From: Natronorubrum thiooxidans
GTDB taxonomy: Archaea > Halobacteriota > Halobacteria > Halobacteriales > Natrialbaceae
DNA: 64,000 bases
Assembly: GCF_900156475.1 (NCBI RefSeq)
Contig: NZ_FTNR01000001.1
Location: forward strand, 248,001-312,000
Direction of reading: 5' to 3'
In this document: positions 1 through 64,000 of the stretch, piece after piece
How positions within the stretch are numbered: the stretch's first letter is position 1
Layout: the number at the start of each line of letters is the position of its first letter
Notes under the pieces: generated by a model
Told to the model about the DNA's origin: nothing
What the model saw: only the letters and a program-made list of their open reading frames with translations
Databases searched by the model: none
Program-made: the position numbers and the translations under genes

Positions 1-138
1 CGGAATCCGGACTCGTCGCTGACCACACTAGTGTGATGTCGAAACCGACGTCAAAATCTGGTTTGCTGCCCACCGACGCAGCGGCGAATCGCCCCAGCGC
101 GCTCTGGCCGTGGTGGTGTCGATACTGGCCGTGTCGAC
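1..138. other. intergenic stretch at window edge
   Basis: No gene is recognised here. The stretch lies downstream of the VOC gene that reads leftwards. Short open frames on both strands look arginine/proline-rich and unlike the acidic proteins of the neighbours. Confidence 0.5.
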
Positions 139-930
139 TCAGAACGGGAACAGCGACTCGGCCTCGGGGTCGCGCTCGAGGAGTTCGATCTCGTGGCCGT
201 CCTGATCTTTCGTAAACGCGTACATGTTGTCGTTGCTCTCGGGATTGCGGTAGTCGGGGGCCTCGCGCTCGAGCAGCGTCTCCCAGTCGGCCTCGAGGTC
301 GTCGACGCGAACGCAGAGGTGGCCCCAGGCGTCGCCCTGCTCGTAGCTCCGGCCGTCGTAGTTGTAGGTGAGCTCGAGCGACATCGCCTCGTCGGCGGCG
401 TCTCGCGGTTCGACGAAGTAATTCGCGAAGGTGTCCGATTCCCAGCGGCCGACCTCGTCGTACTCGAACTTCCGGGTCCAGTAGCCAAGCGCCTCGTCGG
501 CGTCTTCGACGCGGATCATGGTGTGGTCGAGCGACCACAGCGCGCCTTGGTCGCGCTGGACGATCTCGATCTCGTGGCCGTCGGGGTCTTTAATGAACGC
601 GTAGCGGCCGCCACAGCTCTCGGGGTCCCGGTAGTCCGCGACGCCCTCGTCCATGAGCTGTTCGTAGTGGGCCTCGAGTTCGCCCTCGGGAACCCGAACT
701 GCGACGTGTCCCCAGGCGTCGCCGACTGCGAGGTCGTCCTCGCCCTCGTTGTGGGTCAACTCGAGCAACGCGCCGTCCTCGTGCATCTCCTCGGGCCCGA
801 GGTAGACGATGGTGAAGCCGTCGCCCTCGAAGCGGTCCTTTTCCTCGTACTCGAGGTGGGTCTGATACCAGTCGAGTGATTCCTCGAGGTCGGCGACGCG
901 TAGCATGGTGTGATCGAGCGTTCCGTCCAT
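139..930 (-). CDS. double VOC (glyoxalase/dioxygenase-fold) protein
   Basis: A 263-residue chain made of two vicinal-oxygen-chelate domains in tandem (about residues 5-125 and 134-255). Each half begins with an LDHTM strand and ends with a DGHEIE strand that carries the usual metal-ligand glutamate. Two VOC repeats can form one complete metal site without dimerising, as in lactoylglutathione lyases and ring-cleavage dioxygenases; the substrate cannot be read from sequence. The ATG at 930 is chosen over one 27 nt upstream because the protein aligns from DGTLDHTM and a TTTTTG box sits about 27 nt before it (954-959). It is probably transcribed alone, since 48 nt separate it from the antiporter gene upstream. 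Confidence 0.85.
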   Translation of the reverse strand: MDGTLDHTMLRVADLEESLDWYQTHLEYEEKDRFEGDGFTIVYLGPEEMHEDGALLELTHNEGEDDLAVGDAWGHVAVRVPEGELEAHYEQLMDEGVADYRDPESCGGRYAFIKDPDGHEIEIVQRDQGALWSLDHTMIRVEDADEALGYWTRKFEYDEVGRWESDTFANYFVEPRDAADEAMSLELTYNYDGRSYEQGDAWGHLCVRVDDLEADWETLLEREAPDYRNPESNDNMYAFTKDQDGHEIELLERDPEAESLFPF

Positions 931-978
931 ACGCGAACCCACACCTGCAGGCGGCAAAAACGTGGCGAAGACGGTGGT

Positions 979-2688
979 TCAGTCGTCGTTTCCAGGGGCG
1001 GAGCTGGCCGCTGACTCCGGTTCTCGGTTATCTGGGTCTCGTGCCACCGAGGAGGCTTTGGGATCGACACCCTTGCGCCGGGCGTCGAGTTCGGAGAAGG
1101 TGTAGACGAGGCCGACCAGCAGGGCCACGCCAAGCGGGAGGAACAAAAGCGGCGAGACGCCGAGGAATCCATACAACACGTAGCAGACGACCACGACCAG
1201 CATGACGGTCGCGGCGTAGTACAGCTGCGTGCGGATGTGGTCGATGAGGTCGGCCCCCGTAAACGTCGACGAGAGCACGGAAGTGTCGGAGATGGGCGAC
1301 GTGTGGTCGCCGAAGATCGCCCCCGAGAACACCGCGCCGACCATCACGGGCATGAGGTCGAACGTCCCGGTCAGATCGTAGGCGACGGTGATCGCGATGG
1401 GCGTCACGATTCCCATCGTCGCCCACGACGACCCCATCGTGAAGGCGACGAACGCGGCCACAAGTAGGACGACGATCGGGAGAACGGCGGGCGAGACGAC
1501 ACCCTCCGCGGCCCCGGCGACGTACGTCCCCGTCCCGAGCTCGTCGGCGACCGCACTGATCGACCAGGCCAGCACCAGTACGGTCACCGCGGTCAGCATC
1601 AGGTTGAACCCGTCGAGGATGGTCTCGACGCCAGCACCGAGATCGAAGAGATCGTAGACGAGCCCGATGGTGATCGCCGTCGCCACCATCGCGAACGACC
1701 CCCAGATGAGCGCGGCCGCGAAGTCGCCGGCACCCACGACGTCGACGAGCACCTGCACGACGCCGTCCTGACTCATCGCCGCCTCGAGCGACATCGTCGC
1801 ATCCGCCTCGGCCTGCTCCCCGAGCCAGGACTGGTAGCCGGTCCAGAACGCCCCCGCGAGCGTGACGGCGATCAACACGACGATCGGCGCGAAGAAGGTC
1901 CGAAGCATCGGTTTATCCTCGATCGGCGCACCGAGGTCTTTCTCGACTTCCTGCAGCGGCTGGGCCTCGTCGCGGTTGACCTTCCCGGTCTGCCACGAGC
2001 GGTGTTCGGCGTCGAGCATCTCGCCGTAGTCACGCCGCGAGGCAACGATGAGCCCCACCATGACGATCGCGAGCAGCGAGTAGGTGTTGAAGGGAATCGA
2101 ACTGACGAACGTTTCGAACACGCCCGGCGTGTCGGCCGCCGCCACGTCGCGGTTCTCGACGAGACTCGCGTACCCCTCGTCGATCATCGACAGCTGGAAC
2201 GCGACCCAACTCGAGAGGCCGATCGTCGCCACGGGAGCGGCCGTCGAGTCGACGATATAGGAGAGCTTTTCGCGGGAGATCCGCATCTGATCGGAGATCT
2301 CGCGCATCGTGGAGCCGACGATGGCCGTGTTGGCGTAGTCGTCGAAAAACAACAGCATGCCGAGCACCCATGTCGCCAGCCCGGCGTTGCGCTGGGTCTC
2401 GAGCCGTTCGGTGGCCCAGTTGCGGACGGCGGTCGCCCCGCCGAGTCGCCAGATCAGTGCGACGCCCGAACCCAACAGTAAGGTGAAGATGAGGATCTGG
2501 GCGTGAAACATGTCCGCGATCGATTCGGCGATCCAGGTAAACGCCTGTCCGAGTCCGATACTTCCAGTCGCGATGACCCCGCCCGACCAGATGCCGAGGA
2601 ACAGCGACAGCATCGGCCGACGCGTCACGATCGCGAGTGCAATCGCGAGCAGCGGTGGAACGAGCGATAGTGCCCCAAATTCCGACAT
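979..2688 (-). CDS. Na+/H+ antiporter, NhaC family
   Basis: A 569-residue polytopic membrane protein with the NhaC/YqkI-type fold: repeated hydrophobic segments, a GDHTSPISDTSV loop in the C-terminal half and a matching FFDDYANT segment in the N-terminal half. These acidic/polar re-entrant motifs are typical of NhaC exchangers. It should expel Na+ in exchange for protons, or act as a related solute exchanger. The chain is longer than the 523-residue second NhaC in this window (12571-14142), with a hydrophilic stretch near residues 230-265 between helices. A TATA-like box and a dyad precede it (2711-2749), so it probably has its own regulated promoter. Confidence 0.85.
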   Translation of the reverse strand: MSEFGALSLVPPLLAIALAIVTRRPMLSLFLGIWSGGVIATGSIGLGQAFTWIAESIADMFHAQILIFTLLLGSGVALIWRLGGATAVRNWATERLETQRNAGLATWVLGMLLFFDDYANTAIVGSTMREISDQMRISREKLSYIVDSTAAPVATIGLSSWVAFQLSMIDEGYASLVENRDVAAADTPGVFETFVSSIPFNTYSLLAIVMVGLIVASRRDYGEMLDAEHRSWQTGKVNRDEAQPLQEVEKDLGAPIEDKPMLRTFFAPIVVLIAVTLAGAFWTGYQSWLGEQAEADATMSLEAAMSQDGVVQVLVDVVGAGDFAAALIWGSFAMVATAITIGLVYDLFDLGAGVETILDGFNLMLTAVTVLVLAWSISAVADELGTGTYVAGAAEGVVSPAVLPIVVLLVAAFVAFTMGSSWATMGIVTPIAITVAYDLTGTFDLMPVMVGAVFSGAIFGDHTSPISDTSVLSSTFTGADLIDHIRTQLYYAATVMLVVVVCYVLYGFLGVSPLLFLPLGVALLVGLVYTFSELDARRKGVDPKASSVARDPDNREPESAASSAPGNDD

Positions 2689-2710
2689 ACCCGGTTACTC
2701 ATCGAGCATC

Positions 2711-2749
2711 GGGATAATCCTGCCCATTCGACACCTGTGAATTTTCACA
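2711..2749 (-). promoter_or_regulatory. NhaC promoter with upstream dyad
   Basis: On the minus strand GGATTATCCC (2711-2720) lies about 27 nt before the antiporter ATG and fits a TATA box of a leaderless transcript. Just upstream, TGTGAA-TT-TTCACA (2736-2749) is a perfect dyad with 6-bp arms, 48-61 nt before the start, where a regulator next to the basal complex would bind. The regulator is unknown. Confidence 0.5.
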
Positions 2750-2792
2750 CAGATCGGCGGTGAAACGCGTGTTCGGCGTCTGCAGGGACGAC

Positions 2793-3902
2793 TCAGCGAC
2801 GCAAAATGAGTTTGAGCACGTCTTCGTCCTCGAGGACGTGATCCTTGCCGACCTGCTGTTCGTCGTGGGTCGCACTAGGGCCGGTCACACGGGCAAAGCG
2901 GAATCGATCTTCCATCTCGCCGCCAAGTTTTTCGATGGCTTCGCCGACGGTCGTCCCGCCCTCGACAACCAGTGGCTCTTCCCAGTCGATCCCGCGGCCG
3001 GGTTTTTCCATGTAGACGCGGATGAGACCGAGGTTCTCCCAGATACGATCTTTGAGGACATCGAGCCCTTTCTCCACCTCGGCGCTGATGAACGTCACTT
3101 CCTCGGGATCTAAGTCACGCTCGCGTAGCTGCTCGTCGACCTGTTCCTTGTAGTCGGGTTCGATCAGGTCGACCTTGTTCACACACGTGATCGACGGGAT
3201 GTACTCCCGGTTTTCCATCAGGCCGTCGACCAGCCGATCGATGTCGACGTTCTCCTGGAGGTTGAGGTCGGCGTTGACGTAGCCCTGATCGCGGAGGACG
3301 TCCGAGATCGTCTTCTCGTCTAAGTCCTGCTCGGTGCTCGAGGTGATCTTGATGCCGTCTTTGATCTTCGGACGCACCGTCACCCGTGGTGGCTCCCGGT
3401 CGACGCGGATGTTGATGTCGTACAGCTCCTCCTGGAGCCGATCGTACTGGTCGATATCGAACACCGAGAGCACGAAGACGATCAGGTCGGCGTTGCGGAC
3501 GACCGCCAGCACCTGCTGGCCGTCACCGCGTCCCGACGCCGCGCCCTCGATTAGCCCGGGCACGTCGAGCATCTGGATGTTCGCCCCGCGGTGCTGGAGC
3601 ATCCCCGGGTTGACATCCAGCGTCGTGAACTCGTAGGACCCCGTCTCGCTTTCGGCGTTGGTCAACGAGTTCAACAGCGACGATTTGCCGACGCTGGGAA
3701 AGCCAACCAGCGCAACAGTCGCGTCGCCGTGTTTCTCGACGGAGTAGCCGGTTCCGCCACCAGCCGAGCTCTGATTCTGGAGCTTCTCTTTTTTCTCCGC
3801 GAGCTTGGACTTCAGCCGGCCGATATGGGCCTCTGTCGACTTGTTGTAGGGCGTGTTGGCGATTTCGTCTTCGATCTTCTCGATCTCGTCCTCGAGCCCC
3901 AT
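2793..3902 (-). CDS. DRG/OBG-family GTPase
   Basis: A 369-residue developmentally-regulated-GTPase homologue, a translation-associated GTPase family universal in archaea. An N-terminal lysine/glutamate-rich helical segment (residues 1-45) precedes the G domain: G1 GFPSVGKS (67-74), G3 DVPG (113-116) and G4 NKVD. The C-terminal ~80 residues form a TGS domain (ending in a DVLKLILRR strand) that usually contacts RNA or ribosomal partners. The ATG at 3902 is chosen because the family starts at MGLEDEI; the upstream reading to 4028 is arginine/serine-rich and non-homologous. An A/T-rich box (3928-3934) lies about 29 nt before this ATG. Confidence 0.93.
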
Positions 3903-4071
3903 TTGCCTGTATCCAACCGCCCGTGCCGAAAAACACTTTCCATGCGAGCCGCCGGGCGAGGAGTGGACCGAATCACTCGTTCGGTGGGAACCAGTGTCGA
4001 TCCGTCGCCGTGAAACGCCATACAGCACGGGCTACGGTCGACGGCTCGTGCTCGTTCGAGTGACATCGAGG

Positions 4072-5367
4072 CTACCGTTCGGGATGTGTCGGCGCGTCGA
4101 ACCCGCCACGCACCAACGGCTTCGAAATGTGTCTGCGCGCACACGGGGGGACCTCGTACCAGCCGACCTCGAGGTCGCGCTCGAGCGGCTGTTCCGCCTT
4201 GCCGTCCGTACTGGTCCCACAATCCCGGCAGCGATACCCCTGATTCCGGCCGGCACTTTTCATCCGGCGCTCGCAGTCGGGACAGGTCGGCGTGACGCGC
4301 TCGGTCGTCACGAGGTCGCGAACGGCGAACTTCTCGAGTTTGAGTGTCCCGCGAGCGACTTCACCACAGACAGTGAGCCGGTCGCCGACCCGCAGCGCCC
4401 GCACGCGGTCGCGAAACCGTTTCGTCGGCTCGAAAGCAGCACACTCGAGTCGTGCTGGCTCGCCAGCGTCTCCCCCACCGCCGTCTGCGGCCTCGAGGTC
4501 GACGAAAACGTGCCCACCGCGCCGGGTTTCGGGCGCGCTCGAGACCCGCCCGTCGACGCGGTAAGCGTGGTCATCCGTGACCGACCCGAGCGCGCCGTCC
4601 CGGAGGTGGACGTCCGTCCCCTGATTGGTCACGAACAGCTGGCTCGAGGCGACGGGTTCGCTAGCGATCCGGTCGGCGACGGCGCGAACGGCGTCGGGGT
4701 CGTCCCCACGGATCCCGTGGAGGATCGGTCCGGGCGTGTGGGGAACGCAGACGGTGTCGTTCTCGCCGCGGTCGACTGTATCCCACACCTCTGGACGGCC
4801 CCAGTCGGCCGCGTCGAAGACGCTCTCGTGGTCGACCGCCCGCGGCGTCCCCCACCGTTCGGATTTGCGGTAGGAAATCTGTTCGTACGTCCAGTCCTCG
4901 AGTGCGCGCCAGCTGCCGATCGCGGCCAGCGCACCGATCCGTCCGCGGCCGTCGTCGGCGTGCCACGATCGGTAGCCGTATCGCTCGATCAGGGCCACCG
5001 CGTCGGCGGGCTCGAGATGCTCGCGGATCGCTCGCCACGCGAAGTCACACACGTCGTCGGGCGTGTCGTCGGGGTCGTCTGCCGTCACCACGAGTCCCGG
5101 ATTCGTCCGCTCGTCGGCCGTTTCGGCGAGGTCCTCGAGACGGGCGCGGGCGATCTCGAACGCCCGGGCGGGATCGCAGTCGGTGTGGATCGCGAGCGCG
5201 GCGTTGCCCCGCGTCTTGTACTCGACGGCCGGATTCAGTCGAACGAGCAGGAGTCGGTCGACCACGGCACCCGCTCGACGCAGTCGCTCGGCGACCTGTG
5301 CGGCGACGTAGGTCGTACACATCCCACGTTCGCGGGAATCCGTATCATCGATCCCGACGACAGTCAT
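4072..5367 (-). CDS. tiaS: tRNA(Ile2) 2-agmatinylcytidine synthetase TiaS
   Basis: A 431-residue TiaS homologue, which attaches agmatine to C34 of the CAU anticodon of tRNA-Ile2 so that it reads AUA. The N-terminus shows the family [14 protein letters not shown] motif, followed by [19 protein letters not shown]1743-type middle, an OB-fold region (near the VCGEV strand) and a C-terminal zinc ribbon (CPDC...CRDC) complete the usual order. The DRG GTPase gene lies 169 nt downstream on the same strand. The divergent partner is the regulator gene at 5548. The gene is essential in archaea. Confidence 0.93.
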
Positions 5368-5512
5368 CGACGGCGTTTGGACTGGGAGCGGCTAACCCCT
5401 TTCGGGACGCCAGCCGGCTCGAGGATCGGTCCCGCCGGGGGCGTACTCTCCTATATAAGTATACTGCCAGCGCAGCCACGAATCGCGACACCGAAGACGG
5501 CCCGCCGGGAGG

Positions 5513-5524
5513 AAAGGTTTTATA
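5513..5524 (+). promoter_or_regulatory. BRE/TATA of the XRE regulator gene
   Basis: GAAAGG followed by TTTTATAC ends 24 nt before the ATG at 5548, the exact geometry of a haloarchaeal leaderless promoter. A second A/T block, CTATATAAGTATAC (about 5450-5464), lies further upstream in the divergent gap and could serve either gene. Confidence 0.65.
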
Positions 5525-5547
5525 CGAGGAATCGCTTACACCCCCGT

Positions 5548-6516
5548 ATGTCCCGCTCCGCACTGGTCGGCAACGTGACCGCGATGTTAGAGGACGCGGG
5601 ATTCGTGGTGAGCGACCGGTGTGCGATCCGGCCGAAGAGTTTCGATATCGCAGCCCGGCGTGGTGACGACCTGCTCCTGCTCAAGATCCTCGGCAACATC
5701 GACGCGTTCAACGAGGCGACTGGCCACGAGATGCGTCGACTCGGTACCTATCTCGATGCGACGCCGATGGTGGTCGGCCTCCGAAGTCGCGACGAGGATC
5801 TCAAGCCGGACGTCGTCTACTTCCGACACGGTGTCCCCGTCCTCAGCCCCGATACGGCGTACAACTTGTTCATCGAGCGCGTCCCGCCGCTGATCTACGC
5901 CGCCCCCGGCGGCCTCTACGTCAACATCGACGGCGACTTGCTCGCCGACGAACGCCAGGATCGAGAGTGGAGTCTCGGCCAACTGGCGAACCAACTCGGC
6001 GTCTCCAGGCGCACCGTCTCGAAGTACGAGGATGGGATGAACGCCTCCGTCGAGGTCGCGATGGAACTTGAGGATCTCTTCGAAGCGCCACTGACGAGCC
6101 CCGTTGACGTCTTAGAGGGGGCCGACGAGGTCCACGAAACGGAGGCGACGCCGGACGATCCCGACGCCGATCCGGACGACGAGCAGGTCGTCGCCGTGCT
6201 CACACGGGCCGGCTACAACGTCCATCCGACGCTGCGCTCGCCGTTTAAAGCCGTCAGCCGTGACGAGGACGACGACGAAGGCGTCGTGTTGACCGGCCAC
6301 TCAAAGTTCACGAAAGCCGCCGAAAAGCGCGCCCGAATCATGAGTTCGATCGGTCAGGTCACTCACACGCGATCGGTTTACGTCGTCGACCGCGCAAAAC
6401 AGGAGTCGGTCGACGGCACCGCACTGGTCGAACGCGAGGAACTCGAGGACCTCCACGACGCCGCAGAGTTGCGGAAAGTTATTCGCGAGCGCGCGGAGTA
6501 CGAAGAAGCAGCCTGA
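5548..6516 (+). CDS. archaeal HTH-type transcriptional regulator (COG1395 type)
   Basis: A 322-residue member of the archaeal family annotated as putative HTH-type transcriptional regulatory proteins (HAMAP MF_00584 type). The N-terminal ~130 residues form a conserved nuclease-like/sensor domain ([20 protein letters not shown]). Next comes an XRE-type helix-turn-helix (about 140-180, [18 protein letters not shown]), then an acidic linker rich in Asp, then a C-terminal conserved domain. The start is fixed by the TATA box 24-30 nt upstream and by family alignment at MSRSALV. The in-frame opening further upstream runs antisense through tiaS and is not coding. The regulon is unknown. Confidence 0.9.
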
Positions 6517-6542
6517 GTCGCTCGCGAACCGGCCCGTCGCAG

Positions 6543-6800
6543 TTACGCTCCATCTTCGCCGTACGTTTCTTCCAGATAGTCGACGATGTTACTACTTTCG
6601 GGCATGCCCTCGACACCCTGGGCTTCGTCGGTGATGACCGGGACGCCCGTTTGACCGCTTACTTCCTTGACTTCCGTTCGTGCAGCGTGTGAACGAGGAA
6701 CGTCGATCGTGTCGTACTCGAGGTCGAGTTCGTCGAGTTTCGAGCGCACTATTCCACAGAACGGACAGCCGGGGAGATCGTACAGCGTGATGTCTGCCAT
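6543..6800 (-). CDS. glutaredoxin / GST N-terminal-like protein
   Basis: An 85-residue thioredoxin-fold protein. The CPFC motif is at residues 12-15 (LYDLPGCPFC), and a cis-proline region GVPVI comes before the SSNIVDYLEE helix, as in glutaredoxins and GST N-terminal domains. It should act as a small dithiol oxidoreductase in the cytoplasm. Haloarchaea use gamma-glutamylcysteine in place of glutathione, so the reductant is inferred to be that or thioredoxin reductase. The ATG at 6800 starts the fold directly. It ends 26 nt from the end of the regulator gene, in convergent orientation. Confidence 0.88.
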   Translation of the reverse strand: MADITLYDLPGCPFCGIVRSKLDELDLEYDTIDVPRSHAARTEVKEVSGQTGVPVITDEAQGVEGMPESSNIVDYLEETYGEDGA

Positions 6801-6909
6801 ATTTCGAGGAAGTGGCCTGGTGGCCAAGAGACCACCGGTTAGCCGGTATGATGCCGGGAAGCTGGTGGTGGAAAGCGACTGCAGGATGTGAGCGTGCGTG
6901 TCGGCGTGC

Positions 6910-8391
6910 TTAGAACGTCACTGCCCCTGATTCGACGGAGAAGTAGACGATGAAGTAGCCGATGAACGCGAGTGCAAGCGCCCACTGGCCCGGTGAGACG
7001 TCTCGAGTCTCGCCTATCGCGGCTTTGACCAACGGATAGCTGATGATCCCGGCGGCGAGCCCATTCGCGATCGAGGTGGTCAGCGGCATGACCGTGATCG
7101 TCAATCCGGCGGAGATCGACCACGCGGGATCCTGCCAGTCGATGTCAGTGACACCCTGGAGCATGATGATCCCGACGACGACCAGCGCCAGATAGGTCGC
7201 ATACTGGGGGATCGCGGCCATCAGCGGGACGACCAGCAAGGAAAGTGCGAACAGTCCGCCGACGACCAGCGCCGTAAAGCCAGTCCGACCGCCTTCCTCG
7301 AGGCCGGTCGAGGACTCGATGAACGTCGTCACGGTCGAGGTCCCGATCATCGCGCCGACGGTCGTCCCGACCGCGTCGGCCATCAGTGGCTTTTCGATCT
7401 CCGGGAGGTCACCGTGTTCGTCCAGAAAGCCGCCGATCTGGGAGACGCCGATGAGCGTGCCCGCGGTGTCGAAGAAGTCGACGAAAAAGAACGTGAACAC
7501 GACCAGCAAGAAGACGAACGGATCCTCGGTGATCATGCCGAGGCCGTCGACGAATCCCCAGAACAGTGGGGTAAAGTCGTACTGAACCGAGGTCAGCATC
7601 GAGACGATCCCTTCGTTCGTGACGTCGTCGTAGGATCCCTCCGGCGTGAGCACGTCAGGTGAGACGACGCCCGCGAGCGTGAGCGCCCAGCCGGCGACGG
7701 CCGTCGTCACGATCCCGATGACGATCGAGCCACGAACGCCACGCGCATACAGCAACAGCGTCAGGAACAGCCCGGCGAGAGACAGCGCGGCGACCGGGCT
7801 CTGGAGGACGTTGCCGAGCGTCACGAGCGTCGCGTCGTACGGAACGACGACCTGCATTTCCTGGAGGCCGAGAAAGAGCAGGAAGACACCGATACCGGCC
7901 CCGACGGCGAACTTGACCGGTTCCGGGAAGAGTTCGATGACGTACCGTCGTGCGCCGACGGCCGTCAGTGCGATGAAGACCAGCCCTTCGACGAAGACGG
8001 CCGCGAGCGCGACCTGCCACGGGACGCCGAGGATGACGACGACCGTAAACGTAAAGAAGGCGTTCAGCCCCATGCCGGGCGCGAGCCCGAACGGTCGATT
8101 GGCGTACAGCGCCATCACGACGGTTGCAACGACCGACGCGAGGATCGTCGCGACGGCGAGCATCTGGATAATCTCGCCGGCACCGTAGACGGCCCCGTTG
8201 ATCGTTGCCTCACCCTGGAACTCGCCGGTCTCGTGGTTCCAGAGGATTGCGCTGCTCAGGATTGCCGGATTGACGACGATGATGTAGGCCATCGCCAGGA
8301 ACGTCGTCACCCCCGCAAGCGTTTCTGTTCGATAGTCAGTGTCGGATTCGTCGAACCCGAAGTACTCTGCGATTGTATCGGAAGCCCCCAT
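6910..8391 (-). CDS. NCS2-family purine permease (AzgA type)
   Basis: A 493-residue permease with about 12-14 hydrophobic segments. It opens with the DYRTETLAGVTTFLAMAYI helix and has the FFVDFFDTAGTLIG segment, both marks of the AzgA branch of nucleobase:cation symporter 2 proteins, which import adenine, guanine and hypoxanthine. The ATG at 8391 is preferred because upstream in-frame residues are not conserved-looking. On the minus strand CTTTTAACTA (8424-8433) could be its TATA box with a roughly 12-nt leader. It is divergent from the glycerate kinase gene, with a 285-nt gap. Confidence 0.88.
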   Translation of the reverse strand: MGASDTIAEYFGFDESDTDYRTETLAGVTTFLAMAYIIVVNPAILSSAILWNHETGEFQGEATINGAVYGAGEIIQMLAVATILASVVATVVMALYANRPFGLAPGMGLNAFFTFTVVVILGVPWQVALAAVFVEGLVFIALTAVGARRYVIELFPEPVKFAVGAGIGVFLLFLGLQEMQVVVPYDATLVTLGNVLQSPVAALSLAGLFLTLLLYARGVRGSIVIGIVTTAVAGWALTLAGVVSPDVLTPEGSYDDVTNEGIVSMLTSVQYDFTPLFWGFVDGLGMITEDPFVFLLVVFTFFFVDFFDTAGTLIGVSQIGGFLDEHGDLPEIEKPLMADAVGTTVGAMIGTSTVTTFIESSTGLEEGGRTGFTALVVGGLFALSLLVVPLMAAIPQYATYLALVVVGIIMLQGVTDIDWQDPAWSISAGLTITVMPLTTSIANGLAAGIISYPLVKAAIGETRDVSPGQWALALAFIGYFIVYFSVESGAVTF

Positions 8392-8676
8392 ATTGGACGC
8401 TCGAGCATAGCAAGACCGATTAGTTAAAAGTTCCCGTCCGAGGTCGCCAGATAGATGTTCATGTTTGTGCATTGTGGGCTTTGGCTACCGATTCTGTCAC
8501 TGGCCGTGAATATCAACAGTCCACTCACCGCACAGCCGATCCCCTTGATTTTAGCACGCTCATAAAGAACGCTCGGCTATGTGCTTCGAGCGTTCTCTCC
8601 CGTCCGTCATCAACTCAGTCGGCGACCCAGCCGGGGGCAGCCACCGGTCCTCGGACCTCGAGTTGGGTGGTCGTCT

Positions 8677-10032
8677 GTGATCGGAAACCGAACTCAACTG
8701 GCGACGACCGACGCGCGCGACGTCGCTCTCGCCTGTCTCGAGGCGGGAATCGACGCCGGCCATCCACGACGAGTCATCCACGAGGCGGTCGCACTCGAGG
8801 GCGACACCCTCCACGTGGCCGACACAACCTACGACCTCGGCGCGTACGACGACCTTGTCGTCCTCGGCGGCGGCAACGCCGCTGCACACGTCGCTGCGGC
8901 ACTCGAGGCCGTCCTCGGCGATCGAATCGACCGTGGTGTCGTCGTCACGGACGATCCCACCGACCTCGAGTCTGTCACGGTCTGTGTGGGCGACCACCCC
9001 GTACCGAGCGAGCGTGGCGTCGAGGGAACACGCCGCCTCCTCGAAGCGGCCGACGCGGCCGACGAGCGAACGCTCGTGCTGGCGGCGATCACGGGCGGCG
9101 GCAGCGCGCTCATGGCCGCACCCGCGGGCGACATCTCGCTTGCCGACCTGCAGGCGACCACTGACGCGTTGCTCGAGAGCGGGGCCGACATTCACGAGAT
9201 CAACGCCGTCCGCAAACACTGCTCGGCGCTCAAAGGCGGCCAGCTCGCCCGTCGGCTCGCCCCGGCGACGGTCGTCGGTGTTCTCTTGAGCGACGTCGTC
9301 GGCAACGACCTGAGCGTGATCGCGAGCGGTCCCGTCGCTCCCGACGAGTCGACGTTCGACGACGCGCTCACGGTCATCGACCGCTACGAGATCGACGTCC
9401 CCGTGGCCGTCGCTAACCGTCTCGAGCGCGGCTCTACCGGCGCGATTCCGGAAACGCCGGGCTCCGACGATCCTGTCTTCGATCGGGTTTCGAACCACAT
9501 CGTCGCCGACGGCATGACCGTCCTCGAGGTCGCTTCCGAGGTTGCTGCCGAACGGGGGTACGAGCCGCTCGTTCTCTCCACTCGCATGCGTGGTGAGGCT
9601 CGCGAGTCGGCGACGACCCACGTCGCCATCGCGGAGGAAGTGCTGGCGACGGGGACGCCCGTCTCGCCGCCGGCCGTGCTCCTTTCGGGCGGCGAGACGA
9701 CGGTGACGGTCACCGGTGACGGGACGGGCGGGCCGAACCAGGAGTTCGCGACGAGCGCAGCGTGTTCCCTCGAGGGCGGAATCACCGTCGCTGCCGTCGA
9801 CACCGACGGGATCGACGGGGCGAGCGACGCTGCGGGTGGCATCGTCGACGACGGGACCGTCGACGACCCGAAACACGCGCAGGACGCGCTGGCAGCAAAC
9901 GACGTCTTCCCCTATCTCGACAAGCGAAACGCACTCGTCAAAACCGGGCCGACCGGAACGAATCTGAACGATCTTCGGGTGTTCGTCATCGAGGAACCCG
10001 CCGCAGCCGACAGGTGCTCCGACGACGAGTAG
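8677..10032 (+). CDS. gckA: glycerate 2-kinase (MOFRL family)
   Basis: A 451-residue GckA/TtuD-type kinase that phosphorylates glycerate to 2-phosphoglycerate. The N-terminal DUF4147 part shows a glycine-rich VVLGGGNAA strand and a GGGSA segment, and the C-terminal MOFRL domain has GGETTVTV, GTGGPNQE and DTDGIDGASDAAGG. The GTG start at 8677 is chosen because homology begins at IGNRTQLATT. A GTG 96 nt upstream would add an arginine-rich, non-acidic extension unlike haloarchaeal proteins. TATA-like ATTTTAGC lies near 8546-8554, so the mRNA probably has a leader of roughly 100 nt. Confidence 0.87.
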   Translation: MIGNRTQLATTDARDVALACLEAGIDAGHPRRVIHEAVALEGDTLHVADTTYDLGAYDDLVVLGGGNAAAHVAAALEAVLGDRIDRGVVVTDDPTDLESVTVCVGDHPVPSERGVEGTRRLLEAADAADERTLVLAAITGGGSALMAAPAGDISLADLQATTDALLESGADIHEINAVRKHCSALKGGQLARRLAPATVVGVLLSDVVGNDLSVIASGPVAPDESTFDDALTVIDRYEIDVPVAVANRLERGSTGAIPETPGSDDPVFDRVSNHIVADGMTVLEVASEVAAERGYEPLVLSTRMRGEARESATTHVAIAEEVLATGTPVSPPAVLLSGGETTVTVTGDGTGGPNQEFATSAACSLEGGITVAAVDTDGIDGASDAAGGIVDDGTVDDPKHAQDALAANDVFPYLDKRNALVKTGPTGTNLNDLRVFVIEEPAAADRCSDDE

Positions 10033-10149
10033 CCACGGTATCCGACGCGTCGGGCCACCGGAAACGGTGTGTTAGTAGGGGGTTTGGTGGATCGTTAAGT
10101 CGGTCCCGGCGATCCGTCCTGTCGGCCACCAGCCACTGAACGCCCACAG

Positions 10150-10158
10150 TATATTTTA
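10150..10158 (+). promoter_or_regulatory. TATA box of the TrkA-type gene
   Basis: TATATTTTA at 10150-10158, 25-33 nt before the ATG at 10183, stands out in GC-rich DNA and fits a near-leaderless promoter. Confidence 0.6.
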
Positions 10159-10182
10159 CCTCGGGGCGTGTACCTCCGTCTC

Positions 10183-10845
10183 ATGAGGTTTGTCATCGTG
10201 GGTTATGGTCGGGTCGGATCGCGAACGGCACGCATCGTCGCCGAGGAAGGCCACGAGACCGTGGTTGTCGACGACGATCTCGATCGCGTTAAGCGGGCTC
10301 GAGAGGACGGGTTCGAGGCGATTCATGGCAGTGGCGCTGACGAGGCGGTGCTCGTCGATGCGGGCATTGAAACCGCCGATGCGATCGGTGCGTTCACGCC
10401 AGATCTCAACGCCAACTTCGCGGCCTGTATGGTCGGCACCCACCACGGCTGTCGCACGGTCTTGCGGATCGACGAAGACTACCGCGAGGAGATCTACGAG
10501 CGATACGCCGAAGACGTCGACGAGGTCATCTACCCTGAGCGACTCGGGGCTGCGGGTGCCAAAACGGCCATGCTCGGCGGCGATTTCAACGTCGTCGCCG
10601 ACCTCGCCGCGAACCTGCAACTGACCGTCCTCAAGATCAGGGACGGGTCGCCAGCCGTCGGCAAACGGATGAGCGAACTCGAGCTTCCCGAGGGCGCACG
10701 TATCTACGCGCACGGTCGCGAACACGAGTCGTTGACGATTCCGCTCCCGGGAACGGAGCTTGCAGCCGGCGACGAGGTCGCGGTGATCACCGAAACTGCT
10801 CGAGCGGACGAGGTTCGGGCGAGGCTGTTGCCCACGAACGCCTGA
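10183..10845 (+). CDS. TrkA-type NAD-binding regulatory protein
   Basis: A 220-residue cytoplasmic RCK protein. An N-terminal Rossmann (TrkA_N) domain carries GYGRVGS (7-13) and VVVDDD for NAD(H) binding, and a C-terminal TrkA_C domain (about 140-218) follows. Such proteins gate TrkH-type or other K+ transporters in response to nucleotides. No transporter subunit is adjacent, so its partner must be encoded elsewhere. The TGA stop at 10843-10845 is followed after one base by a palindromic element (10847-10924). Confidence 0.9.
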   Translation: MRFVIVGYGRVGSRTARIVAEEGHETVVVDDDLDRVKRAREDGFEAIHGSGADEAVLVDAGIETADAIGAFTPDLNANFAACMVGTHHGCRTVLRIDEDYREEIYERYAEDVDEVIYPERLGAAGAKTAMLGGDFNVVADLAANLQLTVLKIRDGSPAVGKRMSELELPEGARIYAHGREHESLTIPLPGTELAAGDEVAVITETARADEVRARLLPTNA

Positions 10846-10846
10846 T

Positions 10847-10924
10847 ACAGTCTGCTGTCCCGACGTCCCGGTGCGACCGCGAGCCGTCCGGCAGTCGTGC
10901 CGGAACTGACGGACGGCAGTCCGT
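10847..10924. repeat. palindromic element C after the TrkA-type gene
   Basis: The arms ACAGTCTGCTGTCC (10847-10860) and GGACGGCAGTCCGT (10911-10924) are complementary at 11 of 14 positions and begin one base after a stop codon. The right end (TGACGGACGGCAGTCCGTCTGA, positions 10907-10928) resembles the right arms of the elements at 17204 and 54643, so this looks like a diverged third copy. Its position suggests a transcript-end structure. Confidence 0.5.
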
Positions 10925-11148
10925 CTGATACGGGCTCGCCACTGAACGGACTCAAGCTGACCGCGGGCTGTCGGATAACGGCCGCTCGGCTGGACGAACG
11001 CGAAAACGGGAGTGAAAGTGGGATGCTGGCGCGCGAATGGGTGGATAGAGTGGGATGGGGGAGGTCTCTGCCAGTGCGCGCCAATTAATTCATCACGCTG
11101 TGTCCCAATAAAACCGCGTCAGACACCCGACAGACGAGAGTCAGACCG
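10925..11148. other. convergent intergenic gap without a recognised gene
   Basis: The gap between two converging genes (10846-11148, 303 nt in all) holds the palindromic element at its left end and nothing else I can name. Short open frames have no haloarchaeal-like composition. The A/T-rich patch near 11085-11115 may contribute to transcription termination from either side. Confidence 0.5.
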
Positions 11149-12207
11149 TTAGGTACGCTCGTCCTCGAGCCGGAAGACGAGCACGTTCTGGTGGACCATC
11201 GACGGGACGAACGAGAACGGGTAGCCGTAGACGTGGAGATCTTTCGTGGGGTCGTACCAGATCAAATTCGCCGCGAGCGTCACCGGGGCGGTCGACTCGA
11301 TCGCGCGGGCGAGATCCGCCGAGAGGAACTCGTAGGACTGGTCGCGGTACATGTCGCCGATGAAGACGACCAGATGCCCGTCGGGCGTGACGGCGTCGGT
11401 GAATCGATCGAACTTCTCGGCCATATCCGCCAGCCACTCGGCTTTCGTCTGTGTTGTCTTGCCGTCCGCGTCGTCGGCCGCTGTTGACTCGGTAGTGGCG
11501 TCTCCCGCGCCATTGAACGACCCGAGCTTGCTCTTCCGTGTCTCGCGTTCGTTTCGCGTCTGCTCGAGTTCGTCCATGTGCCAGTAGGGGACGTCAGTCA
11601 ACAGCAACTCGACCGAATCGTCGGGAAGGTCTGCAATCAGGTCCGCACAGTCGCCGTGGCGCAGGTCCTGTTCGGCAAGTGGGGCCTCGCCGCGGGCTCG
11701 TCGCTCGTCGTTTTCGCGCTCGAGGACCGTCTCGTAAATCTCGATCCAGCGGTCGTTGCGCTCGAACCCGATCGCCTCACGGAGACCGGTCCCCTCGTGT
11801 TCACAGAAACTCGCGCCGAGTAAGGTGCCGCCGACGCCGGCGAACGGATCGAGAACGGTGTCGCCGGCCTTGCTGAACCGACCGATCAGTTCGGCACAGA
11901 GTCGTGGTGGTTTCTGGCCGCCGTGTTCGCTACGCAGGTCGTGCTGGACGGCCGGGGGATACCCCTCCGCGAGGACGGATTTCGTCGCGTACTTCCACTC
12001 TTTCCCCGTGAGATCGTTGACTCGGTTTCGCTCGTCGTAGATCCCTCGGCCCTCGAGATAGCGCTGGTGGTCGGCGAGTGAGTCGGTGTCGACCAGTTCG
12101 CCGTCCTCGACTGGGAGGGACTCGTCGCGAGCGCGTTCGGCGTCGAACCCGCCGTCTTCATCCGTGACCAGGCGACTCTGGCGATGCCGGTCCCCGTCAT
12201 CTGTCAT
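11149..12207 (-). CDS. DNA methylase (N4/N6 amino-methyltransferase family), orphan
   Basis: A 352-residue SAM-dependent methyltransferase. Motif I DPFAGVGGTLL (120-130) precedes the catalytic motif IV (LLLTDVPYWH, 201-210), the order of the beta class. The catalytic motif reads DVPYW where D/N-P-P-Y/W is normal. A segment near residues 215-250 is poorly conserved and rich in Ala, Thr, Asp and Gly. No restriction endonuclease lies nearby, so it is either a solitary DNA methylase or has been recruited to RNA. Its own TATA box (12231-12237) sits 27 nt before the ATG. It is convergent with the TrkA-type gene. Confidence 0.8.
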   Translation of the reverse strand: MTDDGDRHRQSRLVTDEDGGFDAERARDESLPVEDGELVDTDSLADHQRYLEGRGIYDERNRVNDLTGKEWKYATKSVLAEGYPPAVQHDLRSEHGGQKPPRLCAELIGRFSKAGDTVLDPFAGVGGTLLGASFCEHEGTGLREAIGFERNDRWIEIYETVLERENDERRARGEAPLAEQDLRHGDCADLIADLPDDSVELLLTDVPYWHMDELEQTRNERETRKSKLGSFNGAGDATTESTAADDADGKTTQTKAEWLADMAEKFDRFTDAVTPDGHLVVFIGDMYRDQSYEFLSADLARAIESTAPVTLAANLIWYDPTKDLHVYGYPFSFVPSMVHQNVLVFRLEDERT

Positions 12208-12230
12208 ATCTCGAGTGGATACCGTGGGTG

Positions 12231-12237
12231 CTTAAAG
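12231..12237 (-). promoter_or_regulatory. TATA box of the methylase gene
   Basis: CTTTAAG on the minus strand, centred 27 nt before the ATG at 12207, as in leaderless haloarchaeal genes. Confidence 0.6.
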
Positions 12238-12298
12238 TCGTGGCTCTCGGTCCCGTCGCTCGGGCAGACACCGTTAGCCAAAAGAAACGACAGTCGGG

Positions 12299-12574
12299 CT
12301 ACCCTGAGTAGGAGCTTTCGCCGACGACCTCGAGGAACTCGCCGCGTCCGGTCGCGTCGGTTTCGTCGAACTCGGTGACGCGGATTCGAACGCGTTTCTC
12401 GACGGTTTGCGGGCCGGCCCCCTCGATGAGCAGGTGTGTGTCACCGATGTAGGCGTGTCCGTTACCGTCGCTGTTCGACGCCGCGACGAACACGTTGATT
12501 TCGTCGCCCACCTCGAACGATGGGGTCGTGGTGCGGAGCGTCCATCCTTTGAAATATTTTTTGAATAGGCTCAT
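12299..12574 (-). CDS. small TRAM/OB-like haloarchaeal protein
   Basis: A 91-residue protein, mostly beta-strand: a basic amphipathic start (MSLFKKYFKGW), then FEVGDEINVFV, and near the end RVRIRVTEFDE and GEFLEVVGE. The pattern resembles TRAM/OB-fold nucleic-acid-binding modules seen in haloarchaea, but I cannot assign a substrate. Its ATG overlaps the TGA of the NhaC gene upstream (ATGA, 12571-12574), so the two are translationally coupled. What a beta-barrel protein does for an antiporter is not clear. Confidence 0.75.
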   Translation of the reverse strand: MSLFKKYFKGWTLRTTTPSFEVGDEINVFVAASNSDGNGHAYIGDTHLLIEGAGPQTVEKRVRIRVTEFDETDATGRGEFLEVVGESSYSG

Positions 12575-14142
12575 ATTCGTGCCACCTCCTCGGTTTCGCG
12601 GTCGGTAACGTACTCACGGCCGAATCCAGTGATCGCTGCGATGACGAACACGGCCACCAGCAGCCACCCCTGGAAGACGAACGGCACGACGTCGATCGGC
12701 GTCACGAGCATGCTCGTGTCGAACCAGTCGTACTGGCCAGGTAGGTCCTGCATCGCCGTGTAGCCGGCGAGAACGCCGCCAGACCACGGGAAGATGTACC
12801 CCAGTGCAGCGGTCTGGCCGTCGAGGATGTTCGCGCGCCGGTAGCCGTTCAAGTTGAATCGCTCGCCGATCTTCGAGATGTACGGCCCGATCGCGACTTC
12901 GGCGGCCGTGTTGATGGTGATCACGGCGTTGATCAGTGCTGCAGAGCCGACCATCGTGAGTTCAGCATTGCGGACGTTCGTCGCGAGGTTCTCGAGCGAC
13001 CAATCGAGGATCGCCTGGAACGCGCCGCCCCGAATCATGATCTGGGCCGCGGCGATGATCAACAGGACGAGAATTGCGAGTTCGAAAAAGCCCGCCGCAC
13101 CGTTGATCAGGCTCCCGCCGACGCCGACCGCGTTGGGATCATCAACGATCGTCAGGAACGGCAGAAACTCGAGTGGTTCCGCAACCGGCGCGTCCGTCGG
13201 CGCGTTAAAGGAGACGATATCACCGATCGTCGTCAGCCCCAGCAGGAGGCTGAAGCCGATCGCGAAGACGATCCCCCACGAGATTGCCTCGACGATGTGA
13301 CGGCCGGCGACCGCCGCGCCGATCACGACGCCCATGGAGACGAGGTGGATCAGCCCGACGGGTTCGCTTTGGGCGACCAGGATCTCCTGGGCGTCTCCGG
13401 CGATGTCGAGACCGCCCATGAACTGGCCGGCGACGATGTAGCCGACGAGTGCAATGAGCGCGGCGATGATCACGTACTTGAATCGCGAGGCGACGACGCC
13501 GCCGATGTCGGAGTCCTGTGTGACGGCGCTGACGATCGTCGTATCACTGACGGGCGCGAGGTTGTCGCCGAAGATCGCCCCCGAGAGGATCGCCCCGAAC
13601 AGCAAGACGGGATTCGCGCCGAGTAAGATTCCCGCTGGAAAGAACAGCGTGACGAACGCGATCGCTGCGCCGTACCCGGTTCCGATCCCCGTCGTGAACA
13701 GCGCTGCGAGGACGAACGTGACTGCCGGAAACAGCGTCGCGCCGATGCCCGCAACGTCGGCAAACCAGACGAGCCCGTCGACGAATCCACCGTCCTGTAA
13801 CAGTTCGGCGAACATTCCCGCCCAGATCCAGGCGACGATCGCGGTCACCGCGACGGGCTGGGTCATCCCCTCAAAGATCGTGTTCGCGTACGTTTTCCAA
13901 CTTCCGCGAACGAAGAACATCCCGGCGATCAGGCCGACCAGAATGCCGACGATCAACCCGCCCGTATCGGATATTCGCCAAAGCGCCGTCTGTGCGACCG
14001 CCCAGAGGATGAAAAACGCGATTGGGAACGCGCTCATTCCGCGGCCGCCATAAAACGTTATTCGTGGCGCTTCATCGCTGGTTCCCTGCACGAATGCATC
14101 AGTCGGGTCACCATCGATTGAATCATCACTAGTACCACTCAT
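12571..14142 (-). CDS. Na+/H+ antiporter, NhaC family (second copy)
   Basis: A 523-residue membrane protein of the NhaC family, with an acidic ~30-residue N-terminal tail before the first helix, the characteristic GDNLAPVSDTTIVSA loop near the middle and an ITINTAAEVAIGP segment. It is only distantly similar to the 569-residue copy at 979-2688 and so probably handles a different ion or solute. The start at 14142 gives an acidic cytoplasmic tail; A/T-rich GTATACATAT lies just upstream (14154-14163). It heads a two-gene operon with the small protein that overlaps its stop codon. Confidence 0.85.
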   Translation of the reverse strand: MSGTSDDSIDGDPTDAFVQGTSDEAPRITFYGGRGMSAFPIAFFILWAVAQTALWRISDTGGLIVGILVGLIAGMFFVRGSWKTYANTIFEGMTQPVAVTAIVAWIWAGMFAELLQDGGFVDGLVWFADVAGIGATLFPAVTFVLAALFTTGIGTGYGAAIAFVTLFFPAGILLGANPVLLFGAILSGAIFGDNLAPVSDTTIVSAVTQDSDIGGVVASRFKYVIIAALIALVGYIVAGQFMGGLDIAGDAQEILVAQSEPVGLIHLVSMGVVIGAAVAGRHIVEAISWGIVFAIGFSLLLGLTTIGDIVSFNAPTDAPVAEPLEFLPFLTIVDDPNAVGVGGSLINGAAGFFELAILVLLIIAAAQIMIRGGAFQAILDWSLENLATNVRNAELTMVGSAALINAVITINTAAEVAIGPYISKIGERFNLNGYRRANILDGQTAALGYIFPWSGGVLAGYTAMQDLPGQYDWFDTSMLVTPIDVVPFVFQGWLLVAVFVIAAITGFGREYVTDRETEEVARI

Positions 14143-14322
14143 ATGAACACACGATATGTATACTCAAACCATCGTTGATAAGTCTTCTCAACACTTCAAT
14201 GGTGAATAAAAAGACGACGCCCCGAACAGGACCCAGACGGTCCGACAGTCGAATCGCTGACGGTTGGTGGCCACCTCCGTCGGCCCGACGCTTTTGACGA
14301 TATCAATCGACATAGCGAACGG

Positions 14323-15282
14323 ATGGCTCTCCTCGAGAACGCCGCGTTGCTCGGCGTCGGTGTCCTTTCGCTGTGGTTCGGTGCCAAATGGCTCGTCGAT
14401 GCGGCCTCGAGACTCGCGGGCGCGGCCGGTATCTCCCCGCTCGTTATCGGTCTCACCGTCGTCGCCTTCGGGACCTCCGCGCCGGAGATCGCCGTCTCGG
14501 TGACGGCGGCACTCGAGGGACAAGGCGACGTCTCAGTCGGCAACGTCATCGGCTCGAACGTGTTCAACATCGGCGTGATCCTCGGTATCGTCGCCATTCT
14601 GGCTCCGTTCCGCGTCACGGAGACGCTGCTCCGACGAGATGCGGTCGCGATGGCCGGCGCGACGGGAATCGCCGCGCTCGTCCTCGCAAACCGTATCGTT
14701 TCGCGACTCGAGGGGGCCTTGCTCGTCGGGCTGTTGGCGGGCTATCTCGTCGTGATCGGACTGGCGGTCCGACGGTCGCCCGCGCCGGACGACGATGCGG
14801 TCGCCGAGACGGCGAGTTCCAGCGCCGACATCCGCGTCAAGTACGGCCCCGAGAGTGGTCGCCTCGTCGTCGGTCTCGTTCTCGTCGCTGTCGGCGGGCG
14901 GCTACTGGTCGATTCAGCAACGGCGATCGCCCTCTCGTTCGGTGTCTCGGCGTGGCTGGTGGGTGTGACCGTCGTCGCTGCCGGGACCTCACTGCCGGAG
15001 CTCGTGACGTCAATCGTCGCAACGCGACAGGGCGACGTCACGATCGCGGCGGGGAACGTCATCGGCTCGAACGTGTTCAATCTCCTCGGCGTCCTCGGAC
15101 TTGCCGCCCTCGTCCGCCCGACGGTCGTCGACCCCGCCGTCTTTCCCAGCCTGGCCTGGCTGATCGCACTGACCGTCATCGCGACGGTGCTCGTCGCCAC
15201 CGGGAGGCGGGTGACTCGACTCGAGGGCGTCGTCCTCGTCGCGGTCGGGGTGGGCTACTGGCTCGCAAGCGCCGTCGTGTAA
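14323..15282 (+). CDS. calcium/sodium antiporter (YrbG-type CaCA exchanger)
   Basis: A 319-residue cation/Ca2+ exchanger built as two inverted repeats of about five helices. The alpha-1 region has GTSAPE (50-55) followed by IGSNVFNIG, and the alpha-2 region has GTSLPE followed by IGSNVFNLLG. These acidic motifs bind Na+ and Ca2+. The central cytoplasmic loop (about 150-170, APDDDAVAETASSS) is short, as in prokaryotic members. It is divergent from the NhaC operon, so two ion exchangers share one 180-nt control region. Confidence 0.92.
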   Translation: MALLENAALLGVGVLSLWFGAKWLVDAASRLAGAAGISPLVIGLTVVAFGTSAPEIAVSVTAALEGQGDVSVGNVIGSNVFNIGVILGIVAILAPFRVTETLLRRDAVAMAGATGIAALVLANRIVSRLEGALLVGLLAGYLVVIGLAVRRSPAPDDDAVAETASSSADIRVKYGPESGRLVVGLVLVAVGGRLLVDSATAIALSFGVSAWLVGVTVVAAGTSLPELVTSIVATRQGDVTIAAGNVIGSNVFNLLGVLGLAALVRPTVVDPAVFPSLAWLIALTVIATVLVATGRRVTRLEGVVLVAVGVGYWLASAVV

Positions 15283-15292
15283 TACGAGCTGT

Positions 15293-15670
15293 TCACGTCT
15301 CTGTCTCCGTCATCCCCGTTTCGGGGAGGGGTTCGATACGAAATAGGTAATCTGCATAGGCCCCATCGAGATTCACGGGACTCTCTTCGGTGGTGTGTTC
15401 TCGACACAAGACGGCCTCTGCTTCGACGGCACCGTGGCCGGTTTCTTCCTGGTACCGTTCGACGACGACAAACATCGCCGGTTCGGTACAGCCTCGACGG
15501 TGACACTCTCGAGCCGACTCGAGCGAGTCGTCCGCCTCGTCGACCTCGTCTTCGTCAGCTGGTGGTTCGGCTTCGTCGGCACGGTCACGCGCCTCCGTGA
15601 GTTCCCGCTCCCGCTGGCGGTCATCTGCGTCACGTGCTTGCTTGTCTCGTCCCTTTTTCGTATCTGCCAT
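15293..15670 (-). CDS. haloarchaeal protein with a Cys/His zinc-binding pair
   Basis: A 125-residue protein with no function I can name. The first ~60 residues are a highly charged helix (KKGRDKQARDADDRQRERE) with a Glu/Asp-rich stretch. The second half has CHRRGC and, about 30 residues later, CREH, a C..C..C..H set suited to one zinc ion, flanked by beta-strands (AMFVVVERY). The ATG at 15670 is supported by a GATAAAAC box (TATA on the minus strand) at 15695-15702. It is convergent with the exchanger gene, 10 nt away. Confidence 0.75.
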   Translation of the reverse strand: MADTKKGRDKQARDADDRQRERELTEARDRADEAEPPADEDEVDEADDSLESARECHRRGCTEPAMFVVVERYQEETGHGAVEAEAVLCREHTTEESPVNLDGAYADYLFRIEPLPETGMTETET

Positions 15671-15694
15671 ACAGTGGGACACGGGCGTGAATGG

Positions 15695-15702
15695 GATAAA
15701 AC
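15695..15702 (-). promoter_or_regulatory. TATA box of the zinc-pair protein gene
   Basis: GTTTTATC on the minus strand, centred 28 nt before the ATG at 15670. Confidence 0.6.
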
Positions 15703-15814
15703 ACGCTACTGCATCGAGATCGATGTGGCGCTCGAGACCCGTATCGATCAGCCCGTTCCGTTCAACAGCTGCCAGTGTCAGCGATGTGCCAGAGTCAGAA
15801 CTGCTCGAGGCGAG

Positions 15815-16000
15815 TCACTCCGATTCGCCGTTTTTCTCTACTTCGGTAACGATCACGTCCCAGTCCGGGTGTTCGGTACCGTTTCGACATTCCCACCCCC
15901 CTTCGACGTCGATCCCGTTAGAGTGGGCTCGACGAAGGAGTGCCTTCAGTTCGGCGTTTAATTCCGCTTCGGACGAAAGTGCTGACTCCTCGGTGGTCAT
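15815..16000 (-). CDS. small haloarchaeal protein paired with HalOD1
   Basis: A 61-residue acidic protein of unknown function: an N-terminal helix (ELNAELKALLRRAHSNGIDVEGG), then a WECRN...HPDWDVIVTEVEK strand segment. Its ATG overlaps the stop of the HalOD1 gene by 4 nt (15997-16000), which points to coupled translation and a joint role. The pattern of a short helix followed by a WDVxVTEV strand recurs in small haloarchaeal proteins I have seen, but no biochemical role is known to me. Confidence 0.7.
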   Translation of the reverse strand: MTTEESALSSEAELNAELKALLRRAHSNGIDVEGGWECRNGTEHPDWDVIVTEVEKNGESE

Positions 16001-16350
16001 TCGTTCGTGGCTCCTGTGTCCCGGCCGCCCGTTCGTTCGTGGTCCGGTGGCGAGATTGCTACCACCCCGTCGCTGGACACGGTTATCCCGTATCCTTCGA
16101 ACGCAAACGAGATGTCGACGGCTCCGTTCGGCGTCCCCTGAATCCGTCCGAGTTTGTCAAGGGCATCGGTGTCGATCGTGTAGTAGAGTTGGTCCAGTTC
16201 GAGCGGACCGACGTCCAGAATGTTCGTCATCGCTGCGACAACGGCAATGCTTGTAGACGTCGTGTCTTGGTCGTACCGGGCACGATACGTTTCTGACGCT
16301 CGAGAGTACTCGAGTGATTCCAACTCGACACTGGCTAGGCTGGCTGTCAT
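15997..16350 (-). CDS. HalOD1 output-domain protein
   Basis: A 117-residue stand-alone halobacterial output domain 1 (HalOD1). The family core is visible as YRARYDQDTTSTSIAVVAAM, then LDQLYYTIDTDALDKL, then a VSSDGVVAI strand. HalOD1 domains occur alone or at the end of haloarchaeal signalling proteins; their mechanism is unknown. A Shine-Dalgarno-like GAGG lies about 10 nt before the ATG, so this mRNA has a leader, unlike many neighbours. A TATA box and a 14-bp palindrome sit further upstream (16400-16423). Confidence 0.85.
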   Translation of the reverse strand: MTASLASVELESLEYSRASETYRARYDQDTTSTSIAVVAAMTNILDVGPLELDQLYYTIDTDALDKLGRIQGTPNGAVDISFAFEGYGITVSSDGVVAISPPDHERTGGRDTGATNE

Positions 16351-16399
16351 GCTATTCTACCTCAGTTTAGTGGCCAGACTCGGTTTAGCAGGGCTACTG

Positions 16400-16423
16400 A
16401 TTATACATAGGGTATTAATACCC
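16400..16423 (-). promoter_or_regulatory. HalOD1 promoter: TATA box abutting a perfect palindrome
   Basis: On the minus strand GTATAAT (16400-16406) can be a TATA box for a leader of about 25 nt. Three bases upstream lies GGGTATTAATACCC (16410-16423), a perfect 14-bp palindrome covering the expected BRE. This is a strong operator candidate, and the two Bat-type regulators next door are obvious candidates to bind it. Confidence 0.55.
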
Positions 16424-16438
16424 CGCCGGACGTTTCGG

Positions 16439-17086
16439 TCAGGCCTCCTGACTGATGAGCGTCCCGGCAATGAGCCGCCGGTGCCCGCGTCTGAGTCGAG
16501 ACGAAAGCGACTGTTGGGCGATTCCGAGCTCGTCGGCGATATCCTCGAGTAACACCTCGCGTGGCGAATCGAAGTAGCCACGTTCGTAGGCCAACACCAG
16601 CGCTTCTCGCTGGGTGTCAGTGAGTTCGTAGCTGTCGCCCTGGATCGGAAGCAACGCGTGGACGGCGGTGATCTCGATCGGAATGTCGTGGTTCTGGCAG
16701 TTGGTCCGAAACTCGCTGATCGCCTCGCGACTCTCACCGCGGACCTCGAAGTCCCACCCGTCTTTCGTCCCGATCCCGGAGAGGACGGCGATGTTGGCCT
16801 GGGCAAGCGCGCTCAGGATGCCGAAGTACTGTTCTTCCCACTCGGCACGCATGAGATACTCGTCTTCGACGCTGTCGATGAGGTCGATGCTGACCACGCC
16901 AGCGTGGGCTTCGAACGCGGCTTCAATGTCCTTAGCCTCCGCGCCACGGACCCAGAAGTACGGGATTATCAGGGTCTCGTGTGGGATGAGTCGCTCGAGT
17001 TCGATCGTCACCCCCGGCAGGTTTTCGAAGACCGTTCCCAGTGGAAACTCGTCCGCCGGACTCGTAAACTCAATCACGGTAGCCAT
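16439..17086 (-). CDS. Bat-type HTH regulator (copy 1)
   Basis: A 215-residue regulator of the bacterio-opsin-activator family. The N-terminal ~155 residues are the Bat-type sensory region (strand-rich, VIEFTSPADEFPLG, then GWDFEVRGESREAISEF). The C-terminal ~55 residues are an HTH_10 DNA-binding domain (LTDTQREALVLAYERGYFDSPRE, then a helix with IADELGIAQQSLSSRLRRG). It carries no PAS or GAF input domain, so the signal is unknown. It is clearly paralogous to the gene at 17360, from which it is divergent. A palindrome overlaps its TATA box (17110-17126). Confidence 0.88.
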   Translation of the reverse strand: MATVIEFTSPADEFPLGTVFENLPGVTIELERLIPHETLIIPYFWVRGAEAKDIEAAFEAHAGVVSIDLIDSVEDEYLMRAEWEEQYFGILSALAQANIAVLSGIGTKDGWDFEVRGESREAISEFRTNCQNHDIPIEITAVHALLPIQGDSYELTDTQREALVLAYERGYFDSPREVLLEDIADELGIAQQSLSSRLRRGHRRLIAGTLISQEA

Positions 17087-17109
17087 GTCGACCGATTCGT
17101 CTCGAGGGC

Positions 17110-17126
17110 GGATAACCCACGTGGGT
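17110..17126 (-). promoter_or_regulatory. Bat-1 promoter with a 12-bp palindrome
   Basis: GGTTATCC on the minus strand (17110-17117) is centred 27 nt before the ATG at 17086. The perfect palindrome ACCCACGTGGGT (17115-17126) overlaps the box and the BRE position. A protein bound here would block TBP/TFB, so autorepression or repression by the divergent paralogue is the simplest reading. Confidence 0.55.
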
Positions 17127-17134
17127 GGTGTATC

Positions 17135-17216
17135 ATACGGTCTGCTGGATCGAGTTCCCGCCGATTACCAGAGACGGGGTCGGTGATCAGCGGGACGTGA
17201 CGACAGCAGTTCGTAT
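17135..17216. repeat. palindromic element A between the Bat-type genes
   Basis: The arms ATACGGTCTGCTG (17135-17147) and CAGCAGTTCGTAT (17204-17216) are complementary at 11 of 13 positions. The interior shares GCCGATT, GTGATC and the 13-mer TGACGACAGCAGT, in the same order, with the element at 54581. The two are therefore copies of one dispersed sequence of about 80 bp, not chance palindromes. Confidence 0.65.
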
Positions 17217-17254
17217 CAAGCCTCGATCACGGTCGCCGGAGCATAGTGACACCA

Positions 17255-17330
17255 GACCGCACAAAATCGAGCAGTTTCCTGCTGATTTCGCGCAAGCATG
17301 GTGTATCAGGCCACCCCATTTTGTGCGGTC
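17255..17330. repeat. 76-bp element with perfect 13-bp terminal inverted repeats
   Basis: GACCGCACAAAAT (17255-17267) and ATTTTGTGCGGTC (17318-17330) are exact inverted copies around a 50-bp spacer that itself holds a small hairpin (AGCAG-TTTC-CTGCT). The layout is MITE-like, but I see no target-site duplication. The right arm overlaps the likely TATA region of the gene at 17360. Confidence 0.6.
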
Positions 17331-17359
17331 ATGGCCAACCAAGCTGGCACGAGCAAGTA

Positions 17360-18016
17360 ATGAGCGTAATTGCAGAATTTCGGCTCTCATCTGCTGACTT
17401 CGAACTCGGACGGATTCTCCGTGTCGAGGGGATCACCTCTATCGAACTCGAGAGTCTCGTCCCGATCGGTGGAGCCACCGTGCCACTCTTCTGGATCCAT
17501 AACTCGACACGGAACTCGTTCGTCGAATCCGTCCAACGCCATCCGACTGTCAGCAATGCATCGGCGGTGGACGAATTCGACGACAGAACACTCTTTACGC
17601 TCGATTGGGACGCGAACCAGGATCACGTTTTCAATGGCATTAGCGAGCATAACGGACAGCTGTTGAGTGCCATCGGAACACCCGAGAAGTGGGATTTCGA
17701 ACTGCGATTTCCCGATCACGACGCCCTCAGCGAGTTCACGACACACTGTGAAGACGCGCAGATCTCGTTGGAGGTAACTCGTGTGTATAACCCGACGAAA
17801 CCGGACGCTGGCCCGTGGTATGGCTTGAGCGATCTCCAGCGTGAAGCGATTACGCTCGCCGTACAGAACGGGTACTACGATATTCCGAGAGGCTGTACAA
17901 CCAAAGAGCTCGCGGACGAACTCGGGATTTCCGATCAGGCCGTGACGGAACGACTCCGCCGTGCAATCGTGGCGCTCACCACGCATACACTACTTTCGCC
18001 AGATTCGGGAATGTAA
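17360..18016 (+). CDS. Bat-type HTH regulator (copy 2)
   Basis: A 218-residue paralogue of the 16439-17086 gene, co-linear from end to end: VIAEFRLSSADFELG at the start, a KWDFELRFPDHDALSEF strand-helix unit in the middle, and a C-terminal HTH_10 domain (LSDLQREAITLAVQNGYYDIPRG, then LADELGISDQAVTERLRR). The ATG at 17360 matches the start of its paralogue. It has no Shine-Dalgarno sequence; ATTTTGTG inside the inverted repeat (17318-17325) is the only TATA-like stretch near it. It is followed after 63 nt by a winged-helix gene on the same strand. Confidence 0.88.
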   Translation: MSVIAEFRLSSADFELGRILRVEGITSIELESLVPIGGATVPLFWIHNSTRNSFVESVQRHPTVSNASAVDEFDDRTLFTLDWDANQDHVFNGISEHNGQLLSAIGTPEKWDFELRFPDHDALSEFTTHCEDAQISLEVTRVYNPTKPDAGPWYGLSDLQREAITLAVQNGYYDIPRGCTTKELADELGISDQAVTERLRRAIVALTTHTLLSPDSGM

Positions 18017-18079
18017 CATACGCAGTTCCATTGTGAGCCATGCCAAAGGAACACGAGGCTAGCGAGGGACTAGGCGGGC

Positions 18080-18478
18080 ATGGATCATACGCCGAGAGCA
18101 GACCGGCCGGACGCCGAAGACGTTGCGACGACCACTACAACCGAGCGTGGGAAATCGACCGCTCCTGATGTGGTCCTCTCGATGGTCGCTCACGAACACC
18201 GCCGGGCTGTCCTTCGAATACTGAACCACACGGATACGGACGTGATGGCGGTTTCGACGCTTATCGAACGGGTTACCGAGCACGTACAAAGCGGAGACCA
18301 GTCGGCCGACGAACACCGACAACGCGTCCGCACCGCACTCCATCATATCCATCTCCCAAAACTGGATGCGTGCGGAATGATCGTCCACGATCCCGAAACG
18401 AATCAGGTCCGGAACGTCACCGGTGAACCGAGTCAGGAGCTGCTCACGACACTCGAGTCGTACACAGCACATGAGTGA
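18080..18478 (+). CDS. winged-helix-like haloarchaeal regulator
   Basis: A 132-residue protein of the halobacterial winged-helix-like group (DUF7344 type by appearance). A Thr-rich acidic N-terminus is followed by VVLSMVAHEHRRAVLRILNH, a helix set, RQRVRTALHHIHLPKLDACGMIVHDPE, and a short wing ending NQVRNVTG. Such proteins are commonly placed next to Bat or GAF-type regulators. It reads in the same direction as the second Bat-type gene and may be its downstream partner; a direct target is not evident. Confidence 0.8.
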   Translation: MDHTPRADRPDAEDVATTTTTERGKSTAPDVVLSMVAHEHRRAVLRILNHTDTDVMAVSTLIERVTEHVQSGDQSADEHRQRVRTALHHIHLPKLDACGMIVHDPETNQVRNVTGEPSQELLTTLESYTAHE

Positions 18479-18536
18479 CTCCGTCGCGGTCGGCTTGGTT
18501 GCCGGTTCGGACCCGTTTCGACGACTTATTCGGCGG

Positions 18537-18550
18537 TAACACGAGTGTTA
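18537..18550. promoter_or_regulatory. dyad upstream of the hydroquinone-reductase-type gene
   Basis: TAACAC-GA-GTGTTA is a dyad with perfect 6-bp arms, 38-51 nt before the ATG at 18588. The spacing matches the other upstream dyads in this window (2736, 42574). There is no clear TATA box; CATTTGTG near 18559-18566 is the best candidate. Confidence 0.45.
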
Positions 18551-18587
18551 GCGAGAGCATTTGTGTCAGCCAGCCCCTACGAGGGGT

Positions 18588-19595
18588 ATGAACATGCTCG
18601 TCGATGGTGAGTGGCGGACAGACGCGTACGAGACGGCCGGAGAGGACGGCTCGTTCGATCGGCAGGAGGCACCGTTCCGTGACTGGATTCGAGACGATCC
18701 AGACGCCGAGTACCAGCCCGAAGCCGGCCGGTACCACCTCTACGTCTCATACGCCTGCCCGTGGGCCCACCGCACGCTTGTGACGCGAGCACTGCTGGGC
18801 CTCGAGGACGCGATTTCCGTCTCGGTCGTCGACCCGTATCGCGGTGACGACGGCTGGCAGTTCACGCCCGAAAAGGACGGCTGTACGCGCGATCACGTTC
18901 GCGACGCCGACTTCCTCCGTGAACTGTACGTCGAGGCGGACCCGAACGCGACCTGTCGCGTGACGGTGCCGGTGCTGTGGGACACCGAGCGGGAGACGAT
19001 CGTCAACAACGAATCCAAAGAGATCATGCGGATGTTCGCCACGTCGTTCGGAGACCTCGCGACGCACGACGTGGATCTCTACCCGGAGGGGTATCGAGAA
19101 GAGATCGACCGAATCCTCGAGGCCATCTACGAACCGATCAACAACGGCGTCTACCGGGCCGGTTTTGCGACCGAGCAAGCGCCCTACGACGCGGCGATCG
19201 ACGACCTCTTCGGGGCGCTCGAGCACTGGGACGACGTGCTAGCGGATCAGCGCTATCTCGCGGGCGATCGACTGACCGAAGCTGATATCGCGATGTTCAC
19301 GACGCTCGTCAGGTTCGACAACGTCTATCACACGCACTTCATGTGTAACGTCCAGTACATCCGGGAGTACGACAACCTCTGGCCGTACCTCCGTGATCTG
19401 TATCAGACGCCGGGCGTCGCCGAGACGGTGACCATGGCCCACATCAAAGAACACTACTACACGACCCATCCCGAGGTAACTCCACACGGGATCATCGCTC
19501 GCGGCCCCGACCTCGCGTTCGACGCACCACACGATCGCGACGACCTGCCGGGCGAGCCGCCGTCGGCACTGGTCACGGCGAGCGCCGACGATTGA
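18588..19595 (+). CDS. glutathionyl-hydroquinone-reductase-type GST (ECM4/YqjG)
   Basis: A 335-residue omega-like GST of the S-glutathionyl-(hydro)quinone reductase family. The catalytic CPWA is at residues 57-60, followed by HRT, then a C-terminal all-helical domain (from about 165) with the NNGVYRAGFA segment that marks the family. It should remove a low-molecular thiol from quinone adducts. Haloarchaea lack glutathione and use gamma-glutamylcysteine, so the co-substrate is inferred to be that thiol. The start is at MNMLVDGEW; GAGGGG lies just before it, and the second ATG, six bases on, is also possible. Confidence 0.88.
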   Translation: MNMLVDGEWRTDAYETAGEDGSFDRQEAPFRDWIRDDPDAEYQPEAGRYHLYVSYACPWAHRTLVTRALLGLEDAISVSVVDPYRGDDGWQFTPEKDGCTRDHVRDADFLRELYVEADPNATCRVTVPVLWDTERETIVNNESKEIMRMFATSFGDLATHDVDLYPEGYREEIDRILEAIYEPINNGVYRAGFATEQAPYDAAIDDLFGALEHWDDVLADQRYLAGDRLTEADIAMFTTLVRFDNVYHTHFMCNVQYIREYDNLWPYLRDLYQTPGVAETVTMAHIKEHYYTTHPEVTPHGIIARGPDLAFDAPHDRDDLPGEPPSALVTASADD

Positions 19596-19608
19596 AAAAG
19601 CGAACCCG

Positions 19609-19821
19609 TTACGATCCGTTTGATGAGCGACCGCTGCGCCACGACTCGAAGCTGTGTTCGGGTTCGTCCGCGACGAATACCCGCCAGAGGACGTACGCCG
19701 GGATCGCCACTGGGAGCAACGGCAGCAGTACGATTACCAGAATCCCCGCCATAATATATCCGAACGCCGACATCTGGAAGTTCGGCCCGTAGCCCGTCGA
19801 GTCGGCTACTTTTGTAGACAT
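19609..19821 (-). CDS. small haloarchaeal membrane protein
   Basis: A 70-residue protein with one long hydrophobic stretch (about residues 20-48, FGYIMAGILVIVLLPLLPVAIPAYVLW), enough for one or two helices, and a polar Ser/Arg-rich tail. The N-terminus (STKVADSTGYGPNF) is short and cytoplasmic or external. I do not recognise a function. The longer reading upstream to 20103 is arginine-rich and overlaps the next gene, so the ATG at 19821 is used. It is convergent with the hydroquinone-reductase-type gene, 13 nt away. Confidence 0.75.
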   Translation of the reverse strand: MSTKVADSTGYGPNFQMSAFGYIMAGILVIVLLPLLPVAIPAYVLWRVFVADEPEHSFESWRSGRSSNGS

Positions 19822-19916
19822 ATGTCTCAGTACGAATCTAGCGGTAATCGACCTTACGGTTTTTCGACCGACAGTCATCCACCGTCCGGGATTCGAGACC
19901 CTATCTCGAGTATCGT

Positions 19917-20687
19917 CTACGCACCGTCGAGAACGGCGGCCGAGTCGTCCTGTGGCCGGTAGTTCAGTTCGAGCATTGTCTCCGACAGCGAGAGGAACCG
20001 CTCGGAGTTGTCGGAGATTCCGTGGGCAGTCGTGGGAGTCGAGTCGAGCGTCGTCGTCACGGCGGCGTCGATCACCCGCCGGCAATCCTCGGGACTGAGC
20101 CACATCGCGCGAGCGTATCGCTCGCCGGCGGCGTCGCGGTCGTTACACTCCGCTCTGAGTTCGTCGGGTGAGAGCAGCCAGCCGATTCGCAGATTGACAA
20201 CGTCCAGTCCGTGTCGGGTTGCGTAATAGTCGCCCATCGCCTCGCCGAAGACCTTGGTGACGCCGTAGTAGGTGTCCGGGTCCATCGGGTCGTCCGGGCG
20301 GACGATATCCGGCTTGCCGACCGTCGACTCCGGCCGGATCGGCGAGACGGTGTTTCCCATATTGACCGCGTGGTTCGAACTCGCGAAGACGACGCGCTCG
20401 AGGTCGTTCTCGACGGCGGCCGCGTAGGCGTTGTAGACGCCCTCGATATTCGGTCCGGAGACCGCATCCCACTCAGCGCGCGGATTCGGGTTGGCCGCGA
20501 GGTGGAGCAAGACGTCCTGTCCCTCGAGGGCGTCGACGAACGCCGTCCGGTCGGCGATCTCGATCGGTTCCGTCTCCAGATCCTCGGTGTCGCTGTGCGA
20601 AAAGAGTGTGAGAGTCTCGTCTGAGAGCGCCTCGATGGCCTTTCTGCCGACCTGTCCGGATGCGCCAGTGATGGCAATGTCAGTCAT
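19917..20687 (-). CDS. NAD-dependent epimerase/dehydratase-family protein (Azf-like)
   Basis: A 256-residue extended short-chain dehydrogenase. It has a Rossmann motif TGASGQVG (7-14), a catalytic YGVTK (Y141-K145) and an FASSNHAVNMG segment (101-111) shared by haloarchaeal glucose-6-phosphate dehydrogenase (Azf) and uronate dehydrogenases. An NAD-linked oxidation at C1 of a sugar phosphate or uronate is therefore likely. The choice between the two cannot be made from sequence alone. GAAATAGG (TATA on the minus strand, near 20711-20718) lies 28 nt before the ATG. Confidence 0.85.
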   Translation of the reverse strand: MTDIAITGASGQVGRKAIEALSDETLTLFSHSDTEDLETEPIEIADRTAFVDALEGQDVLLHLAANPNPRAEWDAVSGPNIEGVYNAYAAAVENDLERVVFASSNHAVNMGNTVSPIRPESTVGKPDIVRPDDPMDPDTYYGVTKVFGEAMGDYYATRHGLDVVNLRIGWLLSPDELRAECNDRDAAGERYARAMWLSPEDCRRVIDAAVTTTLDSTPTTAHGISDNSERFLSLSETMLELNYRPQDDSAAVLDGA

Positions 20688-20710
20688 AGTCGGTCGACAT
20701 CGAGCGGGCG

Positions 20711-20718
20711 GAAATAGG
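20711..20718 (-). promoter_or_regulatory. TATA box of the Azf-like gene
   Basis: CCTATTTC on the minus strand, centred about 28 nt before the ATG at 20687. Confidence 0.5.
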
Positions 20719-20972
20719 TCTGGCCAGCGCGTTCCGGTTCGTTAGTGGGTACAGCGTAGAAACGCCGGTCTCGACGGCGTCGATAACCAACCATCCAGCG
20801 GTGGAACCGGTGACCGATACAATCGCGTCCTCGATCGAACCCACCGGGCGACGGTTCGACGACGGGTTTGCCGACGTTTCCCAGACCTTGCATCGCCACG
20901 ATGGCCTCGCGAGGCTCCTCGAGTTGAACGACTCCCTCGATGCAGCCATCGAACCGTGCTGTGGCAGGAACG

Positions 20973-20979
20973 TTTTTAG
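20973..20979 (+). promoter_or_regulatory. TATA box of the SDR gene
   Basis: TTTTTAG centred 27 nt before the ATG at 21003, the leaderless spacing. Confidence 0.65.
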
Positions 20980-21002
20980 TGATCTTTTTCGACGGCTTAC
21001 GT

Positions 21003-21770
21003 ATGCGTGACGATACCACAGCGTTCGTGACGGGCGCGAGTCAGGGACTCGGCCGCGAAATCGCCATCACGTTCGCCGAGGCGGGTGCAAACATCGCTCT
21101 CGCAGCGCGAAGCGACGGGATCAACGAAACCGCGGAGCTGATCGACGCACCGGAGCGAACGCTCGCGGTCGAAACCGACGTTACCGATTCCGAGTCGGTC
21201 GCCGACGCGATTGACGCCACCGTCGACGCGTTCGGCGGCCTGGACTGTCTCGTGAACAACGCCGGCATCGCCGGGCCGACCGCCCCTGTCGAACGAACGA
21301 CCGACGACGAGTGGCTCGAGACGCTCGACGTGAACGTCGTCGGGATGGTGCGAACGGTCCGCGAGGCGGCCCAACACCTCCGGGAGTCGGCCACCGGCAG
21401 CATCATCAACATCTCCTCGATCGGCGGCAAGCGTCCGTATCCGAACCGGACACCCTACGCCGCCTCGAAGATGGGCGTGATCGGGTTGACTCGCGCGTTG
21501 GCGTTCGAGTTCGGCGACGACGTCACGGTAAACGCGATCTGTCCGGGGCCAGTCGAGGGCGAGCGCATCAGGGCCGTCTTCAAGCGACAGGCCAACGAGC
21601 GCGGCATCGACGCCGAAGACGTCAAAGACGAACTCCTCGAGAGCTTCGCTATGAACGAGTTAGTTCCGCCCGAGGAAGTGGCTGAAACGGCACGACAGCT
21701 TGCGGGGCCGGGCTCTCGTCACATCACCGGCCAGGACATCAACGTCTCGTCGGGCGGAGCCTGGTACTGA
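21003..21770 (+). CDS. SDR-family oxidoreductase (FabG-like)
   Basis: A 255-residue classical short-chain dehydrogenase: TGASQGLG (10-17) for NAD(P) binding, NNAG (86-89), and the catalytic Ser139, Tyr152 and Lys156 (SS...YAASK). The C-terminal half has the PGPVEGERI loop and ends in DINVSSGGAWY. The residue after the second strand (AARSD) leans toward NADP use. A broad range of alcohols or ketones is possible, so no substrate is proposed. The leaderless TATA box upstream fixes the start at 21003, not the in-frame opening at 20940. Confidence 0.88.
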   Translation: MRDDTTAFVTGASQGLGREIAITFAEAGANIALAARSDGINETAELIDAPERTLAVETDVTDSESVADAIDATVDAFGGLDCLVNNAGIAGPTAPVERTTDDEWLETLDVNVVGMVRTVREAAQHLRESATGSIINISSIGGKRPYPNRTPYAASKMGVIGLTRALAFEFGDDVTVNAICPGPVEGERIRAVFKRQANERGIDAEDVKDELLESFAMNELVPPEEVAETARQLAGPGSRHITGQDINVSSGGAWY

Positions 21771-22004
21771 CACGATCCACCGCTCGGTCGCATCCGTCTT
21801 CGCCAGTGATACTGCCGGACAAAACGATTCATGCACCGCTCGCACGCGAACGGTCGTCGCCGGCGGCGATGAGCCGTGAGACGCGATCGGGCGGTTACTG
21901 ACTGTCGTCTGGCAGTCTGGACAGGCCGGCACAGCCCTTTTCGCTCGAGCGCCCGCGAGTGGGCTCCCCGGGACGAAGCCGACAGCTGAGCGCCGACCGA
22001 ACCG
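21771..22004. other. convergent gap without a recognised gene
   Basis: 234 nt between two converging genes. No plausible coding frame, promoter or repeat is seen; it presumably holds the transcript ends. Confidence 0.5.
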
Positions 22005-23237
22005 TCAGTCGACGAACTGATCGAGCGTCGTATCCAGCCCGTCTCGAACCTCGCTGACCAGCGCGCCGTCGATGTCGAGGCCCAGGACGTCGACTGCAGC
22101 CCGGCCGACCCGATCCCGCTCCGGTGCTGGCGAGTAGACGCCGAACCGCCACTGTGAGTACTGAGCCGCTCGAAGCGCCTCGACGAGCGGCGACTGCTGG
22201 CCAAGCTGGCGAACGTCGCCGTTGACCATCACCCGCGTCGTGGACTCTTTCATCGAAGGCCGGCCCGGCACGTCGAGGATCACACTGTCGGGCTCGACAC
22301 CCGCGTCGGCTGCGATCTCGCGTTCGAACGCCCGGATCGACTCGTGGTCAGCCTCGATGATCCCGCCGGGGACGTCGTCGATTTCGGCCCATACCGCCCG
22401 CTTGAACAGGTCGCGCTGATCCAGTCGCCGCGAGAACTCGCCCGTCGACGGACACGATCGCAGGGCGGCGATCAGATCGTGATCGTCCATCCGCTGGAGT
22501 CGGTCGGCATCGACCTCGTTGTGTGGCGACTCGAGCAATCGCTCGGCCGCCCGGCGAAGCATCGCCTTGCTGATCCGAGCGACGCTGTGGCTGTAGACGG
22601 TCGGGTTCATCAACGCCCGGGCGACCAGCAGGCTCTCTGCGGTCTGGACGTTCCCCTCATCGAGGACGAGTTCGCCGTTGACGAAGGTCAACTCACGAAT
22701 CAGCCGGCCGTGGTCGATCGTGCCGTAGGGAACGCCCGTGTGGTGGGCGTCCCGAACGAGGTAATCCATCCGATCGACGTCGAGTTCGCCCGAGACGAGC
22801 TGTCCGAATCGGCCCTCTCCTGCTACGAGATCCGCGACCGCCGCCGGCTCGAGGTCGTGCGCTCGCAGGACCTCGCCGACGTCGCCCTCGGTCAACAGGG
22901 CGTGGACGTCGTCGTGGTAGCGCCCCGTTCGGCGGTGGGTCAGCGACTCGAGGTTGTGGCTGAACGGGCCGTGGCCGACGTCGTGGAGGAGTGCCGCCGC
23001 GTGGACGCAGTCGGCCTGTCTCCCGTCGATACCGAGATACTCGAGCGCCTCACAGGCGAGATGATAGACACCCAGACTGTGCTCGAATCGGGTGTGGTTG
23101 GCTGATGGGTAGACCATCGAGACAGTGCCGAGCTGACGGATACGGCGAAGCCGTTGTATCTCGGGCGTATCGAGGAGGTCGCGGGCCACACCGTCGATCC
23201 GGATGTGGTCGTGGACGCTGTCCTTGATCGTCGTCAT
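22005..23237 (-). CDS. HD-domain phosphohydrolase (COG1078 / SAMHD1-like)
   Basis: A 410-residue HD-superfamily hydrolase with the COG1078 architecture. The metal site residues H54, H85-D86 (LLHDVGHGPFSH) and a later DRMDYLVRD motif are present. Related enzymes hydrolyse deoxynucleoside triphosphates to deoxynucleosides plus triphosphate; this family is otherwise uncharacterised in haloarchaea. The C-terminal ~150 residues hold a mixed alpha/beta region with IILDVPGRPSM-type strands. GTTTTTCC on the minus strand (about 23262-23269) lies near -28 and may be the TATA box. Confidence 0.88.
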   Translation of the reverse strand: MTTIKDSVHDHIRIDGVARDLLDTPEIQRLRRIRQLGTVSMVYPSANHTRFEHSLGVYHLACEALEYLGIDGRQADCVHAAALLHDVGHGPFSHNLESLTHRRTGRYHDDVHALLTEGDVGEVLRAHDLEPAAVADLVAGEGRFGQLVSGELDVDRMDYLVRDAHHTGVPYGTIDHGRLIRELTFVNGELVLDEGNVQTAESLLVARALMNPTVYSHSVARISKAMLRRAAERLLESPHNEVDADRLQRMDDHDLIAALRSCPSTGEFSRRLDQRDLFKRAVWAEIDDVPGGIIEADHESIRAFEREIAADAGVEPDSVILDVPGRPSMKESTTRVMVNGDVRQLGQQSPLVEALRAAQYSQWRFGVYSPAPERDRVGRAAVDVLGLDIDGALVSEVRDGLDTTLDQFVD

Positions 23238-23314
23238 ACCACTCGGTTCGGCGCTCTCACGGAAAAACTGTCGTCCGATATAGATCGTGGGACAGTCGAT
23301 GCGGGGCGCTCGAC

Positions 23315-23324
23315 GATATAAAAA
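23315..23324 (+). promoter_or_regulatory. A/T-rich box upstream of the small 23383 gene
   Basis: GATATAAAAA at 23315-23324 is a good TATA match about 60 nt before the ATG at 23383, which would give a leader of about 35 nt. Confidence 0.45.
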
Positions 23325-23382
23325 CGCCCATCAGCTGACGAGTGGTCGCTTACCCCCATCGCGGTCTTTCCCCAGACCGACG

Positions 23383-23631
23383 ATGACCGAACTCACGATT
23401 CCGCCGGACGCCAACGAACAACAGACTGCGGAACTGCTCCGCGAACACGTGTCGACGGGCGACACCGTCGAAATCTGGGACCGAAAACGGGCCAGCGGCG
23501 ACGATCCGAAACATACCGGGACGGTGACCGATCTCGGGCCGGGCTATCTCGAACTCGACGGTCAGTCACCCACCGACAGCAGCGTTCGCTACGACGAGAT
23601 TGGGTCGGTAATTCGAGTCGAATCCTCGTGA
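23383..23631 (+). CDS. small SH3-barrel-like haloarchaeal protein
   Basis: An 82-residue protein. After a short helix (EQQTAELLREHV) come strands with the pattern of a small SH3/Sm-like barrel: GDTVEIWDRKR, GTVTDLGPGYLELDG, SVRYDEIGSVIRVE. It resembles small ribosome- or RNA-associated barrels, but no assigned family is recognised. It is transcribed away from the HD gene and is followed by an A/T-rich intergenic region. Confidence 0.7.
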   Translation: MTELTIPPDANEQQTAELLREHVSTGDTVEIWDRKRASGDDPKHTGTVTDLGPGYLELDGQSPTDSSVRYDEIGSVIRVESS

Positions 23632-23952
23632 TGGGGAACAATAGACAGGGATGTCGAATACCCGATGAATTTTAATAATTCTATACTACTAAATAACAAC
23701 TATTATTATATGCGCTTCTCAGAATAGTTGGTATGGGCTGTATCAGTAACGTCGTCTATCGAACACTGGAGGAGACGTCGATCCGTCGGCGCGGACGGAA
23801 TCCGAAGTTTTACAATCTCGTTTTCACTACTGAAACCTGATTTGGATGAGTGCTTCGCTCGATGGCAGCCGTCTCCGAATCGACAGGGGTCGGTTCAAGA
23901 CGACTCGAGACGACCGCGTGTACTGGAGTGGTCGTCACCTGCACGACTCGAG
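23632..23952. other. A/T-rich intergenic region before the peptide ABC operon
   Basis: 321 nt without a secure gene. The part at about 23665-23712 is far richer in A/T than its surroundings (ATTTTAATAATTC, then ATAACAACTATTATTATATG) and probably contains the promoter. A short frame at 23733-23840 encodes 35 residues that read like the wing of a winged-helix protein (YRTLEETSIRRRGRNPKFY), perhaps a remnant. Confidence 0.5.
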
Positions 23953-24900
23953 ATGAGACGGTCGCTTCTTTCCCGGCTCGGGTCGCTGACGGTCGTGATG
24001 GCCGGCGTCTCGCTGCTCACCTACGGGTTCGTCTTTCTCACGCCCGGCGATCCAGCATATACGATCCTCCGGGAACAACGACAGAGTCCGCCCTCGGAGC
24101 GTCAAGTCGAAGCGTTTCGCGCCGAACACGGCCTTGACGAGCCGTTCTTCGTTCAGTATCTTTCGTGGCTCACCGACGCCGTACGGGGTGACCTCGGCAC
24201 CTCCTACTACCGGTCGGAACCCGTGACGTCGCTGTTGATCGAGCACATCCCGAACACACTCGAGCTCGCGCTGGCGGCGATGGCCGTCTCGCTATTGCTG
24301 GCCGTTCCGACGGGCGTCGTCAGTGCCGTCCACCGGGACACGTGGCTCGACCGGACCAGCCAGTTCGTCGCGTTGCTCGGCGTTTCGATGCCGAATTTCT
24401 GGCTCGGCTACCTGTTGATTCTGATCTGTTCGCTCTGGCTCGGGCTGACTCCCGTCTCAGGGTCGGGGACGCTCGGCCACCTCGTGCTTCCCGCCATCAC
24501 GCTCGGGACCGGGATGGCCGCGATCGTGACGCGGCTCGTTCGAACGTCGATGCTCGAGGTCCTCGAGGCCGAGTACATCGATACGGCACGCTCGAAAGGC
24601 GTTCGCGAACGGCTCGTCGTGTACAAACACGCGCTTCGGAACGCGTTGATCCCGGTCGTGACGATCGTCGGCCTCCAGTTCGGATTCGTGCTCAACGGCG
24701 CGGTCATCGTCGAGGTCGTCTTCCAGCGGCCGGGGCTCGGCACGCTGCTCGTCGATGCGATCTTCGCCCGCGACTACCCGATCGTTCAGGGCGTCGTGCT
24801 GGTGACTGCATTCGCGTTCGTTCTCACGAACCAGCTCGTCGATCTCGCGTACGTCGCGCTCGACCCTCGTATCGACCGACGTGGAGGTGAGCAGCCGTGA
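23953..24900 (+). CDS. peptide/nickel-type ABC permease (DppB-like)
   Basis: A 315-residue inner permease of the DppB/OppB type. It has an N-terminal helix (SLTVVMAGVSLLTYGFVFL), the family loop LTPGDPAYTILREQ, GLDEPFFVQYLSWL, five further helices and the EAA motif region AEYIDTARSKGVRERLVVYKHALRNA, which docks on the ATPase. The ATG at 23953 begins directly at the first helix; the longer frame upstream is not conserved-looking. Its TGA overlaps the GTG of the next gene (GTGA). It is the first gene of a four-gene operon. Confidence 0.9.
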   Translation: MRRSLLSRLGSLTVVMAGVSLLTYGFVFLTPGDPAYTILREQRQSPPSERQVEAFRAEHGLDEPFFVQYLSWLTDAVRGDLGTSYYRSEPVTSLLIEHIPNTLELALAAMAVSLLLAVPTGVVSAVHRDTWLDRTSQFVALLGVSMPNFWLGYLLILICSLWLGLTPVSGSGTLGHLVLPAITLGTGMAAIVTRLVRTSMLEVLEAEYIDTARSKGVRERLVVYKHALRNALIPVVTIVGLQFGFVLNGAVIVEVVFQRPGLGTLLVDAIFARDYPIVQGVVLVTAFAFVLTNQLVDLAYVALDPRIDRRGGEQP

Positions 24901-25832
24901 GTGATCGGCACCGGAACGCAGATTCCGTGTGGCCACGACTCCACCCGAGTTCGCTCCTCGAACGAGGGCGCACACTCGTCGACTCACAGCGAGGGCGGGC
25001 GATCCGGCGGAATCCACACCTCCGGCTCGGCGGCGGGATCGTCTGTCTGCTGGCGATCGTCTCGATCGTCGGCCCCGTCATTACCCCCTACGATCCGTCC
25101 GCGCAGGCTCTCGAGGCCCGGCTGCAGGGGCCATCAGTCGCCCACCCCCTTGGAACCGACGCGCTCGGCCGCGACGTCGCGACGCGGCTCGTCTACGGAG
25201 CCCGGATCTCGCTTGCTCTGGCGCTCGTGGCGACGACGGTTCGGCTCGTGATCGGGACGACGATCGGGCTGATTGCGGGCTACGGTGGTGGGGTCGTCGA
25301 CGCGATCGTGATGCGAGTCGTCGATATCCAGCTTGCGTTTCCGGGACTCGTGCTTGCACTCGTCATCGCCGGCGTGCTCGGCCCGAGCCTGACAAACGTC
25401 ATCATCGCGCTCTCGGTCGTTGGGTGGGCCACCTACGCGCGGGTCGTCCGCGGGAGCGTGCTCTCCGTAAAAGACCGCGCCTACGTCGAGTCGGCCCGAC
25501 TCTACGGGACGCCACGACGACGGATCGCACGACGCCACCTGCTGCCGACGATCCTCAACCCGGTGCTCGTGCTCGCGACGCTCAATCTCGGCACCGTCGT
25601 GCTCGCGGCTGCAGGGCTCTCATTTCTCGGATTGGGCGCACAGCCACCGACGGCCGAGTGGGGAACGATGATCGCTGACGGCCGAACCTACCTCCGGTCG
25701 GCACCGTGGCTCATCACTGTCCCTGGCGTCGCGATCGCGGTGACCGTCATCGCGTTCAACCTGCTCGGCGACGGCCTGCGGGACGTCCTCGACCCAGACC
25801 ATCTCGAGGACCGTGAACGGAGGCGAACCTAA
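24897..25832 (+). CDS. peptide/nickel-type ABC permease (DppC-like)
   Basis: A 311-residue DppC/OppC-type permease. A ~45-residue hydrophilic N-terminus precedes the first helix (GGGIVCLLAIVSIVGPVITPY), then comes the family segment HPLGTDALGRDVATRLVYGARISL, five more helices and the EAA loop (RDRAYVES-like: KDRAYVESARLYGTPRRRIARRHLL). The GTG start overlaps the previous stop by 4 nt, so the two permeases are translationally coupled and probably form the heterodimeric channel. Confidence 0.9.
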   Translation: MSDRHRNADSVWPRLHPSSLLERGRTLVDSQRGRAIRRNPHLRLGGGIVCLLAIVSIVGPVITPYDPSAQALEARLQGPSVAHPLGTDALGRDVATRLVYGARISLALALVATTVRLVIGTTIGLIAGYGGGVVDAIVMRVVDIQLAFPGLVLALVIAGVLGPSLTNVIIALSVVGWATYARVVRGSVLSVKDRAYVESARLYGTPRRRIARRHLLPTILNPVLVLATLNLGTVVLAAAGLSFLGLGAQPPTAEWGTMIADGRTYLRSAPWLITVPGVAIAVTVIAFNLLGDGLRDVLDPDHLEDRERRRT

Positions 25833-27824
25833 ATGGCCGGACGACTCGCCGTCGAGGATCTCCACGTCCGGTTCCAGACCGGCACGGAGCCCGTCCACGC
25901 GGTCTCCGGCGCGTCGTTCGAGATCGCTTCCGGTGAGATCGTCGGCCTCGTCGGTGAGAGTGGCTGTGGAAAGTCCGTCACCGCGCGGTCGATCGTCCGC
26001 CTCGAGGAGCCCGGCGAGATCGTCGACGGCAGCATCCGATTCGACGGCGAGGAGCTGACGACGGCCGACGACCGCACGTTACAGCGGCTCCGCGGCCGGG
26101 AGCTCGCGATGGTGTTTCAGGACCCGTCGACGACGCTTAACCCGGTGTACTCGGTCGGAGAGCAGATCGCCGAGGCGTTGCGGATTCGTCGAAATCCGGA
26201 CCACCAGCCGTTTTTCAGAGAGCTTGCAGCCGGTATCGGCTCGTGTCTTCGTGCCAGCCGGACGCGGTCAGAGGTCCTCGAGTTGCTCGAGACCGTCGGG
26301 ATTCCCCAGCCTGAAGAACGGATCGACGCCTACCCCCACCAGCTCAGCGGCGGGTTGTGCCAGCGGGTAATGCTTGCGATCGCACTCGCCCGCCAGCCGT
26401 CGGTACTAATCGCCGACGAGCCGACGACGGCGCTCGATACGACGACCCAGGCCGCGATCCTGGATCGACTCGGGGAACTCAGCGCCGAGTACGGGATGGG
26501 AACGCTGTTGATCAGCCACGACTTCGGGGTGGTCTCGACGCTGTGTGATCGGGTCGTCGTGATGTACGATGGCGTCGTCGTCGAACGGGGGCCGACCGAC
26601 GAGGTCCGCTCGAATCCGTCCCACCCCTACACGAAGGCGCTGCTTGGCTGTCTGCCACACCGCTCCGAGCCGAAATCACAGCTGCCGACGATCGGCGGGA
26701 CACCGCCCGATGGCTCCGCGCCGTCGCCGGGCTGTGCCTTCGCCGATCGCTGTCCGGTTGCGACCAACGACTGTCACGAGCGCCCACAGCCGCTCGTCTC
26801 GGTCGGCCAGAATCACGTCGTTCGGTGTGGCGTCTCGGACGCACGCGACGCAGCCATCGACTCGATGAGGGGAGAATCAACCACGTCAGCCAGTCGCTCG
26901 AGGCTGTCGACGCCGGCCGCAGACGGAGGAACGAGCACACAGTCGACGGCTTCGAAACCGAAAGCGGCCGACGGATCGCTCGTCGACCTCGAGAGTGTCA
27001 CGAAGTCGTTCCGACAATCCGACGCGCTCGTCGATCGACTTCTCAGGGTCGATGACCGAACGGTCGCCGTCAAAGACGTCTCGCTGGCGTTCCGACCCGG
27101 AGAAACCGTCGGCCTCGTCGGCGAGAGCGGCTGTGGCAAGTCGACGCTTGCCCGACTGATCGCGGGCCTCGAGGAACCGACCGACGGCATCGTCCGGCTT
27201 CGTGGCGAGGCTGTCGGCGGCGTCGATGCGCGAAAGCAAGCCCAGATTGCCGCAATCGGCGTCGTCTTCCAGAATCCGGGGACGAGTCTCAACCCGAAGC
27301 GAACGGTCGGCGAGTCGATCCGCGAACCGCTCCTCGAGGCCGGCTGGGACCGTTCACGCCGGGCCGAACGCGTCGAGGAACTGCTCGGACTCGTCGAGCT
27401 TTCCCTCGAGCACGCGAGTCGGTATCCCCGGCAGCTCTCTGGTGGCCAGCGCCAGCGCGTGGCGCTCGCTCGCGCGCTCGCGCTGGAGCCGTCGATAGTC
27501 GTCCTCGACGAGCCGACGGCGGCACTCGACGTCTCGACGCAGGCGACCGTTCTCAACCTCCTCGCCGATCTGCAGGCGGCCCTCGGGCTCACGTACCTGT
27601 TCATCTCCCACGATCTCGACGTGATTCGCCACGTCGCCGACCGCGTGGCCGTGATGGACGACGGTCGACTGCTCGAGACGGGACCGACGAGCCGGGTACT
27701 CTCGACCCCGTCACACCCCTCTACACAGGCGTTGCTCGAGGCAACTCCCGGCGACCGAACGACCGAGAGGTCGAACCCCGATTCGGACAGCGACACTACC
27801 TCACGATCACCGAACACACGATAA
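25833..27824 (+). CDS. fused double ABC ATPase (DppD-DppF type)
   Basis: A 663-residue protein with two complete ABC domains. The first (about 5-325) has Walker A GLVGESGCGKSVTA, signature LSGGLCQRV and the C-terminal oligopeptide-transporter extension with a Cys-rich CAFADRCPVATNDC stretch. A Ser/Thr/Asp-rich linker (about 335-385) joins the second (about 385-640): GLVGESGCGKSTLA and LSGGQRQRVALARA. In most systems these are two separate proteins, DppD and DppF. The ATG follows the previous stop directly. It energises the two permeases upstream. Confidence 0.92.
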   Translation: MAGRLAVEDLHVRFQTGTEPVHAVSGASFEIASGEIVGLVGESGCGKSVTARSIVRLEEPGEIVDGSIRFDGEELTTADDRTLQRLRGRELAMVFQDPSTTLNPVYSVGEQIAEALRIRRNPDHQPFFRELAAGIGSCLRASRTRSEVLELLETVGIPQPEERIDAYPHQLSGGLCQRVMLAIALARQPSVLIADEPTTALDTTTQAAILDRLGELSAEYGMGTLLISHDFGVVSTLCDRVVVMYDGVVVERGPTDEVRSNPSHPYTKALLGCLPHRSEPKSQLPTIGGTPPDGSAPSPGCAFADRCPVATNDCHERPQPLVSVGQNHVVRCGVSDARDAAIDSMRGESTTSASRSRLSTPAADGGTSTQSTASKPKAADGSLVDLESVTKSFRQSDALVDRLLRVDDRTVAVKDVSLAFRPGETVGLVGESGCGKSTLARLIAGLEEPTDGIVRLRGEAVGGVDARKQAQIAAIGVVFQNPGTSLNPKRTVGESIREPLLEAGWDRSRRAERVEELLGLVELSLEHASRYPRQLSGGQRQRVALARALALEPSIVVLDEPTAALDVSTQATVLNLLADLQAALGLTYLFISHDLDVIRHVADRVAVMDDGRLLETGPTSRVLSTPSHPSTQALLEATPGDRTTERSNPDSDSDTTSRSPNTR

Positions 27825-27828
27825 CGCT

Positions 27829-29373
27829 ATGACAGACGACACATCCCAGACGATGAACCGACGGACCGCACTGAAAACAACACTTGGAGCGACAACGCTC
27901 GCCGTTGCTGGCTGTCTCTCGAGTGCCTCTGACGACGCCGAGGTTCGTATCGGTGGCCCGTGGAAGGCAAACAGAGATCCGCTGGATGGTGGGAGCCAGC
28001 TTCGCCGTCTTGGGATCACCGAAGCCCTCGTCAGCGTCGATTACGACGCGAATCCGGCTCCCGGGCTTGCGGCCGACTGGGAACGTCTCGACGAGCAGCA
28101 GTGGCGATTCGAGCTCAGAGACGACGTGACCTTTCACGATGGTGAACAGTTCAATGCGGCGGCCGCCGTCGACTCGCTGCAACGAACCGTCTCGTCGGCG
28201 GCGTTTGCCGACGTCCCTATCGACACTGTCGAGGCGACCGACGAGCTGACCATCGACGTCGAAACCGGACAGCCGTTCTCGCCACTTCCGGCCCATCTCT
28301 CGCGGAACGAAGCGGTCATCCTGAGCCCGGCCGCAGTCGACGACGATGATGCGGTCACGGAGCCGATCAGCACCGGGCCCTTCGTTTTCGATACCTACCA
28401 GGCTGGCTCCGAACTGCGAGCCGTCCGTAACGACGACTACTACGGCCAGACGCCCGAGATCGAGTCCGTCCGCTATGAGATCGTCGACGACGACCAGACC
28501 CGCCGCATGAAACTCGAGAACGGCGAACTCGAGATGGCTCGCATTCTTCCCCTCGAGATGGTTGACGACCTCGAGTCGACAGCCGGTATCGACACGTATA
28601 CGCCAGAGATTCCGCGGATCAGATTCCTCACCTTCGATACCCAGTCGGAGCCGTTCGACGACGACCGCGTTCGGCGAGCGGTCAACCACGCGATCGACCG
28701 CGATGCGATCGTCGATTCGGTCCTCGCAGGCGTCGACGAACCGGCTGTCGGGCCGTTTTCGCCGGATATCTCCGACTGGGCGAATCCGGATCTCGAGGGG
28801 TACGACCACGACCTCGAGGACGCACGTTCCCTGCTGGACGCGGCCGGCTGGACTGTCGGAGACGATAACGTTCGAATGCGCGACGGCGAGGAGCTGACGG
28901 TCGAGTTCCTCACGTTCGACGCCAGAAGCCTCCCGCTGATCGCCGAGGTGATTCAAGACCAGCTCGCCGATATCAGGATCGACGTCGACGTGACCACGAT
29001 GGAGTACAGCTCGATGGTCGACCGCGTGGGACAGGACTCCTTCGACGGCTATCTCACGTCGTGGGGAACGCTGTGGTACCCCGATCCCGACCGGCTGTCG
29101 GATATGTTCCACTCGACGGGCGCGGCGTTACATCACGGCTACGAAAACGACCGCGTCGATACGCTGCTCGAGGAGGCCCGCGAACTCGACGACCGAGCGG
29201 AACGGATGGAACGCTATCACGAGGTGCAGTCGCTCGTCCTCGAGGACGCCCCGGTTGCGTTCCTGACGACCTACACGAACGTTGTCGCGACGGCAGCCGA
29301 ACTCAGTGGCTACGAACCGCATCCGACGGAGTCTCGGTACGGCCTCGAGTCGATCGACCTCGACGCCGAGTAA
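27829..29373 (+). CDS. peptide/nickel-type ABC substrate-binding lipoprotein
   Basis: A 514-residue SBP_bac_5-family binding protein. The N-terminus has twin arginines (NRRTALK, 11-12) and a lipobox LAVAGC with Cys29, so it is a Tat-exported lipoprotein anchored outside the cell. The body has the family helix VRRAVNHAIDRDAIVDSVL. Ligands of this family include di/oligopeptides, nickel and sugars; the glycine-rich pocket cannot be read by eye. It closes the operon, 4 nt after the ATPase, whereas in many organisms this gene comes first. Confidence 0.9.
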   Translation: MTDDTSQTMNRRTALKTTLGATTLAVAGCLSSASDDAEVRIGGPWKANRDPLDGGSQLRRLGITEALVSVDYDANPAPGLAADWERLDEQQWRFELRDDVTFHDGEQFNAAAAVDSLQRTVSSAAFADVPIDTVEATDELTIDVETGQPFSPLPAHLSRNEAVILSPAAVDDDDAVTEPISTGPFVFDTYQAGSELRAVRNDDYYGQTPEIESVRYEIVDDDQTRRMKLENGELEMARILPLEMVDDLESTAGIDTYTPEIPRIRFLTFDTQSEPFDDDRVRRAVNHAIDRDAIVDSVLAGVDEPAVGPFSPDISDWANPDLEGYDHDLEDARSLLDAAGWTVGDDNVRMRDGEELTVEFLTFDARSLPLIAEVIQDQLADIRIDVDVTTMEYSSMVDRVGQDSFDGYLTSWGTLWYPDPDRLSDMFHSTGAALHHGYENDRVDTLLEEARELDDRAERMERYHEVQSLVLEDAPVAFLTTYTNVVATAAELSGYEPHPTESRYGLESIDLDAE

Positions 29374-29381
29374 CGCCGCGC

Positions 29382-30095
29382 TTACTCGTCGCTCTCGCCC
29401 GTACTCGAGTCGACCCGTTCGAGGAACGAGACGAGGGCGTCGACGACCGTCTCGAACACGCGTTTGCCCTGTTCTGCTGTCGCTCCCGTCGCGTCGCCGA
29501 CAGCGCCGTTCTCGCTGAACTCGTCGGTAAACTGGTGGATGGTGCCGCCGTCGACCGTATCGTCCCAACTCATTGCGTCGCCAGCGACCGGCTCGCCGAC
29601 GTCGTCCGGACACAGATGGAGTAAGACGGCCGTCTCGAGTTCGCCCGCGTGACCCACGTGATCATCGACGGCTCGCATCCACTCCCAGCGATAGGCCTCG
29701 AGGTCGAGCGACGGCGACTCGGTCAGCTCTCGAGCCAGCTGGGCGAGCGTGTCGCCGTTGCCGCCGTGGCCGTTGACGAAGACGACCGTTTCGATGCTCG
29801 TCTCCGACAGCGATTCGACGACGTCGCGCACGTAGCGCCGAAGCGTCTCGGGCGAGACTGAAAGGGTGCCAGGGAACCGCCCGTGGTAGGGAGCGACGCC
29901 GACGGGCAGTGATGGAAGGACGACTGCGTCGAGAGAGCTCTCCCGGTCGGCGTCGGCGGCGATCGACCGTGCGATGATCGTATCCGTCCCGACCGGGGCG
30001 TGGGGACCGTGTTGTTCCGTACTGCCGACGGGGAGCAGTGCCGTCGTCGGCGCTCCGTCTTCGACCTCGGTCCAAGAACTCGTCTCGAGTTGCAT
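29382..30095 (-). CDS. creatininase-family amidohydrolase
   Basis: A 237-residue metal-dependent amidohydrolase of the creatininase superfamily: GSTEQHGPHAPVGTD (24-38) supplies Glu27, His29 and Asp38, VNGHGGN (107-113) is the second signature, and HAGELET contributes further ligands. Members act on creatinine, FAPy intermediates (ArfB) or the mycofactocin precursor (MftE). No partner gene of those pathways is present, so the substrate is unknown. Its stop is 8 nt from the end of the peptide-transporter operon, in convergent orientation. It has its own TATA box (30118-30124). Confidence 0.87.
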   Translation of the reverse strand: MQLETSSWTEVEDGAPTTALLPVGSTEQHGPHAPVGTDTIIARSIAADADRESSLDAVVLPSLPVGVAPYHGRFPGTLSVSPETLRRYVRDVVESLSETSIETVVFVNGHGGNGDTLAQLARELTESPSLDLEAYRWEWMRAVDDHVGHAGELETAVLLHLCPDDVGEPVAGDAMSWDDTVDGGTIHQFTDEFSENGAVGDATGATAEQGKRVFETVVDALVSFLERVDSSTGESDE

Positions 30096-30117
30096 AGACC
30101 GCGGTACTCACAGCGGA

Positions 30118-30124
30118 CTATAAG
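30118..30124 (-). promoter_or_regulatory. TATA box of the creatininase-family gene
   Basis: CTTATAG on the minus strand, centred 26 nt before the ATG at 30095. Confidence 0.6.
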
Positions 30125-30157
30125 CGACTGCGATATCGACGCGAACGGGGATCGTCG

Positions 30158-31327
30158 TCAGTTGATCGAGACCCACTCGCCGCGCTCGTCGCTCGCTTCG
30201 ATCGCTGCGAGCACGCGCTGGGCAGCGAGCCCGTCCGCAAAGCTGGGTTCGAACGTGTCGTCGGCAGCCACTGCGCTGAGGAACTCGTAGTTCTCGTGGA
30301 CAAAGGTGTGCTCCCAGCCCAGGACGTGTCCCGGCGGCCACCAGTGGTCGACGTAGGGGTCGCTCTCGTCGGTGACCAGCACCGTCTCGTAGCCGCGATT
30401 CTCGTCGGCCCGCAGTACCTCGAGTTCGTTCAGTCGCTCGAGGGAGAATCGCAGACTGCCCTTCGAACCGTGGATCTCGATCGTGTGGTCGTTTTTATGC
30501 CCCGTCGCGAACCGGGAAGCCTCGAGGGTCCCCATCGCGCCGTTTTCGAACTCGACCTGGGCGGAGTAGGCGTCGTCGACGGTCACGGCTCGCATCTCAT
30601 CGTGCTCGACGGCTTCGCCGTCTTCGTTCCCTCGAGACTCCGCTGGAGTCTCGCTCTCTACAGGTCGCTCGTCGACGAACGTCTTGAGGTGGCCGCTGAC
30701 GCGTTCCATCTCGCCCGCGAGGTCGTCGTCGCCGACGAGGAATCGAAGCAGGTCAACCGTGTGGGCACCGAGGTCTCCCAGCGCACCCGACCCTGCCATC
30801 TTTGCGTCGTTGCGCCACGACCACGGAGCCTCGGGGTCGACCAGCCAGTCCTGGAGGTAGCGCCCGCGGACGTGGTGAATCTCGCCGAGTTCGCCGGCCT
30901 CGAGCAGCCCCTTGGCGTGTTGGATCGCGGGCACGAAGCGGTAGTTGAACGCGGTGCCGTTGGGAACGCCAGCCTCGTCTGCGACGTCGGCCATCCGCTC
31001 TGCGTCCTCGAGCGTCGGCGCGAGGGGCTTTTCACAGAAGACGGGCGTGCCGGCCTCGAGGGCGGCGATCGAGGGCTCGGCGTGGACGTGGTTCGGCCCG
31101 AGGTTGTAGAAAACGTCGACGTCGTCGACGACAGTCTCCCAGTCGGTCGCGATCGACTCGAACCCGAGCCGATCCGCCGCGTCCGAAAGCGCGGCTTCGT
31201 CGCGGCCGACGAGTACGCTGCGTTCGATATCCGGCGCGTCCGGGAAGAACATCGAGAGCCGCGACAGGGCGTTTGCGTGGGCTTTCCCCATAAATCGATA
31301 GCCGAGTACACCGACTTCGAGCGTCAT
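30158..31327 (-). CDS. Gfo/Idh/MocA-family oxidoreductase (copy 1)
   Basis: A 389-residue dehydrogenase. The N-terminal Rossmann half starts VGVLGYRFMGKAHANAL (the usual GxGxxG is here GYRFMG) and carries the CEKPLAPTLEDAERM segment with the catalytic-region lysine of EKP. The C-terminal half is the open-faced beta-sheet substrate domain (GSGALGDLGAHTVDLLRFLVG). The family oxidises sugars or cyclitols with NAD(P). Residues ~218-240 form an acidic insertion. It is one of two such enzymes in the cluster. A 16-bp sequence shared with the ABC operon promoter lies 13-28 nt before its ATG. Confidence 0.9.
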   Translation of the reverse strand: MTLEVGVLGYRFMGKAHANALSRLSMFFPDAPDIERSVLVGRDEAALSDAADRLGFESIATDWETVVDDVDVFYNLGPNHVHAEPSIAALEAGTPVFCEKPLAPTLEDAERMADVADEAGVPNGTAFNYRFVPAIQHAKGLLEAGELGEIHHVRGRYLQDWLVDPEAPWSWRNDAKMAGSGALGDLGAHTVDLLRFLVGDDDLAGEMERVSGHLKTFVDERPVESETPAESRGNEDGEAVEHDEMRAVTVDDAYSAQVEFENGAMGTLEASRFATGHKNDHTIEIHGSKGSLRFSLERLNELEVLRADENRGYETVLVTDESDPYVDHWWPPGHVLGWEHTFVHENYEFLSAVAADDTFEPSFADGLAAQRVLAAIEASDERGEWVSIN

Positions 31328-31339
31328 GCATACTCATTC

Positions 31340-31355
31340 ACAATAGGTGTAGTTA
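31340..31355 (-). promoter_or_regulatory. shared 16-bp promoter element, copy 1
   Basis: ACAATAGGTGTAGTTA differs at one base from the copy at 38615-38630. Here it lies 13-28 nt before the Gfo/Idh ATG, that is over the expected TATA position, where a bound protein would compete with TBP. The core ACA-N5-TGT is a short dyad. Confidence 0.55.
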
Positions 31356-31429
31356 GTGCTTTTCGTCACGAGTGACAGTCTCACGATCCGTGATGAATCG
31401 ACTCGGGAGACGGTTGAGGTAGCGACGCG

Positions 31430-32392
31430 CTACTCGGCCCAGTACGCTGCGCCGGGCTGTTCGCGGAAGACGGCTCGCTCGAGGAGATCGACGGCTTTTT
31501 CGAGGCCTTCGCGGGAACTCGTCAGCGAGTCCTCGTGTTCGATGCTCAACGCGCCGTCGTAGCCGACCATTCGCAGCGTCGAGACGACGTCCTTCCAGTG
31601 GTCTTCGCCGTGGCCGTAGCCGACTGAGCGAAAGAGCCACGAGCGATTGGCTTCGTCGTCGTAGTCGGTCGTGTCGAGGACGCCCTTCTCACGTGCCTGC
31701 TCCTCGTAGATCCGCGTGTCCTTGGCGTGGAAGTGGTGGATCGCGTCGCCGAGGTGTCGGATCGCGTCAGTGATCGAGATGCCCTGCCAGTACAGGTGTG
31801 AGGGGTCGAAGTTCGCGCCGACGCGTTCGTTCGTCGCCTCGCGCAGGCGAGCCATCCCGTGAGGTTCGTAGACGAGCATGTTCGGGTGCATCTCGAGTGC
31901 GAGGTCGACGCCGTGGTCGTCGGCGAACGCCGCGAGGTCGGCCCAGTACTCGATCGCAACGTCCCACTGGTACTCGTGGGCGTCGGCATGTTCGCTCGGC
32001 CACGGCGCGGTGATCCAGTTTGGCACCTCGTCGTCGGGGCCGCCCGCGGGCAGGCCCGAGAAGCAGGTGACGGTGTCGACACCGAGTTGGTCGGCGAGAC
32101 GGATCGCTTCGCGGAGTTCGGTATCCGCGGTTTCGGCTTGCTCGTCGTCCGGATGGAGCGGGTTGTTGTGCGTCGCAAGGGCGCTGATTCGCATGTCGTA
32201 CTCCGCGAGGAGGTCGTGCAGGTCTGTCTGGGCGTCCTCGTCGTCGAGGTAGTCCCGGCGGACGAGGTGGGCATCGCCGGGGTAACCGCCGACGCCCGGT
32301 TCGATCGCGTCGACGCCGATTTCGGAGAGATAGTCGAGGGCTCCCTCGAGCGATTCGTCTGCCAGTGGCGGGGTGTGTACGCCGATATCCAT
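31430..32392 (-). CDS. sugar isomerase/epimerase-like TIM-barrel protein
   Basis: A 320-residue AP-endonuclease-2/xylose-isomerase-like TIM barrel. It opens with IGVHTPPLADESLEGAL and shows the family metal-ligand segments: LALEMHPN (Glu), ANFDPSHLYWQG (Asp, His), HFHAKDTRI (His, Asp) and a C-terminal LSIEHEDS (Glu). Relatives isomerise keto-sugars or dehydrate inosose (IolE/IolI). Together with two Gfo/Idh enzymes this suggests an oxidation-isomerisation route for a cyclitol or sugar. A TATA box and a dyad precede it, so it is transcribed separately. Confidence 0.88.
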   Translation of the reverse strand: MDIGVHTPPLADESLEGALDYLSEIGVDAIEPGVGGYPGDAHLVRRDYLDDEDAQTDLHDLLAEYDMRISALATHNNPLHPDDEQAETADTELREAIRLADQLGVDTVTCFSGLPAGGPDDEVPNWITAPWPSEHADAHEYQWDVAIEYWADLAAFADDHGVDLALEMHPNMLVYEPHGMARLREATNERVGANFDPSHLYWQGISITDAIRHLGDAIHHFHAKDTRIYEEQAREKGVLDTTDYDDEANRSWLFRSVGYGHGEDHWKDVVSTLRMVGYDGALSIEHEDSLTSSREGLEKAVDLLERAVFREQPGAAYWAE

Positions 32393-32416
32393 ACGTGAGA
32401 TTCGAGGACCTTGTCC

Positions 32417-32456
32417 AGTATAAATTCACCGGATGCAATATTGTAATTTAATTGCA
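32417..32456 (-). promoter_or_regulatory. isomerase-like gene promoter: TATA box plus upstream dyad
   Basis: AATTTATACT on the minus strand (32417-32426) lies about 30 nt before the ATG at 32392. Upstream, TGCAAT (32434-32439) and ATTGCA (32451-32456) form an 11-nt-spaced dyad in an A/T-rich patch, placed directly behind the TATA box where an activator would sit. Confidence 0.55.
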
Positions 32457-32541
32457 GAGGCGTCGCTGCGTACCGGTTTCTGTCTCGTACAGGGACGTCC
32501 GTCGACTCGAGTCGAATCGACCGAGCGCGTGGCCGGTCCGG

Positions 32542-33624
32542 TTAGTGGTCGTGGGGCGGCGCGTTCAGGGCAACCGTCTGCCCGTCATCGCTCGAGCGAT
32601 AGATCGCGTCGACGACCCGCTGGACCCCCAGCGCCTCCTCGAGGCCGCTCCCGACTCCGCGACCGGCGTCGATCGCCTCGTAGAACGCGCGCTGTTCGTC
32701 CGCGTGCGGGTCGTTCTCTTTCGGTTCGATCGTCGTGTCGACGAAGTGATCCGCGCCGTCGGAACTCGCCGAGTGGAGCGTGAGTTCGTTCTCGAGCAGG
32801 TTGAATCGGGCCGCAGCGTCCGTCCCTCGAACGACGAACTCGTGGGTCGGTGGCCGGTTCGTCGCCCAGGCAACCTCGAGTGAGATCGTCCGGTTGTCAG
32901 CACAGCGGATGAAGCTGCTGGCGGAGTCGTCGACGTCGAACGCGTCGGGGCCGTTGTCATCGCCCCACATTTCGAGGTAGGTGTAGTCCTCGCGCGAGCC
33001 GAACGCTGATCGGGTGACACCCGAGACTTCCTCCACGGTCGGTTCGCCGAGTAGGTACAGCGCGAGGTCGATAGCGTGGACGCCGAGATCGATGAGTGCG
33101 CCGCCACCTGAAATCTCGCGCCGGGTGAACCACGAGCCACGGCCCGGGACCCCCCGCCGGCGGACGTAGTTGGCCTCGACGTGGGTGATCTCGCCGAGTT
33201 CGCCGCTGTCGATCCGCTCTTTGAGGAGCCGGACCGTGTTCCGGAATCGATTGTTAAACCCGATCATGCACGTGCCATCAGTCGTTTCGGCCGCGGCAGC
33301 GATCCGTTCGGCACTCTCGAGGGAGTGGGCCAGTGGCTTCTCGAGGAGTGTATGGAGGTCGCGCTCGAAGGCGTCGACAGCGTAGGCCTCGTGGAACTTG
33401 TTCGGGGTCGTGATCACGACAGCATCGGCGACGTCGTAGAGGTCGTGATGATCGTCGTAGACGTCGACACCGTAGCGCTCGGCGAACCGATCACGGGCCT
33501 CGGCCGAGACGTCCATCCCGCCGACGATCGGAACGCCGAGTTCCTCGAGTCGGTCGGCGTGGTACTGGCCGATGTTGCCGAGGCCAATGATGCCGGTTCG
33601 GACGGCTGGTGGCTCCGACGTCAT
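32542..33624 (-). CDS. Gfo/Idh/MocA-family oxidoreductase (copy 2)
   Basis: A 360-residue dehydrogenase of the same superfamily as the 30158-31327 gene but clearly distinct. The Rossmann motif is canonical (IIGLGNIGQYHADRL), LLEKPLAHSLESAERI carries the EKP motif, and GGGALIDLGVHAIDLALYLLG marks the sheet domain. NAD-linked oxidation of a sugar or cyclitol is expected. It lies 60 nt after the small membrane protein at the end of the CUT1 transporter genes and is probably the last gene of that operon. Confidence 0.9.
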   Translation of the reverse strand: MTSEPPAVRTGIIGLGNIGQYHADRLEELGVPIVGGMDVSAEARDRFAERYGVDVYDDHHDLYDVADAVVITTPNKFHEAYAVDAFERDLHTLLEKPLAHSLESAERIAAAAETTDGTCMIGFNNRFRNTVRLLKERIDSGELGEITHVEANYVRRRGVPGRGSWFTRREISGGGALIDLGVHAIDLALYLLGEPTVEEVSGVTRSAFGSREDYTYLEMWGDDNGPDAFDVDDSASSFIRCADNRTISLEVAWATNRPPTHEFVVRGTDAAARFNLLENELTLHSASSDGADHFVDTTIEPKENDPHADEQRAFYEAIDAGRGVGSGLEEALGVQRVVDAIYRSSDDGQTVALNAPPHDH

Positions 33625-33684
33625 CGCTCCTCCACTGGGTCGGTCGCGTCGGGGGCTCGCTGCGATCGGGCGTCGTCGCTGCGC

Positions 33685-33888
33685 TTAGTACAACTGCTCT
33701 TCTCGGTCCTGTCTGTCATTGTCGTGTTCCTGTTGTCGACTACGTTCGGTTCTTGCGCGTCGATACTGTCGAATTACGGGGATGAGCTTGTTTTTGACGT
33801 CGAGTGCGAACGAGACGATCCCGTAGATCCAGAAGAAAAACAGGACCGTCAGCCCGCCGTAGTAGACGACGGCGACGAGTTCACTCAT
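33685..33888 (-). CDS. 67-residue membrane protein overlapping the ABC ATPase gene
   Basis: A small protein with one hydrophobic helix (about residues 3-27, VAVVYYGGLTVLFFFWIYGIV) followed by a strongly charged tail rich in Arg, Asp and Gln. Its ATG lies inside the last codons of the ATPase gene (8-nt overlap, 33881-33888), and GGAGG just before it is a good ribosome-binding site. Overlap of this sort implies a role with the transporter, perhaps as an assembly or regulatory subunit; I know of no named family. Confidence 0.7.
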   Translation of the reverse strand: MSELVAVVYYGGLTVLFFFWIYGIVSFALDVKNKLIPVIRQYRRARTERSRQQEHDNDRQDREEQLY

Positions 33889-35083
33889 GTTGGCCTCCTG
33901 ATTCGGCCTCCGGAGCCACGCTCGCGGTCGGCGTGGCGTCCGAGAGATCGGCGATCCCGTGGGTGATCGCCTCGCCCGAGGCCGTCTCGAACAGGTGTAC
34001 CTTCGAGCGATCGAGGACGACCGAGACGGACTCGTCCTCACCGACTTCGGTGTCCGGATCGACGCTCATCAGCAGCTGGTTCGATGCGGTCGAGGCCTCG
34101 TTGCTGGTCATCATCTCGCTGCTCGCGCCGTCGAGTGAGAGATAAATAAAGATCTCATCACCCATCGGCTCGAGGACGTCCGTTCGCGCCTCGATCGTCT
34201 CGGACGTGCTCGTCGCCGAGTCGGCCTCGCGCTCGAGGGAGATGTCCTCCGGGCGAATCCCCATCGTGACGTCGTCGTCGATGGGCTCGAGGCCGTCGGA
34301 ATCGAACTCGAGGTCGAAGTGGTCGGTCGTGAGTCCGTCGTCGGTCAGGTTGCCTTCGACGAAGTTCATCGACGGGGAGCCGATGAAGCCGGCGACGAAC
34401 CGGTTTTTGGGCTCGTTGTAACAGACCAGCGGCGGATCGATCTGCTGGAGTTCGCCAGCGTTGATGACTGCGATCCGATCGGACATGGTCATCGCCTCGG
34501 CCTGGTCGTGGGTGACGTAGATGATCGTCGTATCCAGCTGTTTGTGGAGTCGCTGGAGTTCCGTGCGCATGTGCACCCGCAGCTTCGCGTCCAGATTAGC
34601 GAGCGGTTCGTCCATCAGGAAGACGTCGGGTTTGCGGACGATCGCGCGTGCGATCGCAACGCGCTGTTGTTGTCCACCCGAGAGCTCGCTCGGTTCCCGG
34701 TCTAACATCCCCTCGAGCTGGACGACGTCGGATGCCTGTTCGACTCGACGATCGATCTCGTCTGTGTCGAACTTCCGCAGGCGGAGGCCAAAGGAGATGT
34801 TCTCGTAGACGTTCATGTGGGGAAACAGGGCGATGTTCTGGAAGACCATCGAGACCCCACGGTCTTTCGGCGGCAGGTTGGTGACGTCCGTCTCACCGAT
34901 CGTCACCGTCCCTTCTGTCGGCTTCGTCAGCCCGGCGATGGTTTCCATCGTCGTCGACTTGCCACAACCGGAGGGGCCGACGAGACAGACGAACTCGCCG
35001 TCTCGGATCTCGAGATTCATTTCGTCGACGGCGACGATATCTTCGTAGCGTTTCGTTACGTCGTCTAAGTGTACTCGTGCCAT
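33881..35083 (-). CDS. carbohydrate ABC transporter ATPase (MalK/UgpC-like)
   Basis: A 400-residue CUT1-type ATPase: Walker A GPSGCGKSTTM, Q-loop MVFQNIALFPHM, signature LSGGQQQRVAIARAI, Walker B VFLMDEPLANLD and the H-loop VTHDQAEAM. The C-terminal ~160 residues form a MalK-like regulatory (TOBE) domain (MGIRPEDISLE). One such protein normally forms the homodimer that drives both permeases. An insertion near 280-340 is rich in Ser/Thr/Glu. It starts 2 nt after the permease stop. Confidence 0.93.
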   Translation of the reverse strand: MARVHLDDVTKRYEDIVAVDEMNLEIRDGEFVCLVGPSGCGKSTTMETIAGLTKPTEGTVTIGETDVTNLPPKDRGVSMVFQNIALFPHMNVYENISFGLRLRKFDTDEIDRRVEQASDVVQLEGMLDREPSELSGGQQQRVAIARAIVRKPDVFLMDEPLANLDAKLRVHMRTELQRLHKQLDTTIIYVTHDQAEAMTMSDRIAVINAGELQQIDPPLVCYNEPKNRFVAGFIGSPSMNFVEGNLTDDGLTTDHFDLEFDSDGLEPIDDDVTMGIRPEDISLEREADSATSTSETIEARTDVLEPMGDEIFIYLSLDGASSEMMTSNEASTASNQLLMSVDPDTEVGEDESVSVVLDRSKVHLFETASGEAITHGIADLSDATPTASVAPEAESGGQHE

Positions 35084-35085
35084 GG

Positions 35086-36084
35086 TTACTCTTTAAGTGC
35101 GCCGTCGGTCAGTCCGCTCACGATCTTTTCCTGTGCGACCACGACGATGATCAACATCGGCAACACGCCGACAATACTGGCGGCTGCCATCAGATTGAAG
35201 TCCGTCGTGTACTGGGTCTGGTAGCTCAATATCCCGCCCACCAGTGGCGACCACTGCTCGGGCTGGTTCTGTAACGCCATAATCGAGCTGAAAAAGTACT
35301 CGTTGTAGACGGCGATGAACGTCAACACGGCCGCCGTGGCGACGCCGGGTGCCGAAAGCGGCATAATCACGCGAAACAGCGCGCCCAGTCTGGTCGTTCC
35401 CTCGACGCGTGCCGCATCCTCGAGTCCGTCCGGAATCTGCGAATAGAACGTGGTGAGGATGAAAATCGACAGCGGGAGGAACAACGCACTGAAGGGCATG
35501 ATCATCGAGCCCGGCGTGTTGACGAGTCGTGGCGGTTCGAACAGCTCGATGTCCAGGAACGGAATGTACACCGCGTTCCCGAGGAACGCATCGTACAGCG
35601 GGATCAGGAACGCCGCCGGCGGGAAGTACGACACTGCCAGAATGGCGAGCATCATCAGACCGCGGCCGGGGAACTCGAGGCGGCCGAAGACGTAGCCGGC
35701 GAGGCTCGCGAGCAACAGGACGATGACCGTCGTCGCCGTTGCGAGCACGAAGCTGTTGAACACGTAGAGGTGGAACGGCACCTGCTGGAACACCTCGACG
35801 AACGCGTAGACGTTGAACCCCTGTGGCGTCGGGAACGGGACCTCACCTAGCAGCGGGATCGAGACGTTCCAATCAGCCTGTCGAACGCTTGGCGTCAGTG
35901 CCAACACTAACAGCCAGTAGAACGGGAACAGCGTCGTGACGAGGAAAAACGCCGCCGCGACGTAGAACAGCGCTTTGTACAGTCGATTGCGCTTTTCCTG
36001 ATCATTGACGACGCCGTGGGTCCAGCGCTCGAGTGGTCCCATCTCGTCGTCGGCTGTCTGGGTGGAGTCGGATGCGGCCCCCAT
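35086..36084 (-). CDS. carbohydrate ABC permease (MalG-like)
   Basis: A 332-residue CUT1 permease. A ~40-residue acidic cytoplasmic N-terminus is followed by six helices; the family landmarks are FPFYWLLVLALTPS, NSFVLATATTVIVLLLASLAGY, and the EAA loop DGLEDAARVEGTTRLGALFRVIMPLSAPG. The ATG at 36084 follows the other permease stop by 1 nt and has a strong GGAGGGG ribosome-binding site. It pairs with the MalF-like gene to form the channel. Confidence 0.92.
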   Translation of the reverse strand: MGAASDSTQTADDEMGPLERWTHGVVNDQEKRNRLYKALFYVAAAFFLVTTLFPFYWLLVLALTPSVRQADWNVSIPLLGEVPFPTPQGFNVYAFVEVFQQVPFHLYVFNSFVLATATTVIVLLLASLAGYVFGRLEFPGRGLMMLAILAVSYFPPAAFLIPLYDAFLGNAVYIPFLDIELFEPPRLVNTPGSMIMPFSALFLPLSIFILTTFYSQIPDGLEDAARVEGTTRLGALFRVIMPLSAPGVATAAVLTFIAVYNEYFFSSIMALQNQPEQWSPLVGGILSYQTQYTTDFNLMAAASIVGVLPMLIIVVVAQEKIVSGLTDGALKE

Positions 36085-36085
36085 C

Positions 36086-37099
36086 TCAGAACCCCTCCTT
36101 GTACTGCTGGTAGATGACGCCCAACACGGCAATCGCAATGACGCCGGCCGTGACGAACGCGACGGCGGCCGCGAGGCCGCGGTTCGTGTTGAACGTCGCG
36201 ACGACCATACACGACAGCGATGGCACGGTCGTACAGCCCGACACCGAGTCGATGAGACCGTAGATCCGCATCGCGTCGATGGTGCGGAACAACACTGCAA
36301 TCCCGAGGGCGGGCAAGACAAGCGGGAACGTGATCAGCTTGAACTGCTGCCACTTGGTCGCGCCGGCGACTTTCGCCACGTCGTAGAGGCTCCGGTCGAT
36401 GCTCTGGAGGCCGGCGAGGATGAGCAACGCCATGAACGCCGTCGTTTTCCAGATGTCCGCGACGGTGACGATCAACAGCGAACTCATCGGATCGTTGAGC
36501 GTGTTGTCCGCGGCAACGAGGCCCCAGTTCGCCAGCGGCTCGGTGAGGAAGCCGGCGCTCGGGTGGAACATCAGGTAGAAGATCATCCCCTGGATGACGA
36601 TCGGGATCGCCCACGGGATGATGATCGCGGCGCGGACCCAGCGCCGACCCCGGAAGTCCTGATCGAGGACCAGCGCCTGCCCGAAGCCGATGATCGTCTC
36701 GAAGAAGACGCTCACGACGGTGAAAAGCAGCGTCACCGCGAGTGCGCTTCGGAGCAGTCCCTCGAGGTGGACGAACGGGAAGCTCCCACTCGTGCTCACG
36801 CCGGGCAGGAACGTCGTCGAGCCGGGGAACCGCGGGCTCGCGCCGCCGGTGAACAGCTGGACGTAGTTTTCGAACCCGACGAACTCCGGGTCAGAGAGCA
36901 CGTTCTGATATAGCGACAGCTCGAACGTCCGCAAGAGCGGATACAGCGCGATCGTCCCCAACAGGAGCATCACCGGCGTCAACAGCAGGTAGGCGAACCC
37001 CGTCTCGCCGAGGTTCTCCATCCAGCGCGTGATCGCGACGACCGGTCCCGATCGATTCGATTGCCGGGTGGGACCCGTCGTTCGGTCTTCTGTGCTCAT
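36086..37099 (-). CDS. carbohydrate ABC permease (MalF-like)
   Basis: A 337-residue CUT1 permease with the MalF-type order: a hydrophilic start, LLLTPVMLLLGTIALYPLLRTFELSLY, a periplasmic-type loop, then five helices and the EAA loop (RSLYDVAKVAGATKWQQFKLITFPLV). It lacks the long second loop of enteric MalF, as is usual outside enterobacteria. It starts 2 nt after the binding-protein stop and overlaps nothing. Confidence 0.92.
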   Translation of the reverse strand: MSTEDRTTGPTRQSNRSGPVVAITRWMENLGETGFAYLLLTPVMLLLGTIALYPLLRTFELSLYQNVLSDPEFVGFENYVQLFTGGASPRFPGSTTFLPGVSTSGSFPFVHLEGLLRSALAVTLLFTVVSVFFETIIGFGQALVLDQDFRGRRWVRAAIIIPWAIPIVIQGMIFYLMFHPSAGFLTEPLANWGLVAADNTLNDPMSSLLIVTVADIWKTTAFMALLILAGLQSIDRSLYDVAKVAGATKWQQFKLITFPLVLPALGIAVLFRTIDAMRIYGLIDSVSGCTTVPSLSCMVVATFNTNRGLAAAVAFVTAGVIAIAVLGVIYQQYKEGF

Positions 37100-37101
37100 C
37101 C

Positions 37102-38568
37102 TTACTCTTCCGTGGCTTCGAGCCCGTCCTGCAGATCAGCCGCTGCATCCTCGGGGCTTTTGTCCCCGGCAACGGCGAGGTTGACCTCCTCAGAGATGAG
37201 ACTGGACTGGTCCGGCCAGACCGTCGTCACGGGGCGTGGCATCGCATTCTCCCCGGCGACGCGTAGCGTCTGCATGTAGTTGCCCATCGGCTCGACCGAT
37301 TCGGCGTCCTCGGTGTCGAACAGGGCTGGCTTCGGTGGAACCCAGCCGTAGAGATCGAACATGCCGAGATTGAACTCGTCGGTCATCGTCGCGCGAATTA
37401 CCTCGAGTGCCTCCTCTTTGTTCTGGGAGTTGGGGTTGAGGACGATGTGCCAGCCGCCGAGTGCGGACGTCGAGCCGCCCGTTCCGGGCTGGGCGGCCTC
37501 GTCTTCGGTCACGGCGTAGGGCATCGGCATCGCGCCGTAGTCGTCGACCGTGAGATCGTCGCCTTCGTCGCTCTCGAGGTTCGTGTTGATCGCGTACGGC
37601 CAGTTGCGCTGCATGACCGCTTCGCCCGACAGGATCGCTTCACGAGCGTCTTCTTCGGTCCAGGAGGTGATATCCGAGGTGGCGAGACCGAGCGGGTACT
37701 CGTCCTCGAGGGTGTGCTCGTCGGCTTCGTCGGCGACGAACGTCCGCATCATCTGTAGCCCCTCGATGAATTCGGGTTCGTCGACGGTCACGTCTCGCTC
37801 GCCGATTGGACCGAAGAGGTCCTCGCGACCGCCGAAGTACGCGCCGCCAAACGAGGACATGACTTCGTTCCACGTACAACAGGACGTTCCCTCGTACTGG
37901 TCCCACTGGGTCGCGAGCCCGTACTCCGCGTCAGAGGCCTCGACGATCTCCTCGGTGAGTTCGGCCCATTCTTGCCAGGTCATCGGCTCGGTTGCCCACT
38001 CCTCGAAGTCGTCGTCGTCGTAGCCGGCTTCCCGAGCGTAGTCCTTGCGGTACTGCATCGTCGGGTAGTCCGGGAAGATCGGAACGCCGTAGAGGTCGCC
38101 CGTCTCCGGATCGCGAGCCGTCTGGGTAAAGGATTCGAAGTACTCGTCTTCGACGAGCGAGAGGTCCTCGTCGTCGAGTTCCTCGCTCAGATTGGCGATG
38201 TGGCCGCGCTGGATGAAGACGTTCACCCAGCCGTTGTCCATCAAGAACAAGTCCGGCTGGGTCTCTTCGGCCTGCAGCAAGTTCGTATACGAGTCTCGTC
38301 GGTCGTCCGTGTCTTCGTCGCCGGGTTGCAGCCGGATGTCGATCCCGTCGGCCCCGTTCTCCTCGAGGAGGTCGATAATCTCGTCGCCGACTGCCTCGTC
38401 GGCGTTCGGGTCGATCCCCCAGACGACGGCGTCTTCGGACGTCGAGTCGCCGTAGATACAGCCCGCGAGGCCGACTGCAGCCCCGCCTGCACCCGCTGCC
38501 TTGACGAACGTCCGCCGTGAGACGCTCGAGTTGTTATTCTCATTTGCCTGTGAGTATCTCTCACTCAT
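37102..38568 (-). CDS. carbohydrate ABC substrate-binding lipoprotein
   Basis: A 488-residue SBP_bac_1-type binding protein. A polar N-terminus ends in SRRTFVK (Arg18-Arg19), then a hydrophobic h-region and the lipobox LAGC with Cys37, so it is exported by Tat and lipid-anchored. The mature part is acidic and shows the family YRKDYAREAG and NPNSQNKEEALEVIRA segments. It binds an oligosaccharide, glycoside or polyol outside the cell. It is the first gene of a transporter operon that runs to 32542 and has a good TATA box. Confidence 0.92.
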   Translation of the reverse strand: MSERYSQANENNNSSVSRRTFVKAAGAGGAAVGLAGCIYGDSTSEDAVVWGIDPNADEAVGDEIIDLLEENGADGIDIRLQPGDEDTDDRRDSYTNLLQAEETQPDLFLMDNGWVNVFIQRGHIANLSEELDDEDLSLVEDEYFESFTQTARDPETGDLYGVPIFPDYPTMQYRKDYAREAGYDDDDFEEWATEPMTWQEWAELTEEIVEASDAEYGLATQWDQYEGTSCCTWNEVMSSFGGAYFGGREDLFGPIGERDVTVDEPEFIEGLQMMRTFVADEADEHTLEDEYPLGLATSDITSWTEEDAREAILSGEAVMQRNWPYAINTNLESDEGDDLTVDDYGAMPMPYAVTEDEAAQPGTGGSTSALGGWHIVLNPNSQNKEEALEVIRATMTDEFNLGMFDLYGWVPPKPALFDTEDAESVEPMGNYMQTLRVAGENAMPRPVTTVWPDQSSLISEEVNLAVAGDKSPEDAAADLQDGLEATEE

Positions 38569-38592
38569 AGGAAAGAATATGATAGTCTCTGG

Positions 38593-38604
38593 TATTTATA
38601 ATTA
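38593..38604 (-). promoter_or_regulatory. TATA box of the CUT1 operon
   Basis: TAATTATAAATA on the minus strand, centred about 30 nt before the ATG at 38568, with the shared 16-bp element 11 nt further upstream. Confidence 0.65.
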
Positions 38605-38614
38605 CTGGTGAGGT

Positions 38615-38630
38615 ACAACAGGTGTAGTTA
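38615..38630 (-). promoter_or_regulatory. shared 16-bp promoter element, copy 2
   Basis: ACAACAGGTGTAGTTA matches the copy at 31340 at 15 of 16 bases. Here it is upstream of the TATA box (47-62 nt before the ATG), the position where a TrmB-type regulator activates rather than represses. The TrmB-family gene next door is the natural candidate to bind it. Confidence 0.55.
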
Positions 38631-38748
38631 ACCAATTCAGTCAAATCCATCGAGAGCACGGGCCGTTCCAGAATCGGCTCAGCACCGCACAAAGCAACAG
38701 CTCATCGTCGCGCCCATCGCACAGCAGACGTCGGAAAACGGACCGATC

Positions 38749-39825
38749 TTAAGTGATTGATTCGATCGTAATCCGTATCGCCTCGAAATCTTCGATCATC
38801 GCCCCCCAGCCACCGACGGAGTACGTGCCGTCGTCGGTCGCAAGCGTTAGCGAGGCTTCGCCTGCCAGCTGTGTAAGCGGTGTCTCACGGTCGTCACTCG
38901 TCGAGACTCCGGCGTAAGTGATGTCGGTGATCGTCCCATGTTGGGTCACCTCGTGGCCTGTATCAGTTGCGAAGCCGTGGATCGTCGCCTCGATCTGCCG
39001 GCCGTCCTCGAGCAGCGGGACGATATCCCGGAGACACTGCCGGAGATCGACGTAGGTGATCGGCAACTCGTCGTCGCGTGCCGAGTAGATCGTCTCGTGG
39101 ACCTCCCAGAGACAGGTCTGGAAGTACCAGTTGAAGACGTAGGCGTGGGTTCGATCGTCGACGATGATGCCGTACTCGTTCGTCGAGCCGCCGTGTGGGG
39201 AGAAACACGTCCACGATCGGTCGATCAACGCCAGAAACGGCGAGGGAATATCGCGATAGCGGGCCTCCGTACACGCACGGGAAAGCTCGTCGGTCGACGG
39301 TAACTCCGGCTCGGCTCCCGTCTGTGGGAACAGACAGACCTTCACGTCGACGCCGTTTTCGGTGGCCGTCGCGAGCGCATCCGAGAGGTCGCGGAACTGC
39401 GACGGCGTCAGGCCGATCTGGACCTGATTCGTGGCCGCTCGAATCAAGTCGTCGGCCTGCGCCAAGACCGTGTCGAGGCGTTTGACGATGCTGACTTTAT
39501 GCTCCTCGAGGTCAGGTCGACTCCAGCGATCCTCGATCTCCTCGGCAGCAGTCTCGAACCGGTTGGCACGCGAGCGGAGATCCGCGAGGACGTCCGCCGG
39601 ATCGTGCGCTCGAGCGTGTAAGCTGTCCTGTTCGTACGTTTCGATGTAGCCGTCATCCTCGAGGTCGCGTAGAACGTCGTAGATGCGCGGATCGGGGACC
39701 GAACTGGCCTGTGCGACGTCGGTCGCCGAGGCGGAACCGAGTCCCAGCAGCGTGACGAACGCATCGGCCTGATAGGGCGAGAGGCCCGCGTCCTCGAGCG
39801 TTTCGGTGAGTTCGTCACTGTCCAT
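38749..39825 (-). CDS. TrmB-family sugar-sensing transcriptional regulator
   Basis: A 358-residue TrmB-type regulator. The N-terminal winged helix (about 5-70) reads LSPYQADAFVTLLGLGSASATDVAQAS, then VPDPRIYDVLRDLEDDGYIE. A coiled helix (about 85-120) precedes a phospholipase-D-like/sugar-binding C-terminal region (ISPxx: VQIGLTPSQFRDL, then YRDIPSPFLALIDR). These proteins sense sugars and control transport operons in archaea. It lies just upstream of the CUT1 operon on the same strand but has its own 180-nt gap, so it is likely a local regulator. Confidence 0.9.
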   Translation of the reverse strand: MDSDELTETLEDAGLSPYQADAFVTLLGLGSASATDVAQASSVPDPRIYDVLRDLEDDGYIETYEQDSLHARAHDPADVLADLRSRANRFETAAEEIEDRWSRPDLEEHKVSIVKRLDTVLAQADDLIRAATNQVQIGLTPSQFRDLSDALATATENGVDVKVCLFPQTGAEPELPSTDELSRACTEARYRDIPSPFLALIDRSWTCFSPHGGSTNEYGIIVDDRTHAYVFNWYFQTCLWEVHETIYSARDDELPITYVDLRQCLRDIVPLLEDGRQIEATIHGFATDTGHEVTQHGTITDITYAGVSTSDDRETPLTQLAGEASLTLATDDGTYSVGGWGAMIEDFEAIRITIESIT

Positions 39826-40023
39826 CGGGAATTATCACCTGCAGTGGATCTCGAGGACTCGTCGACCGGTGACAGTCTGACGAGTGACGCTGCTGGCGGT
39901 CACTCAGCGGTGGTCGTTGGTTCGCTATCGCACGCGTGTTCATCTGGCTGAACCTTAGACCTGTTACAAAAAAAGCTACTGCTGGCGCTACACTCAAGAC
40001 AGTGCACTCGGAACGCATGGCCC
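39826..40023. other. divergent gap upstream of the TrmB-type gene
   Basis: 198 nt between divergent starts. TTACAAAAAAA (39964-39974) on the plus strand is the only clear A/T box and could be the TATA box of the 40024 gene with a leader of about 28 nt. No TATA box is evident for the TrmB-type gene. Confidence 0.45.
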
Positions 40024-40866
40024 ATGACCGATTTCAGAGAGCGGATTCGACGGCGCGAGTACACCGGCGAGAACCGATGTTGGCCGTGTACGATCACGAA
40101 CGGCGTGCTGGTTGCCATCGCCGTCGGCGGGCTCTCACTTCTCGGTCGCCGAACCGCCGCGAAAGCGGTCGCCGTCGTCGGCACGGCAGTGATCGCCCTG
40201 CGTGGCTACGTCGTCCCGTACACACCGCGGTTCGCGCCCGCGCTCGTCGCCGCGCTTCCGATCGACCTGTTCGACCACAGCCGCCCGGTCGCTGCCACGG
40301 GTTCGCTCTCGGACTCGAGCATCGCATCCGCCGAGGCCAGCGAGACGGCCGAGCCGACCGGCGAAGCCGTCCTCACGACGCTCCTCGAGGCCGGCGTCGT
40401 CGTCCCCGAGGGCGACGAAATTCGGCTCACAGATGCTGCGCGCGACGACTGGCGACGCGAGATGCGAACGCTTCGGGAGGCAAAAATGGCAACGCTCGCA
40501 CGGATCGCCGACGACCAGACCGACGCGTCGGTCGACGCGCGAGCGGAGCGACGCTGGGGCCGGTCGGTGCTCGTCCTCGAGCGCGACGGCGGCGTGCCGG
40601 TCACGCTTCGGCGCGGCGTCGCCGTCGCCGAACTCGCAGCCGCACGCTCTCTTGAGTCCCGCGTCGAGTCGGCCCCGATCCGCCGGGCCGCCGGCCGGCC
40701 GCTGCGCTCGCTGCTCGAGGCGTGTCCCCTCTGTGGAGACGAGTTGACGATCACGCAGTCGAGTTGCTGTGGCGAAACGACGCCCATCGGTCAGACGCCG
40801 TCGGAAAAGTTGGTCTGTCCCACTTGCGACGAGCGGGTTTTTACGTTCGACGACGCGGAACGCTGA
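40024..40866 (+). CDS. membrane-anchored zinc-ribbon protein
   Basis: A 280-residue haloarchaeal protein of unknown function. An N-terminal polar segment with a CWPC pair (19-22) is followed by two hydrophobic stretches (about 25-65). The middle is charged and helical (DDWRREMRTLREAKMATLARI). The C-terminus holds CPLCGDEL, a CC pair and CPTCDE, which looks like a zinc ribbon of the kind that binds nucleic acid or protein. No enzymatic motif is seen. It converges on the PfkB gene with a 6-nt gap. Confidence 0.75.
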   Translation: MTDFRERIRRREYTGENRCWPCTITNGVLVAIAVGGLSLLGRRTAAKAVAVVGTAVIALRGYVVPYTPRFAPALVAALPIDLFDHSRPVAATGSLSDSSIASAEASETAEPTGEAVLTTLLEAGVVVPEGDEIRLTDAARDDWRREMRTLREAKMATLARIADDQTDASVDARAERRWGRSVLVLERDGGVPVTLRRGVAVAELAAARSLESRVESAPIRRAAGRPLRSLLEACPLCGDELTITQSSCCGETTPIGQTPSEKLVCPTCDERVFTFDDAER

Positions 40867-40872
40867 GCGTGT

Positions 40873-41820
40873 TCAGTCTTCGAACGATGTCACAGCCGCT
40901 CGAGTCGGCAGCGCCGCCATCGCGCCGGCGGCCGTCGTCGCGGCGGCACCGACAGCGTTGGCAAAGGCGAGCGTGTCGGCCAGGTCGCGGTCCTCGCGCA
41001 ACCCCACGATTGCGCCGGCGACGAAGGCGTCCCCCGCGCCGGTCGTATCGACGACGTCGGGCTCGTAGCCAGAGTGTGACGCTGTGCCCGCCCACGGCGT
41101 CCCGTCGTCGGCGACGGCGATCGCGCCCTCGCTGCCGCGTGTGACGAAGACGACCGACGGGCCGGCCGTCATCGCGTCTCGAGCGATCGCTTCGGCGTTA
41201 TCGCCCTCGAAGCCGAGGCGCTCGAGTTCACCCGCGGTGGCTTTCAGCACGTCGACGGTCGCGAGTGCGTCGCGGACGACGCGCTGGTAGGTGTCGTCGT
41301 CGGCCCACAGCTCCGGGCGCTCGTTGGGGTCGAACGAGACGGTACAGCCTCGTTCGGCGGCCCGCTCGAGCAACTCGAGGGTCGCCGCTCGGGAGCGCCC
41401 GCTCGAGAGCGTGACGCCGCCGACGTGGACCCACTCGTGCGCTTCGAGGGTCGCATCGTCGATTCGTCCCGGCTCGAGGCGCGTGTCGGCGGTGCCGTCG
41501 CGATAGAACGAGAACTCACGGTCGCCGGTTTCGTCGTGGGTGACGAAGGCGAGTGAGGTCTTCGCATCAGGGTCCAGTTCGACATATCGGTCGGCAAGAC
41601 CGTGCTCGCGGAGCGTCTCACGGAGGTACCGCCCGAAGGGGTCGTCACCGACGCGGGTCCAGAACGTCGGCGTGTGCTCGAGGCGCGCGAGGGCGACGGC
41701 GACGTTCGCGGGCGCGCCGCCGGGTCGTCGTTCGAACCCCTCGACCGCGTCGATCGGCCCTGAAGCAGTCGGGAGAAAGTCGATCAGCGTTTCGCCGGCG
41801 ATCAGCACGTCGTGGGACAC
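40873..41820 (-). CDS. PfkB-family carbohydrate kinase (fructokinase-like)
   Basis: A 315-residue ribokinase-fold kinase. The PfkB signatures GGAPANVAVALARL (about 34-47) and DTTGAGDAFVAGAI (about 258-271, with the catalytic Asp) are intact. Closest in look are fructokinases and 2-keto-3-deoxygluconate kinases. It may phosphorylate a product of the sugar cluster to its left, but a separate gene and promoter lie between them, so this is inference. The GTG start at 41820 is supported by CATTATCC on the minus strand 27 nt upstream. Confidence 0.9.
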   Translation of the reverse strand: MSHDVLIAGETLIDFLPTASGPIDAVEGFERRPGGAPANVAVALARLEHTPTFWTRVGDDPFGRYLRETLREHGLADRYVELDPDAKTSLAFVTHDETGDREFSFYRDGTADTRLEPGRIDDATLEAHEWVHVGGVTLSSGRSRAATLELLERAAERGCTVSFDPNERPELWADDDTYQRVVRDALATVDVLKATAGELERLGFEGDNAEAIARDAMTAGPSVVFVTRGSEGAIAVADDGTPWAGTASHSGYEPDVVDTTGAGDAFVAGAIVGLREDRDLADTLAFANAVGAAATTAAGAMAALPTRAAVTSFED

Positions 41821-41843
41821 GCCGCTTCGTTCGCCGTCCGCTG

Positions 41844-41849
41844 GATAAT
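41844..41849 (-). promoter_or_regulatory. TATA box of the PfkB gene
   Basis: ATTATC on the minus strand, centred 27 nt before the GTG at 41820; it argues for that start codon. Confidence 0.55.
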
Positions 41850-41910
41850 GTGTTACGAATCCCCACGAGTGGCGGAGACGGACGAGGACGGTGGGTGAGA
41901 CCGGGACGCG

Positions 41911-42525
41911 TTACTCGAAGCGGCCCTGGAAGACGATCTCCGACAGGGGCTTGCGGTCGCTGGGCTGTTCGCGCTCTTGTAGGTCCTCGGGCAGCGTCTC
42001 CGGCGGCGCGCGCTCGCCGACGGCGAACATCGCTTCGACCGCGAACTCTTCGGGCACGTCGAGTTCCTCGGCGGCGCGCTCGTAGTCGAAGCCGGCCATG
42101 CCGTGGACCGCGAGCCCGCGACGGGCACCTTCGAGGGCGAGGTTCTCCCACGCCGCACCGGTGTCGAAGGAGTGGACCGGCGCTGGCTGGCCGTTGTGGT
42201 CGAACGTCGTCTTCGAGAGGATCACCGCGAGCACGCCGGCGTCGGCCGCCCACGCGTTCCCCTCGCTCAGGAGGTCGACGAACGTCTCCCACTCGTCGTC
42301 CTCGCGGGTCGCGTAAACGAACCGCCAGTGCTGGTTGTTAAACGCCGATGGGGCCCAGCGTGCAGCTTCGAACAGCGGGAGGAAGTCGGCTTCCTCGAGC
42401 GGTTCGCCGGTCATCGCCCGCGGCGACCAGCGATTGACGAAAAGCGGGTCGATATCGTGGTCGGGACTGCGGTGGTCGGCGACGTCCTCGTCGAGGTCAC
42501 GTTGTGGTGACACTGGGTGTTGCAT
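41911..42525 (-). CDS. nitroreductase-family protein
   Basis: A 204-residue FMN-dependent nitroreductase-fold protein. The N-terminal part has NRWSPRAMTGEPLEE and ARWAPSAFNNQHWRFV, the FMN-phosphate contact region of the family, and the middle has GAAWENLALEGARRGLAVHGM. The chain is of normal length. It would reduce nitro groups, quinones or an unknown flavin substrate with NAD(P)H. The second of two nearby ATGs (42525) is used; the TATA box at 42548-42556 fits it. Confidence 0.87.
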   Translation of the reverse strand: MQHPVSPQRDLDEDVADHRSPDHDIDPLFVNRWSPRAMTGEPLEEADFLPLFEAARWAPSAFNNQHWRFVYATREDDEWETFVDLLSEGNAWAADAGVLAVILSKTTFDHNGQPAPVHSFDTGAAWENLALEGARRGLAVHGMAGFDYERAAEELDVPEEFAVEAMFAVGERAPPETLPEDLQEREQPSDRKPLSEIVFQGRFE

Positions 42526-42536
42526 CGCCCTCATCT

Positions 42537-42620
42537 ATGGCTGCTGCTTATATGTATCCTTCCGGACATTTGGGTTACCAGGTAACATCGATGTCGTCGA
42601 TATATGTGGACAGCAGCCAT
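42537..42620. repeat. 84-bp stretch bounded by a perfect 10-bp inverted repeat
   Basis: ATGGCTGCTG (42537-42546) and CAGCAGCCAT (42611-42620) are exact inverted copies. The length is close to that of the palindromic elements at 10847, 17135 and 54581, and the arms share CAGCAG with them, but the A/T-rich interior is different. It encloses the nitroreductase promoter. Confidence 0.45.
42548..42586 (-). promoter_or_regulatory. nitroreductase promoter: TATA box and upstream dyad
   Basis: TACATATAA on the minus strand (42548-42556) is centred 27 nt before the ATG at 42525. GTTACC-A-GGTAAC (42574-42586) is a perfect dyad with one central base, 49-61 nt before the start and just behind the TATA box. 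It is a good operator candidate for an inducible flavoenzyme. Confidence 0.6.
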
Positions 42621-42756
42621 GAAACGAGGACTCTAGTTGTAGACTGATATGTTATGCCAGAAATAGCTACTGGTGTTCTCGAGTGGAAACAGCGAAAACA
42701 GAATAAGCGCGCGGTGTTCGAAACGGCGCGTGCCGTCGATCGAGATGGGTCGGTCG

Positions 42757-43833
42757 TTAGTCGTCGGCGGGTGCAGCCGTATCGCGTTCGATGTCGATGG
42801 TGCCCTCGTCGAGTTCGGCCTCGACGTTGCGGGCCGCTTCGACCATGTTCGCCATCTTGCCATAGGCGACCTCACGGGGCAACAGCTTCACGCCACAGTC
42901 CGGCGAGACGACGAGTTGTTCCGGCGGGACGATCTCGAGGCCCTTCTTGATGTTCTCCTCGATCTGCTCGACGGATTCGACCTCGGCGACGTGGACGTCG
43001 CTGACGCCGAGTGCGAGATCTGCGGTGAACTCGGGATCTTTGAAAACGTCGAGCTGTTCGTAGTCGCCGTTTGCGAGCTCGAGGTCGAATTCGTCGACGG
43101 GGAACTCCAGAATTTCGGGGTAGATCCGGGAGTAATCGCCGTAACAGACGTGGAGGCCGATGCGCACCTCCTCGGGAATGTCGGCAACTATCTGCTCGAG
43201 CGCTTCGCCGACGATGGCGTGGTCGTCGGGGGTCGTCGCGAGGGCGGGCTCGTCGATCTGGATGTAGCGCGCGCCGGCGTCGACGAGCTTTTCGATCTCC
43301 TCGTTGACGAGGTCGGCCAGTGCGAGCGTGAGTTCGTCGTCGTCCTCGTAGGCCTCGTTGAACGACCAGTTGGCGAGCGTGTAGGGGCCCGTGATCGGGA
43401 CCTTGACGGGACGGTCGGTCGCGGCGGCAGTGAACTCGTACTCGTCGACAAGCCACGAGTCGGTGTACTCGACGTCGCTGACGACGCTCGGCTTGTCGAA
43501 GTAGTTGTGTCCCCACACCTTGACGGGGCCGTTGAACTCGTAGCCCTCGATCCGGTGGGCGAAGAACTCGACCATCTCGTTGCGGCGCATCTCGCCGTCG
43601 ACGACGACGTCGAGGCCCGCGCGCTCGTGTTCGTTCGTGATCAGGCGGGCAGCGTCGTCTTTCGCTTCCTGATAGTCGTCCTCATCAAAGCCGTGATCAG
43701 GGTCCTGATACAGCTCTTTGGCGCGGTTGAGCCACTTGGGCTTCGGGTAGGAGCCAACGACGGTCGTCAGCAGGAAGTGGTCGTTTTCGTGATTCTCCGG
43801 TCGGAACTGGTCTTTGTTCTCGTTTGCGCTCAT
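42757..43833 (-). CDS. metE: methionine synthase, MetE C-terminal (catalytic) type
   Basis: A 358-residue TIM barrel corresponding to the catalytic C-terminal half of cobalamin-independent methionine synthase. It starts with LTTVVGSYPKPKWL; the zinc ligands are visible as HVCYGDY (His, Cys) and SPDCGVK (Cys), with the IQIDEPAL strand between. It transfers a methyl group to homocysteine. It lacks the N-terminal half of bacterial MetE; that place may be taken by the gene just upstream, whose stop overlaps this ATG by 4 nt. The methyl donor (folate or another carrier) is uncertain. Confidence 0.9.
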   Translation of the reverse strand: MSANENKDQFRPENHENDHFLLTTVVGSYPKPKWLNRAKELYQDPDHGFDEDDYQEAKDDAARLITNEHERAGLDVVVDGEMRRNEMVEFFAHRIEGYEFNGPVKVWGHNYFDKPSVVSDVEYTDSWLVDEYEFTAAATDRPVKVPITGPYTLANWSFNEAYEDDDELTLALADLVNEEIEKLVDAGARYIQIDEPALATTPDDHAIVGEALEQIVADIPEEVRIGLHVCYGDYSRIYPEILEFPVDEFDLELANGDYEQLDVFKDPEFTADLALGVSDVHVAEVESVEQIEENIKKGLEIVPPEQLVVSPDCGVKLLPREVAYGKMANMVEAARNVEAELDEGTIDIERDTAAPADD

Positions 43834-44828
43834 GCGACGGTCACCTCTGCGAGATCCGCGGCCTCGGCAAGCACCTCGAGTTTCTCCTCGTACTTGGCGT
43901 ATGGCAGGTAGAACGTCTCCGTGTTCGTCGTCAGATAGACGGTTTCGAACTCGGTGACCTGCAACTGCTCTTCGACCCAGTCGACGCGGTCGCGGATCGC
44001 TTCTGGATCCTCGACCAGCGTGTTCTGGCCGTCGGCAAGGCCGAGCGAGACGTCGCCGGTCGCGCCGTACTCCTGAATGTTGTAGAGGTTGTCGTCCTGA
44101 TTCGCGACGAAGTCAAAGCCAACCGCGTCGATGTCGGCGTCGAGCAGGTGGGCGTAGACCTTCTCCTCGAGTGCGCCCCAGTAGGGCTGGACGACGACGT
44201 CGGCGTCGGTCGCGCTCGCGACCTGATCGATCGCCTCGCTTGCGCGTTCATCTGCGCCGTCTTCGGGTGCGTTCTCGACGAGCGAGGGCTCGAGCAGGAA
44301 CAGCGTCTCGACGTCTGGGAAGGCGTCGACTTCGCCTGCGAGGAAGTCAGCGATCGCGCCGAGGAACTCGGCTTCGTCGCCGTACTGTTCGTCGGTGGCG
44401 AGGTCTGCCAGCGAGTACGGGCCGGGGAGGACCGCCTGCAGGTCGTCGGTGAGTTCGGCCGCGGCCTCGAGTTCGTTTGCGACGTCGCCCGAGACGTCGA
44501 GGTCGCCGCTGACGACGGGCTCTCGATAGAAGTTGTTGTTGTCGTAGTAGCGGACGATGCCGCGGGTTTCGACGTTGTCGTGGACGGCCAGCGGGTGAGC
44601 GAGCATGTCGTCCCAGCGGAGTTGTCCTTCGACGATGCGGTCGAGACCAGCCGCCTGCTGGGTCTCGATCACTTCTTCGCGTGCTTGCTCATATACCGAG
44701 GAAATCTCCTCATCTTCGTCACCGCTGATGAGGTCGTGTTTCTGGTGGCCCTTCAGTTCCGAGAGATCGTCTTTCGCCCAGTCCGGGAGCGGAAAGAGCC
44801 CCGGCGTGGTCGAAACGTACTCAGTCAT
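43830..44828 (-). CDS. MetE-like protein without zinc ligands
   Basis: A 332-residue MetE-fold protein (TTPGLFPLPDWAKDDL, GQLRWDDMLAHPLAV, LPGPYSLADL, EPSLVENAP) coupled by a 4-nt overlap to the catalytic MetE gene. It contains no cysteine at all, so it cannot hold the catalytic zinc; it is likely a non-catalytic partner, perhaps binding the methyl donor as the N-terminal half of bacterial MetE does. The ATG at 44828 starts the family at MTEYVSTTPG. A/T-rich GGAAAATATTAAG on the minus strand (44856-44868) is the probable promoter. Confidence 0.87.
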   Translation of the reverse strand: MTEYVSTTPGLFPLPDWAKDDLSELKGHQKHDLISGDEDEEISSVYEQAREEVIETQQAAGLDRIVEGQLRWDDMLAHPLAVHDNVETRGIVRYYDNNNFYREPVVSGDLDVSGDVANELEAAAELTDDLQAVLPGPYSLADLATDEQYGDEAEFLGAIADFLAGEVDAFPDVETLFLLEPSLVENAPEDGADERASEAIDQVASATDADVVVQPYWGALEEKVYAHLLDADIDAVGFDFVANQDDNLYNIQEYGATGDVSLGLADGQNTLVEDPEAIRDRVDWVEEQLQVTEFETVYLTTNTETFYLPYAKYEEKLEVLAEAADLAEVTVA

Positions 44829-44960
44829 CGTGGGAGCGGCTAGGCTATACCGACGCTTAATATTTTCCATCCATGCTAATGCGTTGCAGTAATTTTTGCA
44901 GGTTTCTTCGCGTTCGGCTACGCATTCACGATTCCTGTGAACACGGGGCAGATGGGGGCT

Positions 44961-46172
44961 CTACTCGAGGGCGACGAGCGCGTACTCGCCGTCTTCGACT
45001 TCGGCGACGACGTAGAGCACGCCGTTGTCGAGCACCGGCCCGGGGCCGACCCGGCCCTCGAACTCGCGTTGGAATCGGACTGCAGGGCCGTCCTCGAGAA
45101 CGCCGTCCGGAGTCGGATCAAGTGCGTAGAGGGCGTCGCCGCCGATAAACACGGTCTCGCGGCCATACGTTGGCGCGGTGTGTTGCCAGCCGCCGACATC
45201 GTGACTCCAGTAGCGGGTTCCGTCGTCGGTACCGAGCGCGTGGAGCGTTCCGGCGCCCCGGAGGAAAACCCGACCGTTCGCGACACAGATACCACGTTCC
45301 GTCCAGCCGGTATCGGCCGACCAGTACGCCTCGTCCGCGTAACCGTCCTCGTCGGTCAGCGCGTACGTCGTCCCGTCCCGACAGCTGACGTAGATCGTGT
45401 CCGTGTCCGCGCTCGGTGGTGCCATCGGGACGGCCGGGAGTTGCCATCGCCGTCCCCCCATCCTACTACCCTCACTGAGCAGGTAGACCATCCCCGCCTC
45501 GGTGGCGACGACAACCCAGTAGCCCATAACGAACGCGGCGTGGTCGAGCACCTGTCCGAAGACGTCGCGTCGCCACTCCTCCTCGCCGGTCTCGGCCTCG
45601 AGTGCGACGACAGTTTCGCCCGCGCCACAGATCAGTCGATCCCCGGCGTAGGTCGCCGGGCCGGTCACTCGCCCCGGCACCTCGAACTCTCGTTCCCACA
45701 GGGGATCGCCGGTGTCTGCCTCGAGTGCCCGGACGGTATCGGTCGACGGGATGTAGACGACCCCGTCCCGGACCACCGGCACCGCTCTCGCGTCCTCGAG
45801 CGTCCACAGTTCGTCGCCGCTGTCGGCGTCCAGCGCGCGGAGACGCGACTGGGCCTCAAGCAGGTAGACGGTCCCGTCGGCGACGACGGGTTCGTGGTAG
45901 GTCGTCTGTGCGGTCTCGACGCGCCAGCGTTCGGATACCTCTTCGACTGGCGCCTCGCCGTCCGCGACTTCACGAGTGTTGGCGGCGTTACAACCGAAAC
46001 CCGACCACGAGCCGTTCGCACCGGCGACGTGGCCGTCCGGATCCGGCAGTTCGTCGACGCCCGCCGGCGGCGGTTCGTCCGGCGTCGGTGATCGCGTGAC
46101 GGTCGAACAGCCGGCGATGGCGGCACTCCCGGCGACGACGCTCGTCAGGAGTGCTCGTCGAGTGGAGGGCAT
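44961..46172 (-). CDS. PQQ-like beta-propeller lipoprotein
   Basis: A 403-residue exported protein: STRRALL (Arg5-Arg6), hydrophobic segment, lipobox AIAGC with Cys22, then a run of about seven PQQ-type blades (repeats of the form ..VYLL..G.L.ALDADSGDELW). Such propellers in haloarchaea are cell-surface proteins; whether PQQ is bound is unknown, and BamB-like scaffolding is possible. The ATG at 46172 is chosen because it gives the signal peptide directly. A palindrome overlaps its TATA region (46194-46209). Confidence 0.87.
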   Translation of the reverse strand: MPSTRRALLTSVVAGSAAIAGCSTVTRSPTPDEPPPAGVDELPDPDGHVAGANGSWSGFGCNAANTREVADGEAPVEEVSERWRVETAQTTYHEPVVADGTVYLLEAQSRLRALDADSGDELWTLEDARAVPVVRDGVVYIPSTDTVRALEADTGDPLWEREFEVPGRVTGPATYAGDRLICGAGETVVALEAETGEEEWRRDVFGQVLDHAAFVMGYWVVVATEAGMVYLLSEGSRMGGRRWQLPAVPMAPPSADTDTIYVSCRDGTTYALTDEDGYADEAYWSADTGWTERGICVANGRVFLRGAGTLHALGTDDGTRYWSHDVGGWQHTAPTYGRETVFIGGDALYALDPTPDGVLEDGPAVRFQREFEGRVGPGPVLDNGVLYVVAEVEDGEYALVALE

Positions 46173-46193
46173 TATCAGTCTTTTCTCGACTTC

Positions 46194-46209
46194 CGAAATG
46201 TATATTTCG
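46194..46209 (-). promoter_or_regulatory. palindrome over the propeller-gene TATA region
   Basis: CGAAAT-GTAT-ATTTCG, a perfect dyad whose ATAC centre is about 31 nt before the ATG at 46172 and can itself be the TATA box. It lies immediately after the stop of the methyltransferase gene, so operator and terminator roles are both possible. Confidence 0.45.
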
Positions 46210-46210
46210 C

Positions 46211-46789
46211 TCACCGGAGCAACTCGAGGACGGTCAGCGTCTCGAAGGGAAACGACTCGTCGGCGACGGCAACGGCGCTAAACCCTTCCTCGCCGGTGCG
46301 TTCGACCACCTCGTCGACACCGGTGAGACTGCTGACGAGCAGGAAGACAACGCCGTCGGGAGCGAGCACGCGACCGACGCTCTCGAGGAACGGATCAATG
46401 ACGGCTCGGCCGTCCTCGCCGCCCGACAGCGCCCGTTCCATCCAGTCGTCCCACTCGTTGTCGGGATCCGTCGGGAGATACGGCGGGTTGAACACGACTG
46501 CGTCGAACGCCCCGTCGGCAAACGGCGCAACGAGGTCAGCGCGGACCGCCTCGACGCCCTCGCCGCGGGCCTGGCGAACCGCATGGGGGTTCAGATCCGA
46601 GGCGATCACGCGCGCTGGCGTCTCCTCGGCGATTCGACCCGCGACGTATCCCGAGCCCGTGCCGACCTCGAGGACGAGTCGGTCCTCGTCGTCGGGCAGC
46701 CGCTCACAGGCCGCCTCGGCGAGCAGTTGCGAGTCCTCTGCTGGCTGGTACACGTCCGTTTCGACATCACGCTGGTCTCTGAGTGTCAT
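46211..46789 (-). CDS. HemK/Mtq2-type protein glutamine methyltransferase
   Basis: A 192-residue class I methyltransferase: SAM-binding EVGTGSG (41-47), and the NPPY motif at 101-104 (FNPPYLPTD) that contacts the glutamine amide. The short length and the YQPAEDS start match archaeal/eukaryotic HemK2 (Mtq2), which methylates the GGQ glutamine of release factor aRF1. It sits at the end of the ksgA translation cluster, adjacent (0 nt) to the mscS gene. Confidence 0.88.
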   Translation of the reverse strand: MTLRDQRDVETDVYQPAEDSQLLAEAACERLPDDEDRLVLEVGTGSGYVAGRIAEETPARVIASDLNPHAVRQARGEGVEAVRADLVAPFADGAFDAVVFNPPYLPTDPDNEWDDWMERALSGGEDGRAVIDPFLESVGRVLAPDGVVFLLVSSLTGVDEVVERTGEEGFSAVAVADESFPFETLTVLELLR

Positions 46790-47974
46790 CTAATCGTCCT
46801 CTGGTGTCATCCCGTGGTGTGGTTCCCGGCTCTCCGTTTGCCCGTCAGGTACTCGAGTCCCGTCGTCGGCGACCCGAAAGCCGCCGGTTTCGGCCCGCCC
46901 GGACAGTTCGCGCTGTGGGTAGGGGATCTTGATCCCCTCGTCGTCGAACGCCGTTTTGATCGCGTGAATCGCGGCTGTCCGGGCCTCTGCTCGCCGTCTG
47001 GCGTTTGGTCGATCGATCCAAAAGCGCACGCCGAGGACGACTGCCGAATCGGCGAACTCCTTGGTGATGACCTGTGGCGACGGGCCATTGAGCGATTTCT
47101 CGAGATTCGACACCTCTTCGTGTGCGATTTTGACGGCCCGTTCGACGTCCGTCGTGTAGTCGACGCCGACATCGATCTCGACGCGGAGTCGACCCCGTCT
47201 CGAGCGGTTTATTACCATACTCGAGGAGATGAGGTCGTTGGGGATCATGATGTACTCACCGTCGAACGACTGGATGCGCGTGTTGACGATCGAGATATCG
47301 GTGACGATCCCCTCGTGGTCTTCGACCTCGATCCAGTCGCCGATCTCGAACGGGCGATCGAACATCAACACGAAGCCAGCGATCACCGTGCCGAGGGTCT
47401 GGCGGGCGGCCATACCGACGACGATGCCGAGGAATCCGGCCCCGACGAGCAGGCCACCGAGGTCGTCGACCCAGATGCCGAGAATAACGACGATCGAGAC
47501 GGCCCAGATGACCACCTGCGAGATCCGATGGGTTATCTCGCGCTGGTGGTCCGTAACGGCCGACGCCGATCCGAGAACCTCGCTGACGATCCGCTTGACG
47601 AACCGCGTGAAAATGAGCGTGCCGATAATCAGGATAAACGAGACGATCGCTCGGCCGATGATGACATCGTCGAGATCGAGTTGCTCCGTGTAGATCGTGT
47701 AGACGTTACCAGTCAGTCCCCAGGCACCCAAAATGACCGAGACCGTCACCGCACAGGTACCGATCAGCACCGCCGTCGAGATGATATCGCCGTACAGCGG
47801 CTTGGTTCGCTCGTTGAGCCAGTCCTGGAGCTGTCGATAGGAGAGCAAGACGAGCAACAACACGCCGACCGCCGCGATCGTCACCGCGATCCTGACGTTC
47901 GGCCCGAACGCCTCCGACAGCCGATCGATCGCGGTCACCGACAGTCGATTGAGCGTAGACAGTGTCCCGGACAT
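46790..47974 (-). CDS. mechanosensitive channel, MscS family
   Basis: A 394-residue MscS-type channel with three to five N-terminal helices, then the pore-lining glycine/alanine-rich helix (LLVGAGFLGIVVGMAARQTLGTVIAG) and the beta domain (PFEIGDWIEVEDHEGIVTDISIVNTRI). A C-terminal cytoplasmic cage follows. It releases solutes on hypo-osmotic shock. Its presence between ksgA and hemK is not seen in most archaeal versions of this cluster that I know of, and it may share their transcription. Confidence 0.88.
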   Translation of the reverse strand: MSGTLSTLNRLSVTAIDRLSEAFGPNVRIAVTIAAVGVLLLVLLSYRQLQDWLNERTKPLYGDIISTAVLIGTCAVTVSVILGAWGLTGNVYTIYTEQLDLDDVIIGRAIVSFILIIGTLIFTRFVKRIVSEVLGSASAVTDHQREITHRISQVVIWAVSIVVILGIWVDDLGGLLVGAGFLGIVVGMAARQTLGTVIAGFVLMFDRPFEIGDWIEVEDHEGIVTDISIVNTRIQSFDGEYIMIPNDLISSSMVINRSRRGRLRVEIDVGVDYTTDVERAVKIAHEEVSNLEKSLNGPSPQVITKEFADSAVVLGVRFWIDRPNARRRAEARTAAIHAIKTAFDDEGIKIPYPQRELSGRAETGGFRVADDGTRVPDGQTESREPHHGMTPEDD

Positions 47975-48071
47975 CGGTTAGTGGTCGTCTCTCGAGCGAA
48001 TGAGCCGTGCAGCTACGAGTATCCGTCGGTCGGAAACGACAGTGCGAACGACCCGCGCACTCGCCGTCTCG

Positions 48072-48914
48072 CTACTGGCCGTCGGTGACTGGGCTGACGT
48101 CGGCAGCGAGCTGGGCCAGCGCCGCGAACTCCGCGGGGGCCACCGCGCCGGCTCGCTTTCGCAGGAGCTCCTCGTCGGCCGCCTCGACGACCGCATCGGG
48201 CTCCTCGAGCCCCGAGATGTGGGCCGTGTTCCGGATCGCGTTGCGGATCGTCTTCCGGCGCTGGGTGAACAGCGCCTTGACGAATCGCAGGAAAAACGCC
48301 TCGTCGTCGACCTCGTAGTCGGGGTCGCGAGGCTCGAGTCTGACGACGGCACTCTGGACGGCTGGCGGGGGCGAGAACGCCTCCTTCGGGATCGACTCGA
48401 CGAGGTCGGCGTCCGCGTAATGCTGGGTCGACACCGAAAGTCGGCCGTACTCGGGGGTGCCAGGTTCGGCGACCATCCGCTCGGCGAACTCCTGTTGGAA
48501 CATCAAGACGAGTGGGCGCTGTGCTGGCAGCAAGCGGAACGTAATCTCACTCGAGACGCCGTAGGGAAGGTTCGACACCGACGCCGTGAACTCTGGCAGG
48601 TCGACCTCGAGGGCGTCGCCTTCGATCACGGTCAACCGCCCTGCACCGATCTCGTCGGCGAACTCCTCGGTGAGAAACGTGGCGAGCGTGCGGTCGCGCT
48701 CGATCACGGTCACTTCGTCGGCGAGTTCGAGCAGTCGATCCGTCAGAACGCCCGTCCCGCCACCGATCTCGAGGACGTGGGCTGTGTCGGCGCCGATCTC
48801 TGTGAGATAGGTCGGCAATCGATCGAGAACGCGGTCGTCGACGAGAAAGTGCTGGTCGCGGTCCGGATCGCCACGGACCCCCGCCCGGGCGATCAGTGCG
48901 TCTGGATCTCTCAT
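48072..48914 (-). CDS. rsmA: 16S rRNA dimethyladenosine transferase KsgA/RsmA
   Basis: A 280-residue KsgA/Dim1 homologue that dimethylates two adjacent adenosines near the 3-prime end of 16S rRNA. The N-terminus has DQHFLVD, the SAM motif is EIGGGTG (49-55) and the catalytic motif IV is NLPY (115-118). The C-terminal helical domain carries the usual FFLRFVKALFTQRRKTIRN segment. It is part of a conserved archaeal translation cluster, 56 nt downstream of the DUF655 gene. Confidence 0.94.
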   Translation of the reverse strand: MRDPDALIARAGVRGDPDRDQHFLVDDRVLDRLPTYLTEIGADTAHVLEIGGGTGVLTDRLLELADEVTVIERDRTLATFLTEEFADEIGAGRLTVIEGDALEVDLPEFTASVSNLPYGVSSEITFRLLPAQRPLVLMFQQEFAERMVAEPGTPEYGRLSVSTQHYADADLVESIPKEAFSPPPAVQSAVVRLEPRDPDYEVDDEAFFLRFVKALFTQRRKTIRNAIRNTAHISGLEEPDAVVEAADEELLRKRAGAVAPAEFAALAQLAADVSPVTDGQ

Positions 48915-48970
48915 TGCCGCCGCTATGGGGGGGAGTGGTGTAAACGCACCGTCTCGACGGCAGCACGACG

Positions 48971-49567
48971 CTACTGGTTTTGTTCCTGTTCACGCCGACC
49001 GACGAACGTCTGGTACTTGAGATCGTCCTCGCGCAGTTCCTCGAGGATCCGTTCGACCAGAATTTCGTCGGGATCATGCAGTCCAGAGACGCGTTCGGAG
49101 AGTTCTTCGAAGCTCTCGAACGGTTTTCGTTTGCGCTCATCGAGGATGCTGTTGCGGAGTTTCTTGCCGATTCCCGGCAGCAGATTTAGCTGGTGGAGCC
49201 GCAACGTGATCGGCTGGGCGTCGTTGTAGAAGTCGACGAATCGCTCTTCGTTTTCCTCGACCAAGTCGGCGACGACGTACTCGAGTTCCGACTGCGCGCC
49301 CGAGGAGAGCGTCTCGTAGTCGACGCGGTGAGATTCGGTGACGATGTCGCGTTCCTCGCGCGGCTTGACGACGACCTCGCTCCCGATGGTGAGACGCTCG
49401 TTTTCGTCGAATGCGACCTGATAGAGCTGGAAGTCGTCGATGTCGAGGGCGTAGCCGGCCGGAGACTTCTCGTACTGGGGACGACCATCGTTCGAGAGTC
49501 CATGGGCGAGATAATCCAACACGACTGCGCGGCGAACATCTGTCCCGTCGCTGTCGGCTTCACTCAT
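48971..49567 (-). CDS. DUF655 putative RNA-binding protein
   Basis: A 198-residue archaeal DUF655 protein. The N-terminal half has an OB-like strand set (FDENERLTIGSEVVVKPRE). The C-terminal half has two helix-hairpin-helix units (HQLNLLPGIGKKLRNSILDERKRKPF, then EELSERVSGLHDPDEILVERILEEL) typical of nucleic-acid binding. Its constant place between rpoF and ksgA suggests a role in rRNA processing or transcription, not shown by experiment. A TATA box (49592-49599) gives it its own promoter here. Confidence 0.9.
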   Translation of the reverse strand: MSEADSDGTDVRRAVVLDYLAHGLSNDGRPQYEKSPAGYALDIDDFQLYQVAFDENERLTIGSEVVVKPREERDIVTESHRVDYETLSSGAQSELEYVVADLVEENEERFVDFYNDAQPITLRLHQLNLLPGIGKKLRNSILDERKRKPFESFEELSERVSGLHDPDEILVERILEELREDDLKYQTFVGRREQEQNQ

Positions 49568-49591
49568 TGGGGTACAGTACGGTAACGGCGT

Positions 49592-49599
49592 ACTTAAAG
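49592..49599 (-). promoter_or_regulatory. TATA box of the DUF655-ksgA unit
   Basis: CTTTAAGT on the minus strand, centred 28 nt before the ATG at 49567; it separates this unit from the MgtC-type gene upstream. Confidence 0.6.
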
Positions 49600-49674
49600 A
49601 GTCGGCACAGTTTCATTGGAGACAGGGGAGCCTCGTTTTCGATGGGCGACTATCGACAGGCGCTGTCGTGGTGC

Positions 49675-50931
49675 TCAGAATGGAACCAGAACGAACACGA
49701 GACCGACGACCGAGACGACACCGAGTATTGCCGTGACCAGAAGTGCGAGCCGTCGTGTTCCGAGCAGCCACGCAAGTCCCGCTTTGACGAGCGTGTTCGC
49801 GATTGCACCGATGACGATCCCTGTCGTCGCTACCTGCTGAGAGATCGCGCCCTCCGCCGCGAGCCTGCTCAACGTGATCGAGATCGCGTCGATGTCGGCG
49901 AGCCCGGAGAGAAACGCCATCGCGTAGACGCCAGACGCACCGACCCGTGTGTGTGCGAGTTCGGACACCAGCAGGACCACGGCGAAGACGGCCCCGAAAA
50001 ACAGCGCAGGTCGCAACCGGAACGGGTTCTCGATGTCGGTCTCGATCGCGGATTCCGGAGCCGACCGCCAGTAGACGACGGCAGCCGCGAGCGCGCCCGA
50101 CACTGTCATCGCACCCAGTGGAATCGCGACGTGGGAGAGCAACGCCGGATTGACGACCGCAATCTCGACGGCTGCCCGTGGAAACATCACGACCGACGCG
50201 ATAACCGTCGAGAACGCGCAGATCCGATAGAGCGAGGGTGTATCTGCCGTCCGTTCGGCCATCGACACCGTCGTCGCGGTCGAGGAGACGAACCCGCCGA
50301 GAACCCCGGTCAGTGCGATGCCGCGCTCGGCACCGACGGTCCGGCTTAGCACGTAGGCGACGAAACTCAATCCCGTAACGAACACGACCATGAGCCAGAC
50401 GAACCGTGGGTTGAGCCCGAACAGAACCTCGAGGTCTCGATCGGGTAACAACGGAAGGACGACCAGTACGACGAGAATGAATTTGACCGAGGCCCGGCGT
50501 TCGCTCTCGTCGATCCGATCGGCAAATCCATGAATTGTATGCTTGGCCGAAAGGAGTACCGTGACGACACCGCCCACGATGATCGCGATCACCATGCCGC
50601 GGTGTGAGTGGGTCACTAACGCCCCGAGGACGACGGTCAGTAGTGCGGTGGTCAGGGTCGTGAGACCGATGTCGCCTTCCGTCACGATCTTGCCGCCGTA
50701 GGCCACGGTCAGTGGAACGGCGAGAGCGATCAGTGCAATAGGGAGCAACGTCGGAAAGAACGCCTGCACCAGCGCACCGAAGAGCCCGAACAACGGGAAC
50801 GTGCGGCTCCCTGCGAACAGTCCACCGGATTCGCTCCGTTCGCGCTCCAGTCCGATGAGCGCCCCAATACCGAACGCCACGGCGATGCGCGATACAAGCA
50901 CCAACAGCGGCTCGGTAGCGGGGTCGACCAT
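49675..50931 (-). CDS. MgtC/SapB-DUF4010 family membrane protein
   Basis: A 418-residue polytopic protein: an N-terminal MgtC/SapB domain (FGIGALIGLERERSESGGLFAGSRTF, five helices) and a C-terminal DUF4010 membrane domain (GVYAMAFLSGLADIDAISITLS). The role is unknown; MgtC relatives affect Mg2+ homeostasis and membrane potential in bacteria. It lies inside the rpoF-DUF655 interval of an otherwise conserved translation cluster, with gaps of 107 and 250 nt, and so looks inserted. Confidence 0.87.
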   Translation of the reverse strand: MVDPATEPLLVLVSRIAVAFGIGALIGLERERSESGGLFAGSRTFPLFGLFGALVQAFFPTLLPIALIALAVPLTVAYGGKIVTEGDIGLTTLTTALLTVVLGALVTHSHRGMVIAIIVGGVVTVLLSAKHTIHGFADRIDESERRASVKFILVVLVVLPLLPDRDLEVLFGLNPRFVWLMVVFVTGLSFVAYVLSRTVGAERGIALTGVLGGFVSSTATTVSMAERTADTPSLYRICAFSTVIASVVMFPRAAVEIAVVNPALLSHVAIPLGAMTVSGALAAAVVYWRSAPESAIETDIENPFRLRPALFFGAVFAVVLLVSELAHTRVGASGVYAMAFLSGLADIDAISITLSRLAAEGAISQQVATTGIVIGAIANTLVKAGLAWLLGTRRLALLVTAILGVVSVVGLVFVLVPF

Positions 50932-51181
50932 TCCGTTTCCCCTTCCAGTCCCACTTCAGTCAACGTTCCGGAACACCATCCGAAATCGGTCACCGACTCG
51001 AGAAGAAGACTGCTGCCGTTCGTACTACCGACTGGGCGCGCTTACGGGCTCGGCTGCGCTGTGAGATCAACGACGTCATTGCCACCATCGTCTTCGGGTT
51101 TGGCCTGTTTCGATCGCGTCGAAACGGCATCGACCAGCGTGTCAGCGACGATAGAAACAGCGGCTCCAAACGCGGCCGCGC
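50932..51181. other. gap between rpoF and the MgtC-type gene, with an orphan coding-like frame
   Basis: 250 nt. On the minus strand an open frame from about 51185 to the stop at 51042 reads like an acidic haloarchaeal protein end (VSIVADTLVDAVSTRSKQ, then EDDGGNDVVDLTAQ) but has no ATG or GTG. It could be a remnant or a gene with an unusual start. The left part (50932-51041) shows nothing. Confidence 0.4.
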
Positions 51182-51538
51182 TCAGGCGTACTTCGCGATG
51201 ACGTTGAGAATCTCGTCGAGTTCCTCTCCTGACAGCGAGTACCGTTGCTGTGCGTACACCGATCGGAGCTCGTCCCGATTACGCGGCAGGAGGTTGGCAA
51301 TCTTGTACGCCGTGGCTTCGTCGACCTTTTCGATCTCTTGGAGGTCGTCGACGAGTTGCTGGGCCTCCTCGGGGTCGAGGACGGTAAATCGGTTGACGTG
51401 CTCGATCGCTCGTGCGAGTTCGTAGCGCAGCTCGCGGTCCTCGTCGATCGCGCGTTCGGCTTCGATGTCGGCGAGCAGTTCCTTCGTTTCCGAGACTGTC
51501 AGGAACTCCTCGTCGACGATCTCTTTGAAGATCGTCAT
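51182..51538 (-). CDS. rpoF: DNA-directed RNA polymerase subunit F (Rpo4)
   Basis: A 118-residue Rpb4/RpoF homologue. It has the family pattern FLTVSETKELLADIEAER, a central helix pair (YELARAIEHVNRF) and a C-terminal HRDC-like segment (AYKIANLLPRNRDELRSVYAQQR). Together with Rpo7 it forms the stalk of archaeal RNA polymerase. The start is 6 nt after the L21e stop, and the two are co-transcribed as in most archaea. Confidence 0.93.
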   Translation of the reverse strand: MTIFKEIVDEEFLTVSETKELLADIEAERAIDEDRELRYELARAIEHVNRFTVLDPEEAQQLVDDLQEIEKVDEATAYKIANLLPRNRDELRSVYAQQRYSLSGEELDEILNVIAKYA

Positions 51539-51544
51539 CCTGGC

Positions 51545-51853
51545 TCAGATTCGGCTCTTTTCCTGGTTCTGGGCGCGCAGGTGGGCTGCAGTGACGATCA
51601 GCGTCTTGTCCTTGCCGCGGTCGTTGATCTGGACCTTGAAGGCGTCGCCCTGTTTCCCGACAACTTCGCCGGTTCGGCCGTCGAAACGTGGGTGGTAGCG
51701 TCCGTTTGGAACGCTTGGGTCGATCTTCAGGTGGACTTTCTCTCCGGCTTCGTACTCCTGAATCGCTCGCTGTGGCGGCGAGGAGCCACGGTCTCGAGGA
51801 GCGTTCGCGAGCTTTCGTCGGGATCCCTGACGAGGGCCATTAGAGTTCGGCAT
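51545..51853 (-). CDS. rpl21e: 50S ribosomal protein L21e
   Basis: A 102-residue L21e: a basic, glycine-rich N-terminus ([19 protein letters not shown]), the [14 protein letters not shown] strand, [16 protein letters not shown] and a C-terminal [10 protein letters not shown]. Length and order match the archaeal/eukaryotic ribosomal protein. It heads the translation cluster and has a good TATA box upstream (51881-51890). Confidence 0.96.
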
Positions 51854-51880
51854 AGTCGTACGCCCCTCTTACTTGGTGAT

Positions 51881-51890
51881 GGTTATAAAA
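51881..51890 (-). promoter_or_regulatory. TATA box of the L21e-rpoF operon
   Basis: TTTTATAACC on the minus strand, centred about 33 nt before the ATG at 51853, giving a very short leader. Confidence 0.65.
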
Positions 51891-52028
51891 TGCACGTCTT
51901 GCGCTCACCGCTTTACGATCCCCTCAGATTACCGGCTGTCTCGAGGACGAGGACGTCCGGTTGCGGTCGAAAACCCGGGCTTAATCCGGACGAATAGCCC
52001 TTTGAGCCCGGCGGTCCTCGCCTCAAGC

Positions 52029-52715
52029 ATGCACTCCGACCACGAGCGCGGCGCAGGCGTCCACACGCTCCCGATGACGATCGAGTACGGCCGCACGATG
52101 ACGATCACACCCACGGCCGTCGAGACCGACCACGGCCTCGTCCTGATCGACGTCGGGCCGGCGGGTGCCGTCGACGGCATCCGAACCCATCTCCGCTCGC
52201 TCGGGTACGACCTCGAGGACGTCTGGCTCGTCGTCCTGACCCACCACGACGGCGACCACGCGGGCGGCCTCAGTGACTTGCTCGAGGCCGTCGACGCAGT
52301 CGTCGCGACCCACCGTGAAGAAGCCCCGTTCGTGACGGGCGAGCGCGCCCCGATCAAAGGCGATGGTGACCGCTACCCGCCCGTCGAGGTCGATATTGAA
52401 CTGGCCGACGGCGTCCGTATCCCGACGCTCGCGGGACCGATGGAAATCGTCGCGACGCCCGGCCACGCGCCGGGCCACTGCTCGCTGTACTTCCCCGAGG
52501 GCAACCTGCTGCTCGCCGGCGATGCGCTCGTCGCAGACGGCAGCGAGCCACTTGCCGGCCCGAAACCCGAGTTCACGCCCGACATGGACTGCGCACTCGA
52601 GTCGGTTGCCCGCCTCGCGGCCCTCGAGATCGACCACGTCGTCTGCCATCACGGCGGCTACGTCGATCGCGGCAGCGAGACGATCCGAGAGATCGCCGAG
52701 CGACGAGCTGACTGA
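52029..52715 (+). CDS. MBL-fold metallo-hydrolase
   Basis: A 228-residue metallo-beta-lactamase-fold hydrolase. The metal motif reads THHDGDH (71-77), an H-x-D-x-D-H variant of HxHxDH, followed by ATPGHAPGHCSLY and AGDALVADG, which supply further ligands. Substrate unknown: thioesters, RNA and lactones are all hydrolysed by this fold. The ATG at 52029 begins the conserved part; the open frame upstream is basic and Cys/Ser-rich. It converges on the RNA ligase gene with a 125-nt gap. Confidence 0.87.
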   Translation: MHSDHERGAGVHTLPMTIEYGRTMTITPTAVETDHGLVLIDVGPAGAVDGIRTHLRSLGYDLEDVWLVVLTHHDGDHAGGLSDLLEAVDAVVATHREEAPFVTGERAPIKGDGDRYPPVEVDIELADGVRIPTLAGPMEIVATPGHAPGHCSLYFPEGNLLLAGDALVADGSEPLAGPKPEFTPDMDCALESVARLAALEIDHVVCHHGGYVDRGSETIREIAERRAD

Positions 52716-52840
52716 TAGGGATTCTCGTCGCCAGCCGGGTGTCGCTATCCAGCTGTGCAGGTTCCGTGGCTCGGTCTCCGTGTCGCACATCTCTGCATAG
52801 CGACGAGACTCCCGATGAGTATCGCGGTCGTCGCGCCGGC

Positions 52841-53971
52841 TCACTCTTTGACGATATGTCCGTCGAGATAGTTTCGCGTCTTGTCGATGGTCGATCGAGT
52901 CTGTTTGAGGAACGTACAGACGCGGTCGCCGTCCTCGCGGCGGTCGGCCTCGATGTCGATCGTGAGTCCCTGTCTCTCGAGGTGCTCGAACAAGACGTCG
53001 ACGGTCTCGGGGCTGGCGCGGACGGTGTGGCGCTCGCCGACCGGATCACCCGCGTCGACGGTTTCGATGGTCTCGTGCATCGACAGTAAGATCGCCTCGC
53101 CGAGTTCGTGGGCGCGCTCGCGAGCGACGGCGTCGGATTCGTCCCACTCGACGCTCTGGAAGCCTTCCCGGATGAGTCGCCGGAACATGAACGGCTGGCC
53201 GTAATCGAAGGGCAGCGAGAACGCGTAGGCCAGATCGCCCTGATTTGCGGCCGACGTCGTGTACTTTAGCTGTGCCGTGCCGTCGAGCGATTTCATGATG
53301 ACGCCCTCGCGGTCCTCAGCGTCCAGTTTCTCGATGAGACGACGGATTTCGGTCGCTGCCTCGTCGACCTCGAACCGGCCGAACAGCCGCGTCTGCGGGA
53401 TGTCGAACGTCTCGTAGCGCTCACGCCGGGTCTCGACGGGCAGTGGCTCGCCGGACTCGCGATCACGCCAGTCGAACGCCCGGAACGCGAGCGAGTCGAC
53501 CTCCGGGTAGTCGTGGGCCGTGTAGGGGTTTTCGGGGCCGATCATCTCGCCACAGACCATCGCCTTGGGGTACTGCTCGAACAGGTCCTCGAAGTCGACC
53601 AGTCGCTCGATGATGCGGGTCGTAAACGGACAGATCATCCCGCTTCGAGTAAACGCGAGGCGCTCGCCGTCGAGGCGGACGACGCGGACGTTGTACCCGT
53701 TCAGTTTCTCCTCGACGGCGATTCGATCGTCGGGCTGGTCGGCGAATCGCTCCGGGACGCCGTCCGACAGGACGAGCGTTCGTGGTACTTTCGGAAAGCC
53801 ACGAACGATCGTGTCGTCGATCAGGGTGGTTCCACGCTCGACGCCTCGACGGTAGTCCGGGACGTGCCGATAGGTCTGTCCGTCGTAGGTCCGTTCCTCG
53901 AGGTGAGCCTCGAGTTCTTCGAACGCGTCCCGGTTCATTCCGAGCAACCTGTGGTACTCGGTATCTCTCAT
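52841..53971 (-). CDS. ATP-dependent RNA ligase, Rnl3 (Pab1020/MthRnl) family
   Basis: A 376-residue nucleotidyltransferase. The lysine of motif I is at K89 (EEKLNG, adenylated lysine K89-LNG), followed by GYNVRVVR. FEQYPKAMVCGEMIGPENPY is motif III/IIIa, EGVIMKS motif IV and AQLKYTT motif V. The C-terminal all-helical and dimerisation regions of the archaeal family follow. Such enzymes circularise or join 5-phosphate RNAs in vitro; the cellular role is unresolved. The start at 53971 fits the family (MRDTEYHRLLGM). The partner protein is encoded 0.8 kb away on the other strand. Confidence 0.9.
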   Translation of the reverse strand: MRDTEYHRLLGMNRDAFEELEAHLEERTYDGQTYRHVPDYRRGVERGTTLIDDTIVRGFPKVPRTLVLSDGVPERFADQPDDRIAVEEKLNGYNVRVVRLDGERLAFTRSGMICPFTTRIIERLVDFEDLFEQYPKAMVCGEMIGPENPYTAHDYPEVDSLAFRAFDWRDRESGEPLPVETRRERYETFDIPQTRLFGRFEVDEAATEIRRLIEKLDAEDREGVIMKSLDGTAQLKYTTSAANQGDLAYAFSLPFDYGQPFMFRRLIREGFQSVEWDESDAVARERAHELGEAILLSMHETIETVDAGDPVGERHTVRASPETVDVLFEHLERQGLTIDIEADRREDGDRVCTFLKQTRSTIDKTRNYLDGHIVKE

Positions 53972-54132
53972 CGTCGACACTACACCGTGTGGCGGCAAGA
54001 AACACGGTCCAACCGTCACACAAACTGATCAAAACGGGGTCGACCGGTAATGGTCGACACGGCTCCGAGGGCGGCCGGACGAAACGGCTCGAAGCGGAAT
54101 TCTCATCGGTGTCCGGCCACAACCGGTTTCGT

Positions 54133-54579
54133 ATGCGACTCGAACTTCGCGTCTGTCAGCACTGTCTCGAGGGCGACGACGGCCACGGCGGCGAGCAGAA
54201 ATCACTCCTCCTGCAGGACATGGTTAACTGTGCCGAGAAGATCCAAGAGCACAAAGACGTCCTCGACCTCGAGGCCGTCCACATCCGCCGCGTTCGCGAC
54301 GACGAACAGGGGAAACCGGAGGCGCTGCCAGTCGTCGCGGCGACGATCCAGAACAATCAGATCGTCCTGAACGATACCCAACTCGTCGCGGAGGGCCAGG
54401 ACGGAAACATGCTGCTGTATGCGAACCCGGACGACATCCTGACCGTGCTTGCGGGCAACGTCGACGAGATCAGTAAAGCCGTCCACGAGGACGTCACCGT
54501 CGACCTCTCGCCGACTGGCGCAGAGATCGTCTCCGAGGCCGGTCTCGGTGCCGACCCCGAGCGCCAGCCGACCAACTGA
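54133..54579 (+). CDS. haloarchaeal CxxC protein between RNA ligase and partner
   Basis: A 148-residue protein of unknown function. It begins RLELRVCQHC (Cys8, Cys11) followed by a His/Gly-rich loop, then a helix (LLQDMVNCAEKIQEHKDVLDL), strands (PVVAATIQNNQIVLND) and a Val/Asp-rich end. The pair of cysteines and histidine at the start may bind a metal. It is divergent from the RNA ligase gene (161 nt) and in line with the PIN partner. The ATG at 54133 is preferred because the longer frame upstream is antisense to the ligase. Confidence 0.75.
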   Translation: MRLELRVCQHCLEGDDGHGGEQKSLLLQDMVNCAEKIQEHKDVLDLEAVHIRRVRDDEQGKPEALPVVAATIQNNQIVLNDTQLVAEGQDGNMLLYANPDDILTVLAGNVDEISKAVHEDVTVDLSPTGAEIVSEAGLGADPERQPTN

Positions 54580-54580
54580 G

Positions 54581-54654
54581 ACGGGCTGCTGTGCCGATTG
54601 ACCGACGATCACGGCAGTGTCAGTGATCGACAAGAGTTGACGACAGCAGTCCGT
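54581..54654. repeat. palindromic element B before the RNA-ligase-partner gene
   Basis: The arms ACGGGCTGCTGT (54581-54592) and ACAGCAGTCCGT (54643-54654) are complementary at 11 of 12 positions (the exception is a G-T pair). The left arm starts one base after a stop codon. GCCGATT, GTGATC and TGACGACAGCAGT recur in the same order in the element at 17135-17216. Confidence 0.65.
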
Positions 54655-54710
54655 ATGAAACAGCCACCGTTCGAGCGACCCCCGTCGCCGGGCTGTTGTC
54701 AGCACACTCC

Positions 54711-54720
54711 ACTTATTTGT
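54711..54720 (+). promoter_or_regulatory. TATA box of the RNA-ligase-partner gene
   Basis: ACTTATTTGT, centred 28 nt before the ATG at 54744. Confidence 0.6.
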
Positions 54721-54743
54721 CCGCTCGAGTCGAACACACTGGT

Positions 54744-55418
54744 ATGTCCACCGAGGCGTTCAAACAGCGGTTCGTCCTCGACACGTCGCTCTTTCTCACC
54801 GAGGACATTCGCCAGCCCGACGAGTCGCTGCAGGAGGCCGTCTGTCGCGTGCTCGAGTTGATCGCCAACGCGCGGCTCAACCTCGGCATCTCCTGTTACG
54901 TCCCGCCGACGATCCACGACGAACTCACGACGATGCTCGAGACCCGGGACGTCGACGACGAGGTCTACTCGAAGCTGAACACGTGGGTGATCCGCAAACA
55001 CCCCGATCGGTACGCGGTGTCGATCCCCGCAAACGTCGTCTACAGCTTCGTCGATGAGATGAGCGACCGCGTCGACCGGGGCCTGCGCGTCTCCGAACAG
55101 GCCGTTCGTGAGGCCGAACGGACCGACGGTGAACTGCTCGAGGAACACGACCACATGACCGACGTCGATGCCGTCATCTCGAACCTGCGCGATAAGTACC
55201 GCTCGGCGATGCGAACCGGCGTGCTCGACTCCCGCGAGGACTTCGACCTTCTGATCCTCGCACGCGAACTCGAGGCTGGCGTCGTCACCGAAGACAAAGG
55301 CATCATCGGCTGGACCGAGGACTTCGGGCTGCGATACATTCGCGGCCGGGAGTTTCCCGATTTACTCGAGCAGTATCTCACCGCGGTCGATCCGGACTCG
55401 AGGCGCTCGGTGGAGTGA
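54744..55418 (+). CDS. RNA ligase partner protein (PIN domain)
   Basis: A 224-residue PIN-fold protein of the family named for its co-occurrence with archaeal Rnl3 ligases (RNA ligase partner, MJ0950 type). The acidic metal-site residues are seen in FVLDTSLFL (Asp13), [10 protein letters not shown] and [23 protein letters not shown] domains are usually Mg2+-dependent ribonucleases, so a nuclease-ligase pair is implied. The insert of charged helices (about 105-150) is family-typical by appearance. Function has not been shown, to my knowledge. Confidence 0.88.
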
Positions 55419-55442
55419 TCGGCGGGCTGTGCTGACGGCGTC

Positions 55443-56744
55443 TCACAGCGTTTTCGGCGACGCCGCGTGCCCGTTCCGGTCGCGGACGACCAGCCAGCAC
55501 GCACACAGGAAGCCAATGGCGACGGTTCCCGCGAGAATGCCGAAGGCGATCCGATACCCGAACTGGGTGTAAGCGACGGTGCCGCCGACGGTTTCGCCCG
55601 TCTGATACGCGTCGAGTGCCAGCCCCATTGCTGTCGGCAGGATCGTGCCGCCGATGAACCCCGCCGTGTTCACGGTCGCCATCGCGACGCCGCTGGCACC
55701 GGCCGGATACCGTTCTTTGACGAGCGACAGCGACAGCATCGCAGCGCCGAAGAGAAAGCCACAGGCCAGATAGGAGACGGCGATGACGGAAAGCGGCGGC
55801 CGGCCGAAGACGGGAACGGTGCCGAGTGCGACCGCGAACAGCCCGATTCCGGCCGTCATCGGCAGCAGGCGTCGCTCGAGCCGATCCGAGAGCCACCCGA
55901 TGGTCGGCGGCCCGAGCAGGATCCCGACCGACGCGAGGAGGGTGAAATACGAGGCCGTCGTCACGTCCAGCCCGTAGACCACGACGATATACGGCACCCC
56001 CCACATTCCCACGAGCGTCAACGTTGCGCCGTTGCCCGCGAAGAAGACGACCGACAGCAGCCATTGATCGACGTCCCGTGCGAGCGCCCGCAGGTGACCG
56101 CCCAGCTCCGCGAGCGTGACCGAGGGCTGTTCCGGGACGCCCGTGATCGGCTCGAGGCCGGCGGCGGCCGGGGACTGGCGTGCGAGGACGAAGACGCCAC
56201 CGGCGGCGACGATCCCGACGAGTCCCAGCGAGAAGATCGTCGGCCGCCAGCCGACCCGGTCGACGGTGATCGCAAGCGGTGTCGTTGCGAGAATCGCGCC
56301 GAGTCCGGCGATGCTCCCGGTCAGGCCGGTCATCGTCGCGAACTCGCCCGCGCGATACCAGTTCGCACAAAAGCGAAGGATCGAGACAAAGATGACGCCG
56401 CTGCCAAGACCAATAAGCGCCCGCGAGGCGAACGCCGCGAGATAGCTGTCGCTCATCGCAAAGCCGACCGCACCGAGACTCAACGCGATGCCGCCGATCG
56501 AGCCGACATAGCGTGGCCCGACCCGGTCTGCCAGCACGCCCGTCGGGATCTGGATGGCGGCGTAGATAAGAAAGAACGAGGCGTGAAGTGTGCCGAGCTG
56601 TGCTGCCGTCGTCCCGAAATCGGTGGTTAGCCGTTCCGATAGAACGGCCGTCGAGAGGCGGTGCAGATTGACGAGCAGGAAAACGGTCGCCAACGCAGCC
56701 CACGCCAGCCATCGTCGTTTGGTGGGGTCCGACAGCACGTTCAC
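55443..56744 (-). CDS. MFS transporter
   Basis: A 433-residue major facilitator with 12 helices. Motif A after helix 2 is degenerate but recognisable (GVLADRVGPRYVG), and the second half has the matching GWLSDRLERRLLP loop. The N- and C-halves are symmetric, as in anion or sugar-phosphate porters; no substrate can be assigned. No ATG fits; a GTG at 56744 (another two codons on) gives a short cytoplasmic start before SDPTKRRWLAWAAL. A TTG further upstream (56792) is less likely. Confidence 0.83.
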   Translation of the reverse strand: MNVLSDPTKRRWLAWAALATVFLLVNLHRLSTAVLSERLTTDFGTTAAQLGTLHASFFLIYAAIQIPTGVLADRVGPRYVGSIGGIALSLGAVGFAMSDSYLAAFASRALIGLGSGVIFVSILRFCANWYRAGEFATMTGLTGSIAGLGAILATTPLAITVDRVGWRPTIFSLGLVGIVAAGGVFVLARQSPAAAGLEPITGVPEQPSVTLAELGGHLRALARDVDQWLLSVVFFAGNGATLTLVGMWGVPYIVVVYGLDVTTASYFTLLASVGILLGPPTIGWLSDRLERRLLPMTAGIGLFAVALGTVPVFGRPPLSVIAVSYLACGFLFGAAMLSLSLVKERYPAGASGVAMATVNTAGFIGGTILPTAMGLALDAYQTGETVGGTVAYTQFGYRIAFGILAGTVAIGFLCACWLVVRDRNGHAASPKTL

Positions 56745-56889
56745 GCTGGAGACGTTTCTCGAGGGGCGTGGTAAGCGTTGTGAGACTGGCAAGCCGCGGG
56801 CTGACGCCGATCACATGACTGCCCTCGATGCCGGCGGCTCACCAGCAACACAGTTCCGGGATGCAAAACGGCCGAAAATCAGTTCGACT

Positions 56890-57156
56890 TCAGATACGGC
56901 CGACGTTCTCGACGCCGACGCTTTCGACGCCTTCGACATCTGCGAAGTTCTCCTCGACGGTTTCCGTGCCACCCGCGCCGTCAGGGACGATCACGGTGGG
57001 GTAGAGGGCGATGAGGCCGAACGCGACGTCTTCGCGTTCGACGCCGTTGATCTTTGCGCCTTCAGGCAGTGCGCTCTCGAGGCGCTCTTGAAGCGCGTCC
57101 AGATCGATTTCGGGGCTGTCCGGCATGACCTTGATCTTGGCAGCGACTTTTCCCAT
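56890..57156 (-). CDS. ef1B: elongation factor 1-beta (aEF-1B)
   Basis: An 88-residue archaeal EF-1 beta, the nucleotide exchange factor for EF-1 alpha. The fold pattern [16 protein letters not shown], then [22 protein letters not shown] and the C-terminal [12 protein letters not shown] is typical, and the length is that of the archaeal protein. It is encoded 12 nt after the small zinc-finger gene, an arrangement common in haloarchaea. Confidence 0.95.
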
Positions 57157-57168
57157 GTTCAGAACACC

Positions 57169-57348
57169 TTATGGTCCGGTGAAACCGCAGTCGTCACACT
57201 CATAGAGGTTGCTCTGCTTGCGACATTTGGCACAGCGGTAAATCTGTGCGCCACAGTCTGGACATTTGAACGCAGCAGCGTTCGTGCCAGCGATGTTGAT
57301 CCCACAGGAAACGCAGGATCGCGTCTTTCGATCGTCCGTCGTACTCAT
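57169..57348 (-). CDS. HVO_2753-like small zinc-finger protein
   Basis: A 59-residue protein with four CxxC knuckles: CVSCG, CPDCG, CAKC and CDDCG, enough for two zinc ions. This is the pattern of Haloferax HVO_2753, a structurally studied two-zinc mini-protein linked to biofilm and motility phenotypes. Transcribed ahead of ef1B in one unit. A TATA box (57371-57377) 26-28 nt before the ATG makes it leaderless and fixes the start. Confidence 0.92.
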   Translation of the reverse strand: MSTTDDRKTRSCVSCGINIAGTNAAAFKCPDCGAQIYRCAKCRKQSNLYECDDCGFTGP

Positions 57349-57370
57349 ACCCGTCCTTTCCCGCCCGCCG

Positions 57371-57377
57371 TTTTTAA
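57371..57377 (-). promoter_or_regulatory. TATA box of the zinc-finger/ef1B operon
   Basis: TTAAAAA on the minus strand, centred about 26 nt before the ATG at 57348. Confidence 0.65.
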
Positions 57378-57428
57378 CCGTTGTCTTTTGTGGGACTCGC
57401 CGAGCGTTTTCAGTTCGAGAGAACGCGC

Positions 57429-57497
57429 GTGTATATACATGAGGGTCCACGCGAAAGGTGTGGGTGAGGTCCGGTGGCATAACGCCAACCGGGCCTT
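57429..57497 (+). ncRNA. possible structured leader or small RNA upstream of nreA
   Basis: A TATA-like GTGTATATACATG (57429-57441) is followed at the right distance by a stretch that folds well: AGGTCCGGT (57467-57475) pairs with ACCGGGCCT (57488-57496) allowing one G-U, and GGC (57476-57478) with GCC (57484-57486) closes a five-base loop. It may be an independent small RNA or the 5-prime UTR of nreA. No known RNA family was recognised. Confidence 0.35.
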
Positions 57498-57559
57498 GCC
57501 TCTGACATTCTGCCGGCCGACTGTAACATTCAAACGGAGTGAGATCCTACTGCGAGTGA

Positions 57560-58870
57560 ATGCGCCTCGACGATTACATCGAGGATCTCGAGCCGGACGA
57601 GGAAGCCGAGCGACGGCGACTCGCAAAGGAGAAATCCTACGCGATCACCGACCATCTCGAGACGTTCGAACAGCGGTTCGACGACGCCTTGAGTGGTGAT
57701 TCCCTCGTGGGCTCGACAGCGCCCTCGATCTTCGTCGGGCGGTCGAACTATCCCGATATTCCCGTCGGAGTGCTCTCGCCAGTTGGCGACGAGGACGCCG
57801 CCGAGGAGTACGTCACCGACGGTAACTGGTACCAGCAGGGCCACGAGATTACCGACGTCCTCCAGCGCCGGACAGGGCTGTTGAACTCGAGCAAGCGTGC
57901 AAACGTCGAGTCGCCGTCTATCGCGAGCCGACTGGCCCCGTCGGTCCACGACACCTGGGACGGCTTCGTCGGTATCCAGCGCGAGGTCGCCATCGCCGAT
58001 CGACCGGTCGATCTCGAGATCGGGTTGGACGGAAAACCTGATCTCGGCCTCGATGCTGGCACCGACGTCGCGACGCCTCGCGGCCCCCGTGCAAACGCCC
58101 GAAACGCCGAGCTTCGGGAGAATCCTTACGTCCCGAAACCGATCAAGAAGACCCTCAAGGACGACGACTGGCAGGCCCAGGGTGCGATGACCTACCTCTA
58201 CCGTCGCGGGTTCGACGTCTACGACATCAACTCGATCCTCTCGGCTGGCGCACTCGGCGAGACGAAACAGCGCCGACTCGTGCCGACGCGGTGGTCGATC
58301 ACGGCCGTCGACGACACGATCGGCCAGTTCCTGCGTGGTGGCATCCGAACCGCCCCGAGTATCGACGAGGTGCAGGTCTGGGCCAACGAATACATGGGCA
58401 ACCGCTACTGGGTCATTCTCGCGCCCGGCAACTGGGAGTTCGAACTCGTCGAAATGAAAGCCCCCGGCAGCATCTGGAATCCGAACCCCCACGACGACGT
58501 CTGGCTCCAGAGCGCGAGCGAAGGGTTCGAGGGGCGCTCGAGTTACGTCGAGGAGACTGCAGGGGCCTACTACGCGGCCCGACTGGGTGTGTTGGAGCAC
58601 CTCGAGTCGATCGACCGACAGGCCAAATGTCTCGTCTTGCGTGAGGTCTCGGACGACTACTGGGCCCCCGTCGGCGTCTGGCAGGTCCGTGAAAGCGTTC
58701 GCAACGCCTTCGAGGGCCAGTACGGCGAAGCCGAGACGTTCCACGACGCAGTCAGCGAGGTCGCAACACAGCTCCCGATCTCGTATGCGCGTCTCCAGCG
58801 AAAATCGGAGCTTGCAGCCGGCCTGCAGTCGAATCTCAGTGCCTTCTCGAGTTCCGGACCGGATCGATAG
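57560..58870 (+). CDS. nreA: DNA repair protein of the Nre family (NreA type)
   Basis: A 436-residue archaeal Nre protein, linked in Haloferax to survival of alkylation and crosslink damage. Family landmarks include ASRLAPSVHDTWDGFVGIQREVAIADRPVD-type strands and the NPHDDVWLQSASEGFEGRSSYVEETAGAYYAARLGVLE region (given here only in part). The last residues hold QSNLSAF (423-429), a Q-x-x-L-x-x-F PCNA-interacting box at the usual C-terminal position. I see no cysteine cluster at the N-terminus, unlike zinc-bearing Nre members. Divergent from the zinc-finger gene. Confidence 0.88.
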   Translation: MRLDDYIEDLEPDEEAERRRLAKEKSYAITDHLETFEQRFDDALSGDSLVGSTAPSIFVGRSNYPDIPVGVLSPVGDEDAAEEYVTDGNWYQQGHEITDVLQRRTGLLNSSKRANVESPSIASRLAPSVHDTWDGFVGIQREVAIADRPVDLEIGLDGKPDLGLDAGTDVATPRGPRANARNAELRENPYVPKPIKKTLKDDDWQAQGAMTYLYRRGFDVYDINSILSAGALGETKQRRLVPTRWSITAVDDTIGQFLRGGIRTAPSIDEVQVWANEYMGNRYWVILAPGNWEFELVEMKAPGSIWNPNPHDDVWLQSASEGFEGRSSYVEETAGAYYAARLGVLEHLESIDRQAKCLVLREVSDDYWAPVGVWQVRESVRNAFEGQYGEAETFHDAVSEVATQLPISYARLQRKSELAAGLQSNLSAFSSSGPDR

Positions 58871-58966
58871 CGGTTCGTCGCACTCGAGTCAGCCGACGAA
58901 GGGGTGCTGGCGGCTATCGTGCTCCGAAACCACGAGGCCTAAGCGATCCGACTGCGTGGTCGAGGT

Positions 58967-59149
58967 ATGGTCCTCGCACTCGTCAGCACCGAATTTCTCA
59001 CCGCGATGGCAATCGTCGTTGTGCTCATCGGCGTTCCGCTGTTCGTTATCGCCGTTATCGCCGTCGTCACGGGCTATCTGCAACACGACGCCGAGCAGTA
59101 TCTCGAGGACCTCGAGAGCGACGTGTCTCCACCGGACGACGACGGGTAG
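58967..59149 (+). CDS. small membrane protein
   Basis: A 60-residue protein with two hydrophobic stretches in one segment (about residues 10-37, LTAMAIVVVLIGVPLFVIAVIAVVTGYL) and an acidic tail (DAEQYLEDLESDVSPPDDD). Composition fits a haloarchaeal membrane peptide. No ribosome-binding site is evident, and the family is unknown. It lies between nreA and the converging AI-2E gene. Confidence 0.6.
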   Translation: MVLALVSTEFLTAMAIVVVLIGVPLFVIAVIAVVTGYLQHDAEQYLEDLESDVSPPDDDG

Positions 59150-59164
59150 TCCGTGCGTTCGTAG

Positions 59165-60280
59165 TCAGTCTGCGCTGTCGGACTCCGAGAGTCGTTGCTC
59201 GGGAGCAGGGGCGACGGTCGATCCTGCCGCCGACTGGGGTTCCGAATCGGGCTCGCCCTCGTCTCCCTCGAGCGAGACCCGGTTGAAGACGTTGAGACCC
59301 GCTTTGAACACCGCGAGCAAGACGGGCCCGAGGAACAGCCCCATGATCCCGAGGAGGTAGATTCCGCCGATGACGCCGATGATGACGACCGCCGGGTGGA
59401 GCCCGGAGCCGCGGTCGACGAAGATGGCCCGCAGGTAGTTGTCGACCACCGAGAGCACGGTAACCCCATAGAGTAAGAGTAACACGGCGCTGGCGGGCTC
59501 TCCCGAGATCGCGAGATAGCCCACGGCGGGACCCCAGACGAGCCAGACACCGATCGCCGGGAGAAACGAGACGATGACCATGGTGACCGTCCAGAAGGCG
59601 ACGTTCGGCACACCGAACAGGTACAGTCCGAGGCCGCCAAGCAGTCCTTCGACGACGGCGACGAGCACGTGGCTGTAGATGACGGCCCACGTGACGACGC
59701 TTACCTCCTCGAACAACTCCTCGCGGACGTGCGACTCGATCGGCGCAACCTCCCCAAGCCACTCGATGAACGTTCGGCCGTCGACGAGCAGATAATACAG
59801 CAAGAAGACGAAGACGACCAGGCCGACCCCCATCTCGACGCTCGTGTTGACCAGCCCGATCAGTTCGCGCACGGCGAGTTCGACAGCCCCCGAAGCCGAC
59901 GATTCGACTTCCGAAAGGACGGCCGCCTCGAGGAGTTCGACCTGCTCGGCCTCGAGCCCGAACTCGTCTTCTGCCAGGTCCCGAACGGTCTCGAGGACGA
60001 ACGCTTCGTCGACCTCGTTGAGAAACGAGAACAGGGTTTGGAGAATAATGACCGAAACAACGAGCAGTGGGACGACGATGGCAGCGATCGCAAACCCCGT
60101 CAACACCAGTGCGGACGGGCGCGGGCCCAGCCGTGGCACCAGCCGCCGGTAGGCGGGATAGAGGACAAAGGCGAGGAGGGCCGCAGCCATCACGTACTGC
60201 AACAGTGGGGCGATCATCAGGGTCGCGATCGAACCGAGAACGACGAGCAAGAGGGCGAAAAACGCGGTTCGGACGTCCAT
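59165..60280 (-). CDS. AI-2E family transporter
   Basis: A 371-residue member of the AI-2E (PF01594) permease family: several N-terminal helices, a large extracytoplasmic loop (about 90-135, acidic), then a helix block with the LPAIGVWLVWGPAVGYLAISG and SVVDNYLRAIFVDRGSGLHPAVV signatures. Relatives export AI-2 or act as Na+/H+ exchangers (TqsA/YdgG group). In a haloarchaeon a cation role is more plausible. The C-terminus is acidic. It converges with the small membrane protein gene, 15 nt away. Confidence 0.87.
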   Translation of the reverse strand: MDVRTAFFALLLVVLGSIATLMIAPLLQYVMAAALLAFVLYPAYRRLVPRLGPRPSALVLTGFAIAAIVVPLLVVSVIILQTLFSFLNEVDEAFVLETVRDLAEDEFGLEAEQVELLEAAVLSEVESSASGAVELAVRELIGLVNTSVEMGVGLVVFVFLLYYLLVDGRTFIEWLGEVAPIESHVREELFEEVSVVTWAVIYSHVLVAVVEGLLGGLGLYLFGVPNVAFWTVTMVIVSFLPAIGVWLVWGPAVGYLAISGEPASAVLLLLYGVTVLSVVDNYLRAIFVDRGSGLHPAVVIIGVIGGIYLLGIMGLFLGPVLLAVFKAGLNVFNRVSLEGDEGEPDSEPQSAAGSTVAPAPEQRLSESDSAD

Positions 60281-60376
60281 ACGACACCGTGAGCCGTGTC
60301 GTACATAAAACCTGACATTTTCTCCTCGCGACGCGATCAGCGACGGTTCCCGACTCGAGTGAGCCGTCGGAGCGAG

Positions 60377-60841
60377 TCAGTCCGTTTCTGCAGTTTCGAC
60401 CGATTCGAGCTTTGCGAACGCCTTGTCGGTAATCTCGCCGGTCTCCTCGAGAATCTCGCCCCAAGCGTCGGTGTCCGGTGCCATCCCGAGTAGGCGGGCG
60501 ATCCGCATGATCGAGACGTGATAGACGCGCTGGCGACCCGGTTCCTCCTCCCAGATAATCATGTTGCAGGGAAAGAGCCCGCCAATCTGCATCGATTCCT
60601 CGAGCGCCTTGTTTGCGACGGCGGGGTTGCAAGCGCCGAGCACGTAGTAGGGGTCGCGGTCGGCGTCGACTTTCTCGTTTAACAGCTCTGAGGGCGAGAA
60701 CTCGACGGGAATCCCGAAGCCGGCATCCGTACAGACCTCGCGAACGTGTTCGATGGCCACCTCGTGGTCCATCTCGAGGACGGCCTGTTTCTCGCCGTAC
60801 TCGTCCGGGTCGATGGTGGCGGGATCGATTGGAAGCGTCAT
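60377..60841 (-). CDS. DUF302-domain protein
   Basis: A 154-residue protein of the DUF302 group: the helix EVAIEHVREVCTDAGFGIPVEF and the YYVLGACNPAVANKALEESMQIGGLFPCNMIIWEEE core (shown in part) match the family, whose fold is a ferredoxin-like sandwich. In bacteria DUF302 often accompanies thioredoxin-like or sulfur enzymes. The two cysteines (GACNP, FPCN) are the family pattern. Function unknown. Confidence 0.87.
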   Translation of the reverse strand: MTLPIDPATIDPDEYGEKQAVLEMDHEVAIEHVREVCTDAGFGIPVEFSPSELLNEKVDADRDPYYVLGACNPAVANKALEESMQIGGLFPCNMIIWEEEPGRQRVYHVSIMRIARLLGMAPDTDAWGEILEETGEITDKAFAKLESVETAETD

Positions 60842-60892
60842 ACTCGAGTCAATGCCTGGATCCTACTAAAGCCCCACCGTCCACGCGCTCGA

Positions 60893-61591
60893 TCACAGCG
60901 GGATCGGCAGCCACTCGAGGCGGCCCAGCAGTGCCAGCGGATCGAACAGTGGCTCGTGGAGGACCAGCCAGTCGAGCAAGACGAGTCCTGCCCCGTGGGC
61001 GACCACGGACGGCAGAATCGAGTTCGACTGGTAGTCGACGGCACCGAAGAGGACGTCGGTTGGCCCCGACAGCAGGAACTCGATCGGCGGTTTCCCCGCA
61101 TGGTGAAACATGTAGACGACAGGGCTGATGAGCACCGCCTTGAAGCCGATTTCCGTGACACCGACACAGAGCAGTCCGCGGTAGTACGTCTCAGCAGCCA
61201 GTGCGAGCAAAAACAACTGCACTGCGTGTGGGAGAAACGCCGCAAGCGCACTCGAGGTCTCCCAGATGGGGTAATACGTTCGGATCGTCGGCAGCGTCGA
61301 TCCGACGAGGTAGAACGGCAGCACGAACAACGAGAGCAAGACCGTGTTGCGAACGGCGACGCGGTTGACGTTCCAGCCGACGTGGTTGCCATGGGACAGG
61401 CCCAGGGCGAGCGGGCCGCCGATCAACACCACGCCGTCGAAGACGGCCCGTCGCTCGAGGCCGGCGGGGACGTACTGCATCCACACCAGCGTCAGGACGG
61501 CACCAGTCAGCAGCGACTTCTGGACCCACGAGAGGCGATCGAACTGATCACGAACCCAGCCGCCGGCGCTGCGTGTCCCCTCGGTTGCCAC
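60893..61591 (-). CDS. CPBP-like membrane protein with altered metal motif
   Basis: A 232-residue polytopic protein of the CPBP (CAAX-prenyl-protease-like, Abi) fold. The helix carrying the first metal motif reads AAETYYRG, where the family has E-E-x-x-x-R-G; the later motifs FHHAG and SVVAHGAG keep the histidines. Whether it still cleaves peptides is doubtful, because one glutamate is an alanine. Seven to eight helices are predicted. It sits next to a small acidic protein transcribed just upstream. Confidence 0.8.
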   Translation of the reverse strand: MATEGTRSAGGWVRDQFDRLSWVQKSLLTGAVLTLVWMQYVPAGLERRAVFDGVVLIGGPLALGLSHGNHVGWNVNRVAVRNTVLLSLFVLPFYLVGSTLPTIRTYYPIWETSSALAAFLPHAVQLFLLALAAETYYRGLLCVGVTEIGFKAVLISPVVYMFHHAGKPPIEFLLSGPTDVLFGAVDYQSNSILPSVVAHGAGLVLLDWLVLHEPLFDPLALLGRLEWLPIPL

Positions 61592-61597
61592 GAGTCG

Positions 61598-61882
61598 TTA
61601 CTCGTCTGCGGTCGGAATCGGTCCAGTGCCGATGACGTCCCGGACGTGGGCCTCGAATTCCTGATGGCGCTGGAAGTACGTCTCGTCGACGTCCTCGAGG
61701 ATGCTCGACAGCGCTTGTGGCCCGTCTGGCGTCCGGATCTCGCTGTCGCCCTCGAGACGGTCGACTTCGCTCTTTTCTTTTGGCCACGTCAAACGCGACG
61801 TGACGCGGGCGAGGGGGGCACCCTCGACGGGGGTTTGATCTCCGAGCGTCACGGCCGGCTCCTCGTCGTCCTCGTCGCTCAT
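61598..61882 (-). CDS. small acidic haloarchaeal protein
   Basis: A 94-residue protein of unknown function, acidic and mostly helical: a disordered N-terminus (DEDDEEPAVTLGDQTPVEG), the conserved-looking LARVTSRLTWPKEKSEV segment and an ALSSILEDVDETYFQRHQEFEAHV helix. The ATG at 61882 is used because the longer frame upstream is arginine-rich. Its stop lies 6 nt before the CPBP-like ATG, so the two are probably co-transcribed. Confidence 0.72.
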   Translation of the reverse strand: MSDEDDEEPAVTLGDQTPVEGAPLARVTSRLTWPKEKSEVDRLEGDSEIRTPDGPQALSSILEDVDETYFQRHQEFEAHVRDVIGTGPIPTADE

Positions 61883-62001
61883 ACGGCTTCGTTTGCGAGC
61901 GTGTCGATTCAAGCTTTCGTTTCCGTGGGTCGTCGGTACCTCTCTATCCTTCGAAATGTGTCTGACGTATCGTTTTGTGACGGGAGGTACAATCACCGGC
62001 C

Positions 62002-62967
62002 ATGACAAGCCTGACCGAGGCCTACGACGGGAGCGCACGGGAGGTGACGAGTTCCAGGCGGCTGTATGCCGGGACGGTACTCGTCTTGCTTGGCGCGATC
62101 CTGGCCGTCGTCGCCGTGCTTCTGGCGACGACCAACCTTTTCGGAGGGTACGCGACGACGCTCTCGCCGGGGATGGATGCCCACTACGCGTCGATCCGGA
62201 TCGCGGGTGTCCTCGCCGGGCTCGGCGTGCCGACCGCGCTCGTCGGCGTCTTCCTCGTGTTACCGGCCGGTCGCCGCGTCCAGGCCGCCGCCGCGATCAG
62301 CGTGAGCCTGTGCCTGCTCGGCGTCGTCCTCTTCTGGGACGCCTACCCCCATCATTGGCGAGGCTACAACAAGGACCTGACACTGCGTGTCTCAGCCGTC
62401 TACCTGCTCGGGCTCTTTACCGCCGTCTGGAGCCTGTTTACCGCCGTCGTCAACTTCAAAACGCGTAACGACCCCGGTGGTGCCCTCGAGATGAACGTCA
62501 CTCGCCACAACCAGACCGTCGTCGAAGTCACCGAATCGAACGACTCGGGTGGGCTCGGCGGGATCGGCTTCCTCGGTGGAACGCCCGACGGCGAGGTCGA
62601 AACACAGACCAATACGGACGACGCTGACGACACCACGTTCTCGTACGACGATGCGTCGGCCCAGTCGACATCGAAATCGACATCCGGCAACGGCCGCACT
62701 CGAGCCCAGGCTGCCGGCGTGGCGACCAGTGACGGCGGCACGGCCGCCTCGGATATCTCCTCGCCGCTCGATGCTGGCGACGGTCGTGACGCAGAGATCG
62801 TCGACGCGCCGACGGAACAGCCAACCGAAGCTACGGACCGCTACTGTGGCAACTGCAGCCAGTTCGAATACGTTCGCTCGTCGGACGGGATGGTCCCCTA
62901 CTGTGCCCACCACGAGACGGCGATGGACGATATGGACGCCTGTGCGGAGTGGACGCCGAACAACTAG
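62002..62967 (+). CDS. four-helix membrane protein with C-terminal Cys/His domain
   Basis: A 321-residue protein with four helices in the first ~150 residues (LYAGTVLVLLGAILAVVAVLL and three more), then a long low-complexity Ser/Thr/Asp/Ala linker (about 170-275) and a compact end with CGNCSQFEYV, CAHHET and CAEW, which can form a zinc site on the cytoplasmic side. The plan of membrane anchor, linker and zinc module recurs at 40024-40866, with different sequence. Family unknown to me beyond haloarchaeal hypothetical. Confidence 0.78.
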   Translation: MTSLTEAYDGSAREVTSSRRLYAGTVLVLLGAILAVVAVLLATTNLFGGYATTLSPGMDAHYASIRIAGVLAGLGVPTALVGVFLVLPAGRRVQAAAAISVSLCLLGVVLFWDAYPHHWRGYNKDLTLRVSAVYLLGLFTAVWSLFTAVVNFKTRNDPGGALEMNVTRHNQTVVEVTESNDSGGLGGIGFLGGTPDGEVETQTNTDDADDTTFSYDDASAQSTSKSTSGNGRTRAQAAGVATSDGGTAASDISSPLDAGDGRDAEIVDAPTEQPTEATDRYCGNCSQFEYVRSSDGMVPYCAHHETAMDDMDACAEWTPNN

Positions 62968-63066
62968 CCGTTCGACCCGATCCCGATCCTCTCGGTCCTG
63001 TTGTGTTTTCATCTCGAGGATGTCAGTTCCGAACGCCCTCGAGTGATCGAACTCGAAGCCGTCGGT

Positions 63067-63552
63067 CTAGAAGCCGGCTGCCTGTCGTCCCATCTCGAAG
63101 CCCCACTGGGGGACCTCGTAGACGATCAGGGCGACGATCAGCAGTTCGAGGACGGTGATGATCACCGTTACCAGATCCGCGCGACTACTGCTGACGGTGA
63201 CACCTGTCGGGAGTCCGTACTCCTGTTTCAGCAGTGGGTAAAATAGCGCGATCCCGCGCCTGCTGCCCGCCATGTCGAGCACGTAGTGGGTCAAGACGCC
63301 GATCCAGACGTACTCGAGGTTGCCGAAGACGTACGGGAAGGCGAGAAAGGCGGCCAGAAGCGGCAGGTTGTGTAACGTTTTGCGGTGTTTGCCAAACGCC
63401 GTGTCGATGTCGGGCACCATCGCCCCGAGCGTCACCGGTACCCCGATCGCGACGATCGTCCGAAACGTCTCGAGATCCCCTGCTGGCTCGAGGAGATACC
63501 CCAGTCCGAGACTCAAGAGGATGGCATTGAGTACGTGTCCCTTCTTGTTCAT
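63067..63552 (-). CDS. membrane-bound metal-dependent hydrolase-like protein (YdjM/DUF457 type)
   Basis: A 161-residue membrane protein of the YdjM/DUF457 group: KKGHVLNAILLSLGLGYLL with the conserved His, VPVTLGAMVPDIDTAFG with the family D-I-D acidic pair, KHRKTLHNLPLLAAF (family HR-x-x-THS type) and HYVLDM. Members are predicted metal-dependent hydrolases that respond to DNA damage in some bacteria; activity is not proven. Four helices. Divergent or unlinked to its neighbours. Confidence 0.85.
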   Translation of the reverse strand: MNKKGHVLNAILLSLGLGYLLEPAGDLETFRTIVAIGVPVTLGAMVPDIDTAFGKHRKTLHNLPLLAAFLAFPYVFGNLEYVWIGVLTHYVLDMAGSRRGIALFYPLLKQEYGLPTGVTVSSSRADLVTVIITVLELLIVALIVYEVPQWGFEMGRQAAGF

Positions 63553-63624
63553 CTACCCGCTACTGGCGACGCGAGCCTCGAATAGTTTTCTTTCGGGGAC
63601 TGTCTCCGTGTGGTACTAATCTGT

Positions 63625-64000
63625 CTACTGCGAATCAATCGCCGCGAGTAGGTCCTCGAGTGCCTGGTCGACGGTTTTCGACCGGACAGCGGCGCGGTCG
63701 CCGTCGAAGACGTATCGGGAGACGGACGCAAACGACGACTCGCTGCCCCATGGGCCGGCGTAGGCGACGCCGATGTAGACGGTGCCGACCGGGTTTTCTT
63801 CGGTTCCGCCGGTCGGGCCGGCGATTCCCGTCGTTGCGACGCCCCAGGTAACGTCGGTGACGTCCCGAACACCCTGGGCCATCTGGCGGGCGACGGGTTC
63901 GGAGACGGCGCCGTGTTCGTCGAGTGCCTCACGGCTGACCCCGAGATGGCGACGTTTGGCGTCGTACGCGTAGGTCGCCAGCGCCGAATCGAAGTAGTCG
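63625..64000 (-). CDS. CinA-type nicotinamide-nucleotide amidohydrolase, 3-prime part
   Basis: The C-terminal 124 residues of a CinA/PncC-domain protein; the 5-prime end lies beyond the window. The frame reads YAYDAKRRHLGVSREALDEHGAVSEPVARQMAQG-type sequence (in part) and then TTGIAGPTGGTEENPVGTVYIGVA, the signature of the amidohydrolase domain that converts nicotinamide mononucleotide to nicotinate mononucleotide. Whether an N-terminal COG1058 domain is present cannot be seen. Confidence 0.88.
   Translation of the reverse strand, partial: DYFDSALATYAYDAKRRHLGVSREALDEHGAVSEPVARQMAQGVRDVTDVTWGVATTGIAGPTGGTEENPVGTVYIGVAYAGPWGSESSFASVSRYVFDGDRAAVRSKTVDQALEDLLAAIDSQ

Follow-up and report, generated by a model that had tools for sequence, protein, structure and literature searches.

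TrmB-type regulators in the archaea

The TrmB proteins of Halobacterium and Haloarcula (VNG1451C and TrmB-Har) combine an HTH with a sugar-binding domain and recognize a palindromic site whose position relative to BRE/TATA predicts the sign of regulation (PMC10817205, PMC4158304). With these proteins, as with TrmBL1/Tgr, activation generally goes along with a site upstream of BRE/TATA, and repression with a site over the BRE or downstream of it (PMC10817205, PMC4158304). The operator of the haloarchaeal protein is TACT-N7-8-GAGTA (PMC4158304), and its regulon is global. In Pyrococcus and Thermococcus, the TrmB gene stands beside its target, an ABC sugar transporter operon (trehalose/maltose), and the site, TACT-N3-AGTA, overlaps the transporter BRE/TATA and represses. 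TrmBL1/Tgr of the Thermococcales uses one operator type, TATCAC-N5-GTGATA, which lies on the upstream side of TATA in some promoters and on the downstream side in others; the regulon exceeds 30 genes in T. kodakarensis, and autoregulation has been proposed for Tgr.

The locus considered here lies in a 64,000-nucleotide stretch of the genome of Natronorubrum thiooxidans (the window). Like the Pyrococcus and Thermococcus protein, its regulator has the TrmB domain architecture and is encoded beside an ABC sugar transporter operon, although at the transporter the site precedes TATA. As with TrmBL1/Tgr, one operator type occupies different positions at different promoters and autoregulation is suspected, but the regulon appears local. 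It differs from the Halobacterium/Haloarcula system in that the regulator is a paralogue, the sites read ACWAC-N4-GTTGT rather than TACT-N7-8-GAGTA, and only two of them occur in the genome. The operator ACWAC-N4-GTTGT had no match in the TrmB literature searched.

The gene cluster and its probable pathway

All of the genes are on the minus strand:

38749-39825, minus strand: TrmB-family regulator; HTH with Y49/D50, effector domain with G339/E345
37102-38568, minus strand: CUT1 substrate-binding protein (SBP) bearing a TAT signal, its gene the first to follow operator 1; PF01547, nearest solved relative a trehalose/maltose-binding protein
36086-37099, minus strand: CUT1 permease A, an open reading frame syntenic in relatives
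35086-36084, minus strand: CUT1 permease B, an open reading frame syntenic in relatives
33881-35083, minus strand: CUT1 ATPase of the UgpC/MalK type; PF00005, OB_MalK
33685-33888, minus strand: 67-aa membrane protein, conserved at this place (ATPase on one side, Gfo/Idh-2 on the other) in almost every cluster locus
32542-33624, minus strand: Gfo/Idh-2 oxidoreductase, nearest solved relative DgpA
31430-32392, minus strand: xylose-isomerase-like TIM barrel; PF01261, with 2-hydroxy-3-keto-glucal hydratase (8ro4) among its few solved relatives
30158-31327, minus strand: Gfo/Idh-1 dehydrogenase, its gene preceded by operator 2; among named families closest to levoglucosan dehydrogenase; 6a3f

The 67-aa protein has one predicted hydrophobic stretch and is conserved in other haloarchaeal families as well.

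Oxidation-elimination-hydration-reduction routes are found in Bacillus smithii and Agrobacterium (PMC7676230, PMC10628242). The levoglucosan cluster of B. smithii (LacI, ABC transporter, lgdA-B1-B2-C; PMC7676230) likewise joins a sugar ABC transporter, Gfo/Idh and TIM-barrel-like enzymes and a local regulator; unlike the haloarchaeal locus it is bacterial, uses a LacI regulator and has separate eliminase and hydratase genes. Compared with the four-enzyme set LgdA-B1-B2-C (3-dehydrogenase, eliminase, hydratase and reductase), the enzymes here are two Gfo/Idh proteins and one TIM barrel, and no separate eliminase was seen in the cluster. The resemblance of the cluster and its CUT1 transporter to these routes makes an oxidative glycoside pathway probable. 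The substrate is not fixed as levoglucosan, since Gfo/Idh-1 scores 342.7 bits against levoglucosan dehydrogenase (NF052479), for which the equivalog cut-off is 650. A literature search for levoglucosan in haloarchaea returned a single item, which was unrelated, and a keyword search for a 3-keto-glucal pathway returned nothing useful.

The regulator

That a TrmB-family gene adjoins the operon, as had been proposed, is borne out by profile scores for the 38749-39825 protein of 189 bits for PF11495 and 52.9 bits for the HTH family PF01978 (cut-off 25.6). The Tyr-Asp pair of the recognition helix is present in the sequence RIYD, the surrounding segment VPD(P/A)RIYDV is constant in the TrmBs of the motif-bearing genomes, and the sugar-binding residues G339 and E345 align with G320 and E326 of P. 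furiosus TrmB. Against NF047392, the model for Halobacterium-type TrmB, the local protein reaches 165 bits where the cut-off is 500. A second full-length TrmB elsewhere in the same genome (G000:C11) reaches 612 and is the orthologue of the characterized protein. By these scores the local regulator is a member of the TrmB family but not the orthologue of Halobacterium TrmB, and transfer of function by orthology was rejected on the same figures.

The shared element in the window and in the genome

The original prediction was that a 16-bp element is shared, at 15 of 16 positions, by the promoters of the CUT1 operon and a Gfo/Idh gene. Both copies match exactly at the predicted places: ACAATAGGTGTAGTTA (31340-31355) and ACAACAGGTGTAGTTA (38615-38630). 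Elsewhere in the 64-kb window there is no match at up to three mismatches; the expectation for this pattern is 0.09 matches, and none of 100 shuffled windows held two. The accompanying claim that the element is found nowhere else in the window stands for intact copies; it fails for a third copy at 39953-39970, in the TrmB promoter, which has decayed but is recognizable through its orthologues.

A search of the 4.2-Mb genome, proposed along with the prediction, yielded these two sites as the sole matches at up to two mismatches, not many unrelated occurrences. Ten matches at three mismatches are background, because the reversed control pattern gives 29. A larger hidden regulon in N. thiooxidans was therefore rejected. 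The pair by itself is modest evidence, since 16-mer pairs of this quality are not rare in the window: 1028 agree at 15/16 or better, mostly GC-rich, with seven rows at a GC content of 45% or less. The question of chance is decided by conservation across genomes and not by the repeat in the window.

The transporter promoter

For comparison, 125 Natrialbaceae genomes were used, 44 of which carry the local TrmB (identity at least 62%). The elements of the transporter promoter are:

38615-38630, minus strand: operator 1, TAACTACACCTGTTGT, in the CUT1 operon promoter; exact match, present in 43 of 43 readable orthologous promoters
38593-38600, minus strand: TATA box TATAAATA of the transporter operon, recognized from its sequence and aligned across 43 genomes

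The consensus (G/A)TTAACWACAnCYGTTGTA, or a close variant, occurs in the SBP promoter of all 43 readable TrmB-bearing genomes. In the 44th (G092) the locus is split between contigs, and the site is present beside TrmB there as well. Only promoters with the core pattern went into the SBP matrix, yet no readable SBP promoter adjacent to TrmB lacked that pattern. In the window 14 bp separate the end of operator 1 from the TATA box, and in relatives the distance is 14 bp (n=15) or 15 bp (n=28), with nearly random bases farther upstream. The core is an imperfect palindrome, ACWAC-N4-GTTGT, which becomes perfect (ACAACAGGTGTTGT) in several genera.

Homologous SBP promoters in other haloarchaeal families (L085, L093, L109, L113, L122) have related inverted repeats upstream of TATA, some of them wider, such as ACTAC-N7-GTAGT. 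This suggests drift of the operator.

The Gfo/Idh promoter

The second site overlaps the core promoter of Gfo/Idh-1:

31340-31355, minus strand: operator 2, TAACTACACCTATTGT, at -28 to -13 from the ATG (full site -29 to -12), over the TATA-like CTAAC; exact match
31337-31362, minus strand: Gfo/Idh core promoter, with AAA at -35 to -33, CTAAC at -29 to -25 and AA at -11/-10

In relatives operator 2 keeps a fixed start at -29. When 93 Gfo/Idh genes with their own promoters were aligned on the start codon, AAA, CTAAC, AA at -11/-10 and a pyrimidine at -1 were found with or without TrmB. The promoter is apparently of the leaderless type, with the start codon at the start of the transcript. The left part of the shared element (CTAAC) belongs to the core promoter, because it is kept in genomes without the local TrmB; the TrmB-dependent portion is the remainder, about -23 to -13.

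The Gfo/Idh gene occurs in 120 of the 125 genomes and is far commoner than the local TrmB. With a matrix trained exclusively on transporter promoters, scores above 8 were obtained at 29 of 38 Gfo/Idh promoters in TrmB-bearing genomes versus 6 of 55 in the others; p-values for such contrasts are descriptive, the genomes being related and their independence overstated. The same contrast is clear within three genera (g1, g16, g22) and not in g17 or g20. In genus g24 the site is mostly missing despite TrmB, and it is retained without a local TrmB in G011, G027, G082, G095, G104 and G118.

A third operator ahead of TrmB

Scanning of the clusters with the SBP matrix also found sites ahead of the TrmB gene. 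In the window this promoter contains:

39953-39970, minus strand: third operator of the TrmB promoter, here decayed to TTTGTAACAGGTCTAAGG; relatives have the intact form TTTACAACAGGTGTTATA
39815-39943, minus strand: short upstream open reading frame of 42 aa, which begins 27 nt after the first base of the third operator and whose end overlaps the TrmB start codon

A site of the TTTACAA(C/T) type is present in the TrmB promoter of 29 of the 44 genomes. In N. thiooxidans and three of its close relatives this operator has decayed to TTTGTAACAGGTCTAAGG, which is why it is not visible from the window alone. In relatives a short reading frame, which terminates at or close to the start of TrmB, usually has its ATG 28-29 nt downstream of the operator. 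Should the transcript begin at this ATG, the register would be the one seen at Gfo/Idh. The short frame was rejected as a conserved peptide, its position being conserved and its peptide sequences unrelated among relatives. The overlap with the TrmB start could reflect translational coupling.

Association of the motif with the local TrmB

TAACWACNNCNRTTGT is found in 42 of 44 genomes with the local TrmB versus 8 of 81 others, and the reversed control is rare. For four of those eight (G042, G043, G048, G119), the motif is near a more distant TrmB gene. Where the SBP gene is far from TrmB (G110, G113), its site is kept. Where Gfo/Idh is far from TrmB (G009, G010, G097), the right half (TATTGT) is kept, with partial degeneration of the left half. 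In G112, which has no local TrmB, the SBP homologues have no site, nor do the second copies in G111 and G114; the G086 homologue retains a half-degenerate one.

The motif is absent from promoters of the paralogous transporter beside the Halobacterium-type TrmB, both here and in 20 relatives, and a motif common to all TrmB-linked transporters was therefore rejected. The paralogous SBP promoters (L259, L263-L282) have a different conserved stretch in many genomes, e.g., TTATTACACCATTTATTGCCAA, perhaps the site of another regulator. Matches to TAACTACACATATTGT in other genera were considered as part of the cluster and rejected, as they belong to the promoter of a ROK-type sugar kinase-like gene. 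A related element, TACTTAACTACACATATTGTACTC, occurs in the promoter of such a gene in several genera (L017, L018, L027, L034, L036-L042; position about 1501).

The link to TrmB drawn in the original prediction is sustained by co-occurrence, loss within genera, retention in trans, the site in the TrmB promoter and the negative result at paralogous promoters. It had to be qualified in that the regulator is not the Halobacterium TrmB orthologue and CTAAC is core promoter. Taken together, the comparisons strongly support assignment of the motif to the adjacent TrmB-type gene.

Regulatory model and alternatives

The shared element is very probably the operator of the 38749-39825 regulator, which would activate from upstream and repress from over TATA. 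A dimer would recognize the near-palindrome ACWAC-N4-GTTGT. Operator 1 precedes BRE/TATA by an almost constant 14-15 bp, the position from which other archaeal TrmB proteins activate, and binding there would activate the transporter. At operator 2, bound protein would block TBP, TFB or the polymerase and so repress Gfo/Idh. The third operator of most relatives, decayed in the window species, would bring about autorepression of TrmB. A sugar or pathway intermediate in the C-terminal domain presumably switches binding, and the regulon may serve glycoside uptake and oxidative cleavage.

The positions were as first described: upstream of TATA at the SBP promoter and over the TATA-like element at Gfo/Idh, the arrangement expected of dual regulators such as TrmBL1/Tgr and TrmB. 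By the position rule, activation of the transporter, repression of Gfo/Idh and, in relatives, self-repression of TrmB are therefore predicted. The model agrees with the promoter architecture and the TrmB precedents. It is nevertheless counter-intuitive that uptake and oxidation of the same substrate should be regulated with opposite signs.

Uptake and oxidation of one substrate would usually rise together, and a model in which the same regulator and operator drive both promoters in the same direction is thus a live alternative, if a rather doubtful one. TrmB could, for example, repress both until a sugar releases it; as a variant, it could be a sugar-dependent activator of the transporter that only fine-tunes Gfo/Idh. 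The transporter and dehydrogenase do look like steps of one pathway. In P. furiosus the transporter operon is under repression by TrmB; that of Sulfolobus is activated by MalR with maltose (PMC4158304). Set against this are the placement of operator 1 well upstream at near-constant spacing and of operator 2 over the core promoter, positions that in Haloarcula mostly predict opposite signs.

It is improbable that the motif is bound by another protein, such as the Halobacterium-type TrmB G000:C11. The genome does encode this second full-length TrmB, orthologous to a characterized regulator, and some genomes without the local TrmB keep the Gfo/Idh site; but the motif tracks the local TrmB, lies in that gene's own promoter in relatives and is missing at the transporter beside the other TrmB. 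Hardly any weight attaches to a chance repeat or a generic core-promoter element of the lineage, despite the abundance of 15/16 pairs in the window and the presence of CTAAC as core promoter in TrmB-less genomes. In 43 genomes the complete site reappears at a single transporter promoter although the sequence on either side has diverged; it occurs nowhere else in the genome beyond its two places, and the reversed control is rare. A chance repeat was rejected on this cross-genome conservation, which the window alone could not supply.

To return to the preferred model of opposite control, its fullest form is quite possible: a TrmB subfamily separate from the characterized haloarchaeal TrmB, with its own operator, would switch uptake and the oxidizing step of glycoside 3-oxidation in opposite directions and repress itself in most relatives, with repeated loss of the regulator and its operators within the family.

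Significance

For an uncharacterized TrmB subfamily, present in 44 of 125 Natrialbaceae genomes, the locus offers a local regulon that can be tested. A single operator type occurs here in two strict registers, a clean natural setting in which to test whether the place of a site relative to TATA determines the sign of archaeal regulation. The cluster is also a sign that haloarchaea are likely to have an oxidative glycoside pathway.
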